Both the position numbers and the translations under genes were made by a program. Below the pieces are notes generated by a model that saw only the letters and a list, made by a program, of their open reading frames with translations, was not told the origin of the DNA and searched no databases. DNA of 64,000 nucleotides from Cliona cf. orientalis (Eukaryota; Porifera; Demospongiae; Clionaida; Clionaidae): NCBI GenBank assembly GCA_963930775.1, contig OZ005702.1:4650001-4714000 (forward strand). Direction: 5' to 3'. Numbering within the stretch: the stretch's first letter is position 1; every line of letters begins with the position of its first letter. Below are positions 1 to 64,000 of this stretch, piece by piece.

Positions 1-217
1 GGAAATAGGCCATTGCTGTCTAAGACAGGATGGATATGTGTGAGGTTCTACCTTAGTACACAATTGATGCCATAATGAAGCACTATAGTACAAAACCCTC
101 AGCGCATTAGCTATAGCTAGTCTGCATATGGCAAATTTGCACCACGACCGTGTACAGTTCAGTAGTTGTACAGAGTAATACGGATTACACACAAATACGT
201 AATAATAGTACCATGTG

Positions 218-513
218 CAGGATTTCATCTAGCGACAAAAATTTGGGGTGGAAGCACGATAAATGTGTTGGCATATTCAGCACGCCAAATTCCTTGGGAT
301 GTATTTTTAGGAGAATTTCTTTAATTCCTCCACATTGTTTCGGGTAATTTTTTGTCAAAAACAAATGCTAGTGGTTTGATTTGGTGATTTATTGTGATAT
401 TATGATGCATAATTCAATTAAAGTCAAATTTTTAGGGTGGGGGGACCTAGGGAATTTGGAGGGAAAGCTTTCTCCCTGCCCCCCCCCCCCCCCCCCCACT
501 GGATGAAACCCTG
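218..513 (-). mobile_element. MITE, CAGGGTTTCATC family, copy 1
   Basis: The element is bounded by inverted ends: CAGGATTTCATCTAG on the left and the complement of CAGGGTTTCATCCAG on the right. Its interior matches the copy at 43518-43801 in reverse orientation, including a run about gaggaatt/aattcctcc and a tract of about 20 C just inside one end (480-498). No convincing target-site duplication is seen for this copy. It has no coding capacity. Confidence 0.75.
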
Positions 514-689
514 CACGTACATGCTAGATCAGCAGATCTAGTACAAAGTAAAACCAAGAAGCGTAGTTGATAGCCTACTGAGATCAGTGAAGAGTCAGTC
601 AAGTTCCTAGTAAGAACTATCGCTAGAGCTACACACTACTAATCTTGTAATGAAGCCATCACTATCTCTTTTGTCGATCAACAGCTCGT

Positions 690-915
690 CAAGAAGCGAA
701 GAATGCCATGGTGGTCAGTAAATATCGCCAGAACGTTTGAACGAAATGTTTTAAATGAAATTTACACAATTCATACCTTGAAAATACCGTAAAAAGCCTA
801 ATGGCACCTTGTTTGCACCAGGTATGTAGCAGCTGGCGTCGGGCGTGATAACAGATAGCTACACACACACACAGAACGACTACCGTACCCCTCACGCATG
901 CACCCAGGGTTAATA
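690..915 (-). repeat. Truncated copy of the CCCTCGGCGCATGCG repeat (Helentron-like)
   Basis: Read on the minus strand from 915, this matches the first ~220 bases of the elements at 7571-8405 and 50966-51637: ATTAACCCTSGG start, a GTGTGTGTGT/CTGT run, then CTAGCTGCTACATACCT. It is more diverged than those two copies, and similarity fades near 690. Confidence 0.6.
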
Positions 916-2081
916 ATTAGATAAATACACCTACCACTGACATAGTCCATAACGAATAGCACCCCATCACTGATCCGCATGGCAGCTGCTGCACCATTGA
1001 AAAAGCATACATGCTCAGGAGAATCAATGAGGTTTATGAGGAACCTATTACCCTCCCTCTCCTCAGTCACGTGCGCATGATCCTTGTCTTTCAACTCATA
1101 GTACAAGGGAAAGCTACAGCAGGTTGAAAAGGTAAGAAGTAGCAACAATACACACTGTCAGACATTCTGTCCTTGTATCTTCATGAAATTTCCTATCACA
1201 TTTTCCTCTACTAACCCCTGCCCCCTCAATTGCAACCTTGGTAGCTCCTATAATACATCCTCTCTCTTACACATTGCATGATAATGACTTGAGAGTGACA
1301 CACTTATCCACACAACCAGTTGCTTCAAGTCTCTTGCTAGCACTCTCAATAATGATTCCTGCTTTTCGTACAAGAAAATCTTGCACCATTGATTTTCCAC
1401 GGTTGTCCAAGTGGGCAGTAACAGTCATATTTCTAATGTTAGCCTGTTTGCACATGAGAGCATGGACCTACAGGGACACCATTTTGATGGATAATGATGT
1501 GAGGATAATTATTGTGTTATCAAAAGCGTAAAGATAAAAATTATTAGAAGAGTAGCTATCCCCCCCCCCCCCCCCAATATAGTTTACAGAATATTACGTA
1601 AAAGTAATTAACATCACCCACCAGATAAGTAGCAGTTTGGAGGTAATTAGATCTATCTATAGGCACTTTACTATCTATAGGCACTTTACGGCAATAGCTA
1701 GCTACTGAGCAACATATTTGTAGGTTATCGTACCTGCTCTGTTGATAATTTCACCTGTTGCAGTGTATGCATGGCAAGGCAAGAGAGAATGGAATTAATC
1801 TTGAAAGCAAGCTGTCTAATACTATCATTGATTCAACAAACATGCTGATGTATGGCTCACCATTTCTCAATCTGGCTGATGACCACACCCACAGTGGGCC
1901 AGTATGAGCTCTAGTGGATTAGTGCAGCTTGCACTGATTCACTCTGCATAAGTCGAGCAGTAAAGCTGAAAGTGGTGTAGCATTTCTAGACGGGCACATT
2001 GCTTGGATCCAGCCTCCTCTCAACGAACAGGGGATAGTAATTTACGGTTGGGGGCCACCCTACCATCTACGATTTCCACAA
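916..2081. other. Intergenic stretch, no gene recognised
   Basis: There is no open frame with splice support or family resemblance. Visible items are a C15 tract near 1561, two short tandem copies of tctataggcactttac at 1660-1690, and at 1963-2024 a block that recurs inverted at 8521-8582. That block belongs to the segment duplicated upstream of both copies of the receptor first exon. Confidence 0.5.
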
Positions 2082-2093
2082 TGCGCATGCGCA
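2082..2093. promoter_or_regulatory. Palindromic TGCGCATGCGCA, NRF-1-type site
   Basis: A perfect 12-bp palindrome 112 bp before the likely ATG at 2205. It matches the consensus bound by NRF-1 in animals. The duplicated locus carries the same motif at 8646-8657. The motif is seen directly; its promoter role is inferred from position. Confidence 0.5.
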
Positions 2094-3159
2094 CTGCAAT
2101 CGGAAGCCTACTGAAAACTGCTATTTCAAGTCTTGCTTATTAGGCTTGAGTAACAGAGAACGACAATAGGATTATTGCTTGACTTGGATAAGCCAAGCAT
2201 AGCTACAATGGCATTGCTTCAAATTTTGATGATCTTCGTTGCAGTGCTTCAAGTGACCAGTGGTGCAAATTTTGTTTTTGGTGATTGTAAAGCTGGAAGA
2301 GAAAGCTGTCGGGAATGCTACCAGACCCTGGTTGAGTCTCTACTGGGCTCTGATCAAAATACAGTCAATCTCTCAATAGCTTTCTTCCCTCCTCAAACGA
2401 ATCCTGCTGAATTTGTCTCTGTGACATATCAATATGTAAATCAGAGTACTGGTGACCTTGCTGGAGTGGAGAAGTGGTTTTGGTCAGTGTCTGGCTCTCA
2501 CTTCCTTCATCCCCTTCACGTCTTTACCTACATGTCCCTCTTGTTTGAGAAACCAGAGCCCTATTTTGCCCAAACAGCAACAGTTACTCTGAGCGCTTTG
2601 TGCATGGGAGCTAAGCGGGAACACATGATACTACTAACACATAGGGTAAGTTCGTTTTTAAAATTCATTGTTCGATGATAGCTGCATGTAACTAGAGCTC
2701 ATAGAGCACATTATTACCCGGGCCCGCAATGCGGCATGCCATGGAAATATAATATGTTACCAATAGCTACCTCTTCTTCTACCATGGTTGTAACATTTTG
2801 ACCAATCAGTTAGCTCAAATGGAGGTTGATAAATCACTTATCAAACCTACAAGAGATTTATCAACCTAATATCAAGTTTGGGGCGCTCGCGCTTGAAAGG
2901 TATATAAGTGGGTGGAGTAATTGGATGCAAGGTCAGCAATTTTTCTAACTGCTGCGTGGCTGCTTCGATGCTGCAGGAAGAATCATCATTTTTAGACTTG
3001 ATCAGCGAGATATCGCTGCAGTAGATGACGAAGGCCGTGCTCACTGTATTGCAGGTCAGATTCTGGGAGTCTTGAAGGAAGGAAACCGCTTCAATCGTCA
3101 CGGTCGCTCGATCATGGCTGCGTTCGAGCGGCTCTAGTACTCATACATTGGCGTATTTT

Positions 3160-3275
3160 AAGAAATATTACCCTTAAACCTAAAGGGAAGATTTTACACC
3201 AGTGTTTCCTTTAGACCTAAAAGGGGAGATTTTACGCCATGCACGCTCACAGTTTTGTATATAATGGGGACATTT
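3160..3275 (+). repeat. Tandem copies of an AGGGGAGATTTTACGCC-type unit
   Basis: Three diverged units (aaacctaaagggaagattttac, tagacctaaaaggggagatt, aatggggacattttacg) follow one another at roughly 55-60 bp. Related GGGGAGGATTTACGC units occur at 33304-33640, so this is a small dispersed family. Confidence 0.5.
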
Positions 3276-3956
3276 TACGCAATCCCCATAGCCACCTACA
3301 CCTCGGTGTATAACCTATACTTATTCTTTGAAATTAGGCTAGCCTCTTGCTACCCAGAAATTTTAAGTGATCTCTTTCATTTCCTTCTGAGATCCATACC
3401 ACAAATCATGGAGCATGCTATAGAGAAGCTCGAGCATGCACAGTAGATGCCGGGCCCTAGTTATTAAATAGGTACTAGGTGGACTTGTCAGACATATTTA
3501 CGCAATTTACAGCTACCCTGGCGATTGCCAATAGGGTTAAGGGATAGAAGGTGTTTTTTTGCTGTCTTAGACCATTAATTTTTATTGATCATACATTATT
3601 GAGATTTGCCGATTTTTATGCTGACGGACGACAGACAAACCGATTGCTTTACCCCTTGCTGGGCATGCATGCGCACACGCAGGGTAACTAGCAATATTAT
3701 ATTTGGTAAAGTGCTTAAAATTTCAGCTGGAGGTTGAAAGGTGTGATTATCACCTTGAGATCAAAATTAATGTTTCTATAGCAACAAAGGCACTAATAAT
3801 TTTATACATGTATCCCTGTTTACATGCACCCTTATTAGAGGGAATGCATGCAATTAATGATGTATTCAGGGTATATCTATATATAATGTTATTATGCATG
3901 TATGCCTATAACACTTTGCAGAAGACAGATATAATATAAAAGTAATTGTGATCCCA

Positions 3957-4217
3957 TACTACCAAGGGCTTATAGACCCCAGAGGAGGGGGAGAGGGCAT
4001 GTAACTGGCACCTGGCAAACTTCAAACTTCAAAAACATAGGCTAAAAATAGTATAATCCACATTATCAGTCCATAGCACTAATGCAATCCAGACAGCAGC
4101 TGTTACTATAATTAGTTACAAACCACTGTCTGATTTGAAGTTTGCTAGGTACACTATCATGTATGGCAGTTACATGCCCTCTCCCCCTTTGGGGTCTATA
4201 AGCCCTTGATACTACTA
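3957..4217. mobile_element. Fold-back MITE in the receptor intron
   Basis: The ends are inverted copies of about 70 bp. The left arm reads tactaccaagggcttatag, then accccagaggagggg and a match to catgtaactg; the right arm is the complement and ends gcccttgatactacta. The loop is about 100 bp. No coding capacity. Confidence 0.6.
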
Positions 4218-5561
4218 ATGAATTAAATTGCTGCCAAAACTGTCTGCCATCTATTGCACCCGACTCTTTCATTAATATCAGAACACATAACATATTATTG
4301 TCATTAAACCTTCACTATTGTATCTGCATGATACACAGTATATTGCCTCTATAGCTATAATACTCTTGTATTTATGGTGGGAAAACTTCGAGGGAGAAAA
4401 CTTTTTGTGCATCAGTAGGAAGTGAGCATTAAAAAATTTCGTAAACTTTTAGTACTAAATCACATAATATAGCTGGGTATGGACGCGCCAATATTTACAT
4501 TAATTTTGTGGGTAGCTCTCAAAACACAAAATTAACTTATGAAAATTTTCTCAAAAGAATTCCGCTATACAGTATAGTTTCCATACAAAGTGCTGTATTA
4601 TTGCAGACAACAACGTCAATATATATGTGTTGTGTTTGGGTGTATTGATGCACACACATAAATAATCATTATACTGCCACAATATTTTAGTTGAAGGCAT
4701 TTGTTGAACAGCAAGACGCTAATGGCAAGATTGATGACTCCTACAATGCAATGGTGGCTGATAGAGATGAAGTTAGTAGAATAATAAGAGAGGGGAATAA
4801 CAGACTCACAAATGTCGTCATAATACTTCAAGTAACATTTGTTATTTTCGTGGTCACACTAACAGTTGCAGTACTCTCATTGCGGAGATTTACCAATTTC
4901 ACAAAGAAAAGGTGCAACAGTAAAAAAACGTGATAGTTATAAAAATATCCAGCAGCAATCAACGGTCATTAGTATTTCAATCATAACCTTCCACATTCTG
5001 ATTTACATACTAATGTTGGATGGTGTGGCTCTATACAATCGACAGAATCCTCCAGACCCTGAGATAAGTGCCATCTATCGGAACGAAGAGCCTGGTGATC
5101 CTTTTTCGGTTTTCTACAATCTACCTCTCCTAATAATAACATTCGATGCTGCAGTGACGATATTTTCCTTCATGATGTTGTTCATTGCCTCGCTCTGCTG
5201 CAGTTTTCGATATTTCAAACCTGAGATGGATTTCGGCAAAAATTGGGTCTTGTTCTTGCAATAGTCTGCTGTTGGACTGATTCTCGTTCTCCTGATGCAT
5301 GCACCTTTCATAAGTAACGCCTACCTAAACGATGCATTCCATGCTAGCAGTGTATTTATCTACTATTCTGCCGCAATAATGATTGGATTCCTACTACTCA
5401 AAAAAGTAACAATACACACTTGCTTGAGCTCAGTGTGGCAAGCTAAACACGCCAAATGGGAAAAAGCTATGAAAGATACCAAAATAACCCTATGTCAGAG
5501 TACACTCACGGTTAAGAAAAACAGAGGATCTGGGAATGCACAAACAGTCCAGCTGCAGCTA

Positions 5562-6263
5562 CAGTGCAACCAAGCAAGAGAGCAAAACTTTTTAAAACCA
5601 TATTTTTGGGTTAAAAACTACACAGACAGACCTACTTGATATCAAAATGGCCACAACAATCATTTTTATTGTGTTTTACAAAATTGCAAATTTCCCATAT
5701 ATAGCTAATACAGAAGCCACATATGTGCAGGCCAGTTTTCATAGATTTTTCACTGTTTTTGGATAAAAGTGGCTATATCTTGGAAGTGGTAAGGAGTCAA
5801 GACTTCAAATTTGGGATTTAGTAACTTTATTACAAGTGCTATCAGCCCACCAAGTGGAATTTCTTAACTAGAACTAAGTAGGAAAAAATGTGCCTAACAT
5901 ATTTGGCCCTCCGAAAGGGATTTTAGGACAATATCTGGTTAGCAATGCACTGCACAGCCTCTACATTCATGTCCAATTAACTTCATATGGATGTGCATAA
6001 CTGGGTAGAGCGCATGCCCTTAACCGAAAACAATACTCATTTAATGTGCCTAACATATTTTGGAGAGCCACGTTATCTTGTGAAGCCATAAAAATGGAAG
6101 TAATCATGGTTACATCCCACAATTTAAATTCTATGTAGAATTTATGTTAAAGAAGATTGGTACCAAATTTCAAACTGTTATCTATAACAGATTTTATTTT
6201 ATGAATCAAAATAGGCTCAAATTCTGAAATAAAAAAATTTTGCTCTCTTGCTTGGTTGCACTG
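5562..6263. mobile_element. TA-flanked MITE inserted in a coding exon
   Basis: TIRs CAGTGCAACCAAGCAAGAGA at the left and the exact complement at the right (TCTCTTGCTTGGTTGCACTG) are flanked by TA at 5560-5561 and 6264-6265, as expected for Tc1/mariner/pogo-type insertion. The codon CTA at 5559-5561 is followed, after removing the 704-nt insert, by GCA GGA GGG in the same frame. The empty site is therefore coding and continuous. No transposase is encoded. Confidence 0.85.
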
Positions 6264-7333
6264 TAGCAGGAGGGAATTTGATTTTAGCCTGTGATAAAGC
6301 TATTCTTGTGAGAAAGCAGTTCATTGGGGATCACATCAAAGTAAAGGAAGGCCAGCTTATCTTAAGGAACAACAAAGCCAATTTTAAGAGTACAGATTCC
6401 ACTGATTCAGAAGAACTGTACATTGAGAAAGGTAGCCTTCAAGTGAAGCATGCACAGTGGTCCCATAGTGATGAAGAAGCTGGCAGTACTATTGATGTTG
6501 AGCCCGGCACAAAAATAAAGTTAGCTAAAGGAGAAATATTGAAAGTATCTTACGAAGAAGTCAATGGTGAATGTCGGCTTCTTCTCAAGGAAGGTAAACT
6601 GGTTGGGAAAGAACCAAGGTGCATGTGCTGCACTAAGTGCCTCAGTTCAATACCCGGAGCTGCTACCTGTTTCATTTCGGCTACGATAATGATGATTCTT
6701 CTCTTTCTCTCTCTTCTTGGAGTACTGGCCTTCTACTTTATTCTCATTCCAATCAACATGTCGATCAGCAATGCAGCCGATCGATTGGTTGGGATCTATC
6801 GAGCTTCTTTGTCGTAATAGGGGCACTCTTTGCCTATAAGACCTTGTTCAAGTCACCTGAACCTAGTGGAATTGAAGAAGCACTGAAAGAGAGAAAGAAG
6901 CCACTCACTGACCCAGAAGAGGCACAGGGAGCAAAGTGGGCTTCACTGTCCGATAAAGAGAAGCTCAATGAGTTCTATGGTATTGTGGTGGATATTGTTG
7001 CACAATATTATTACAGGAATGCTAAGCCCAGCTGCAATGAGGAAGCTTCAGAAATTGACACTATCAATGTGTAACATATACTCATTAGATAATGACTTGT
7101 ATTAGACTTACGATCGTAGTATGCACGTCAATAGAAGCTATAATTACACTTTGTCTACATAATAATTATTAGTCTGATCAGCTATATAAGTAAGACTTAC
7201 GTTTCTGATTCACTGAAAGTACTATAAATGTGAACTACGTAGCTACATCCTAATCTACTATAAGCCCAAGAATCTTTATAGTATAGTACTAAGTATTATA
7301 ATATTCATCAGCACAATTATTATTATCATAATA

Positions 7334-7550
7334 CAGTCGAACCTCCAAACAACAGGACACTTAGGGAACAATCAATTTCAGCTGTTTTGTCCCTTATAGA
7401 AAGGTTATCCTCTTCTCGGAGGTTCTCAATGAATAGAAACTATTAATAGGGAATGGTAGTCACGTTTTGCGTCCCCAAACAGTATCCTTTATAGAGAGGT
7501 TTAACATACAGTGTCCCTTCTTGAAGGGTCCTTTATTAGAGGTTCGACTG
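7334..7550. mobile_element. pogo-like MITE
   Basis: A 217-bp element with ends CAGTCGAACCTC and GAGGTTCGACTG, flanked by TA (7332-7333, 7551-7552). The internal sequence has the usual complementary gtcccttat/ataaagga segments of Tigger/pogo-derived MITEs. It is related to the inner element at 61533-62085. Confidence 0.85.
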
Positions 7551-7570
7551 TATCTAATAATAATATTATC

Positions 7571-8405
7571 ATTAACCCTCGGCGCATGCGCGAGGGTTAC
7601 TGTAGTTGGTTTGTCTGTCTGTCTGTCTGTTACCACGCTAGCTGCTACATACCTCGTTTGCTAGTCCAATTTGCGGTGTTGCAAGGTTCCTTATGACGTT
7701 CCCAATTCATGATTTGTGTGGATTTCTCCGAAAACGCTTTGTTCGCCAGTTTTGGTGTCATTTGTCGATTCTAAGCTTCTTGACTTTGCCCGAGTTAGCG
7801 CTAGCATGACTTAACGTATAAATAGGTTGCGCACTATATACGGTATATACGTCTATAACCCTCAGCGCATGCGCGATTGCATCAATCCCGCCCCTCAGTC
7901 CACCAGCGAGCTTTTGACAATCGTGGCTTCTTTTCAATTCTAAGCGGCTTAGCTGCCTGTATTCTTGTGGTACTCTTTGATTCTCTGGCTTGTATGCATG
8001 CATGGAATTACAGTGCTTGAAACCAAGTGAGTTGTGATAATATTGGACATGCAATATTGCTCAGTGTACTTCAGTCTTGTGCCAAGGCTTTGCATCATAG
8101 TCCTTCTAGTTAAGATGTAGCTAGCTAAGTCCCCAAGAATTGGACGTTAGGCTACAGTGAGGATGGTTGAGTTGACGTCGACACCACAGTGCGGAGTTCG
8201 ATACAACACGCTAGGATTGTTGCTGCTTTGAGCTGTTGAACCGTCTTGAATAACACTGCTGTGCAAGTATAACATTAGCCTCATCCCTGTCTGGCCCTGG
8301 CCCCAGCCCTTTAGCTGCCCCCTTTCTGCATGCAACTGTTGAATCCGATGTAGCTTAAATGCCATGCAGCGCGTCGAGGGTTTTGTGCTCGAGAGAGCTC
8401 TAGTT
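7571..8405 (+). mobile_element. Helentron-like non-autonomous element
   Basis: It starts attaaccctcggcgcatgcg, with a CCCTCG...CGAGGG hairpin right at the 5' end, then CTGT repeats. It ends gtcgagggttttgtgctcga followed by an AGAGCTCT hairpin and CTAGTT. The same start and end bound the copy at 50966-51637. Subterminal inverted CCTCG/CGAGG plus a 3' hairpin resemble Helitron/Helentron derivatives. The class is inferred from structure only. Confidence 0.5.
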
Positions 8406-8645
8406 ACAGTTGTGGCCAATCATTAATTTTATGGTTCAAATTTCTTCAGAATCTACACATGTGCACCTGATGATGTGACATTGTATAGTATATTACCTTG
8501 TTTGTCGTCTGGAGATCTAGAGAAGAGGCTGAATTTAAGCAATGGGCACGTCTAGAAATGCTACACTACCTTCAGCTTTAGCTTTAATACTGCTTCATGC
8601 ACGGCCACTTGTCCAGAACACCCCTACCAGCAACGATTTCCATAT

Positions 8646-8657
8646 TGCGCATGCGCA
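8646..8657. promoter_or_regulatory. Palindromic TGCGCATGCGCA, NRF-1-type site (duplicated copy)
   Basis: The same palindrome as at 2082-2093, retained in the duplicated 5' region 167 bp before the ATG at 8824. It shows that the duplication carried the promoter as well as exon 1. Confidence 0.45.
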
Positions 8658-8823
8658 CTGCAATCAGCTAATAATTATGAACAGCTGCTCTTATGATAGT
8701 GCAACGTACTAAAAATTGCTCATTTCAAGTCTTGCATAATTTTATGATTATTAGGCCAATTAATTAATAGTGAACCACAAAATCTGATTATTGCTTGACT
8801 TGTATAAGCCAAGCATAGATACA

Positions 8824-9240
8824 ATGGCATTGCTTCAAATTTTGATGCTCTTCGTTGCAGTGCTTCAAATGACCAGTGGTGCAAAGTTTGTTTCTGGTGG
8901 TTGTAAAGCTGGAAGAGAAAGCTGTCAGGAATGCTACCAACCCACTTGCCTATCCAGTCATACTGAACCAAGATGTACCTACGTAGAAAAGATTTTAGCA
9001 CATCGAAAGTGAATGACTATGAACCCTCACTGGCGCAATGGAACCCCAAATGCCGTTAAGATTGAAATGTCTTCCACTGGACGACTAATTGACAGTGCTG
9101 TTCGTAAGGATACAGTAATAGTACCAGCAGGTGGATATGTTGTAATTGCATTTGTTGGTGACAATCCAGGCTATTGGTTCTTGCACTGCATTGCCGGAGG
9201 AAGCAATTTTCATGTGGTCAGGCCAAATCTAGTCAGTGTA
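8824..9240 (+). pseudogene. Receptor exon-1 copy joined to a multicopper-oxidase fragment
   Basis: Positions 8824-8940 repeat the signal peptide and CKAGRESCQECYQ stretch of the gene at 2205, with matching 5' flank. The frame runs on into unrelated sequence and stops with TGA at 9010-9012. Directly after it, in the same frame, 9013-9230 encodes [17 protein letters not shown] and [10 protein letters not shown], the C-terminal cupredoxin motif of multicopper oxidases (laccase-type, normally HCHIEWH). Only the first HC of the copper-ligand motif remains; the expected HIEWH is missing. No flanking oxidase exons are visible. I call it a chimeric relic, with low odds that any product is made. Confidence 0.55.
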
Positions 9241-9360
9241 TTGTGCTGGGTAGTGGCGTGCGTAAGCACGCTAAAACTAGGGGGGGTCCGGGGGCATGCT
9301 CCCCTGGGAAAATTTTGAAATTTACAGTCTCAGAGATGGCTTCTGGTAGCTTCTGAGTCC
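9241..9360 (+). repeat. Dispersed repeat with CTAGGGGGGGTC core
   Basis: gcacgctaaaactagggggg, then gtccgggggcatgctcccct and attttgaaatttac, recurs in reverse orientation at 53320-53432. A related core (gggggagcatgcccc) is at 42615-42640. Boundaries are not resolved. Confidence 0.5.
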
Positions 9361-10265
9361 AATTTTAACAGACACACTTTAGCTTCACAAGATATCCAAT
9401 ATTCAGAAATTTACAGCTAATACCTTGTTTTCTGTAGGCAATTAGATGAGCTGTACATTCCACCACAGATACTCAGTGTGGGTAGCCGCTACTAGTGGCA
9501 AATAACTGTGATCCCATGCATGGCCTATGTGGCTCACTTTAATACCAGTATACCGGGGTATGAGTTAAAATACTTTTGCACTAGAGCCAGAAGATACAGA
9601 TACCTTAGTGAAGTCCGGACAAGCTAGGTCTGGTTCAAGCATATGCGAGTTCTTTGACGACCTTTACCACACAATCGATAGTGTTAGCGACCATTACCTA
9701 TTCAAACGATGAAAAAAGTGGTCCGGTTTTGGCCTGACCAACCGGACCGGCTCCGCCGGCCCTGCGTGACTGTCACATTGAAATGCACCAATTGGAAGGA
9801 ATGGCAGTTATTATTCAGGAATATATCGCGAAACTGAACACAATTACAATCTTCCAATGGATATCAATAAACCAGGAAAGTTCAATTGGACTGTTGCCGA
9901 CTTTATGCGATTTAGTAGTGCTGGTGAGTGTTTGCGGTCACTGGCGATAATCCTTTTTCTATCATTCTTGTTATCAGTGCTATGATTGCTGCTGGGTACT
10001 AACAAAGAAACTAAAGTCTTGATCATTGATAAATTATTTTAATCATTTTGTAATCTAAAAATCAATCCCCTTTTTGTACTATGATCTTAGTTACAGAGGC
10101 TATTGACAACTACCTGTTGACGAGCACATGTTAACCTAACTATAATATGAACTTAGATTCTGTGTTGATTATGTGATCTAATTAGCTGCTTATTTTGCTG
10201 GATAGCTGCTGTGTGATGGTTTACAATTAATTTTGATCATGCATAATTATAATTCATTTAAATTT
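9361..10265. other. Intergenic, nothing recognised
   Basis: No supported exon, RNA gene or clear terminal-repeat element was found. The sequence is AT-rich with stop codons in all frames and no splice-bounded conserved peptide. Confidence 0.4.
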
Positions 10266-10457
10266 ACTTTCTAGTCTAAACAGCCATTACTACACAAAGC
10301 TATATATTCTCTCTTGTGTGTATTATTAAGGTTACTATAGAATTACAAAAATATAATAATAATATTACTTTCTATTCTAAACAGCCATTACTGCACAAAG
10401 CTATATTCTCTCTTGTGTGTATTATTAAGGTTACTATAGAATTACAAAAATATAATT
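10266..10457 (+). repeat. Two-copy tandem duplication (~97 bp unit)
   Basis: Units 10266-10366 and 10367-10457 share actttctaKtctaaacagcc, then ctctcttgtgtgtattatta and aattacaaaaatataa. They differ by a few substitutions and short AT indels. Confidence 0.8.
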
Positions 10458-11044
10458 CGGGGCGAGCCTGAGCGAGCCCCGAATGCAAGAGTAACATATG
10501 GCAAATTCGCTGTACCTATGTATGTATGTATCTATGTATGTATGTAGCGATACGTCGTCCACGTGCTTATCACGCATGCGCGTATGGTCATGATGTCAAT
10601 CGGTAAAGATGGTCATTACGTACAGGTACTAGGTAAAGATGGTCATAATGCTGACATTGTACATACATGTATTAAATTATACGTACATATACGTACGTAC
10701 AGTGTGCGTAGTCGACAAGTCTGAAGCATCTGTGATCGTGAGTGTGCTGTCCCAACCTGCAATGTAAGAAGAGAAGGAGAAGGTACGGTCTAAGCCAACT
10801 TTAAGTAATTAATGCTTGACTATGGAACTAACTCGGCTACTTATGAAGACTGTGCTTTAAATAGAATCATGCAACTTTGATGTTGTAGCTAGCGCGCTTT
10901 AAAATTTTTAATCATCAATATTAAAAGTCATAGAAATATCAACAACAATCAAAGAGTTAAATATCAATCACATAAATATATATATTTCCTTGAGAACATC
11001 AATGTTATAGCAAATTTCACTGCATGAGCGAAGGCTCGCCCCGC
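10457..11044. mobile_element. GGGGCGAGCC-terminated element, copy 1
   Basis: It begins tcggggcgagcctgagcgag, itself a palindrome, and ends gcgaaggctcgccccgc. The interior has GTAT repeats and no coding potential. The family recurs at 11820-11885 (end only), 21857-22349 and 34034-34062 (core only). Confidence 0.55.
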
Positions 11045-11264
11045 ATGATGATTATCATCTTTCTAGTAATAATATACCCAGTATCTCATAATACAATGTC
11101 CCGGAATCAATGCAGTGTAGTAGTATAGTTATTAACGTTTCTGTGCATGTGCCTAATATGACTTGCAATTATATACGAAAGAGGTGCCATCTGTGGTCCT
11201 TATACACTGTAAGAAGATAATAATACATGTACCCATGCTTCCATGCAATGCCATGTCTCACACA

Positions 11265-11810
11265 ATAATGAATGCACAGGAGTGCAGAATCCTCACCGCT
11301 ACATGCATGCATGCATAATTTTCAGCGTGGTTTACTGTGTATAATACTATGCATGTTCAATGCCAGGAGTATTGAACTACACACACCCTGCACCTGAACA
11401 GGGTACTACTGAACTACATACCCTGCACCTAAAGAGGGTTCTGGTACTACATAGCTGATCTCCTTAGAGTCAGTGATCTAGGAGTTGGGGGCAGGCACCT
11501 GGCTATGTCACTATATAAACTGAAAGCCTCCATGACCTACTTCAACTGAATTATGCACTTGAGAGCCACTGCCTGTTTACACTGTCACTGCATTGACAAC
11601 TGACCAGCTAAGCACAGAATGGCAATCAGTTATGTAGTTGAGGTAGGTCACCCATGTAAACACAGACTGGCAAGTTGCAACAGCTGCACACTACTACTCC
11701 ACTGGGCAGGACTTAACATGACCACTCTTCCTACGTATACCTAGAATGCATACTTTGTCTATGACGACCCTTACCATTTAGCAAAGGAGGGTTGCGACGG
11801 ACGGACAAAA
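11265..11810 (-). mobile_element. CCCTCGCCGC repeat (Helentron-like family 2), copy 1
   Basis: Read on the minus strand it starts near the ggagggttgcgacggacgga end and terminates in GTGAGGATTCTGCACTCCTG, a 3' hairpin TGCAC-TCCT-GTGCA followed by ATTA. The copies at 20805-21316 (-) and 58209-58674 (+) have the same layout. Confidence 0.6.
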
Positions 11811-11819
11811 ATAATAATA

Positions 11820-11885
11820 ATAATAATATAAAATTCGCGCAGAGCTGTACCATTTATGTGGGGCTCGCTCAGGCTCGCCCCAATA
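11820..11885 (+). repeat. Terminal fragment of the GGGGCGAGCC element
   Basis: ataaaattcgcgcagagctg and gtggggctcgctcaggctcg match the right end of the copy at 21857-22349 (positions 22286-22349). The rest of the element is absent. Confidence 0.6.
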
Positions 11886-12055
11886 ATTGAGGTGCATGTA
11901 CACGTAAACCACACATGCAGTACATGTGCTGGTATCCATGGTACTGGTTTTAGTGGCATTTGTGAATATCTGTTCCCAGTGAAGGTAAATTGTTTAGCTA
12001 TAAGAATAACATCCCTAATGTTAAATTTTGCTCAGTAAGAGTATTGAATCGTAAA

Positions 12056-12486
12056 GTGGAGTGCCAGATTTGGAACATATGACTATCTACCCTTGCTGTC
12101 ACTGGCCACCAAATTTTAGCCTACAATGTTTCTGTATTTGAATGTGAAAATATATTATTCTACTCACGTCATCAATATTCAGACACTTTTGTCCCATTTT
12201 CCTGATTCAATGATTCAAATTATCATAAAATCACCTTTGCAACCCTTGGATAATCACAAATTGACCAATAACTAGGCTGTATTTGTTTTAATTAATTTTA
12301 ATGAATTGAAAATCTTCTTCCCAATTTGAATTTCTTAGCCAAGTCTTGCACCTGATTTCCATAAAAAGTGTCTAAATATTGATGACATGAGGAGTATCTA
12401 CTTAAAGCCTTGTCATATTTGACTCAAGTAACACTGTGGGCTAAAATTTGGTGGCCTGATCATATGTTCCAAATCTGGCACTCCAC
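12056..12486. mobile_element. Fold-back element
   Basis: Left end gtggagtgccagatttggaa and right end ttccaaatctggcactccac are exact complements. Inner blocks (ggccaccaaattttagcc / ggctaaaatttggtggcc; atcaatattcagacactttt / aaaagtgtctaaatattgat) pair too, so most of the 431 bp folds back. No coding capacity. Confidence 0.8.
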
Positions 12487-12774
12487 ACATCATTTTTAGC
12501 GGTGAGGGAACTAATTGTCTGAAATTTGGTACAAACGTCTGGTAGTTGCATAAATCAGACGGGTGAACATTTTTGTCTCTAGCTCACACGTGGTTTGTCG
12601 CAAAGACTTTGGATTTTGTATGTGATCAGCATTTGACTAGGGCTACCAGTAAGCACAAGAATGGTGATCATAGCTCTTTCCATTCCTGAGATACAGGTGT
12701 CTGATTATATGTGGTGGCTGATATTTGATTGCTGACTCAAGTATACATGAACAAACCATTGTTGTGCGCATTTT

Positions 12775-12850
12775 GCGCCGATGTTGCGCGCGCCTCCCTA
12801 TGGCCATTCCAGCACGTTATACGAAGCCATTGTGGCATGCTACAACAGGC
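12775..12850 (+). repeat. Fragment of a SINE-associated repeat
   Basis: gcgcctccctatggccattc, cagcacgt and gaagccattgtggcatgcta match 60052-60122 and, in part, the far end of the tRNA-derived SINE at 59600-59812. Confidence 0.5.
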
Positions 12851-12989
12851 AAGAAGAAATAATAATAATATTATAGCTAATACAAAACTCTTCCTGTGTA
12901 TAAAAATTCAGTTTCAGTAAAAAATGATTTACAGGATTGAGTACGGCTAAAAGGCAAGGCATTAGAAACACAATACTTAGCTACTAGAG

Positions 12990-15900
12990 TTACTTAAAGT
13001 TAGAGTAATCACTAAATTCATCCAGGAAATGAAGCATCAAGTCATAGATGAACTTGTATTGCTCCTAGAACAATAAACAGAATTATGGAGAGGGTATTGC
13101 AAATTGCAAGGACGTGATAGCTATGAACTTACAACAGTCTGTATGGCTCCAGGTTTTTGAATGCGGATAGCCTTGACAACCTCAAAGATGTCTACAATAC
13201 TCTCCATTTTACAAAACTCTACTGCATTCACCAGGGAGCAAAATACACACGACCGACTAACAGTGTTGCTGCATGGTGGTTTATATACACAATCATTCAA
13301 CAATACACCTACACACAACCAGCCATAGGATAACTAGCTAATTAGTCTATCAACATCTACGAATGCTTACGCCAATAGCATAATATTATTATAATTCTAG
13401 TTTTTCAAAATTTTTGTAGCCAACTCATCCTAGTAAGCGTAAGCTAGGCAATTAAGGAGTACTGTTCTGGCTTAATTCTTACTATCCATGGACCACTATA
13501 GGTTTGTTTCCTGTTCTCCTTTGCACGACAATAATATCATCCAGAACTTCAATTATAGCCCTAGGCTTGGAGTTGAGGCCCTCTGCTGTCCAGTGTCCAA
13601 CTTGATACTGGGTCACCTTATGCTTGCTCCCAGTCTAATGGGTGGACAGATACTACTATAACAGTATAATATATCAGTGATTGCATTGGGTATGTGATGC
13701 TATAGTACAAAGAGTATAGATTAGAGAATTTTGGAATAATATTATCCTATAATCTACTCTTGCTAGTACTGATAATCCTAAGCCCCATTTACACGCACCA
13801 AACAAATTTAAACTGGATTAAACCACATTTACATGTACGCACTTGACCCGGGTTAAGATATTCATAGCCCACTACTATGCACGTAACCCACTTCTAATCC
13901 ACATCAGGATGTGGGTTACAACCCCGATTAACTAATTCGGTTTACAAGTGGATTAGCATGTTTACACATAAGCCAGTTAGTTTAATGCAGATCCTAACTC
14001 GAGTCAAGCCCTATATATATGTAAACAGGGCTTTAGTCAATCATAATAATAATATTATAAAAATTAATCACTACGCACAGTATAATAATTCACGTACCTT
14101 GGCATCTAAAATACTTAATACTCTCTCCCTATATCCTTTCTCAGTTTTTTCACTCTCAGTTGTTACGGTGATCTCTTTGAAGTATTGACTGCTATTGACT
14201 TGGCGTGGCCAGTACTGAGCACACACCTCTGTGCCCTCTGCCTGGATATCCGCTAGCATCACCACCACATTACACTTCCTGTCAAGGATCATGCGCCAGA
14301 ATTCTCTAATCGTGTCTGATGTTGGGCTTTGTGCAATTATGAATCCCTTCTTCACTCTGTATCCCTATATAGTTGAGAGAAGTTAGTTAATCGATAATCG
14401 TAATTAAAAAGTAGCTTACATTGACGAATGAAGCATTAATGTAATCGGGCACCTCTCTCAGAAGGAATACTCTCCAATTATCAGCTGTAGTGGATGATTG
14501 ATACCATACATTCAATGCAAGAGTTCATCTATTTTAAGTCATGCAGTAGCTCCATCTCTGCCTAGTGTTTGTTGAAGCAAATGTATTAGCCATTAGGGGG
14601 GGTCTCCTGCCATCAGAAAATTTGCAGACGTTTTTTTTTCTCCAATACCATACGGAGGATATGCAAGGGAAAATATAGCTACCATTCACGGTAATCCTCT
14701 CAATGAGTTCTTTCTAAAGAACACCTTTTCAAAACAAGTGGGGTAAATAACTTTATTTTCAGATTTTTTCCTGTACCCCCCATAAATGAAAATTCAATGT
14801 CATATTATCGTAGTACTTGGAAAAATAGACACTTTGGTGCAAGTTTCACGTCCGTAGTGGGTGTAGAAGCTGAGATATTGATGTCCTAGAACACCAAAGA
14901 AATTGAAAAAGTCCATTTCTAGGACATCAATATTATCTCAGCTTCTACACCCCCTACGGACGTGATTATTATTAGTATTATGCACCCAATACATTTATAC
15001 ATTCAGTGTGTATACAAAAATCTTGCCATAATTATGCTATTGCCACTGCAATAATGTAATTGATTTGATCAGCTCCAATTTTTAAAGATAACTTAAAGAT
15101 TACGTACGTGGTAGGTAATTTTCACTCCTGTTTTTTCGTTGATTTTGCTGAGCAACTGTACACATCACTTCATCTGGCTTTGGTGAAACCTGCTCCAACA
15201 CCTAAAGAAAAAGGGAACTACCAATGACCTCAGTTTTCAAGGCTTAAACTAACTTCAAACTGAGTTTCGTATCCACTCTTCCCAGTCTGTCTATTAATTT
15301 TGTTGAGATTATCCATAGCTGTGCTAAAACCTGATGCCATTATCCGGGTTTTCCCACAGATAAGAAATTCCAAAACAGCATCATGAATCAACATGTACTG
15401 ATCCTGGAACAACAATAAAAATCTTGCTACAGAACACTGAATTTATGCAGCAGGAAACTAAATTTGAAATTGCTTACAGTAGTCTGGACCATTTTCATTC
15501 GCTGTTCTCTCATCTTAGTGACCACTGCTGGGACATCAATGATGCCTTCCGTTGATGCTTGACTGAGGATCATGTCAATACCAATGAGGGTACCCGTTCT
15601 GCCAACGCCAGCACTGCATGCACACAGATAGGCAGGTATATAGGTGATAACTTATAATATTATTATACTATGCCAGCAAAGGTTTGGGGACTATACATGG
15701 ATATTTGTACAATGAATTTACGAACATTAAATTTTGAGCACTAATAATATTTAGGGCACGTAAGCATAGTGCTAGCTCGGAGGAGGTACAAAGTCATTAC
15801 ATTCGACGTGATTCTTGTAGTTACATACCAATGTGCATCACTAAGGGTATGTCCAAACAGATGTGGGTAGGAACATACAGTCATACAATGTTATACCTGC

Positions 15901-18900
15901 AGTGAACAAGAAGAGGACGATTTTCTTGAGAGTGCTTCATTTTTATATGCTTCAGGAACAAGAGGATGGGGCCAGCATACTCAGGAACGCCATGATCCGG
16001 CCATGCAGTGTAGTGATACTGGACTACTTTCCATGGCGGTTTATCTTCACCAAGTACCTACACAGAAATTAAATGCAGGCAAGAATAATGTTATTACCGT
16101 AGAATCTTATAATCACATAACTACGCCACTCCCCCCCTGCATGCACGTAAGCCTGCACTTTTACCTCAAGTTTGTACATAGGTAGCTAGTTTATAGTCTC
16201 GTATATAAGCTACACACCCCCGTATACAGTATCCGTGAAGTAAAGCTAGTGGTTGCGAAGTTTACCTTCAGTTCCATATATCGAACAGTGTAATCAGCAA
16301 AAACTTGCTGAGTGGTCAATTTAATGATGAAAGGTTCCACCTCCTTCTCTTCATTAAGCACATCAGGCCAGTAAACTTCACACTTGTTCATACACCTTTC
16401 CACAGTGTTGGTCACCATTGCTATAGTTGACACCTTCTCCTGCCAAACCATGTGCCAGAAATCAACAACAGTCTGAGGAAGGGGACCTGTGTAGAAAAAT
16501 TCAATAACCTATTATTATAATATAGCTACCTATACAAAGTTAATGTTTAGCCTACCTTGACTTGCGATATATTTCTTAGCTGTTTTGTGTCCCTATTATA
16601 GGTGCATGAAAATTGGATGACAAGAGATGAATTCATTGAATCCCAAGCTTATGCAGGGCCCAGTCATGCTCAAAATTAATATCCAGCCATAAATTATTAC
16701 TACTTATTACCTCACATTACTATAATAATTGAAAGCAGAGGCTTCCCCAATCCACTTGATCAGAGTGGGAGTAATTGCTCATATGCACTGGTACAAAGAT
16801 GCAACGGCATAACACATAATAATTATTATGTAGAGCCTTGACCATTGCAGGCTCCTATAATAATTATTATTAATTTTATTATTATACTTGTAGCTACTAG
16901 AGTATTCAAAAACGGTATTTTGTGTATGCACAATCTGTAATGTCGCTGTGCGAGGATACACAATCTTATCCATTATTGGTATTCAAACCACTTCTGTGAG
17001 AATCACATGATATAAAATTAATGTATGTACACTTAATTACTTACATCTATGTAAGAGGCATTGATGTACTCGTTTTGATTTCCTGAATATCCTGGCATTG
17101 ACCTGAGAACTATTCGATTGTGATCATCTATACATTAGATACCAAAGTCATTATCAGTATCATACACGCATACTAGCTAGTGGCTATATACAACGTACAT
17201 GCTGTGATATTTCTGAATCGATTCAGTAGCTGATTGGATCCTGTTCTTCCAACTAGAAAGAATTTTCCACTTTCACAACTATCTAGTGCCTACATAATAA
17301 TATGTATAGCCACTATAATACATACTCTAAACATTACATTACATGAAATTGTAAAAACATAATATTACGATGTTAAGTGAATAATATTGTACCACATTTG
17401 CCACATAATGCATTAAGAGTTAGTAGAGTGTGATTTAATTTACCTGATATTGGTTGATGAATCCTTTGTTGTTCAAAGCATGCATTCTGGCAACATATTC
17501 TCCAAAGTCTTCTCGTTTTACTGCATTAGTCTTAATGTGTGCATTTTCAAGAACACTGTCTTCCTTTGTGCCACGAATATCATCAGAAGACTGAGAGACA
17601 GTGAGATTGATGTGACCTTTAGTCCTCCCAACAGTATTGCTGATCTCAATTCCATATCTGAAAATTGCCATCAATACACAAGACTAGTAGCTATAATATC
17701 ATTATTATTTCCCACCCGACTAGCCCCCCTGCATGAAAGAGTTTTTAAAAGATGTCCACCGCACAGTAACAATAATAAAATTAAAGCTATTGTTGCCTGC
17801 TGTACCTAATAGAGTTACTTCAGTGTCCTACTTATGGCATACAAGGAAGTGAATGTATAACTTTTAGAACAATACAAGTATACACTATAGACAATGAAAT
17901 CGGTAATGGTCATTGTCTCCACATGATTACAGCATGCATTGCACATCATTAAATATAGTTATGACATTGTTACAATGTACCTTCCAGCATGTCTTTGTTC
18001 TACACACACAATCACTAGAGAGCCATCAGCACTGAGTTCCACTGATGGATCCTCAGTAATCGGTCTTCCTTTGAATGTCCAAGCCACTGTAGGCTGAGGA
18101 CTTCCACTGAAGCTCAGTCGAAGTGTCACCTGCTGGCCGATGTTGGCATGCATCTCACTGCTTACACTTGTGATCTGAGGCTTCAACAATTTTATATCAG
18201 TGCCTAAGAATTGATATCCGATGTTAGCATGTCGTAAATTGCAATTGTTAGTTGGCTTCTGTTTCTGGTCTTTGACTCTCAAAGGACCATGTATATGCAG
18301 GTGGGCAATAAATCAGCTAGCATCATACCACCAATAATAATATCATGCATAGTAAGCCAAATACATGCACTCACTTGGAACGCTATATATGTTTTATCAT
18401 GCTGGAAAGTAGCTACCAAAGTGCATGAGGACATGCAGGGGATCAGAAACAGGAGCACAATTTGAAATGGCCTTAAGGAGTGTCTGAGTCAGTAGCTTAC
18501 GATTTTCAAAGACTGAGCTCCGCATTGACATTCTCCTTATGGTGCTGCTTTCAAACGCATCGTTGGAAGTGATTACATATCTTCGTTCATGACTGACAGT
18601 AATTGGATTGTATGCCGATATATCTTCCCTCCTTGCTGGGTTAAATGTTCTCCGCTTTCTGTAACCATGCATGTAGTACACAACAGAGTCATCAGCATAA
18701 TATCACACTATTACTGATCAAATTTCACCAACCTACTCCTTCTTGCAAGACAGAGGAACAGGGTTAGTCCTGCTACAAGCACAACGAGGAGTACAGTTCC
18801 TAATAGTACTACTGGTGTTATTAGAACAAGTCTATCTTGTACTGTCCCTGCAGCGAAGCAAATGCTGTTACAGAATATAGCTATTAATCAATAATTGACA

Positions 18901-19388
18901 AGTACCTTCTCTAACATCAGTAATTGTAGAAGTAGTAATTGTAGTAGTAGTAAAATGCCCTATATTTTCAGTTGTGGGAGTATCACTGGTCACGACTGGT
19001 GATTCTGTAGGATCTGGACTGCTCTGTGTAGTAACTGTTGTAGATTGAGTGTCATATAGAGTTGTAGATGATGGATTCTGGGTTGAACATTCTATTAGGA
19101 ACATTAAAATAATACATTTAAAGTGCCCTTCTACAATCTGCTAAACTATGGATACACTGAGGATGAGGATACAGTTAGCATGCCAGCTATTATTATTATT
19201 AGCATACTACTCTTATTGATAGTGGCATAAAATTTGTTTGTGTAAGATGTCCTATATTATTCTGATATTAATCATAATAGTTTTGACATTGTACCTTCTT
19301 TGGCACCGTTGCAGTTAGGCTTCTGTCCCACTGTTATCGGTAGAGTAGAGCATAGAATCCATACCAGATGCAGCCACAGAACGATCAT
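12990..19388 (-). CDS. Receptor-type protein tyrosine phosphatase (19 exons, ~913 aa)
   Basis: Exons, 5' to 3': 19388-19295, 19091-18906, 18847-18733, 18658-18417, 18203-17981, 17657-17444, 17289-17199, 17127-17045, 16592-16556, 16486-16266, 16057-15897, 15613-15478, 15403-15254, 15201-15108, 14484-14420, 14364-14098, 13634-13483, 13268-13133, 13064-12990. All phases agree and all use GT/AG. Product order: signal peptide ([13 protein letters not shown]), Ser/Thr-rich mucin-like segment (~32-93), membrane segment (~101-124), basic juxtamembrane stretch, an I-set Ig-like domain (~213-300, [10 protein letters not shown]...), catalytic D1 (~335-650) and D2 (~660-905). D1 has [25 protein letters not shown] (Asp ~523) and the full [11 protein letters not shown] loop (Cys ~555), so it should be active. 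D2 has DYINASFVN but HGYNTVSRS in place of the Cys loop and WTAEG in place of WPDHG, so it should be inactive. The Ig-like domain lies on the cytoplasmic side. Substrates are unknown. The start is divergent from the gene at 19812. Confidence 0.9.
14847..14967. repeat. Near-perfect hairpin in an RPTP intron
   Basis: Arms cacgtccgtagtgggtgtag with agctgagatattgatgtcct and their complements are separated by about 30 bp. It lies in the intron between exons at 15108 and 14484, so the transcript can fold into a long stem. Confidence 0.8.
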
Positions 19389-19811
19389 TGCGTTCGTTTT
19401 TGCAATATGTAAGTTATTGCCTAGTCTCGTGCTCAGCCCCTCAGACTTGTTATTGCCTTGCTCTGCTGGTGAAGGGGTGCGCCTCGAAGTTAAAGCCACG
19501 CCCACCAGTGGTTGCACGTGGAAATTTGCGGGTCGATTTCAAGAGGACACACCCTTTGCGCATGCGCACAGGATTCTCTGTCGGTGTTGACACGTTACGT
19601 ATGTAGACAGCAGACAAATGACGTTCATCACTATTAGTGGTCCATCAATGACGCCACAAAGAGGACCACGTAGGTTAAAGGATAAAGTCCACCATAATTA
19701 TTATCGTACGTAGTCCGTAGTCCATATAAAAGGCCACACTGTCCAGTGCAACGAGTTCACTGAAGACGCCCGAGTCTATACTCATCTTTGATAAGCAAAT
19801 CATCACTAATA
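19389..19811. promoter_or_regulatory. Divergent promoter between RPTP and the secreted EGF gene
   Basis: The 423 bp separate two start codons on opposite strands. TGCGCATGCGCA lies at 19557-19568, 169 bp before the RPTP ATG, and TATAAAAG at 19725-19732, about 80 bp before the ATG at 19812, is a plausible TATA box for the rightward gene. Positions are seen; function is inferred. Confidence 0.55.
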
Positions 19812-22800
19812 ATGGTGGCAAGTGTAGCCTTGCTGAGCATTGCCATACATGTGGGCATGTTCCTAGCATCACAACTTGGAGAATGTACTGCAACACCAAC
19901 TAAAGTGATTTCAACAGATTCTAATCGTAGTGGAGATTGTCATTGTTATACCGAGTTAACTCTCAGTGTTCCCCCTTGTGTGTGCACTGGTATGACAGAG
20001 GCCCTTGAAGAAGTCATTAGACTCAAAGCTGACATTCGAGAATTGCGTGATAAATGCTCAACTGTGAATACGAATGTCACATATGCATGTAAGTGTAATT
20101 GTGATTTCATGATAATATAGCTGCTAATACTATTGTACAAAATTTATTGGATCATAAACATGCATAATAGATAATCTGCCTCACTTGATAGTGAATGGTA
20201 TTCATTGGACTAGGTTCTGGTGGTACACGCCGGATAATGGATGGCCTACTACTGAAACAGATGTTTTGGGAGGTTGGTTGTACGTACAAATAATGAGGTG
20301 ATGATCATTTTAATTATGTACATAATATACAATGCAGTTCCTTATGGAGCTTGTGATACAAATGCTAGCTACTGCTTTGGTCGTTTGCCTGGTGCACTTG
20401 TTGAAGCAGATGCTGAGCTCTTGGCTTATGACTCAAGTGGTAATATATACAGGTTAGTGGAACAGCTATAATAATAATAATAATAGATACCGTGTTTATT
20501 CACAAGCTAAAATAACTTTCGCATGGTTTTATGGTAAAGGTTGTCACTGTCTATTATTATTATTTTTACATAATGATTATGAAAATTCCTAGAACAGGAA
20601 TTTTCTTGTACTAATTAGATCATATTAAATCATATTAGATTTGTGAAAATAGCTAGTATCAGTGTCTGCATGTGACAACCAGCTGTGTGTTCTTATTTGC
20701 CACCATACTATTGACTATGCATGCATGCCCATGCACTACCGGCTATGTACTTTCTGCTCATTCGTACAACTGGCCAGTAGCTAGCTTGCTAGCTAACTAC
20801 AGTGATAATGAATGCACAAGAGTGCAGAACCCTCACCGCTACACGCATGCATGACTCATGTACGTGTAGATCTATAGCTTGCATATCTCAATGTGTATGC
20901 CTGCTCAATATCAGGAGTATTGAACTAGCTATAATATACATACCCTGCACCTGAGGTACTCTTCAGAGTCAGTGCATGATATAGGTGTAGGGGGAAGGCA
21001 CCTCGCTATGTCCCTGAAAGCCTCTGTGACTACTTTAATTAACTAAATTATGCACTTGTCAATGAAAGTCACTGCCTGTTTACACTGTCACTGCATTGAC
21101 AACTGACCAGAAAGGCATGCACAGAATGGCAACCACAGCTGCACACTACTACACCACTGGGCATGACCTAACGTAACCACTCTTCCTTGATGCCTGGTAA
21201 TCCTCGGATGCATGCTTTCTCTCAGACGACCCTTACCATACGGATGGACGGATGGACGGACGGACGAACAAAAATCGCCAAACGATTGCAGTAATCCTCT
21301 GCCTACGCTTTGTGGCAAGTGTTAAAATTAATGGTTATTTTTAACCAAACTCGGTTTATCTCAGGTGCACTTGTTGTGCATGCTCCAGGTTCACCATTTG
21401 GTCACAAAAGCTAGTATGTGTTTTGAGCCTTGACCATCAATTATAATACAATTGATGATCAAGGCTCAAAGAATTGCACTTCCAATGTTGTATGCAGGCA
21501 GTATAGCTAGCTACAGAGTAACAACATTAAAAGTGCAGTTCTTTAAAGATCCATACGTCACTTAAAGTCTAAGGCTTCAACTGACCACCAAGCATTTGAA
21601 GAAGCCATGAAAACCTTGGAAACCACGTAGCCTCTGATGATTAATGGCGCCAGATCTAATTGCAGACTGCACTTGCGAATGCATTCCAAGACCACAAGAT
21701 AGTCACAAACATCATGATACATCTCAGCCTATATAAAGAGGCTGAAGTCAGTCTGCATGTCAAACTCTTATCTCCTAATACGATATCATGATAATAATAT
21801 TCTAAGAAATGCTATAGCTAGACCATATACCTATACTAGTGACATGCAGGGCTTGTTTGGGGCGAGCCTGAGCTGAGCCTCTGAAAGTCTCTGTCAGTAG
21901 CTGCGACTAAAAAGCTTTAATAAAGCCATAGCAAGACCACTGATACAGATCATCCAAGCAAACAATGATCAGAGTCATCAGTGAGCAGCACGTCTAGGCT
22001 ATCTTTATCGTGTTCTTAGCTGGTCCTTGCGCTATTGAGCTGATGGCAGGCTCTATCTCGCTCAGAGTCTCCTCCTTTGGAGCCTTCTGCTTGCTTCTGT
22101 ACGGCGCGGTACGGTAGCTAGCTTGCTTGATCAATACAAGCACTAGTGTAAATTTGCAATTCGCTAAATCAGAACGACGTATATACGGCCTGTGTCCCAG
22201 GCATGAGAATGCGCAATAGAACATTTCGCGTTTATGTCCGTAGAGATCACTGGGTATATAATTTCGCGTGACGGACGTACCATAATATATAATATAAAAT
22301 TCGCGCATGGCTGTACCGTTTATGTGGGGCTCGCTCAGGCTCGCCCCAATTATGGAAGTGACTTGACCCTGTGACACAAGAGGCTAGCTATATCTCTGGC
22401 CCTCCAGCATTAGAGAAGCTACAACCAGGCAATCTCTGTGAGCGCCAGCCTTGGCACTAGCTACAGGCATGAATGCTAGCTTCTTGGACAGACTGTTCAA
22501 ACTCAAGCAACAAAAGGGGACTTACATTCAGTGGCCTGCAATTAGATAGCTATATATTAAAACAGCTTGATTCATGAGAAGACATGGTCCGAGTTGACAT
22601 CACGGAGATAGTAGATTCTGATTTTGACTTTTCGCATTCTGAAGTCTTGCGAGGGGAGCTACGAGCAGGCTAACGACCTTTTTGAACAGTTGATTGATTT
22701 AGCCATGTACTCAAATAGGATGCCATCAATATACATGCTCAATAGAATGTTCCAGAACGCAGGTAAAGGCGAGGGATCGGCAACAAAGAAATTTTGTACA

Positions 22801-25800
22801 CCTTGCTTAGGAAATTTCAGCAGAAATCCATAGAAATCAATCAAAAAATCACTAGAAATCACCTGGTGAAATCGCTTGCGGTTGTGGATCTGCCCACCTT
22901 TGATTAATAATAAACTGGTGGGTCATATCAACCTAACATGGGTTATCTGAGTTGCACTTGCTTCTAGCACATGTGAGTCAACAAAATGCTGACAAGAAAT
23001 CATCAGATCCTTTCCTTCACTTGCCATTGTTACATGATAGCAATTGTTTTCATAGTTACTGTATTGATCAGTAATCACAATACTGCAGTCCATAAAATTA
23101 TATTTCAGTTCCGAAAAAACATGTGAATTATGTTAAGATAAGTCACGTTCCTACAGAACTTAGATTAGATGATGCCAAGTAGCTATAGAAAGCAGTATTG
23201 TGCTTATCAATCATTATCATGTAACAATGGTACTAGGTGTACAAATTAAAGAGTATTATGGTGATTTCTCATCATGCATGCAGCATTTTCATGTAATTAG
23301 AAGTGAGTGCAACTGAGATAACCCATGTTAGGTTAATATGATCGAATAGTTTTTGTGCAGTGAATGGTTTCACCAAGATTAACTGTATCGCGAGTTGCAA
23401 AATGAAAACCATTCGGCTGTTTGGTGCTTTCAGTTAGCTACTTTTGATATTGTCATGCATGTAAGAACCTGTACACAATAAAATTGTGCATTCAGGTAAA
23501 TACCATAATTTACTGATTTTCTGGGGTTTAGTATGAGTAGCTAAGTGCATGACAATTCAATTGTCATGCACTTACTATCATGCAGGAGTATTCATACTAA
23601 ACCCCAGAAATCAGTAATTAGAAATCCAAATTGTAAGAAATCGTCGAAATCAAAGCAGAAATCAAACACTATGAATTAAGGAAATCTGGTCTGAAATCAG
23701 ATATCTTAGCTATCTGAAATCGGAAATCAACCATCATTAGAAATCATAGCTAAATTTAGGAAATCCGTGTTTGAAATCTTGTTATTTCAAAATCTCGTAA
23801 AGGGCAGTCTCAGCCACATTGCTGATAATTATGCAGTTGCTAGGACTCTGGCCTGTGGCCTTACACCCTTAAAAGACTGCATGGGCCTCGTCACAGGCAA
23901 GACCACTCTACATGTACATATAGTTGTACTTACTATCCCCTACTCTTGTGGGGTCCTAGCATAAGACCTCAACTATCGGCCGAGTTATCAGTTCGGCTCA
24001 TAAGTCGACTTACGAACACTTTCAGACCTTGCTTTAAAGTTCTACAGACAGATCATCACCTCCCCTACAAGAGGACATCCAGATGAAGACAACACGACAA
24101 TCAGAGACGACGCTATAATAGTGCTCCAACTCCCGATGGTCAGGCTTCGATTACCGTCCACGGACATTAATTTTGTTACCGTATGGCGGGTAATTTTCGT
24201 GGGGTCTAATTTTCATGGAAAGTCCGAAAAGGCCTTCAAAATTAATTTTCGTGGTTTTAAATTTTGTGACAGCAACCAGTCTAGGGGTGTGGCACTGCTG
24301 CATAAGCGATGATGTAATCAATACACGCGCTCGCGATCTTCGTTACTAAGCCATACCTATAGAGACTTGGACAAAAGGCATAAGATAGAAGAATTTAGTA
24401 CCGAAGACGCTATCAGCTGGATGATAGTGGCTGCTGTTGCTTGCTAACACTGGAAAGTGTTGGCTGCGCAGCCACAATGTTTATGGCCACGCCCATCATC
24501 ATAGACTCGTATACGTAGTACCATATTTAATTTACCGTAGGCATTAATTTTCGTGGGTGGGAAAATTTCGTGACTGCCAAGTCAACCACGAAAATAACGA
24601 AAATTAGCACCCCACAAAAATTACCCGCCATACAGTATCGGCCGCTCATGATCATACCGCATGAATGCAGCAACTATCGGCCAAATTGAGCCTTTTAGTC
24701 TGTCGACACTTACCTGTTAAAAATTGCCACTTCTGGTCAACAGTACTGAAACCAGCAGGTGTGATTACCCTTTACCAATTACAACAGCTCGTTCTTATGC
24801 AGCATTACTGAGATACAATGAAAACGAGCTATGAATAATCATTACTGCATTGTGTACAATGGGCTATTCCAGTTAATAAAGATACACCCCTGTTGAGGAA
24901 CAATAATTGTATCCTGAGGGGGTAGGTTGATTTGATGAAGTCTTGGGGGGTGTTGAGGCTATTTTAATGATGTTCTGGGGGTAAAATGGTGCATTTTAAT
25001 GATGTCTTGGGGGTCACGGCCTCCATTTTAATTAAGTCTTCTGGGGGAAATTTATCCGATTATTTGTCTTCAGGGGAACTGGAAAAGTGTTCTTCAACAG
25101 GGGTGTATTCTTATTAACTGTACTGGCCCAATACATTAAATTTTATGATTGATAATGGCATGATATAAATGCTGATATTAACTTTGGCGATGCTTTCTGG
25201 GGTTCATAATTATGAGTACTGTCTCCTTCTTCTGATCTGGAAAAAAAGTAAGTGAAGTGTCTAATATCAGATTAGGCCATGTAGCTAGCTTCCAGCCCTC
25301 ACGATCTGCCACCATTCAGTACGCCATATCACGCCCATTCAAATCGGTTCAACACCATTCTATACCCTTCTCTCCCTTATATTTTCGTTGTAGAAGTAAG
25401 TTAAGCCTACCTGGTATCTTCAAACAAGTCCAAAACCTCTGATCAATTCTTCGAGCATAAACGGAGCTCCGCATCACCTTTGTAAATTTTTCCGTATAAA
25501 CGCGTAAATGTCCGTAAAATAATATAGGTCGATAATCGAGGTCGGCTGGTAATCGAGGTCTTACGCTAAATCCCTAAATGGAACAATCACGTGCAGCTGC
25601 AGCTGGGGGTATATACTAGCTAGCTATAGGCTAAACACAGTATTATGGTGTCTTCCTCGATCTTGCATGCTATCTATTACCCTATTATATAATATTATAT
25701 GCAGGTGGAGTTTTGATCCCAACAATCCCACAGCTCATGCAGCATGGAGTGCGCTTTACCATCATCGGGACCAAAGAATAGTGAATAATCAAGCATGGAC

Positions 25801-26792
25801 TCCACAAGTGATAGCTGGTTAAAGTGTTTTTCTATTGATAGGGTGAAAGCTAAGTTTTAGAATTTTGGTATTCTTTTGTCATAGGACCACAGCCAAATGC
25901 TCAACAAGATAGCTTTATGTACAGAGCTCAGAATGGTGTGCGTTCTCTTTTGCTTGATGATGATAGTTGTGACTGCTACAGTACTCTGAGTATGGGTCAT
26001 GGAATGTGCAATTCCGGTTTCTCTACTTCCTTTGGACCGTCTGGTAGATTTGGAGTGGATCTTCTCTATGATACACACTGTCAAACTCCAGATCCCAAAC
26101 ATGGTCTTGCACTATACTTCAAAGGTTAATCATATCAAAATTAATGTTCAAGTTAATTTTACCCTCTTTAGCCACCATCTCAAGGCCAGTCATTCAATGA
26201 CGTGTGCCTATAAATGGTAGGGTAGCTACGCTATACAGGTGTGAATGTGATAACTTATTAATATGATAATAATATTATAAAGTTATACAAATTTGGTGCA
26301 ACTTGGGGAAATGAGACTAGCTCCCTGTAATGATACCATTTTCTTATGAAAACCTTGCTTGCTGTTAAGCTTGCCCCCCCCCCCCATTTTACTTTATGGC
26401 TCCCTATTAGGCATGTGCACACACTCCTATATATATTATAGATCGTGATACAGAGACGGCATTAGAGGCTATAGTTGCTTGTTGCTGGAGATCAAGAGGA
26501 GAGACCTCAAGAAATAATATGCTCTTTGTTCACTTCTCACCACCATTTTGGCTTTATCCTAAAATAGCTTGTAAAAGTGCATGTCCGCTATGTTCAGCCT
26601 TCTCCATAATAACGTATTTCCTTACTGCCATGAGTTGTAAGTGCATGTGCTTAGCTACTATTCTAACAATTGTGTAGCAGTCAATATTATTATTGTCCCT
26701 CAAATCTTACAGATGACGATGACTGTGCTAATGATCCTTGTGCAATTGGCCAAGAATGTGTGGATCGTGTCAACAGCTACATTTGTGTTTAG
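19812..26792 (+). CDS. Secreted protein: signal peptide, coiled coil, Cys-rich domain, EGF
   Basis: Exons: 19812-20088, 20171-20272, 20338-20452, 25705-25817, 25885-26124, 26713-26792. The phases (1,1,2,1,1) fit throughout, giving about 308 residues. The product starts MVASVALLSIAIHVGMFL (signal peptide). It continues with a Cys/Thr-rich segment, a short predicted coiled coil (EALEEVIRLKADIRELRDKC), then a globular region with GACDTNASYCFGRLPGALVE, WSFDPNNPTAHAAWSAL and CDCYSTLSMGHGMCNSGF, and closes with a single calcium-binding-type EGF module (DDDDCANDPCAIGQECVD, six Cys not complete before the stop). The globular region is not one I can name. Joining 20452 to 25705 makes an AG+G Arg codon, NIYR|WSFD, across a 5.25-kb intron. 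A further open, phase-compatible exon candidate exists at 26442-26636. The role is presumably extracellular matrix or secreted ligand, by inference only. Confidence 0.75.
20805..21316 (-). mobile_element. CCCTCGCCGC repeat (Helentron-like family 2), copy 2
   Basis: On the minus strand it starts around CACAAAGCGTAGGCAGAGGA, has GTCCGTCCGTCC repeats, and ends GCGGTGAGGGTTCTGCACTC followed by the TGTGCA hairpin arm. It aligns along most of its length with 58209-58674. The open frames in both are repeat-derived and I do not treat them as genes. Confidence 0.7.
21857..22349. mobile_element. GGGGCGAGCC-terminated element, copy 2
   Basis: Exact 16-bp inverted ends: TTGGGGCGAGCCTGAG and CTCAGGCTCGCCCCAA. 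The right end is preceded by an internal gggctcgctcaggctcgccc palindrome. No coding capacity. The target-site duplication is not clear. Confidence 0.65.
23506..23622. repeat. Hairpin in the EGF-gene intron
   Basis: ttactgattttctggggttt and gtgcatgacaatt pair with aattgtcatgcac and aaaccccagaaatcagtaa. The stem is about 50 bp with a small asymmetric bulge. Confidence 0.8.
23607..23780 (+). repeat. GAAATC-rich degenerate tandem
   Basis: At least ten GAAATC/GGAAATC words occur in about 170 bp with irregular 8-20 bp spacing. A second cluster lies at 22787-22870. Both flank the hairpin region. Confidence 0.6.
24179..24635. mobile_element. TA-flanked MITE (GTATGGCGGGTAATTTT termini)
   Basis: Inverted ends of about 40 bp read GTATGGCGGGTAATTTTCGT on the left and the complement of CTGTATGGCGGGTAATTTTT on the right, flanked by TA (24177-24178, 24636-24637). 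Attttcgtgg-type repeats lie inside both ends. Confidence 0.8.
24870..25120. mobile_element. MITE with internal minisatellite
   Basis: Ends CAGTTAATAAAGATACACCC and the complement of CAGTTAATAAGAATACACCC bound it. The core is four to five diverged copies of a unit of about 37 bp around ttttaatgatgtcttggggg. Confidence 0.7.
26442..26636 (+). other. Possible optional exon of the EGF gene
   Basis: Between a ttatag acceptor and an ideal GTAAGT donor lies a 195-nt open block whose phases (1 in, 1 out) allow it to be included or skipped between 26124 and 26713. It would add about 65 residues with several Cys (AIVACCWRSRGE, ACKSACPLCSAF). Skipping gives the cleaner FKDDDDCANDPC EGF start, so I leave it out of the main model. 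Confidence 0.3.
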
Positions 26793-27493
26793 ATGACAAT
26801 TGAAAAGAAATAATAATATTATGCTATATATATCTATTATAGCTATTACCCTCGATTAATATAATATTATTATTATATAAAGTGAGATCGTACTCATATT
26901 ATTATAGCTGTATAAAATTACCTATTATATAATTGTAATCAAAGAGGAATTTATGACGATATCTATATATGCTTGCATGATATTATGTAGCTATGTTACT
27001 GAGGTATGTCATGTATGAACAATGATATCATCACTTGTTGGCTTCTCTCATCTATCAAAGCACATACCATAGTTCGAATGACATCAGCATTATTATTGAT
27101 CATTACACTCTGAAACTCCAAACTATACACGGCCTTTGTAACTGGCTATAATAGTTCATGACACCTATCATGACATGTAGATCTAGCTACTATAGATGAT
27201 TTCCACTAGCTCTAACTGCACTAGCTACCGACAAAGGAAGGTGGGTGGCTCAACAAAAGTATGCAGCTCAGGCCTAGGATCACTAGAATGATAATTACCA
27301 GGTGGGCTGACCATGAGGTATTTGGTTATGATAACCATAAATTTTATTATCATCACCTGAATCTAGTGATGTGCCCATATTATTACGCCTGACCTCCCTC
27401 ACTCATGCTAGCTGTCAAAGTGCATGTTGGAAGCCCCAGGAGGGGTTTAGAGTTCAACTGCTTTTTAAAGCACCTGAAGCTACCAGCAAGACT
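26793..27493. other. Intergenic, no gene seen
   Basis: AT-rich sequence with TATA and ATTATTAT runs. The in-frame extension of the UGT open frame back to 27371 lies here and is probably 5' UTR. Confidence 0.4.
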
Positions 27494-29122
27494 ATGGCTA
27501 CTTATATGAATATAAGTTTGCTGCTTCTCTTCCTCCAGGTATTTGCATGTACATCAATTCATGAGAGTAGAGTTGAGAGAGGAGTTAACAAATCCAGTTC
27601 ACTTGATCATGATGATATACAAGGTTTAAATGTGGTACTGCTCACGCTACCTGAATCTGGAAATCTGGCTCCAATTCTTGCACTGGGTGAAGAATTAGTC
27701 AGAAGGGGGCACTCCGTTACACTCATTACCACTACTCGGAATGAAGGCAATTTTTCCAGTAGGACTATTGAGCAGGCAGAGAGGGTAGGTGTGACTTACA
27801 AGAGTGCAGGCAATTCTTTGTTCCTCATCAGTGAAATAGCTAAGAAATCATTAAAAACTTTTTGGACTATATTATCCACTTTTACCAGAGTAATGCCGCA
27901 AGAACAGGGAACAATCATGTCATTCGTTGATGAGTACTTCAAGAAAAACGCAGTGGATATTGTAGTGTCTAATGAACTCCTTCAACCAGTCATGGCATGC
28001 ATTAACAGCGCTTACAAAGTACCTGTCGTTGCCCTTGGAACAAGTTTACAGTATCAAATGTATACATACCCCAGTTGGCCATGGCCAGGAGTACTAGCTG
28101 GTGCAACTTCAGACAACTTAAATTTCATGCAAAGGTTCAGAAATACATTTGAGCATTACGTTGGAAACCTTATGTTTAGGTACGTTATGATCATGAGCAT
28201 AATGGGAACCATCCAGAACTACTGTCCCGATGCTACACTTAAATATGCTTCGTCAGTCACAAGCATTCATATTCCACACATTGTTCAGTCAGTTATTGGA
28301 TTTGAATATCCACGCACCATATCTCCCCTCACTTCATACGTTGGACCGATTCTTTCCAAATCCCCAGACCAAATTCCAGAAGATATGATGAGCTGGCTTG
28401 ATAAAAAAGATGAACGGCAGGTGATCTACATTAGTATGGGTTCATTTATGGTATTGGGCAAAAAAGAGATCCAGGTTATCTTGAATGCAGTGTTAGCAAC
28501 ACACTATTCAGCCATGTGGGCTTTGCGTACAAAAAATGATGATGATTTGAATGATATCGGCATTGATCGAAACAGAATTTACATTACAGAATGGGCACCT
28601 CAGCTGGCAGTATTGCAACATAGATCCATTAGCATGGCCATACTTCATGGTGGTTCAAACGGACTACACGAAGCTTTATACAATGGAGTTCCACCAATAG
28701 TACTACCAATTGCTGGAGATCAATACGCTAATGCTGGACGAGTCCAATTTCAACATCTTGGTATTCATATTCCCACTTCCAATCTCAGCAAAGCATCACT
28801 TATTGATGCTATTAACGACATCACTCAGCCTGAAGGAACCTATCGAGCAAATGTGGAACGTCTTAGGAAGAGCTTTATGGCTGGTGGAGGTGTGCAGAGA
28901 GCGGCTGATCTAGTTGAGTTCTATGAAGCAGTTGGATACAGCCACCTTATTCCTGCATACGCCAAGTACAGCTGGAGCTGGGTGCAGTACTACAATGTAG
29001 ATGTCTACCTATTCTTGGGTTTTCTGATCGTGGCACTTGTTTCTATTATTTTATTTTGTTGCTGCTGTGTATATAAAAGGGTGTGCGGCCGTAGCAATGT
29101 TCAGAAAGAAAAGGTTAACTGA
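27494..29122 (+). CDS. Membrane UDP-glycosyltransferase (GT1/UGT family)
   Basis: Single exon, 542 residues from the ATG at 27494, which starts a signal peptide (MATYMNISLLLLFLQVFAC). An upstream in-frame start at 27371 would add 41 residues before it and is less likely. UGTs transfer a sugar from a UDP-sugar to small lipophilic acceptors in the ER lumen. The C-terminal donor site is intact: EWAPQLAVLQH, then ILHGGSNGLHEALYNGVPP and IAGDQYANAGR. A membrane segment (VYLFLGFLIVALVSIILF) is followed by a short basic tail ending KEKVN, matching the KxKxx ER-retrieval pattern. The acceptor-side catalytic His is not there: the motif reads LPESGNLAP with Asn (~57) where GH or SH is usual. This may shift chemistry or acceptor, as in the human UGT1A4 and UGT2B10 isoforms that lack this His. 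AATAAA follows at 29242. Confidence 0.9.
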   Translation: MATYMNISLLLLFLQVFACTSIHESRVERGVNKSSSLDHDDIQGLNVVLLTLPESGNLAPILALGEELVRRGHSVTLITTTRNEGNFSSRTIEQAERVGVTYKSAGNSLFLISEIAKKSLKTFWTILSTFTRVMPQEQGTIMSFVDEYFKKNAVDIVVSNELLQPVMACINSAYKVPVVALGTSLQYQMYTYPSWPWPGVLAGATSDNLNFMQRFRNTFEHYVGNLMFRYVMIMSIMGTIQNYCPDATLKYASSVTSIHIPHIVQSVIGFEYPRTISPLTSYVGPILSKSPDQIPEDMMSWLDKKDERQVIYISMGSFMVLGKKEIQVILNAVLATHYSAMWALRTKNDDDLNDIGIDRNRIYITEWAPQLAVLQHRSISMAILHGGSNGLHEALYNGVPPIVLPIAGDQYANAGRVQFQHLGIHIPTSNLSKASLIDAINDITQPEGTYRANVERLRKSFMAGGGVQRAADLVEFYEAVGYSHLIPAYAKYSWSWVQYYNVDVYLFLGFLIVALVSIILFCCCCVYKRVCGRSNVQKEKVN

Positions 29123-29469
29123 GTAGCTGAGATAAGATTAGCAATAATACTATTGCTGACTAAATGTAGTAGCTGATTTTCTTTGCCATAATATTATATG
29201 TACATAATCATACCATAATATGTTTACGATAATTATTATGCTAATAAATGGTATGTATCCTTAGATAAATTATTGGTTACGAAGTGATAATTAACTACTG
29301 GATAATTGTAAATATGGTGTTTGAAGGTGGGGAAGGGTAAAGAGAGATATTATTACTACTTAATTTATTCCATAAATTAATTGTGTTTGGAAAAAAAAAG
29401 AGTTCAAGTATTGTAGAGTATGACCATTTAGGCTGCCTAGCTGTTTCGAGTGGTTATATATAGTGGGTG

Positions 29470-30355
29470 TTGTACAGGCAGGTCCGTGGATTTAGAGATA
29501 CAATTTCAGGGGCTTCAGATTCAACAAGTTTGTGCATTAAACACAGTCTAAGTGCTTTCCTTCTTTGCAGAAGTATCGGTATATTCAGTGTACCCAGCAT
29601 TTCATCATAATGTTGTGCTCCAATTCTTCAACGATACCTTGCAGGCAAACGTTTGAACATCCTCCAGCTGCTTGCAGTCCTTGATTAGGTGAGAATCCAA
29701 ACTTGGCTCGCGTACTCATGATGTGGCCTTACTAGTGTCAGGTAGAGTGTTCTGATGGTAGATGTGTCTGCACAGTTGTAAAATTGTCGATACAGCATGC
29801 CAACGAACCTCCTTGCCTTAGAGCAAATGTTGTTTGATGTGGTCAGACCAGGAGAGATTGTATTTAATTGTTAAGCCAAAATACTTGATAGAATCAACTC
29901 CCTCTATTTCAGAGCCAAGCAAGTTTAGTACTGGTGGTGTAGTACGAATTTTCTTGCGTGAAAGCACCATAGATTTACACCTTGCTGGGTTAAACGATAG
30001 ATGGTTACACAGACTCCATACACCAAGAGAGGGCAGCGTAATTTTGCTCGGTGTGGATCGTTCGGTATAAAACTATGTCATCAGCATAATATAATAGTAT
30101 TAGCTTTGAGCCTTCAGACAGGACCACTTCATTAACGTCATTAACATACAGTAGGAACAATAAGGGACCAAGTACTGATCCCTGAGGTACACCTGATTTC
30201 ACAGGGAGCGGGTCTGAGGTTTCGCCATTTAGAACCACCAACTGACTTCCATTAGTAAGATAATTTGAGATCCAGGAGACGAGGTAGTCGTCCAGGCCAA
30301 TTGCTCTGAGTTTGCAAATTAGTTCCCTGTGTGGCACAGAATCAAGATCCGATGA
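29470..30355 (-). mobile_element. Non-LTR retrotransposon fragment, C-terminal half of RT
   Basis: Minus-strand frame 30337-30005 has GVPQGSVLGPLLFLLYVNDV and LLYYADDIVLY, the palm motifs of LINE-type (Jockey/CR1-like) reverse transcriptase. After a frame break the downstream part continues with CNHLSFNPARCKSMVLSRK, IKYFGLTIKYNLSWSDHIK and DSHLIKDCKQLEDVQTFA, the usual thumb-side region. It is 5'-truncated at FDSVPH and carries several stops, so it is dead. Confidence 0.85.
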
Positions 30356-30378
30356 TCCAGATCAACTCATTATCACAG

Positions 30379-30777
30379 ATCTAGAGCCCCCCCCCCCCCG
30401 CGTTAATGTCACCATGGGTCAATTTGAAAGTGCTACCTTTAATTGTACTGCAACCGGCTCTAGTGATCCCATCATAGAGTGGATTTGTTCTGATGGTTCT
30501 AACTGTGATAATATCATTATATCCAGCAACAATAGCAGCAATAGTGGATCAGTTACCAGCACATTAGTCATCACTGGTGCAACCAGTGACTTGACTGTCA
30601 CTTGTAATGTGACGTGAGATCTGACTAGTTTGATATCTGGAGAGTCTGCTAGTATTGAAGTACGGCTACCTATCGAAAAAATACAGAGAACAGCCCAGCT
30701 CATTTCCACGCCAGTCCCCACTATAGTAACTGCTTCATCGAGTGATCCACCTAGTACTGATGTCAGCCCCTCAGCAG
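30379..30777 (+). pseudogene. Dead copy of an Ig-domain exon
   Basis: It is bounded by cacag/ and /GTGAGC and opens and closes in phase 1, like the exon at 36621-37031, to which it is clearly homologous (SATFNCTATGSSDPIIEW against ATFIFNCTATGSGDLMIEW; VTSTLVITG in both). A TGA interrupts it after TCNVT, where the intact exon has Gln. A C10 tract sits near its start. It is probably a remnant of a duplicated receptor gene. Confidence 0.75.
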
Positions 30778-31229
30778 GTGAGCTGAAATAAAAACCTTGC
30801 GAAATTGTCAACCTTGGTAGTGCAATAGCTCATCATCCTGACCACATAGGCCCTTAGACTTTGTCCTACATTCAGTCCTGTATGGGTGGAACCTGGGTGA
30901 GAATATTTCAAGTAAAAGCACTGATCAACATGCTAGCTAACACCTGGGGTTATGATTATTTGCAGATACAAAAATTAATTTTGGAAAATTTCGGAAATAG
31001 TACGTATAGCAGGTACTCATTTTAGCAATTTTTCAAAATTAGCGTTCTATTTATTTGCATGAACATTGAATATTGCTGTACAATACTTTTCTTGCTGCTT
31101 CTGTCTCAATGTCAAAAAAGATAAAGGTGAAGTAGTAGCCAGGGTAGAAGCCATGCCAGACGGCTGATAGAGTGTAGGTGACAAGAGTGGGAGAAATGGG
31201 GCTCCTTTAATTTTGTATACACATATAAA
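30778..31229. other. Intergenic, no gene seen
   Basis: A diverged block around ggtactcattttag...tttttcaaaattag (31010-31060) recurs at 57160-57215 in a V-ATPase intron. Nothing else is recognised. Confidence 0.4.
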
Positions 31230-31550
31230 ACACCTGCACATGATGGAGAGAGAGAGTGAAAATAAAACTCCCACACAACTTTTCTACTCCTTACCTCCTT
31301 ACCCAGTTGGAGGTCAAGATATTCCATTGAGTCACAATATCCCTCATGTTGAGAGCCAACTCCACGTCCCATGTTATGCACGCACATCTTGTGACAATAG
31401 CCGTTTACGACAGTGCACACAAAAGCCTAAATATAAACAGGTCTATGGCCATGGGTCTTTGGTGATGGCTCAGCATTCGATGAGGTCCAGAATGGATTAT
31501 CATTGTCCATCTCCACCAGGCTAGCCTTGGGGATGTCCACCCATGCATTG
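31230..31550. repeat. Duplicated 3' end of the GFOD gene, source copy
   Basis: cacctgcacatgatggagag through gccttggggatgtccaccca is repeated in the same orientation at 39547-39900. It covers the last ~40 codons (WVDIPKASLVEMDNDNPFW on the minus strand) and the 3' flank. Confidence 0.8.
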
Positions 31551-31591
31551 CCCGGTCGAGTTAGACATGTGAATGGCATCTAGTACCGTCC

Positions 31592-32701
31592 TTATGTACA
31601 GACCATCTTCAAACGTCGCTGAGGAGCCAGGAATGTTAGCAATCTGCGACGGAGGTGGACTGTGCATTCGAGGTTTCTCCCCTTGACTGCACACACCAAC
31701 TGCCTGGACTCGAGTACAGATCTTAAGCTTGTGAACATGACCCTATTCCCAACCATGATCTGGTGATAGTACGTGGCTGGAAATTTTGTGTCTGGTGCTC
31801 CAAAACCCTCCATCTTACAGCCTTCTGTGTCCTGCTTGTAGAGGAGTGCCTCTGCTTCGTTGTTTTTACTTCCAAACAGATCCACTCCTTTTAACACTAG
31901 TTGTCTGTTGGATCCGGTCACAGAAAATTCAAACCGGTACTGCCCAGGAGCGTGCGTGTTAAGAGTGATCGTTGCTGACAGTCCTTCGGTACACCGCATC
32001 TGAAAGCAACAAAAATCGTCGCTAGTGATAGTTCTGTAGCCTTGGATGTTCCCCGTGTGTGGCTGAAAGGTGTTGAGTGCCCCGTGAACCTTCTTGGCTT
32101 GCTGCTTGCTGACAAATGTCACCAAATCGATGAGGTGGGACCCAAGCATATTGACGACCCCTCCCCCCATGGACGGATCACACTTCCAACTGTAAGGTTC
32201 CTGCTGAATCAGTGATCCCATAGTCACCCGTGCCTCAACCACGTGTAGCTTTCCACAGTATCCAGTTACGATGAGATCTCGCATTTTGGTAACGGCCGGA
32301 AGAAATCTCATGTAGCTATCAAGAAGGCTCATTGACTGGTCATAGTAGCGAGAGAGACTGACCATCTTTTGAGCCTCGGACTGCCTGGAGGAGGGAGGCT
32401 TCTGATAGATACAGTGCTTCCCTGAAGTGAGAGCTTTGACGGCTACCTCAGCGTGCATTCCCGGCTCGGTGGTCACATAGACCAAGTCGACGTCTGGGTG
32501 AAGGAGAACCTCCTTGAAGTTGGCAGCTGCGAAGGGGATACGGAATGTTTCCGCCAATTTTCGGCAATTTTCTAGGTTCTTGCACCATAGGGCAGTTATT
32601 TTGAAGTGTAGTGAGTGGAGGACGGGTACAAAAAGACTGATTTGGTCGGGAGTACCAACAATGCCAATTTTGGAACACATTTTATCCTCTATAGAAGTCA
32701 A
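31592..32701 (-). CDS. GFOD-like oxidoreductase with frameshifted C-terminus
   Basis: A single open frame of 369 residues, of the Gfo/Idh/MocA family and closest in layout to animal GFOD1/GFOD2. The N-terminal Rossmann segment has KIGIVGTPDQ and ALWCKNLENCRKLAETF. Then come VLLHPDVDLVYVTTEPG, the MGGGVVNMLGSHLIDLVTF helix and the TSDDFCCFQM strand typical of GFOD. The enzyme's substrate is unknown in the family. From about 31700 downward the conserved GFOD tail continues in another frame (SQIANIPGSSATFEDGLYIR, then TVLDAIHMSNSTG), so the last ~45 residues of this frame are out-of-frame sequence. A 4-nt TGCA excess near 31545 shifts the tail again. Either the gene is decaying or the assembly has indels here. 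No introns are visible within it. Confidence 0.75.
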   Translation of the reverse strand: MTSIEDKMCSKIGIVGTPDQISLFVPVLHSLHFKITALWCKNLENCRKLAETFRIPFAAANFKEVLLHPDVDLVYVTTEPGMHAEVAVKALTSGKHCIYQKPPSSRQSEAQKMVSLSRYYDQSMSLLDSYMRFLPAVTKMRDLIVTGYCGKLHVVEARVTMGSLIQQEPYSWKCDPSMGGGVVNMLGSHLIDLVTFVSKQQAKKVHGALNTFQPHTGNIQGYRTITSDDFCCFQMRCTEGLSATITLNTHAPGQYRFEFSVTGSNRQLVLKGVDLFGSKNNEAEALLYKQDTEGCKMEGFGAPDTKFPATYYHQIMVGNRVMFTSLRSVLESRQLVCAVKGRNLECTVHLRRRLLTFLAPQRRLKMVCT

Positions 32702-32799
32702 TAAAAATTTATCTTTTGACTCAGGCGATTGCTAACTGATGATCGAGTGATTCTTTGCGATGGGAGATTCGGCACACGAAAGTCACCAGTGTCATATGA

Positions 32800-33300
32800 A
32801 AATATGAAAATAGGGACCCCCCAAATTGGGGACCCCGGGTCCCCATTTTCATAGAAAAACGGGGATCCGGGTCCCTTTTTTCAGGGACCCTTGGGTCCCC
32901 GGCCATTTTTATAGGATTTTGGGGACCCTCTTATGAAAATGGGGACCCCCAGTGCAATACAGTTGTATAGGCATAAACATTGACTAGACAGCAAGTGACT
33001 CAGCCTGCATGGTATCCATTAGCTAATTTTGTAGTACAACTATACTATCATGCAAGCTCTTTAGATTTACCATCCTATATATTTATATAATCTATGCACT
33101 AGCTGAGACACTTCACGTCTTCCTTGTAAGGAGATTGTCACAAAAAGGATATAGCTACTTAATATGCAGCTATGACTCCAAATACAATGTCATGAAGATC
33201 CATATAGCTACCAGGTAACCTATAGTTGTACGATCTGGCACCCAGACTATCAAGCTCTAGGGTTGTGGTTAGCTACATGCTGTATCTGGCCATCATTGTA
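32800..33300. repeat. GGGGACC-rich block and inverted-duplicated flank of the GFOD gene
   Basis: Repeated ggggacccnnnnnttttcat words at 32808-32955 are followed by aacattgactagacagc, ggtatccatta, ctatcatg and aagctctagggttgtggtt. The same words occur in reverse complement at 39040-39310, in the same relative order. Confidence 0.7.
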
Positions 33301-33303
33301 TCC

Positions 33304-33640
33304 TGTAAATCCTTGCTCCTTTGTGATGATACATGGGAATGAATTATGTCAACTTCACCTAATTATAGGGGTTCCTCATTGCATAAATCCTTCCTTAATA
33401 AAACTGCTTGGTGTGTGTCTATACACGGGGAGGATTTACGCACTTCTTATTGTGAAAGTTTCTATGCATATGTTTGGAAATCCTTGGTCCTTTGTTATAC
33501 ACTTGGGTCCGGAATAAATTACATCAAGTTCACCTAATTACAGGGGCACCTCACGGCGTAAATCCTTCCTTAATAATTTGTTAGATGTGTGTCTATACAT
33601 GGGGAGGATTTACGCATTTCTCGTTAAATACCAGTCAGAT
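33304..33640 (+). repeat. Two-copy tandem repeat (~170 bp unit)
   Basis: Units near 33304-33460 and 33477-33630 share tccttNNtcctttgt, cacctaattataggggttcc, taaatccttccttaata and ggggaggatttacgc. Confidence 0.75.
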
Positions 33641-33747
33641 GGGGTTTTACTCTTTAATGAAAAGTACGTAAATCATTCCCATGTGTATAAACTTTAAAAG
33701 ATTATCTTTCGGGGAATTTACGCCATTCAAGAGAGACGTAAATCCTT

Positions 33748-33842
33748 CCCATGAGTGACTCATGGGAAAAGTGACATAAATCAATCCCATGAGTCACTCA
33801 TGGGTTTGGTGACGTAAATCCTTCCCATGAGTCACTCATGGG
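33748..33842. repeat. Three 19-bp palindromes at exact 38-bp spacing
   Basis: CCCATGAGTCACTCATGGG starts at 33786 and 33824, with a one-base variant (centre GTGAC) at 33748. Each is joined by gtgacRtaaatcNNTcc. The palindrome core TGAGTCA is the AP-1 consensus. Confidence 0.8.
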
Positions 33843-34632
33843 ATTTTCTTCCATTTTACGTAATTTTCACCACGACCCATATTCACGGAAGGGTCCCCAA
33901 AATCTTAATGAAAATGGGGACCCGCCCTCCCCAAAATTTTATGATACCGGTACTCCAAGCACTAAATCTTGGGTACCGGTGCCAGTACGGTAGACACAGT
34001 GTAGCTATATTATACAAACGGAAAATCTCGATTGTGTGGGGCTCGCCTTGGCTCGCCCCAATACGGAAACCACAAAAACAGTACACTTTATACAAACAAA
34101 TAACTCATGACGTTGTCGGAGTGTTGCCTGTCCCCCCGTGCACAGTGTCCCCCCGGACACTGGGCACTAGCTATATTGTTTATACCCGAACTACATCATT
34201 CCTTTTAAGTATTTTGTTCTTGCTACTATAATTACATGTATTATGCAGTGTATTATTGTTGTGATATATAAGTTATTATTATTATTAAACTATTAATACA
34301 CACCACAATAGGTGCAACTCACATAATAATCTAGTACATATGAAATATAGAAGCTTGCTAGATCTGGAAATCACCACATTAAAGATACTGTGCAACCCAG
34401 CAACTTGATGAAAAATCCCAGTGTGACAAGCCGGCCGAGGGACAGACAAACATATTCCAGGCTGAGGGGACATGTGGCCCTAGAGAGGACATCTAACTCT
34501 AGTGTCGAATGTCCTAGGGAGACATCCTAGTGAAACATGTCCCCGAGGTACAGTGTCCGGGGGGACAGGGGATCATGTGACACTATGACAACGTCACTGT
34601 GCATAACGATCCGACGATCGAGCACATGCAAG
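33843..34632. other. Upstream region of the Ig receptor
   Basis: It holds a ggggacc fragment (33893-33930), a tggggctcgccttggctcgc core of the GGGGCGAGCC family (34034-34062) and several gtgtccccccgg/ccggggggacag words around 34130-34165 and 34546-34570. No conserved exon precedes 34633. Confidence 0.4.
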
Positions 34633-35180
34633 ATGCTAACAGCTACTAGATATCTTATTATTGCTGCAGCTCTACTACACACTAGCCACGGGCAGACACC
34701 GTTACTGCAAGTGACATATAATTTCGGTGGTATGCCCGAAATTATTTCATTGGAGTGTCTTTATGGTGGCATACTTCAGCGCGGAGCCACATACACGTTC
34801 AGGGACCCTGAGGGGAGAGAGAAGGACCGCAGTGTTGTCAGTGCAGGACGTACTAGCTATGAGTTAACGGTCTATCCAACCAACGAATCGCTAATCACAT
34901 GCATGATCGCCGACGTGGGAGAGTCGGAGTCAGTTAAGGTACCATTTAATTGCGTGGGCGTGAGCGTCAGGAATGGCTAATTCAATTAGCGAATCGTGAA
35001 GGGGCGTGGCCGAAGAGGCCATACGAGTGCTTTTGGTCGAAGGTGGGCGTGTCCAGAATCGGCCAGGGATGATTATGCGCGTGTAATTAGCGACCGGAAG
35101 TGGCCCCTGAAGAAAAGGCCGGTAATTGCCCACATCAAAGCAAGATCAAAGCATTCTTTCTTAACTATTAACCGCAACGA

Positions 35181-35220
<40 letters not shown>

Positions 35221-38200
35221 TATTAGGCCTAATTAAGCATGTGGGCGTGTTCCTGGCACTGTGTGGAGTGTGTGCGTGTGCATTAATGCAGGTTTTATTG
35301 CTTCCGATTGGGCGTGGCTTCACGGGCCAGTGCTTGGACATCGGCGCCTGGGACTTGGCCTCGGCGATAGGTGGGCGTGTCCCGGAAGCGGTGGTGACCT
35401 TTGAACCCCGCGAGGAGGCTTTGGGGGCGTGGCAGGAGGTCAAAGGTGAGGCCATGTCTGTTAATGAGGCACTGTACGGCGGTGCGATCGAGGGGCCTGT
35501 ACGGCTGGACGGAAGCTGACGATGGTTTGAAGCGGATGTGGTTGCGATGACGTGTTGTTACTCCGCCCACACAGGAAATGAGGTGAGCTCTTGCGTGGGC
35601 GGTGTGGCAGAACGGCCTCCAAGTGTTTGTGTGTGTTTTGGCCTTGAGGAAGCTGTGTGTTTTAATTGGGATTGATTGTGGGCTTCCGGTGGACATCCGG
35701 TGGTTAGTAGGCACTTGATTGAGAATGGTGGTCCTTGGGGAACAGAGTGGGGCTGTTTTGGGCGTGGCCTGGCCCCTCCCTTCCGGCTCGGCTTCCGGTC
35801 CATGGAGGATATTAAATGAACACTTCCGGCTCTAGCAGCCACACCCCTGAGACCTGTGCAATTAAAAGGGCGTGGTTACACAACATGCACCTCACTAATG
35901 ACTTTGATGTGGTTTAGGTGTCATATCCCCCACCTCACGCCCACGCAATTTAATGGTACCTTAAGGTTGTAGGTACATCGATATTAAAATTAATCATGAT
36001 CATAGAGACTACGTACATGTAAATATAAATCTCCAATTATAATAATACAGCTATCCCTCGGTATACTGCTGGTGTAAGATTTATCAATCAGTACGTATAT
36101 TCAGACAGTGCTGTGGCTGATGTCGTGTGTCCATTTGAAATTGGACGGCTGAGAGAACTCTATGAAATTTCGTGGAATACTGCTGATTCACTAGGCATCG
36201 GGGTGAGACCTATAACTAACACAACTGATGGAGTGTACTGGCTTGAAGAAGAAGACAACAGAATACTACATGTAAATATCTCAACTCCTGGGCCTCTGAG
36301 ATATCAGTGTGTTGGAAAAGTTCAAACTTGTAGCCGTACATCATGCACATCATTTTCTCTGCCAAGTAAAAGCCCCACCTTCAGGATCTTTCCTATAGGT
36401 ATTTAATAAAGTGTTGAACATGATCATAAGTTTATATAAGATTATTCTTGCATGTATGTAACTCTTAAGCAAGTTCATGGTGGTAGTAGTGTATTCATGG
36501 CACTATTATGTGCTCTTAATAACATTATTGAGCATGCTTACCATTCTGGAGCTATATACTATGATACTCAATATCATAATAATAACTTTATTATAGGTAA
36601 TTAATTTTGGTTATTTCCAGATCGTCCCAGGTTCATAGAGCCACTTGCTAGTGTCACTGTGGATCAATATTATGAAACTGCTACCTTTATATTTAATTGT
36701 ACTGCAACTGGCTCTGGTGATCTCATGATAGAGTGGACTTGTTCTGATGATTCTAACTGTGGCGTATCCAGCGCTAATATTGGCAATAGCAGCAAATTGA
36801 ATAATGGATCTGTAACCAGCACACTAGTCATCACTGGTGTGACCATTAACTTGACCGTCACTTGTGCTGTGATTCAAAACCTGACCTGTTTGTCATCTGG
36901 AGAGTCCGCTGATGTTGAAGTACGGCTACCATCTATCGAAAAAGTACTGAGTACAGCTCAGCTCATTTTCATCCCAGTTCCCACTACGCATACCGTGACT
37001 CAATCAGAGACCACACTACCTGGCTCTGAAGGTGAGAATGAATAACTCACCATCAATATAATTATTATGCCATATTTCAGGCTCTGTGCATGTGAATATA
37101 ATAGCTTGCCTCAAGAACTTACAATATTACGCCAGTGGGACATAATAATGCTCTCTTGGTGTCTAAATGCACCTTCCACAGGGTATAACGTTTAGAACCG
37201 ACAATTTTTAAACTAGTAGCTACTCACACTGTAGGGTTTATTTCGCTTAAGAGGGGGTAAATACATACTAGCAGCCAACATCTGATTCAGGGGGAGGCAA
37301 ATACAAATCCAAGGGGACAACCCCAATTTCCAAGGGGGCGAAAGCACCCCTATCACGCATTGTGAATTTGTGATCGAGAGAAGCTTTAGCTATAACTGTC
37401 GATGAATTTATCAGCAGTGTCACTGAAGTTAAAGATCCCTAGCTGAAAATGCTTTGTTCTCTGGCCAGTTTTGATGTCTAACATTTGCTTACAACCGCTG
37501 CTCTCTTGCCAATTCTTGATGAACTAGTGGACACCAGTGAGTGTGTATGCATGTGAGAGAGAGAGAGCTAGAGAATGACCTTTTCTAAGATTTATATGTT
37601 GCTCATCCCTGTGTACTATACCGATAATACTATTTGCTATACATGTACACAGTGTTTACTTACAAATGCGCATCACAGGCTGTATGAGTTTTTATAATAA
37701 TGCTCTGCATATTCTTACTGTTTCGCCTCTAGCAACGCACACAGAACAATATGTATACTGTATCCCTCACATAATATTAAAATATAGCACTGAGAGCACA
37801 TAGCACCCCGGCACACATGCACATTGTGCAATATGTACCAAGATGAATAGGAAACTTTAGTATGCAATGTAAAATTGGCAAACCGTAGTATCCATTATAA
37901 TAATTTACTGTATCCAATATCCTCTCTCTCTCTCTAATGACACCTGCAGGATCAATCTCTGGTCAAGAAACGATCTTACTTCTGAGTCTGCTACTACTAT
38001 TTGCCATCATAATCATCATCATAATATTATTTCTCATCATTGTTTGTATGTGTATCTCATATTACCACTACAGAAATGAAGACACCTGCTTAGGTCAGCG
38101 ACTGAGGCAAATTTTTAAAAGAGATTCAGTCTCTCGCATCTATGATGTGCCCACCTATACCAGGGAAAGCCACAATACCCAACATGATAGAGAAGCACCT

Positions 38201-38410
38201 ACAACTCATCCTATAAATGAAACAAGACTGTCCATGCAAGGGAACCCAGCCTATGGTACTGATGATGCCATTGCTTCTAAAATAGAAATTAAACAAAATG
38301 TGGCTTATGAGCATAATAATATTAATATTGGTCAGAGAACTGGTGAGGAAGAAACTACAGGACATCCCAGTCCAGTTACGGAGAATATGAGAGTAGAAAC
38401 ATTGGTGTAG
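34633..38410 (+). CDS. Ig-superfamily single-pass receptor with tyrosine motifs
   Basis: Four exons: 34633-34938, 36092-36398, 36621-37031, 37950-38410, joined in phases 0, 1 and 1, giving about 494 residues. Exon 1 encodes a signal peptide (MLTATRYLIIAAALLHTSHG) and a Cys-Cys Ig-like segment (ISLECLYGG ... SLITCMIADV). Exon 2 encodes a second (DVVCPF ... EISWNT ... LRYQCVGK) and exon 3 a third with many N-glycosylation sites (FNCTATGS, NLTVTC). Exon 4 has a strong membrane helix (LLLLFAIIIIIIILFLIIV) and a cytoplasmic tail with IYDVPTY, NPAYGTDD and NVAYEHNN. YDVP fits a Crk/Abl-type SH2 ligand once phosphorylated, and NPAY fits a PTB or endocytic signal. These are motif readings and were not tested. 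There is no kinase domain. Exon 3 has a dead duplicate at 30379. Intron 1 is largely the TTAA-flanked element at 34938-35960. AATAAA follows at about 38629. Confidence 0.8.
34938..35960. mobile_element. TTAA-flanked TIR element at an exon/intron junction
   Basis: Inverted ends GGTACCATTTAATTGCGTGG (left) and, complemented, GGTACCATTAAATTGCGTGG (right) are flanked by TTAA at 34934-34937 and 35961-35964, as in piggyBac-type insertion. The 1023-bp interior is GC-rich with many GGGCGTG words and an A37 run at 35181-35217. No transposase frame was recognised. Confidence 0.85.
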
Positions 38411-38628
38411 TCCATGTGTACACAAACTGGTTACGTGACACCTGATTATGATTGCAAGTTCACCTGTTTTGTACAGTTAATCCTTTTCTGTAATACCGGT
38501 ATTATTATTGTTGTATGTTGCAATTGGCCAGATTACTGTCACTGGAATACCTACCTTTCAACATAAGTTCATGGTTACCGTACTATCTGACGAATGGTCA
38601 ATTTCATGGTAATGTTATTGATACTCAA

Positions 38629-38634
38629 TAAATA
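38629..38634 (+). terminator. Candidate poly(A) signal of the Ig receptor
   Basis: AATAAA about 220 bp after the stop codon at 38410. It is the first canonical hexamer downstream, in AT-rich sequence. Confidence 0.4.
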
Positions 38635-38649
38635 TTGAATTTCTTTTTT

Positions 38650-38810
38650 GCCAGTGGATTACATTCTTCTTATATATCTATAACTTCATCATTAGCAGTA
38701 ACTGCCTTGGTCTTTGCATGTCTTCTTTTGACCACTGCAGCTCGATCCTCCCAGAGGAGAACAAGAAAGCCACCACACACACAGCGATCACTGGAAGGTA
38801 GTAGTAGAAA
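38650..38810 (+). other. Orphan exon-like membrane segment
   Basis: Between tttttgccag and gaag|GTAGTA an open block encodes TSSLAVTALVFACLLLTTA then a basic stretch (RSSQRRTRKPP). It needs an incoming phase of 2, which the Ig receptor exons do not supply. It may be an exon of a lost or unrecognised gene, or chance. Confidence 0.25.
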
Positions 38811-38999
38811 CTGTTGTTTATACCATTGATGGTTGGAGTGTACATAATAATACATTATTACGAAGACGGACGAAACAATAATATCATAATTATTATGAGT
38901 GCATGTGAAATTGAAACTGACCCGAAAAGCACAGGTAGCTATCTCTTGTGTATAAATCTACTTGGGCCTGTAACTGCCTGTTGGCAGAGTAGCTAATAG

Positions 39000-39310
39000 C
39001 TAGAAACATAATATTATAGTCTTGTGATGGCCAGATATCATTCATTCTAGCATACAACCACAACCCTAGAGCTTACATGATAGTATAAATAAAATTATTG
39101 TGCTGCAAAAATTTATAATTATTAGTTAATGGATACCATACAGGCTATTATGCTGTCTAGTCAATGTTCATGCCTGCAAGAGTATTACACTGGGGGGGTT
39201 GATCCCACATTTTCGTAAGAGAGTCCCCAAAATCCTGTGAAAATGGGGACCCAGGGGTCCCTAAATATTATAAAAATAGGGACCTGGGTCCCCATATTCC
39301 TTTGAAATTG
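39000..39310. repeat. Inverted duplicate of the GFOD upstream flank
   Basis: Reverse complement of sequence around 32900-33290: aaccacaaccctagagctt, catgatagt, taatggataccat, gctgtctagtcaatgtt, then the ggggaccc words. Identity is patchy, with indels. Confidence 0.7.
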
Positions 39311-39546
39311 AGGACTTGGATCGGACATCACTAACTATTGATCGGACATAATATTATTATATGCATTGTATATGTCTATGTGTAGTACAGCCAGATATGA
39401 GACTAGTGTCCTTGCAAGGGAAGGTAGCAGTATTCACAGGAACAGCTATACAGCTATAGCTACATGTATCTGCAGAGGTGCAGTTACCACAAACCACAGC
39501 ATAGAGTGGTCCCCAATTTGGGGATCCTTGGTTTCATAATAATATG

Positions 39547-39900
39547 ACACCTGCACATGATGGAGAGAGAGAGTGAAAATAAAGCTCCCCCACAACTTTT
39601 CCACTCATTACCTCCTCATCCAGCTGAGGTCAAAGCGTTCCATCAAGTCGCAACATCCCTAACGTTGAGAGCCAACTCCCATGTTATAGCTTCATTAACT
39701 TAGCCACAATAATTTTTTATGACGCACATCTTGTGATGATGACCGTGAATTAGCTACGTGTATACGACAGTGCACATAAAAGCCGAAACGTAAATAGGTC
39801 TATGGCCATGGGTCTTTGGTGACGGCTCAGCATTCGATGAGGTCCAGAATGGATTATCGTTGTCCATCTCCACCAGGCTAGCCTTGGGGATGTCTACCCA
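39547..39900. repeat. Direct duplicate of the GFOD 3' end
   Basis: It matches 31230-31550 except for an internal insert (around agcttcattaacttagccac). Here the minus-strand frame reads WVDIPKASLVEMDNDNPFW and continues PKTHGHRPIY, without the extra TGCA seen at 31545. The duplication stops at that point, so it is only a gene tail. Confidence 0.8.
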
Positions 39901-40201
39901 TTGCCAACCGCCCCCTCCCCCCTCTCCCAAACAAAATTTAATGTTTATGCAGAAGTGGTACTGTTTCCTGAGTGTATCATTGCTATTCCAACACCCACAC
40001 TCCCCCTCAACAAAATATTATTATACAGAATGATTTTTGACACTGATGGCCCTCCATAGCTCAGGGGATGAAAATATGAATGCACTCCAAACAGGATCAC
40101 GTTCTGGGACAGAGAAGTTGTTATCTACAGTGGGACAGTCGGTAGAATTCAATATTGCTCTAGATCACCAAGGCACTGTGGATAATTGTTTCAACCACAG
40201 C

Positions 40202-40544
40202 CAGGGTTTCATCCAGTGGTGGGGGGAAGCTTCCCCCTCAAAATATCCAGCTTCCACCCCCCCCCCCCCCCCCCCCCCCCCCAAAGGAAAGAGAGAAAGA
40301 AGAAAAAAGGAAAGGAGAGAAGGTGGGGGAAGAGGAGTAGCTGCATATGTTAGCTATTTTTTTGCGCTAGGGTGCAATTGATCAGTAATCCCTTATAGCT
40401 ATAGCTAGCTATAGTTAATATTTAACTCAGTAACATCAAAAACACATCTTAATCGATATCAATGGTTAAGGGGGAGGAGGGGACAAGCGGTGCGTATAGC
40501 TGTCACGCCCACTTCTCTCCCAATTTTTTCTGGATGAAACCCTG
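40202..40544 (+). mobile_element. MITE, CAGGGTTTCATC family, copy 2
   Basis: Ends CAGGGTTTCATCCAG and CTGGATGAAACCCTG. A C23 tract lies inside the left end (40259-40282), followed by a purine-rich gaaagagagaaagaag stretch. ACAG flanks both sides, a possible short target duplication. Confidence 0.7.
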
Positions 40545-41299
40545 ACAGTATTCAGTCATTATCACTTAGCAAGAAGTACTGTTGGAGTGTTCAAACATTT
40601 CTTGTATTAAACTTTGATGATTCAAGAATGAAGGTGTCCAGATCCATGGATCCATTACTGTATAGCTTAGCTATATCACTGCACAATCTGTACAAGAGTG
40701 ACAGCGAGGATTACATTGCCACTGCTGATGTAAGGCCTAGGAGGCCTTCTAATATGTGAGAGTGCTATCTTTACACACTATTCACTGGATGTTGCTGATC
40801 GTGTGGGTAGGTACACTAGACTATAAATTAATAATAATAATATTATTATAGCTCCAGCACATTCATATCGATCATGACGTAGGGTTCATGAAAATTCAGT
40901 ATTTGCCTTCTACTACCAATCCCAAACCGATATAAGGGGCAACCATCACATCTTCTGCTCAGTTATTATGACAGTTTTAGCTACGTAACTATTAATAATA
41001 ATATTATTAGGGGAAAGATCCAGGCTACAATCAATCTCCCTCCTCTTATATACTCTTGCTATGATATAGGCGCTAGGCATGCCACTATATCCTGACTTTA
41101 TGAATAAGTACTTAATGTAGCCACCCCACTTCCTAGGGAAAAGTACCCAGCAGCTATTGTTGTGGCATAACGATTGCATTGTTGTCACAGGATTATTATA
41201 TATATGCACACATAATTATACATGCATAGATAATAATTATTATATTATATACATACTGAATACTGTCGGATCTCTGTACAGCAGTTCTTAATTCTAGAT

Positions 41300-42540
41300 C
41301 TTGCACTTATTCTGGCAGGAGACGAGGTAGTCGTCCAGACCAATTGCTCTGAGTTTGCAAATTAGGTCCCTGTGTGGCACAGAATCAAAGGCTTTGGTGC
41401 GGTCAAAGAATACAGCTCCCACCTCGTGACCTTCTTCCATGCTGCTGAGCCAATCAATCATGCACAGCAGATAGCAAGGCATGAATCGTTGATCTCCCTG
41501 GTAGGAATCCCCACTGGTTGGCTGCAAGTGGATAAGACGACTCGAGAAATGCTACAATCCTGCAAAAGATGATTCTCTCGCTTGTAATAAACGGGAGTGA
41601 TTATATCGGTCTGTAATTTGATGGAGACTGACTAGCGCTGGGAATTGGTACACTTCGAGAACTTTTCCAGCTAGAAGGTACGAAGCAGGTTGTAATTGAA
41701 AGGTTGAAGAGCCTTTTTAATACTGGAGTTAGACTCACTGCTAGGGGTAGGTAAATTATGCTAAATTTTTGGCCTATAGCTAATGCTATTCTCAAATGCT
41801 CAAAAAATCCCTAATAATGCTCCAAAAGTGCACCTATAATTCCCATTACATTGCCCATTATGCTCATGTTGAACCGACTATAATGTTGAGATGAGACATG
41901 AGGAGACTCAGTTACACTATCATAGAGTGCAGCCATTTCAATTTTACATGTGTTTGGATTCGAAAGTGGGTACCAGCTGATTGATCAACCCTTTACAAGT
42001 CCATAAAATGTAGTCCATGTGTTGTGATAAAGGTTGATTAACAGCTATAGCTATATACTTGCAATTGTGTGCCCTAAAATTCTCAAAATTATGCCAGTTG
42101 ATGCCTATAATGCTAGCATAATTCTCAAATGCTACACCTATTATACTTAAAAATTATGCCGGCATAATTTACCTACCCCTACTCACTGCATGCAACTCCT
42201 TTCAGCATCTTTGTAATAGCTATATCGTCTGGACCATTCGATTTGGTTATGTCTAGTGAGAGTAAAAGATCAAAATTTAATACTTCTTCAGAGCAGAGAG
42301 GTTCCTCAGGGCATCCAGTTGGATCCATAGTGATAGCATCTTCTGTTGTCAGTGGAGGAAGCACTGAGTTGAAACAACAGCTAGTGGAAGAATGAATTCA
42401 GAAGCTTGGCTTTCCTTTTATCATCTGTGCATTGCACGACAATGTGGGTATACGAGATGAATTGTTTCCATTGATAGCCTTAATTGCTGCCCAAAATTGT
42501 TTGGGATTTTTAGCCCTGGCTATTCAGGACATCAATTACC
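41300..42540 (-). mobile_element. Non-LTR retrotransposon fragment, N-terminal half of RT
   Basis: Minus-strand pieces read KFWAAIKAINGNNSSRIPTL (near 42500), LPPLTTEDAITMDP (42360), KSNGPDDIAITKMLKGVA, then VLKRLFNLSITTCFVPSSWK, SPSNYRPI and VFFDRTKAFDSVPHRDLICK, ending AIGLDDYLVS at about 41320. That is the order of a LINE RT fingers/palm start. It is interrupted by a hAT-like MITE and several frameshifts and is dead. Confidence 0.85.
41742..42181. mobile_element. hAT-like MITE inside the RT fragment
   Basis: Perfect 19-bp inverted ends TAGGGGTAGGTAAATTATG and an exact 8-bp target-site duplication CTCACTGC (41734-41741 and 42182-42189). The 8-bp duplication is diagnostic of hAT-type insertion. 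Non-coding, 440 bp. Confidence 0.9.
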
Positions 42541-42546
42541 AAAATG

Positions 42547-42622
42547 CACCCAGAATAGCTACGTACATCCTGAAAATCAAAAGTTCAATTTTTGATTTTC
42601 AGGATGTAGCTATTCTGGGGGA
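42547..42622. repeat. Short perfect hairpin
   Basis: cagaatagctacgtacatcc and tgaaaatcaaaa pair with ttttgattttca and ggatgtagctattctg across a loop of about 10 bp. It is followed by the gggggagcatgcccc core of the repeat at 9241. Confidence 0.8.
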
Positions 42623-43517
42623 GCATGCCCCAGACCACCCTAGGTTTGGGTCGCAAGCAACCCAATGAGTTCTGTTTAATAATTACTTGCCCCAAACCCA
42701 GTGGGTGTGGCCGTTCCAAAAATTTCGCCGCACGCTTACATGCACAAACACCTATAGATAGAGGCAACCACCCCATTCAATACACTTGTTCCGTCTCTGG
42801 AAATTTGAACCATGCATACATGGAGCTCTCAGCATTAATGATTCAGGAATTTGTAATACTATAATCCTCGATACATCTCCTGCTAGACTGAAGGTTTTTT
42901 TACATCATTTCATACAGCAAATAAGCAAGACCTCATTGTTTATTGAAGTTATTAGCCAGATTCTAACCGACCATCCTGATCTGTTAATAATATACTTTTT
43001 CTCTCAATATGTACTACTGAGGCCAGGAGTGCAAGTGTTGAAAATTATGTAGCCATTGGGGGATATAATATTATACTTGTGGGGAGGGGACCAACCACTG
43101 GACCAAAATGAAGATTTCCTACATGTTCTGCTTACCAAAACATGACATTTTCCTACATTTCCTACACATATTCGGCGGAGGATATGGCGGAATTCCATGC
43201 AAATACATGACTCTTGAAATCTTTAGAAAATCTTGCCCTATCCTACACATTTCTTATATGTAGGAAATCCAAATTTTTGTCTAGTGAACAGTAGCTAGCT
43301 ATAGGGTATTAAAATAATCTCATAGTCTAAGAGTTGGTACACTCCATAAGTAGGGATGGCACGGACACTCCATATACATTACAAACACCCAAATACGTAA
43401 CTTTGAGGGGTGCAAACAGCCCGGCAGTATTAGCTAGATGTCTCCCATATAATACGCAAGTCAAGAACACTTAATGAATAAGTTAGGTGCATGATAATCA
43501 AGAAAAGCAAGTGTAGG
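42623..43517. other. Intergenic, no gene seen
   Basis: Several open stretches lack splice boundaries or recognisable domains. Imperfect ctacatttcctacac words cluster at 43120-43265. Confidence 0.4.
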
Positions 43518-43801
43518 CAGGGTTTCATCCAGTGGGGGGGACAGGGGGGAAGCTTCCCCCCCAAACTCCCTAGCTTCCCCCCCTAAGAATTTGACTTTAA
43601 TTTAATTAAGCATCATAATATCACAGTAAGTCACCACATTAAACCACTATTGCATTTATTTTGATCAAAAATTACCCAAGACAATCTGGAGGAATTAAAG
43701 AAATTCTCCTAAACATATACCCCAAGGAACTTGGTATGCTAAATACGCCCACTCATTTATCGCGCTTCCACCCCAAATTTTTGTCGCTAGATGAAACCCT
43801 G
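43518..43801 (+). mobile_element. MITE, CAGGGTTTCATC family, copy 3
   Basis: Ends CAGGGTTTCATCCAG and CTAGATGAAACCCTG are flanked by GTAGG on both sides (43513-43517, 43802-43806). The interior aligns in reverse with 218-513. Confidence 0.8.
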
Positions 43802-44493
43802 GTAGGGACATAATAATAATATAGTGGATAATATAGTTATCAGGGCCGTAGCTAGCTAGAAAATTTTCATAGGGGGGTGCAGCCAGCTTGCCAATCTTGG
43901 GTGGGTGCATGCAGGATATGTACCTCCTGCCGAACCGGGTGGAAGCTCTATAGCTTTGCATTGATTTCATCTTATATTTAAGTTAATTTCTGAATCAAAC
44001 CTGGCCACATTTTGCACCAAACTGTTTGCCAGTGGATAAGCTCTAGTGAATGCTCTTCATCGGGTCCAGTGTAGCTCATGTAGCTAGTGCTGATAATCAT
44101 AAATTATACGGAATTACTCACCTGCATGTGAGTAGGATTTCTGTAGAGTGATCATGCAGTAGGCTCTGCTAGTTTGTGCCATGATGATGGAGGATACAGC
44201 TGGCTAGATAGCTATAGCTACGTGTGGCTGTGTTCCAAATAATACACACTACAATACGTAATTTATTTTTTGTGAGTTATGAATCAACCGTCCTCACGCC
44301 TGCAATAATTCTCGTGGCCTGGGGTGGCAACTGTCCCCCCCCCCCTCCCCTGCCCCCCTGCTAGCTATGGGCCTGGTTATCTGTCAGAATTTAATTTTTA
44401 TTTGTAATCTTTTTGGTCCGGCCATCCCAACACTTTCACATGACTAAAATTTCTTTAGTGTATTAAAATAATACATTAATTTTGTGTCCCTAT
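43802..44493. other. Intergenic, no gene seen
   Basis: It contains a C11 tract (44336-44346) and cctggggtggcaactgtccc-type low-complexity DNA. No exon was recognised. Confidence 0.4.
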
Positions 44494-45750
44494 CTAACAA
44501 TTAGTCTCATGATCTTCATCTCTAGTAGCTCCATAATCCTGACCATTGTCACAGTCTAGTGTAGTACTATTTCGTTCTGAAGCACTGTGATTCTCATCCT
44601 CTGCTAGCAATGGGGTATGTTCTTTTTCTTTTTCAGGAACAGAATCCGCATTTCTTTGCCCATTCATATCATCTGCAGTGTGTTCACTCTCCTGTGGCTC
44701 AGGAAACTCCAACTGAAATACTTTAGCTATTAATGTCCAACTGACGAAAGAAATAGCAACAGGGGGGATCAATGAGAGGATAGTGTATACAGGAGCAGCT
44801 GTGATAGATGCAGATTGATTATAGACACCAATGCATACACTAACTCAAACATCGTGACAAGTAGTAGTATAAAAATTATTGTTGCTATGCAAAATATGAT
44901 TATGCTCACTCCAGCACAGATTCTGTGTTTCTTAGCTTTTAAGACTGCTTTCATAAATAATACACAAAGAGAACATGCAGTGATTGCTACAAACGCAAAG
45001 GTAATGGAGTACGCCAAAGTGGCAATGACTTTGATGGGATACACAATCATCAGAAGAGCAGTAGGTAGAACATAGTGATAAATAAGTAGAAGAAATGTAG
45101 CGAAGTGCAGACTAATGAACATGATTCTTACTTTTTTCAAATAAAGATAACGACAAACAAAGAATATGTATGTACCAATTGTAAACCACCAAACTAAAAT
45201 CAGTACAATAGTCTAAGAGTTGACTTTGTTTACCATTATACGTCTGACTGTTGCTACAAATTCGAAAATTATCAAAATTATCCCAACTATTACTGTAGAT
45301 AGCAAGAAGTTGTCATGATAAGACAGCAGATTTTCCTTATTCTTACTCAATGCTAACATATAAAAAATATAAACAAATATTAACATTAGGTACCCAATTA
45401 CATCATAAAGATAGAGGAAAAGAGTAGTACCAGAAGTGCCTGAAAGAGCAGAGCTGACACTTTTTTCATCCAAAGCAAATCCAATATGGGCAAGTGGATT
45501 TAGCGGAAACGGACGAAAACGGAAACGAAAACGAACGCGGAAACGAAAACGAAAAAGGAAATGGTCGTCAAGAAGGTTCCAAATGTGGTATAGGTCGACG
45601 ATCTTGTAAGCCTACTTTATTATGCAAGATAGTGTGGTGCATTCAGAGACTTGTCACAGGCTCAAGGCAGGCTGCTCATGCTAGCTACATAAATTATATC
45701 GTGGGCCAACATATGCTGAAAGTTTGCCTGTCTGGAGTCTGGCAGGACCT

Positions 45751-45795
45751 AGCCTCGTTCCCAGGCCTTTCAAGAAGGGCCTGGGTACGAGGCTA
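45751..45795. mobile_element. 45-bp hairpin insertion with 10-bp duplication
   Basis: AGCCTCGTTCCCAGGCC pairs with GGCCTGGGTACGAGGCT. GGCAGGACCT occurs just before (45741-45750) and just after (45796-45805). The opposite TIR of the host element has a single uninterrupted ggcaggacctttctg, so this is a later insertion. Confidence 0.8.
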
Positions 45796-46085
45796 GGCAG
45801 GACCTTTCTGGTCTTTGCATTTGGTAGCTATCTGACAGTGAATTGAATGTCTATATAATTTGTCAGATGTTTAATAATCATATTAATTGATAAGCCAGGG
45901 GTGGGTAAGTACTATAGTAACATGCTGGTAGTGAACTCATGTAAGTTGTATCTTGAAACTGAAAATTTAATGCAAATTATTGTAATTAGGGTTGTTACTG
46001 GTAGTTCATAAATATGGAAAGTCAGCATTTACACACATAAAATTATGTAGTTAATAATATATAGCTATTGTTGTTGGTTCCTTAG

Positions 46086-46193
46086 GTGCCCTTGATGTCT
46101 CTGGTGTCATTGGTGCCCTTGGTGTCTCTGGTGCCATTCGGTGCCCCTGGTGCTCCTGGTGTCGTTGGTGCCTCTGGTGTCATTGGCCACTAC
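46086..46193 (+). other. Collagen-like Gly-X-Y fragment inside the Mutator-like element
   Basis: ttccttag is followed by ggtgcccttgatgtctctgg-type 9-nt units. They translate GALDVSGVIGALGVSGAI, then after one extra C, GAPGAPGVVGASGVIG. A near-perfect acceptor precedes it. It may be a captured collagen exon or a minisatellite that resembles one. Confidence 0.5.
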
Positions 46194-46960
46194 CTAGCTT
46201 TAAGCTGAGCCTATATAGGGCCTGGGGATGAGGCTCAGGCTGGCCTACAGTCATCAGGGCCAGGGCCAGAGTTTGTAGATACCTTCAACTAAATACATGT
46301 AGCATAGATCAGTAGAGAACTACCAGATAGGTCAAATATAATATTATATCTTATGTATCGGGTCAAGGTTCTGTAATATTATATAGCTGATCATGCAGTA
46401 CTACATGTGCTGTTTAGCAAATAGGGGTGATAATGGAATGCGAGACTAGGGTAAAAAGTGTACTGATTGGCAAACGTGCATGTGAGACTCCAAGTGCTCC
46501 ACATCACACGGCCCCGTTTTAGGATAGCTGCATAGCCAAGTCATACTTTTTCAGCCCAATATTGGAAAGCATTTACATAAGCTAGCTACCTGTGGCTAAA
46601 TGCAAAGATCAGAAAGGTCCTGCCAGACTCCAGACAGGCAAATTTTCAGCGTATGTTAGCCCACGATATATAGCTCGAATGAGCAGCCTGTGACAAGTCT
46701 CTGGACTAATAAAGCTGACAAGGTCGTCGACCTATACCACATTTGTAACCTTCTTGACGACCATTTCCTTTTTCGTTTTCGTTTCCGTGTTCGTTTTCGC
46801 GTTCGTTTTCGTTTCCGTTTTCGTCCGTTTCCGCTAAATCCACTTGCCCATCCAATATCTAGATTTATTGTGGATTGATACAAAGCTCCGAGATGCATAT
46901 ACCTTTAACTGAAATTATAGTAGTCATAAATGCATGAACCATCCCAAAGAACCATCAGCA

Positions 46961-47222
46961 CAGGAGTAGATTAGATAGGAGTGTTGAACTACACGCAAAA
47001 TTAATGTGTACCGGGAGGATGACGTAGATAATAGGCGAGTAAATAAATCTGAGGTCATGTAGGTGAGTAGAGCAGGTGTGTCCCACCCAGGCCACCACAG
47101 TACCAGCTGCACTATACAATTGTACAGCTGCAGTCTGTATTAATTTTATATAACACCCACTTAAAGTACAAGATGTGATAGTGCATGGCAGCCTTAGTTC
47201 AACACTCCTATCTGATCTACTG
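46961..47222. mobile_element. MITE in intron 1 of receptor pseudogene 2
   Basis: gtagattagataggagtgtt with gaacta at the left pairs with tagttcaacactcctatctg and atctac at the right; the loop is about 200 bp. Confidence 0.7.
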
Positions 47223-47825
47223 GATCAGCAATAACAATTCAACTTACAATTGTCGTTAAATCTTTAACTGTGGAATTAAAGAGCTCCTGTGATGGAATAC
47301 AAGGCAGAGAAGTGATGTGCAGGTTGATAAGGAGAGGAGATAACTCATAAGAACCATCCCATAGAAAAGTTTCCATTTCAGGATTGTTTTTTGAATTACT
47401 TAGCCATCGAATTACACGAAGAATAAAAAATGGAAATGTCACTTGCATCAGATTAAGAAACATAGGCTCAATCCAAAGATAGAGTCCTGTGGATGTCCAC
47501 CCATGAATGATCCCAGTTTGATTAAAAGAAATTGACGTGTTAGAATCGGTGACTTCTGTGCAGTAAGATAATACGTTGTCAGTGATATTTTCAGCAAAGG
47601 TGATGTTGTATTCTACTCTCACTAGTACAGGATCAGCACTAGGGGCATAAAAGAAGGCCCATCTTGAACGATAGAGATTGCCCTTTAATATCTTCAATCA
47701 ATGCATTTTCGAGTGCCTGAAAAACTTCAGAACAGATATTTGAATCATTTAGATCTTCACAGGAGCAGTCTCCCTTAGAAAAAAGGATCGTAATCACAAG
47801 TAGCAAAGTCGTGAGCATGGTTGCA

Positions 47826-47923
47826 CAGGGGCGTAGCCAGGATTTCTCGAGTGCGCGAAAAATTTAATGACCACGCCCACCTTCCCAGGGGGTTTCCGGG
47901 CAACAAAGAAGCTACGCCCCTAT
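47826..47923. mobile_element. Very short CAGGGGCGTAGC-type MITE
   Basis: CAGGGGCGTAGC at the left and GCTACGCCCCTA at the right are flanked by TTGCA on both sides. Termini of this form are common in hAT-derived MITEs, but the duplication seen is only 5 bp, so the class is uncertain. It lies 8 bp upstream of the receptor-2 ATG. Confidence 0.6.
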
Positions 47924-47924
47924 T

Positions 47925-48005
47925 GCATCGTTGTGTGTGGAACAGAATGTAGCGGGTTCAGAGCTCGCTTTATACTTTGACTTTTTATTTCCTCCTCTCG
48001 AAATT
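47925..48005 (+). repeat. Truncated tRNA-derived SINE
   Basis: tgtgtgtggaacagaatgta and gcgggttcagagctcgcttt match the B-box part and the following body of the SINE at 59600-59812. The A-box half is missing. Confidence 0.65.
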
Positions 48006-48215
48006 TAAGTCCTTCTGTACATAACGAGATCCAAGATGGCGAATTTTTGCTCTCGCCTTGACCAGTTGACAATCGACTAACTGCGCATGCGCAAAATCTC
48101 GGCCACGCCTCTTGGCCACCTATAATATACATGTAGCTCTACTGGAGATAGGGCCGCTTGACCGTTTGACCCCCAAGAAATGCCTTTCGCAGCTCTGGAC
48201 ACAGCGCCTATACAC

Positions 48216-48248
<33 letters not shown>

Positions 48249-48440
48249 TCCTTCCTGCATAATTAAATCAAGACATCTGGGAACCGGAACGAGACGACGC
48301 TACATATTCTCGGACGCTGGGAACGGGACTCGATCTAACCGTATGACGAAAGGACAAAGGTCAGATCTGAGACGAGCTGAAGGTCTGACGAAATATCGAG
48401 TGTGCTAGAGTGTCCATAACTCAAGGTTTTGGTGCTGAAA
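48006..48440. promoter_or_regulatory. Divergent promoter region of V-ATPase H
   Basis: It contains AAGATGGCG (48033-48041), a YY1-type site, and TGCGCATGCGCA (48082-48093), an NRF-1-type palindrome, both common in housekeeping promoters of animals. A C31 tract follows at 48217-48247. The region separates the V-ATPase ATG at 48441 from the oppositely directed receptor pseudogene 2. Confidence 0.5.
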
Positions 48441-51400
48441 ATGGCTCAGTATGAACCTTTAGATGCGATCATTGATGTACCCGCTGTTCAGGAGGCAAGA
48501 TCTGGTGAGTCTTCAAGAGAAGAGTGTAAAACTGCCTCCATGTACATGTACATGTATGTACTACATGTACGTCTGGTCCACGAAGCACATATACACGTAG
48601 AATAGTTTTACACCGTTAGCGAGTGATATCATACAATAAGTGGTCCCCAAGTCTCTCCATGGCAACTATGCATGGTACCCCAGCCATTTACAAGAGAGAT
48701 CAGAGGCTGGTTTTCGTGTATAGGCAGAGTTAGTCTACAGGGTTTGTCCGGGGGGGGGGGGGGGGGGGGGTGGACTATCAACGGCATGACAGTGACACTG
48801 TCAACATAACAAGATACTAATACAAAGATCCTGTTACAAAGATATTCACGAGCATTGTTTGAGGTACACCATGTACCTACGAGCATTGCATAGGCACTGG
48901 ATGAACTCGAGTGTGTGCATGATACCTGACCCTTCCTCTCACTTGAAGGGACTGGCCTGCCAGATTTGAACAACACCTTTGTCTCTGATTTCCATACAAC
49001 AGTCAGTGTTTCTGCTGGCTGGCTTGCTACTGCTTGTGAGGGCGATCTTCAGTGATTACCGTAGTGTCCCAGGCAAGCGCCCATGTACATGTACATGTAC
49101 CACATTTCAAGGAGTCAATGTAGCACCTTCTATACAAACATAATTAATTTATGTCACATAATAATGTATATACTAAGTACCCATGGAGACCAAAATCACA
49201 AGTTATGGTTAAGTGCCCATTGGTGCTTACCGGGGACACTACGGTATATCCATGCACAGACCCTTAAGCTTCATTTTTAGCAACAATTGTCAATGTTTTA
49301 TCAGTCTTGACGCATTATTTAACTGAATTAGCATCTTGACTAGTTGATATTTACATGTACATGTACATGTACAGTAAACAGATGCAAGTGTATTAGTGGC
49401 CACGCCCCCTTTTCATAGCGTGCTAGATAGCGTTCCTATAGATCCATCATACTTCGGAATCTCCGCCTGCTTTCTATGTCAATAATTTTCATGGCATCAA
49501 GGAGTTTATTATTATAGGTATGCATGTCCTTGCCACCACCTATCAGTCAGTGTAGTACATAGCATATACATGTAGTTAAACACACTATTCAAGAGCAAAC
49601 CGATTGAATGGGTGGAAAGTTGTGAACAGGCAAAGAGAGAGTTAGTGAGACAATGTCTTACAACGTGTTTGAAAATAGTATAAGTCAGCTTGTGTTCAGT
49701 GCTAGCTATTGTCCACTGAAGGTGATGCTTTTTGTCATGAGGCACCCATTGTACACACATGTGTGTGCATGTACGTGTATGTGTTACACATCGAGGTGTA
49801 GGTGGTTAGGCGATCAGAATTCTCCCAGTGTATTTTTGACCAGTTCAATTTGATGGGCTTTAGGTAGCAATCCTATGATCTTCAAGTAGGTGGAACTTAA
49901 GGCTTTGAAGTGAGTGACAGTCATAGATGATCATGTGCATATATGCATGTACTGTGTGTTTGCTCTCAGTAATCTCTGATTGAGACTTTGCTATTGCATG
50001 AATTCAATATTACTATGTAAGTCTTCGTTTCCTTTTTCAGGCTCTGCTGGATTCAATAAGATTGCCATGGATGCTCAGGAAATACGAAAGAGGAACTTCT
50101 CATTCAGAGACTATTACAAGTAAGTTTCAGCTGTGCATGTACACTGCTAGAACGTAACTAGATTCAAAATCGAGAAACACACTAAGTCCTACATGTACAT
50201 ATATGTCCTAGGTAGGCCACCCATTTCAATAGTGTACACCTGAGGCACTAAGTTTCAGCGAACCTCTTGATTGGGTGTTCGTCATGATATTGATAGCTGT
50301 GAGCTAGATAATGTTACACCAATCTGGCATTATCTCTCTCAATGAAAAATAGAACAATCCAAATTAGCCCTGTGTATATATTATTATACGAAATCATTAA
50401 TTTTATGTATGCGGAATAGAACATCCTTATACACACATACTGTGGGTATAAGTGTCCATTGGTGCTTAAGCATAACACTGTTTAGGCTGGATGATCATTG
50501 ATATCATTAGCGTAATTTACTGATATTCATTTTTTTGTGTTATTCTCATCCTGGAGCAAAATAATAATAATAGTTCACCCAATTCTTTCTTTGTGGTGCT
50601 TACACTAGTACATGCATGTGTATATGCATTGGCAAGGATCCAATTCCTTATATTACAGGGTCCATGATTCTGGACGGGGGGGGGGGGGGGGGGGGGGAGT
50701 GTGGCCTGGAAGTGGGGAAATTCCAGAACACCCCCACCCTCTGTATGAAACCCTGTAACAGTCCCTGTACATGCATTTTTCATGTACATGTATATGTAGC
50801 TCAATACAGCTAGTAGTGTTGCAGCATGCAACATTGAGTGCATGTATGTCTAAGGTGGCACTGAGGTATGAAACTGAGTCTGGTTGCAAGGCTGTTCTGG
50901 TATGGCAATGTGGGTATGTTATTATTACCAGACGATGAGGAGTTCTATACCACCAAAGTGCCTTCATTAACCCTCGGCGCATGCGCGAGGGTTACGGTAG
51001 TCGTTTTGTGTGTGTGTCTGTCTGTTACCACGCTAGCTGCTACATACCTCGTTTACGAGTCCAAACTGCTGTGTTACAAGGTTCCTTATGGCGTTCCGAA
51101 TGCATGATTTGTGTGGATTTCGCAGAAAATTTTTTGTTCTCCAGTTTTGGCGTCATTTGCTGATTTAAAGCTTCTTGACTTTCTCAGCAAGCAGTAGCAT
51201 GTACTTTACTTATAAATAGAACATTGTATGTCGCGCGCTATATACGGTATAGTTTATACGCATGCACGCACGAGGGCTGGTTGTTTGTAGTTGTGGGTTA
51301 CTCCCAACATTCGCACAGCGAAGTTAGCCTCTAGCCTGGGTACCTTGGGCTACCAGCGAAGTGTGTGTCATTGACGAGCTTACTTTTTTCAAAGGCCTTT

Positions 51401-54400
51401 TCTGGTGACGAAGCGTCCTCTATTAATACATGTAGTTGGTCGTTTGCTGCCACACCCCTCAAATTTATTATAATTCATGAAGTTATGTAACTATATAATA
51501 TATTATAGCTAGTCATGCCAACCTAGGAAATGAATGCAGCACTAGTTTGCATGGCCTAGTAATATTGTACTCTTGCCTGGTTGTGAGGCAAGTGCCGTAA
51601 AACGCACCGAGGGTTTTGGGCTCTAGGAGCTCTAGTTAAAGCTGTATACAATGTGTGTGCATATTATTATTTTTTTATGTACCTCCAGGAATCAGCTGAT
51701 TAGTGATGACGCATATAGCTTTGGTGACAGGTTTCTGAATGAAGAGAAAGATGAGCGAATATATCTTATCAAGAAGGAGACTACTGCTGTGAGTATCTTG
51801 TACGTGTGTGTTTGTATCTATTATGGCAGAATTTTCATAATTTTGTGGCCTTTCTTATTTTGCGGCAGAAAGATACCCTTGCCTACCAATAATTTTACCA
51901 CATACATGCATGACTGTAGTTACGATTGCTAGTCGATTATTCTTTCTTATATAATTTTTCCATCATAGTAATATTATAAGCAGCACATGAATAAGGAAAA
52001 AACACAGTCCTCTAGAGCACATTCCCTGCCGCTTTTGTGCTGCATCTGCACGACACTGTATCAAACATACCCATAGTAGAGGCGTATTTAGAAGAGAAAG
52101 GGATCGTTATCAGGAGAACACAGTACATGTGTACAATGACATGTAGTTAAAAAGAGCATGATTATACACATTTACCGTACATGTACATGTCTTTTCACTC
52201 TCTGCGTATTACACTATTAGTGTGTGGGACTATTCTTTGACATGACATCACACGTCAAAAAGGACAGTGCAGTTCAGTATGTCCTCACTCTACTCAGTGA
52301 CCTCACAGAGGTAACCAAATGTGAATCTAATTAATTTTTATACATGCATGTGTTATTGTGATATTATATTTCATTGTAGAGTCCAGAAACGACTGCTGTT
52401 CTGGTAAGGGGCGGTGGGCAAGCCAAACTGGTCAAGCCACTTCTCAATATCCTCTACAGAAATGACAACTACAGCAAATTTCAGGTAAGTAGTTTACAAA
52501 TATTTGCTGTCATTGTGGTCAATGCAGTGTTCTTCCCAGCATACCTAAGGCATATTGGCCCAACAAGCCTTCAGTACAGAGTTTCCTTTGATGTAGGAAT
52601 TGAATAGAGATAATCCATGTGCTTTGATATGACCACAGGCTCCACCCAAACTATGCCCTCCCATCATGCCTTGAATTTAGCTTGGGGAGAACACTGCAAT
52701 GCAGTAGCATAATAGTCTGAAATTACCCATTCTACATATCCATGTACATGTACATGCACATGTATGTATAAGTACAAAAACAATTGAATAAAATTGAAGA
52801 ATGAAGTAGGGATGGCAGGATCAAAAAGTACACAAACAAGAGATAATCACATCTACTATACATCCCTACGCTTGCTTTTCTCGACTATTGTGCACCTATT
52901 AATCATGGTTGACGTGTTTGTTGAGTGCGGTATGTGGGAGACATTTGTGCAGGTTGTTCTCTAGTTGTCACGATGGTTCGGGTTTATCAGTTTGATTCAA
53001 TCGCATTTAATATTACTGATTATTTTTGCACCCCTCAGAAAGCAAGCGTAGGGATGTATAGTAGATGTGATTATCTCTTGTTTGTGTACTTTTTGATCCT
53101 GCCATCCCTACTTCATTCTTCAATTTTATTCAATTGTTTTTATACTTGTTTCTGTTCTTTTTTTATTGCACTTAGCAGTGATTTATTTAGAGGGGGGGGG
53201 GGGGAACCAGGGGATATCCCCCCCCCCCCTGACTGCCATTTCCCCCCCACCCTGAAATTTGCCAACTATCATAATAATACTTGTAACTTTTGTCCAATTA
53301 TCAATCTTTTTGCTTGTGAAAGTAGTCTCAGAAGCCCCCAGAAGCAGTCTCAGAGGTCATAAATTTCAAAATTTTCCTGGGGGAGCATGCCCCCAGACCC
53401 CCCTAGTTTGAGTGTTATTGCCGCACGCTATGATTTCCCCCCTCTGATGAAAAATCCTGTATAAAACCCTGCTTAGTGTAATTTATCAATGCCATCTTAC
53501 ATGTACATGGTCAAGGCAGTCTTGAGTTAGCCCTGGTAATGAAAGAAAGATTGACAAAATTTAATGGCCTATTTTTTGAACATCTGGTTCTTCTTTGTCA
53601 TGCCCCTCATTAACTTGCCACGGTTCTGACGATGAACAGGATGACAAAGAAGGCTGCTTTAGGCGGACCAAGTAGTGATGATACTATTCCGCTTAGGGAG
53701 AAAACCAAGTTCTAAGTTTTACTGTTGGCAGCAGCATATTTTTATGATCTGTACATTTAATACCGCTGCTCGAGCCTTGCGCCTTCGTATGATGGTATGA
53801 CATCTATGATCGATCCAGGTAGCACTAGCGCTGCAAGCGCTCAGTAGTGACTAGCTCGGCTATGCCTAGCGCCTTACTACTCCTCGAGCCTTGGACCTTC
53901 ATATCCACGCGTTAGCGATGTACAAGCTAGTAATCATCGATCGTGCATCTGAGCCGAGATCTGAGCTAGGCGCCTAAGGCCAGGCGCTGTCACATGACTT
54001 CACCATGGCAACATATTCCGAGCACGTGCATTATATCATAAAATGGCGTATCAGACACACCCATTCGATTACCCGATGTACACGCCCACCATTATGTAAC
54101 TATCGAGATAACACAAAAATAGCGTGCCATGGACCTGCGCGCTACAAAAGGAACTAGATTTATACTCAAACTAAGATGAGAGATCAAGGCAGTCTTGAGT
54201 TAGCCCTGGTAATGAAAAAGAAAGAAAGATTGACAAGTGGCCTATTTTTTTAACATCTGGTTCTGACGTGTACAATTGTTTTGATGAATGATCTTGGTCT
54301 TGTTAGATGCACAATTTGCTGGAGATTCTGATTTTCACACTTAGAAATTTCACAAACTTACCTATTTTGAGATATTTGGGTATTTGTAATGTATTACATA

Positions 54401-57400
54401 TATGGTATATCTGGGCCATCCCTACTTATAGAGTCTACCGACTCTATGATATACATTGTACAACAAAAAAATATTTTTCAGACGATCAATTTTCTTATAT
54501 AGTCCGTGTCCTAACCTGGAGGGCATAAAAGATGCGCTCTCCTACAAGTTTAGAAGACTCATGATTGGTCAGAATTGTTGTGCCTTGTGCACAAACAAGG
54601 TTGCCAGGGCCTAGGGGCCATAGAGATGCATTCTCGAGCGCTTGAGCTCGAGCGAGCGGCGCAAGTGCCGCGCATTTCGACAGGCCTGCTCGGCAGGCCA
54701 CCGAGCCTCGAGCGAAGCGAGAGGCGATGTCTGCTCTTTGTCATGGTCTGGTGGTAGATTCGACGTTCGAGCGGAGTGAGAACGTCGCCATTACATGGTG
54801 AGTTGGATCAGCTACTCTTGGCCTGCAGTGAGGGATGTGGTCTTCATCTGCGCATGCGCTGTACTAACTGGCACTCGATTGTACAATAGCATGCTGTTAG
54901 TAGTGTTCAGTCACATTATCCCATGATTGTGACATCAAACATACTTGTGCATAGTGAAAGATGTACATATAGATCATCTTGTTTCTACCCACATACAACT
55001 ATAGGCGTGTTTGATCATTGCTAGACTGTCGTCGTGCAGCCGTGAGGAGATGGAGCCTGATGATCTGAGCCAGTACCTTGGCTGGACTGTGTCTCAGCTT
55101 AGCTCTCAGCAGGAGTACTTGGAGTGTGTCTCCAGAGCTCTCATGAGCTTCCTTAAGAAAGATGCCTACCGCCTCGCATTCTATAACGCAAATGGAGTTA
55201 AACCGTAAATTGTTAATACAGTATAGTATGTTGTACATGCAACTGTTTCTTTAATGTACATGATGTACTGTAGAATCGCACCCATATGCTCCCCTTGTAC
55301 ATGTACATAAGCCCCCCTCCTCTTACAGAGAAATTGCCAAGATCACTTGCCCACATGGTCGGTAGTGGTTGTCACACAGAAATAGCACAATACGGTATAC
55401 CAGTACATAAAGTAGGGTATTTTGCGTTGATAAACTTTATTGTTCATTAGTTGGTGAGAATGTGCTACATGTACATGCACCCATGCATAGGCCCCCCCCC
55501 CCCCCCCCCCCAATAATATGCCTCTGTATTGCTCAAAGTATTTTAAATGCGTGCGCTTATATCTCCAACGGAAGAAAACCTGCACTTAATGGCGCGGTGC
55601 ACCTAACAACGAGATGCGCCTAACAAAAATACTTACATCCAAGTATGCATGCACATCGGAGGGCATATTTAAGGGGTGTGGCCAGTTGCTTAATGGATCG
55701 CACGATCGTTAGTGCTGCACGTTAGTACACTCTGATGTGCTTGATGTGGACCTTTAAATAGCCTGAGAATCGACCGTAGCCATCGTGCATGGTATTAGTA
55801 TTGGCAGGGCTCATTGACAAGTGTAAGTGTCATTTTGTGCCGATACAGCATGGTACAAGATATTCACGATGTAATTTTTTTAATAATTATTCATTATATA
55901 ATCAGTGTAAGGTACATGTATCTCTACATTTCCCTCAGGATCTTGGACATTCTTGACAGTAGGAGAGTAACCTTCCAGCTGCAGTACCAACTCATATTCT
56001 GTCTTTGGATGCTCTCCTACCGCAGTGATGTTGTTGAGAGAATGAAGGAGTAAGTTGGGCATACAGTGGAGTACCCAATACCCCTCCCCCCCCCCCCCCC
56101 CCCTTTCTTACATATTCACAAGCCAGGGACCTCGGTTCGATTCCCAGCTGCTTCCTGATGGTTTTCCACATTCCATTTTCAGCCTGCGTATACGTAGTTT
56201 ACTACTTTTTATTCACATTTCATTGTACACTTGTATGCGTCTTATATTGTTTATTGACCTGTGCAGGTTTCCAGTTGCAGTAGTGCTGTGTGATGTATTG
56301 AGATCAACCAACAGGGAGAAGGTCCAGAGAATCATTCTGGCTACTTTCAGAGTTAGTGAATAAAAAAAAACCATTATGGTATTGAAGCTGTCTTAAATTA
56401 CATATATATGTACATTGTATGCAAGAAGATTTAGCACAAAGTTGATCTGTTCAAGATTAAGTCCACTAAGACACTGAGACACCCTTACATGTACATGTAC
56501 ATTTATGTGTACACTGATGAATATTTTTGTAGAATTTATTGGAAAAGCCGTCTTCTCAGATAGCTGAGAGCTACGCTGCTGAGATGATCCACTTCAAGTC
56601 AGTGCCAGTGCTGAATGTGCTGGTCAAGCAGAACAGGGAGGATGCTGACATGCAGGATGACATCACCTTCCTCCATGAGAAGCTCAACACCAGCCTGCAG
56701 GACCTCAGGTACATTCTACATTATGATCGTAAAAAATAAACTCTAGGTACATGTACATGTATAATAAATTTTTATGAATGACCTTGATTTGTGGTCTAAA
56801 GTGGCCGATGGTTATGATTGATGTACAATGTATACACTGTAAGTAGTAATATAATACATATAGTTTTCTCCCCAGCATACATGTACTATTATGCTCAAGG
56901 CATATTATGTATTATCGGCCCAGCAAGCCTTCAGTATGGACTTTCCTTTGATGTGGGAATGAGGAAGAATAAGCTTTGATGTGCATGGCTATACAAACCA
57001 TACCGTTTGTGTAGAACACAAGCTACCTTTTCCTCCGATGACCTTTACCAACTCATGCAACGCAAGTGGGTAAAGGTCGTCGGGCGAAAGGGTATAGCAC
57101 TTGCATCATTTAATTCTACCTTAGCTACAACTGATTGCGGGTACAAATTTGAGTGGATTTTAGAAATAGTGCATTTAGCGGTACTCATTTTAGTGAGTTT
57201 TCAAAATTAGCATTCTATTTATTCGAAGTTATTGATATTCGCAGGTACAAACTCATTAATTTTTAATTTTAGTACCCGTATACAAAAGTGTCCTTAAGGT
57301 ACTGCTTTGCAGAATGCAATGCATAAACATGCCAATGGTGTATGAATGACCGATGTGTACGCATGCATGCGTAGTGCTGATTCAGTGCAGAAACAATAGT

Positions 57401-60400
57401 TACAGTGGACTCTCCAAATAACGGACACCTTGGTACATAGGCTTCTGTCCTTTATTCGGGGTATGTCCTTTATTGAGGTGTTTTACTTTAGTCACCCCCC
57501 CACTTCAATATTATTAATATTAATTTTATAGCCAATAATTCATTGTTGTAAAGAAATTCATGACGTTGTATTGCACTATTCAGTCTGTGTTTCAAAGAAG
57601 TGATTGAGTGTCAATTGCGTCATGGTGGACGAATGGCAGTCATTACTAGACAAAGGACTACTTTAGCGTGTCTACTTGTATTGCCGTCTTATTGTCAGAT
57701 TGTTAATAATGCCATGACCTGCACGTAAGAAGGTCGTGGGCGGGGTTAGCCACACCCACCACCGTCCGTTAGTTGGAATATAGTACTGTATTACATGTAC
57801 TTCGTGCAAGCTGCTGTGTCCGTTATCCGGAATTCGGAGGTTGTCCGCTACTCAGGTGTTGCTACTGTATTAAACATACGGAGATATCGGTTGGTACATA
57901 ATAGCAGTGTCCGTTATTGGGTAGAGGTCCGTTATCGGGAGTGTCCGTTAATATAGAGTCCACTGTATATGCTACAGTGGTCTTGGAAACAGACATTAAC
58001 CACCACTGTGTATGACAGCAATATTGTATGTGCCTATGCACAAAGATTCATTCCACACGCACTCCCATGCAGTTCATTTGATGAGTATGCTACTGAAGTG
58101 AAGAGTGGGAGGCTGGAGTGGAGCCCCGTGCATAGATCTGACAAATTTTGGGTGAGTTTCTTAACTACAGTACAAAATATGCATGTACATATATGTTCTT
58201 AATTTTTTAACCCTCGCCGCAAAGCGTAGGCGGAGGGTTACTGCAATCGTTTGGCGATTTTTGTCCGTCCGTCCGTATGGTAAAGGTCGTCTGAGAGAAA
58301 GTACTCAGCTGAGGATTACAAGGCATCAAGGAAGAGTGGTCACGTTAAGTCCTGCCCAGTGGTATAGTAGTGTGCAGCTGTGGTTGCCTTTCTGGTCAGT
58401 TGTCAATGCAGTGACAGTGTACACAGGCAGCCTAGTGGCGCTCAAGTGCATAGTTAATTCAGTTTAAAGTCACAGAGGCTTTTTTTATAGTGACATAGGC
58501 AGATGCCTTCCCCCTACGCCTATATCATGCACTGATATGTATATGGTAGTATGTATCTAGTTCAGTACTCCTGATATTGAGCAGACATACATACTGAGAT
58601 ATGCTATAGATCTATAATAATACATGTGCACATGCGTGTAGCGGTGAGGGTTCTGCACTCCTGTGCATTCATTATACCTGTAATTTAGCATGATAATGGA
58701 CATAACAGACAGCTCTCTATGTACGTATGTACACTGTACATGTGTGCATGCAGACATGCAAGCAATACTCTCCATTAGAATGTTGATCTTTAGCGGCAAA
58801 TATTATTTTCTCAAATTTACTCATACACATGTAAAATTAATGTAAGTCTACTTTGCAACCTAACATAGGCTGAGAGCATTGGCCATTTACATGTAGCTCC
58901 ACATGCATGTACATACACTCAATGTCCATGAGTATGCAGTTAGGCAACTTCATGTGTATGCACTAGGCAAACAGTTGTTATCGTGTATACCACTCAGTGA
59001 TGTGAACTCTCCATTTCTTTCCAGCGTGAGAACGTGATGAAACTGAACGAGAATAGTCACGAGATTTTGAGGCTGCTGGTTACGATACTGCGTGAGTCTC
59101 AGAACCCAGTGGCCATTGCCGTGGCAGCTCACGACTTGGGAGAGTATGTCAGATATTATCCTAGGGGAAAGAAGTAAGTACTGGGGGCCGTTGCTGTAAT
59201 ACAATGTCATGTACATGTATGTACTCCAGTAATAACATATAATTTCATTGTAATTCCTCTAAGTACTTAGCAAAAATCATTGGATTTCCTTTACCGCCTT
59301 AGCAAAGATCGTCACAAGTTAATTTGTGGTGTATGTGCAACTCAGGTATTAATATTCCTTGATATTTTGCTAGGCTCAAGCGTAATTATTAATAGTATTA
59401 TTTTTGTAATAATAGTTATGTGTGATAGTAACGTGTACATGCATTTTGCAGGACTATTGACCGGCTTCAAGCAAAAGAGCTTGTTATGAATCTTGTCAAC
59501 CATGCTAATTCCGAGGTTCGGATGCAAGCCCTGCTGGCCATTCAGAAGATGATGGTTCAGAATTGGTACGTTAATTTCTGTCTTTCAAAATAAGCCTCTT
59601 CCCTCCTTTTCAACAGTGGATATGGCCCAGACTGGGGAGGGGGTTGCAGCATGCTATACTGGCTCCGTGCTGGAATGGCTCGTGAGAACTTAGAAAAATT
59701 TCGACAAGTGAAAAAGAAAAAAACGAAGTATAAAGCGAGATTTGAACCCGCTACATTCCGTTCCACACACAAGAGCCCCAACCACTACACCACCGCTGTT
59801 GCCGCTGCTGCCAATCATTATTTCCCCCCTATCATAGACAAACCCTAGAGACTAACCCTGCTAACCATTGGCAACCCACCCCAACCCCCCTCCCAGCCCT
59901 CCCATCCATATCGCGCATAGACAAACCCTACAGACTAACCCTGCTAACCATTGGCAACCCATCCCCAACCCCCAGCCCCTCCCATCCAACCCTGCTAACC
60001 ATTGGCAACCCAGCCCCTCCCATCCATGCTGCGTATAGGTATACATTGTTGCGCGCACCTCCCTATGGCCATTCCAGCACGTCGCACGGAGCCATCGTGG
60101 CACGGAGCCATTGTGGCACGCTACAGGGGGTTGTTTTCCAAACATATTATTATGCCTCCACCACCACCCCCGGGCCCTCTAGCTGATAATAATATTATAG
60201 CCTTACTTTCTCAGCAAGAGCTGCAGGGTGCCAAGCCAACTCCAAGATGCTGCTACGTTATGTGTATAGTCTGACTGTACGCTATTGTTATAAGCCATGT
60301 ACTACGTCATGATACATGTTATGAGACACTTGAGTATGATGATTGTGATGATTATCTGCTTTTTTCCTTAGGGAGTACTTGGGCAAGCAACTGGAAGGCC

Positions 60401-60408
60401 AGGCCTAG
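48441..60408 (+). CDS. ATP6V1H: V-type proton ATPase subunit H (13 exons, 462 aa)
   Basis: Exons: 48441-48504, 50041-50119, 51689-51788, 52221-52310, 52380-52484, 55005-55204, 55939-56049, 56267-56351, 56533-56708, 58073-58151, 59025-59173, 59452-59565, 60372-60408. Every junction is GT/AG and in frame. Subunit H is the peripheral V1 subunit that links the V1 sector to V0 and silences ATPase activity when V1 is detached; it acts on the cytosolic face of acidifying membranes. Recognisable blocks are [26 protein letters not shown]-like [79 protein letters not shown] and the C-terminal NWEYLGKQL. This order spans the HEAT/armadillo-type N domain and C domain, and the length is close to the usual ~480. 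No lesion is seen. Introns are loaded with MITEs, fold-backs and tacatgtacatgta runs, which evidently are tolerated. Confidence 0.97.
50966..51637 (+). mobile_element. Helentron-like element in V-ATPase intron 2
   Basis: 5' attaaccctcggcgcatgcg with hairpin, then ctgctacatacctcgttta; 3' accgagggttttgggctcta, gagctc hairpin and CTAGTT. It aligns with 7571-8405 at both ends and ends about 50 bp before the acceptor of exon 3. Confidence 0.55.
52771..53148. mobile_element. Fold-back element in V-ATPase intron 5
   Basis: Arms of about 110 bp (agtacaaaaacaattgaata ... ctacgcttgctttt and its near-exact complement at 53038-53148) flank a loop of about 158 bp. In the pre-mRNA this would form a long duplex. 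Confidence 0.85.
53180..53470 (-). repeat. Dispersed repeat with long G and C tracts
   Basis: G12 and C13 tracts (53192-53229) are followed by aaattttcctgggggagcat, gcccccagacccccctagtt and a run related to 9241-9360 in reverse. Part of its end (ctctgatgaaaaatcctg) resembles the CAGGGTTTCATC MITE terminus. Confidence 0.5.
53513..54266. repeat. Two direct ~80-bp repeats flanking a 590-bp block
   Basis: caaggcagtcttgagttagc, cctggtaatgaaagaaagat and aacatctggttct occur at 53513-53593 and 54186-54266. The block between carries ttctttgtcat/atgacaaagaa complements and ctcgagccttgSRCCTTC repeated at 53768 and 53882. Confidence 0.6.
54590..54790. repeat. Cluster of GC-rich short palindromes
   Basis: Within 200 bp: gcggcgcaagtgccgc, ggcctgctcggcaggcc, ctcgagcgaagcgag and gacgttcgagcggagtgaga followed by acgtc. 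Each forms a small stem. GC content is far above the surrounding intron. Confidence 0.7.
57403..57965. mobile_element. pogo-like MITE (CAGTGGACTCT termini), intact copy
   Basis: Ends CAGTGGACTCTC and the complement CTATATAGAGTCCACTG-type right end are flanked by TA (57401-57402, 57966-57967). Internal cggacac and gtccgtta words are mirrored at both ends. It lies in the intron between V-ATPase exons 9 and 10 and is the empty reference for the nested copy at 60580-62224. Confidence 0.85.
58209..58674 (+). mobile_element. CCCTCGCCGC repeat (Helentron-like family 2), copy 3
   Basis: Start aaccctcgccgcaaagcgta; GTCCGTCCGTCC run; 3' end gcggtgagggttctgcactc with the TGTGCA hairpin arm and ATTAT. 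It sits 58 bp after the donor of V-ATPase exon 10. Confidence 0.7.
59600..59812 (-). mobile_element. tRNA-derived SINE
   Basis: On the minus strand from about 59812: gcggtggtgtagtggttggg (A-box-like TAGTGGTTGG) and gtagcgggttcaaatctcgc (B box GGTTCAAATC), spaced as in a tRNA, then a non-tRNA body (tatacttcgtttttttcttt) running toward 59600. It is not a functional tRNA gene, because the acceptor end and cloverleaf are incomplete. Confidence 0.75.
59830..60045 (+). repeat. Minisatellite with CTAACCCTGCTAACC units
   Basis: Three copies of actaaccctgctaaccattg and gcaaccca, separated by C-rich cccagcccctcccatcca spacers; unit lengths are about 79 and 50 bp. It lies in the last V-ATPase intron. 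Confidence 0.75.
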
Positions 60409-60595
60409 TCAAAAACAGCACAGAACATCCAGGTTGATGACTATAATTGACTTGATATCGTTTTGTAAAAATAATTGTTGTGATTGAGCGTTATTTATTT
60501 GTCCTGCTTTATATTATACAAGAAAAAAATTTGCCAGTATTGGTTCATTTGACCTCGTCTGTAAAATTTTAATAGAGTACATGGACTCTCTATTA

Positions 60596-61027
60596 GGCCA
60601 CTCCAATTTGATTTATTGTTTCACGAGTACGGCGACTCAATATTTTGCCAATTTGATTTATAAATGTAAATTTGTGGGTGTGGTTTAATAGTGCGCATGC
60701 GCAGTTGCTGCCATATACATACACATAGCTGCACCTCGTGATAGCTACAGTTTTCATGTAATTTCTTATGGGAGTCAGCTGTGGGTCAGTGCTAAACTAA
60801 AGCGGAACCCCGGGAGTGTTGTACTGGTTTCACCTACCGTTTTGCCAGCCACAGTCGAGGAAACTTTGTTGCACAAAGTCAAAAATAATGAAATTCACAA
60901 TTCTTATAATGATATTCATAACTTTTTAATGTTATTCATACATGACATTTACAAATTTATTCCTACCTACCGACTCACTCTTCCTGGCTATCCTACTCGT
61001 GAAACAATACATCTAATTGGAGTGGCC
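60596..61027. mobile_element. Harbinger-like MITE nested in the pogo-like element
   Basis: Inverted ends of about 35 bp start GGCCACTCCAATTTGATTTA and, complemented, GGCCACTCCAATTAGATGTA; a TTA duplication is at 60593-60595 and 61028-61030. A 3-bp TTA duplication with GG-starting TIRs fits PIF/Harbinger-type insertion. It contains TGCGCATGCGCA at 60692-60703. Confidence 0.8.
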
Positions 61028-61532
61028 TTAACGGACACTCCCAATAACGGACCTCTACCAAATAACGGACACTGCTATATGTACCAACCGATATCTCCAT
61101 AATATGTTTAATACAGTAGCAGCACCTGAATAGCGGACAACCTCCGAATTCCGGATAACGGACACAGCAGCTTGCACGAAGTAATACAGTACTATGCAAA
61201 AAACGTTCCGACTAACGGACGGCGGTGGGTGTGGCTAACCCCGCCCACGACCGTCTTACATGCAGTTCATGGCATTATTAACAATCTGTACAAAAATTAT
61301 AAGATGGCAATACATGTAGACACTAAAAAACGGTAGTACTTTGTCTAGCTATAGTAATGACAACAGCCACTGCTTTACTTGCTCAAATGGCAAGTAGCTA
61401 GTCATTCGTCCACCATGACGCAATTGACACTCGACGTCTAGTAGATCACTTCCTTGAAACAGACTGAATAGTGCAATACAATGTCATGAAAACACTTGAG
61501 TATGTCATGAATTTCTTTATAACAATGAACTA

Positions 61533-62085
61533 CAGTCGAGCCTCTGATAACGGACCCTCCGAGAAGCGGACAACCTCTCTACAGCGGACAAGTGCCGTGT
61601 TACCGATTGAATTTAGCATAGTTATAGTACATTAACAACCTCCGAGAAGCGGATACTTCTCGATTCCGGACAGCGGACAAGATCCAAGCTCCCAACGTGA
61701 CTTTTCAATGCAAAACTGCCTCTAAATAGCGGACATCCGGAAACCACGCCCTTAAATTAACAATGCCTCGCCCACCTTCGCCGCAATCTAGGCGGTCGCG
61801 ATATTATGCAGCATGCGCGATAATAATATTAGCCTTGAATCCAGATAAGTAGCCAGTACTTCAGAATCAAAAAAATTCAGCCTGTGCTATGTTGATATAA
61901 ACATACCAACCACTTGATTATCATCTCGACTGCTCTTATCATGCATTTCAGTGCATTTACTAACTTGTTAAGGATAATACAATCAAAATGGATTGAAAAA
62001 TCATGAACCTCCGAGATAGGGACAACCTCCGAGCAAAGGACAAGAGGCCCGTTCCCAAAGTGTCCTTTGTTCGGAGGCTCGACTG
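61533..62085. mobile_element. Second pogo-like MITE nested in the first
   Basis: Ends CAGTCGAGCCTCTGATAACG and the complement of CAGTCGAGCCTCCGAACAAA are flanked by TA (61531-61532, 62086-62087). The host element at 57403-57965 has the uninterrupted site (ccaataattcattgttg), giving a clean empty-site comparison. Confidence 0.9.
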
Positions 62086-62225
62086 TATTGGCTATAAAAT
62101 TAATATTAGATGAAGTGGGGGGGGGGGGGGAGGTGACTAAGGTAAACACCCCAATAAAGGACATACCCCGAATAAAGGACAGAAGCCTATGTACCAAAGT
62201 GTCCGTTATTCGGAGAGTCCACTGT

Positions 62226-64000
62226 ATAATATACATGTACACTATTTTTCGGCAATCTGGGATCTCATCAAGGGTTTATTTAAATTACTACAGTGAATTA
62301 ATTTTTATCAAAAATTATAATGCAAAGGAACTAGTTCTTTGAGTGACCAGTCTACATCAAAAGTATTGATCCACAATATCTATAATCTCTTGATGATCAG
62401 TGATGCTTGCAAACCTGCTTGTAATAAAAAAAGCTAATGTAATATGAGCAAATTACACGTAACTGTTTGGTGATCATGAACTTAATTGCTGATGTTTCAA
62501 CTACATGTACATCCTGTTCTCTGTCACATGCATGGTTCATGAATAATTTCAGCCCCTCCCCAAAACTAAATTCATGTGGTATATAGTATTTTTATTGAGG
62601 TTGTATGTTACCATGGCAACTTTCCTATTAAGAACACTGATTATGCAAGTTAACATCATTTGTCCCCAGGCTTCTCGACCTTTTTCTTGTATGCATCAAA
62701 AAGATTTGAGTGTCTGGAGTGTGCCTGATAATAATATTATTGTTATTAATATTATGGCTATTATAATAATGCATTCATCCATGGAGTCACTGCACATTGC
62801 AGACACTGACATGTATGCATTTAATATGGCCACGTTCGATTCTTTATGCCACCCTACACATCATCCATGGATTGTTGTTTTTCTCACATCCTATTCGTAG
62901 TTCATGAATAATTTCGGCAGCCCCTCCCCCAAACCCTAGCATCATAGTATTGTTATTATAAATTATTTTAGCATCCATAATAGCTATAAGATACTATACC
63001 TAGCTGATAAATTTAATTATTATTGACTTTTGAATTAATTTTTATATAGCTAAATCTTAGTAACGTGTTGCCTATAGTAGCTAAGAGTGGATATAGCTAG
63101 TAGTGGATTGCATAATAGAGTATGGCTATATCAACTCACATGACTGGCAGGAGTAGAAGCCTTGATGACCAATTGTCCAAGTTCTACGGTGGCCCAGAAG
63201 GGCCATGTCCATTACCCAATACAATATTTCTCATTACCAATTTCGACTTTTCTCAATACCAGCTTCCAATTTGGTTATTTCTCATTTCCAATTTTGAGTT
63301 TTCTCATTACTAACTTCTAATTTGGGTGTTTCTTATTTCCAATTTCAAATTTTCTCGTTTTATAACTAATTTGGATAATTATTTCAATTTGGGTAGGTAC
63401 TCTTTGCGGGGTTAGTGAAGTATCATAGTATTGATAGGCGTGTACACAAGAGAGGGTGGACAGGTATGCGTTGAAGGCGGAAACTGGTCGTTAAATACTA
63501 TTTATACGGTATAGCTACCCTATGGCTGAGGTCACACAGTACTGCCTATGTTATAGCTACCTAAAGACCATTTTCTTCTGACAATTTTCTGAATTACCCT
63601 TATAGCTTGATTAAGGGGGCACTAATATCATTATGACATTTAAATCTTGGACACCCTCCCCTCTCCCCCTTTAAGTTAGCGTCATGGCAGTCATAGAGCC
63701 ATGCACACACCTGTAATGCAATTTAAGCATAGAGGGGTGTGGGTGGCTCCAAAGACCAGGCTGTTGTCATACCTGACAGGCACTGACTATCAACTTCTTC
63801 CCCCTTAACATCATAATTATTATTATAATGACGCTAAACAGTCATCGTATAAAAAAGGTCTACGGAGGTTTAGCTGGACATATCACTAGTCTTGTGCCCA
63901 GCCCCCTTCACTGTTGCATGCACGAAGGGGGCTGGGCACAAGACTAACATGCATGTATATCCTCCATGTTGCACAAATGTGGATCAGAGCACATGGCACA
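62226..64000. other. Intergenic, no gene seen
   Basis: A direct repeat of about 45 bp (ttcatgaataatttc ... cagcccctcccc) is at 62535-62575 and 62900-62940. Tandem units of about 60 bp (tctcatttccaattt...) are at 63225-63365. No exon or RNA gene is supported. Confidence 0.5.
63889..63944. repeat. Short perfect hairpin
   Basis: agtcttgtgcccagccccct plus tc pairs exactly with ga plus agggggctgggcacaagact across a 12-bp loop. It resembles in style the 45-bp hairpin insertion at 45751. Confidence 0.85.

Follow-up and report, generated by a model that had tools for sequence, protein, structure and literature searches.

The Ig domains of receptor phosphatases (RPTPs) are placed outside the cell in a review (PMC7959691), and PMC5336234 reports one R3-type RPTP (PTPRB/J/O family) in the sponge Amphimedon. 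R3-type RPTPs resemble the gene reported here in being single-pass receptor phosphatases and differ from it in their FN3-only ectodomain and single PTP domain, with no cytoplasmic Ig mentioned in those parts of the source (PMC5336234). The LAR-type receptors (R2A; PTPRF/PTPRS/PTPRD), characterized by an Ig plus FN3 ectodomain, share with our gene the tandem D1-D2 arrangement, and the RPTP N-terminal helix and D1 of our gene match PTPRF D1 (226 bits). In our gene, however, the Ig comes after the membrane segment, and the ectodomain, which contains no recognised adhesive domain, is not of the Ig plus FN3 kind. Inside the cell, titin, myosin-binding protein C and MLCK carry their I-set domains in the cytosol; the Ig described below resembles them in its I-set fold by profile, and titin and myosin-binding protein C also match it in sequence. 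These three are cytoskeletal or kinase proteins rather than receptors in the membrane, and none of them is known to be linked to a PTP domain. The tail of integrin beta4 carries cytosolic FN3 repeats, which have an Ig-like sandwich fold and form a docking site for plectin; it differs from our gene in using FN3 rather than Ig and in not being known to have an enzyme domain.

Here we analysed a 64,000-nt stretch of the Cliona cf. orientalis genome (GCA_963930775.1, contig OZ005702.1, 4,650,001-4,714,000, forward strand), referred to below as the window. It contains an RPTP gene that departs from the extracellular placement of RPTP Ig domains, with its Ig encoded after the membrane segment. The predicted architecture, an RPTP with an Ig between the membrane segment and D1, is almost certainly correct, and on the sequence evidence it is a real RPTP variant that has expanded in this genome. 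The sequence-only reading from which we started knew of no such architecture among described RPTPs, and our search of open-licence PMC papers likewise found no description of an RPTP with a cytoplasmic Ig.

Exon structure of the window gene

Thirteen exons on the minus strand (19388-15254), joined by hand from the genomic sequence, yielded a stop-free frame of 1869 nt. The borders are GT-AG throughout, exon 1 having a donor only, and the phases fit, as the sequence-only reading had stated. Its placement of the membrane exon (18847-18733) before the Ig exons (18203-17981 and 17657-17444) was also correct, as were the coordinates. The parts of the gene are as follows.

19295-19388, minus strand: exon 1, start codon and signal peptide (open frame, GT donor, phase 1 end, hydrophobic stretch with KD 2.02)
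18906-19091, minus strand: exon 2, short Ser/Thr-rich ectodomain (spliced open frame)
18733-18847, minus strand: exon 3, 115 nt, single membrane segment with phase 2 end (KD 2.88, splice borders)
18501-18658, minus strand: exon 4, 158 nt, polybasic juxtamembrane stretch and linker (spliced frame, like exon in paralogs)
17981-18203, minus strand: exon 5, I-set Ig up to the tyrosine corner, B-strand position without Cys (Pfam I-set)
17444-17657, minus strand: exon 6, last Ig strands, linker of ~24 aa and RPTP N-terminal (wedge) helix (spliced frame, F-strand position Ile)
17289-17199, 17127-17045, 16592-16556, 16486-16266, 16057-15897, 15613-15478 and 15403-15254, minus strand: exons 7-13, catalytic D1 (spliced frame, Pfam, WPDHGVP)
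15201-15108, 14364-14098, 13622-13483, 13268-13133 and 13064-12990 (stop), minus strand: D2 exons, partial model with a total span of 12990-15201

At least one further D2 exon lies near 14500-14420, a position that is approximate. In order, the 13-exon protein consists of a signal peptide, the short Ser/Thr-rich ectodomain, the membrane segment, the polybasic exon, the I-set Ig, the RPTP N-terminal helix and D1. The mucin-like Pfam matches of the exon 2 ectodomain were weak and below threshold. Hydropathy and K/R counts indicated a signal peptide and, ahead of D1, a single membrane segment, and the same topology check put the Ig after the membrane segment, on the cytosolic side, where the sequence-only reading had expected it. 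In an intron of the gene, at 14846-14965, two 32-nt arms spaced 56 nt apart form an inverted repeat with 97% complementarity, perhaps a small hairpin-forming element.

Ig and phosphatase domains of the window gene

Exons 5 and 6 joined matched Pfam I-set with an E value of 2.1e-16 and 60.2 bits (cut-off 23.7) over profile positions 1-90 of 90. In the joined protein the match covered residues 193-279 (E 1.2e-14), which upheld the earlier assignment of an Ig-like domain and showed its residue range, ~213-300, to be slightly off. The core Trp lies in VAWTFKG, and the two disulfide positions are occupied, as claimed, by Leu in the B strand (LRLSFSG) and Ile in the F strand (RYGIEIS). PDB matches of this Ig were led by titin, followed by contactins, Robo and DSCAM, with myosin-binding protein C among many others; this ranking favours chains with many Ig domains and fails to distinguish cytosolic from extracellular relatives. 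AlphaFold applied to exon 5 alone, which is part of the domain, gave a model with a mean pLDDT of 54.9 that was not usable. Two N-x-T motifs, INLT within the Ig and NRT in the linker before it, appear neutral or mildly against a cytosolic side. With the Ig exon as query no relatives were found in viral contigs, and with alignment A1 as query none were found in GTDB genomes; NCBIfam profiles gave no match to the two Ig-bearing proteins compared with them.

The Y_phosphatase (Pfam) domain occupies residues 350-585 of the joined protein (E 1.7e-77). Classical PTPs are marked by the WPD loop and the HCxxGxxR signature, and both are intact in D1 (WPDHGVP and HCSAGVGR). D2 (13622-13133) lacks the WPD loop and the catalytic Cys; it is very likely inactive, because VVHG-Y-NTVSRSC replaces the HCSAGVGR of D1. 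The corresponding D2 stretch reads HCSDTVTRSG in several paralogs of contig C15. When D1 was ranked against PDB sequences, the top five entries were PTPRF and PTPRS, with scores summed over two PTP domains, and single-domain scores were higher for PTPRG (237 bits) and PTPRK (233) than for PTPRF D1 (226). On these grounds we do not call D1 closest to LAR. Judged by its sequence, D1 is a typical RPTP domain that is not specifically LAR-like, and we assign it no RPTP subtype because the top PDB scores add two PTP domains.

A paralog family with the same order of parts

Searching the genome (216.8 Mb, 149 contigs) with the Ig exon returned 69 matches at E <= 1. The best 30 of these, L003-L032, formed the family set, in which L003 is the window gene; among the other 39 we read L047, L055, L057, L058 and several controls. 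A hydrophobic segment (mean KD >= 2.5) was present upstream of the Ig exon within 700 bp at 26 of the 30 loci and within 1500 bp at all 30, where L010 and L011 have one segment in common and the L029 segment sits at the margin of the analysed stretch. In the random control, run for 700 bp only, 7.7% of 600 one-strand stretches of the window contained such a segment.

Reading by eye revealed a phase-2 membrane exon followed by a polybasic exon at L012, L013 and L021 (C15), L004 and L007 (C4) and L030 (C8). A script returned stop-free candidates at 29/30 loci (none at L009), each a phase-2 join into a stretch where three or more of 10 residues are K/R. This count is generous because the script looked for precisely such joins; some of its picks, including that for the window, use a donor differing from the one in the 13-exon model. 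At the 28 loci counted, 0-2 K/R were found in the 12 residues ahead of the membrane segment, and the polybasic stretch came after it. By the positive-inside rule, this distribution points to a cytosolic location of the Ig across the family.

Based on the 150 listed of 186 PTP matches, a same-strand PTP match started no more than 3.5 kb downstream of the Ig at 28/30 loci, the exceptions being L022 (5.2 kb) and L031 (none). One open frame ran from the Ig through the linker to the RPTP N-terminal helix at 19 of the 30 loci (L012-L028, L030 and L032), for example ...GVYKAVAANSHGSEEREIKLMVNEETG...SRPIPIPEFGKYVTELHSNSNQPFKDLYQ; at the other 11, including the window, the Ig or the link between Ig and wedge was split by an intron or broken. 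Such a single frame leaves no room for a second membrane segment and thus puts the Ig and the enzyme on the same side. A second membrane segment after the Ig, which the sequence-only reading had itself named as an objection, lost ground with these 19 loci and was rejected, the only downstream hydrophobic stretches (L016 and L022) coming after the wedge.

The order of membrane segment, Ig and PTP recurred at loci on six other contigs. We estimate from sequence that about 27 further loci share the architecture (the 30 matches less the window and L031, with L010/L011 counted as one), some of them probably as damaged copies. Among the damaged-looking copies, the reading frame of L005 shifts on the way from the last strand of the Ig to the wedge, the exon following the Ig is inverted in L009, and L031 is truncated and without a PTP domain. 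At L010/L011 (C4:1993368 and 1994163), two tandem Ig exons, each followed by wedge sequence, precede the same listed PTP matches, representing either a receptor with two inside Ig domains or a partial duplication. Tandem arrays of these RPTPs occupy C15:7940000-8060000 and C4:1918000-1997000, with near-identical Ig cores within an array.

The ectodomains vary where they were read: Ig-type in L048 (C15), FN3 in L059 (C4) and Ser/Thr-rich in the window gene. In L048, exons ahead of the membrane segment encode Ig-like domains with both Cys, one above the Pfam cut-off and two below it. Among the 150 listed PTP matches, 83 (42 position clusters) have their start outside the 6.5 kb that follow a family Ig downstream. 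These 83 include L055 and a few matches that are probably D2 parts of family genes (for example C15:7964606 and C15:7879134). An inside Ig therefore need not be present in all phosphatases of this genome, and the share that would carry one is uncertain from these matches. As a separate observation, contig C16 contains two arrays of papain-type protease matches (190354-197654 and 4848102-4863163), in which each match spans nearly the full family profile within a single open frame.

Missing cysteines and the divergent receptor L055

Cys was absent from the B-strand disulfide position in all 30 family Ig domains (L, V, M, I or P instead) and from the F-strand position in all 28 that were readable there (I, F, A or L), a count that leaves out L031, which was not read that far, and L009 with its inverted following exon. 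As controls we used 20 I-set domains from the same genome outside the family, chosen near the top of the Pfam list and not strictly in order; 19 of them contain both Cys, and L064 has the second only. Loss of both Cys as a genome-wide habit was rejected on the strength of these 20 controls. Two Ig domains of L081 (C15:7393000-7394100, with an Ig at C15:7393749), read as a candidate for a further case, each have the second disulfide Cys without the first. Absence of a single Cys is not peculiar to the family, because L064 and both L081 domains also lack the first. At the position that we take to be the tyrosine corner, His was read by eye in 28/30 family domains, compared to Asp in 17/20 controls. 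In a tree of 13/30 family Ig domains, 17/20 controls and 3 ectodomain Ig domains, from which L055 was left out, the family fell on one side of a branch with 99/97 support.

L055 (C15:7862500-7872499), which lies outside the 30-locus set, showed the same order of parts in a more divergent form. Its ectodomain contains one FN3 above the cut-off, together with an Ig and two further FN3 matches below it, a likeness to the LAR type. The membrane segment at 4640 (hydropathy 3.85, phase 2 end) is followed by a polybasic stretch, a putatively cytoplasmic Ig at about 5054-5308 (Pfam I-set, E 2.1e-16), the wedge HPPIQVGEFTEKIALLRANDDEGLEDEYS and D1 (parts 6906-8210) with WPDHGVP, and the exon junctions also read open. 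This Ig retains the first Cys, has Val at the second position and carries Asp at the tyrosine corner. The combination hints at, but does not prove, an inside Ig that predates the expansion and lost its Cys stepwise.

Alternative explanations

The best explanation overall, to which we give a probability of about 0.6, is a single-pass RPTP whose only Ig would be cytosolic and serve for docking or spacing. The proposal of the sequence-only reading, an Ig on the reducing side next to the catalytic domain, remains the best one, with paralogs carrying the same order of parts. It is rather unlikely, in our judgement, that the Ig is instead a passive spacer or an evolutionary leftover without a partner, multiplied as a by-product of the tandem expansion. 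On C15 the tandem copies are near-identical, so that hitch-hiking could explain their retention, and nothing in the analysis points to a partner for the Ig. However, the Ig has been kept across divergent groups (the window, C4, C15, C3, C8, C12 and C16; dN up to about 0.8), and the His at the tyrosine corner (28/30) also speaks against a domain carried along passively. So does the low pN/pS, which was 0.14-0.44 in the 9/45 representative pairs with dS < 1. This comparison used the 66-codon Ig core of ten representatives, with L030 and L031 excluded; in the remaining 36/45 pairs dS was above 1.3 or without bound, pairs with the window gene being saturated or nearly so.

Far less probable is alternative splicing that skips exons 3 and 4 and sends the Ig and PTP domains into the secretory pathway, with the Ig working outside. 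The two exons form a symmetric 1-1 pair by phase, and their joint removal (115 + 158 = 273 nt) would keep the frame. Skipping of the membrane exon by itself (115 nt), one of the events that the sequence-only reading had named as an objection to its proposal, shifts the frame, which weakened that objection. Joint skipping would leave the phosphatase outside as well, together with an Ig lacking the disulfide Cys that 19/20 control I-set domains have, and the upstream membrane segment is kept at 30/30 loci. An artefact of the hand-joined gene model, with the membrane exon part of a different gene and an extracellular Ig encoded by a transcript extended upstream, is least probable of all, given the same order on six other contigs, the phases checked by eye at six paralogous loci on three contigs, the 19 loci with Ig and wedge in one open frame and no membrane segment between them, and the likewise open junctions of L055.

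Proposed role and implications

In the favoured reading, a single-pass RPTP would carry its only Ig on the cytosolic side, flanked by the membrane-proximal polybasic stretch and by the wedge of D1, and variable ectodomains would supply the outside signal. Because the cytosol is reducing, the Ig would be expected to fold there without a disulfide. It may bind a putative cytoplasmic partner, either cytoskeletal or another Ig, and docking or spacing by the Ig may set the position of D1 and the clustering of the receptor. For the docking role itself, we consider the odds to be somewhat in its favour.

A more detailed history is also conceivable, although we regard it as doubtful and rate it slightly below the passive-spacer account. 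An ancestral RPTP with an Ig/FN3 ectodomain would have gained an I-set exon after the membrane segment, lost the Cys stepwise through an L055-like stage and come to be shared, as a cytosolic core, by about 28 receptors whose ectodomains (Ig, FN3 or mucin-like) are interchangeable. The inside Ig domains would associate with one another or with a common partner inside the cell, either an Ig or a cytoskeletal protein, pooling outside recognition on one adaptor. The odds are lower because D1 is not specifically LAR-like and because one-Cys loss occurs elsewhere in the genome.

If the favoured reading is true, an RPTP class with an inside Ig would offer a novel means of positioning or clustering the enzyme, and an adhesion module would have been reused in the cytosol. 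Genes combining Ig and PTP domains in such genomes may be miscalled as LAR-like receptors with an extracellular Ig, because domain lists alone hide whether the Ig comes before or after the membrane segment. The expansion of these receptors beside variable ectodomains makes them candidates for a diversified recognition system with one common inside core.
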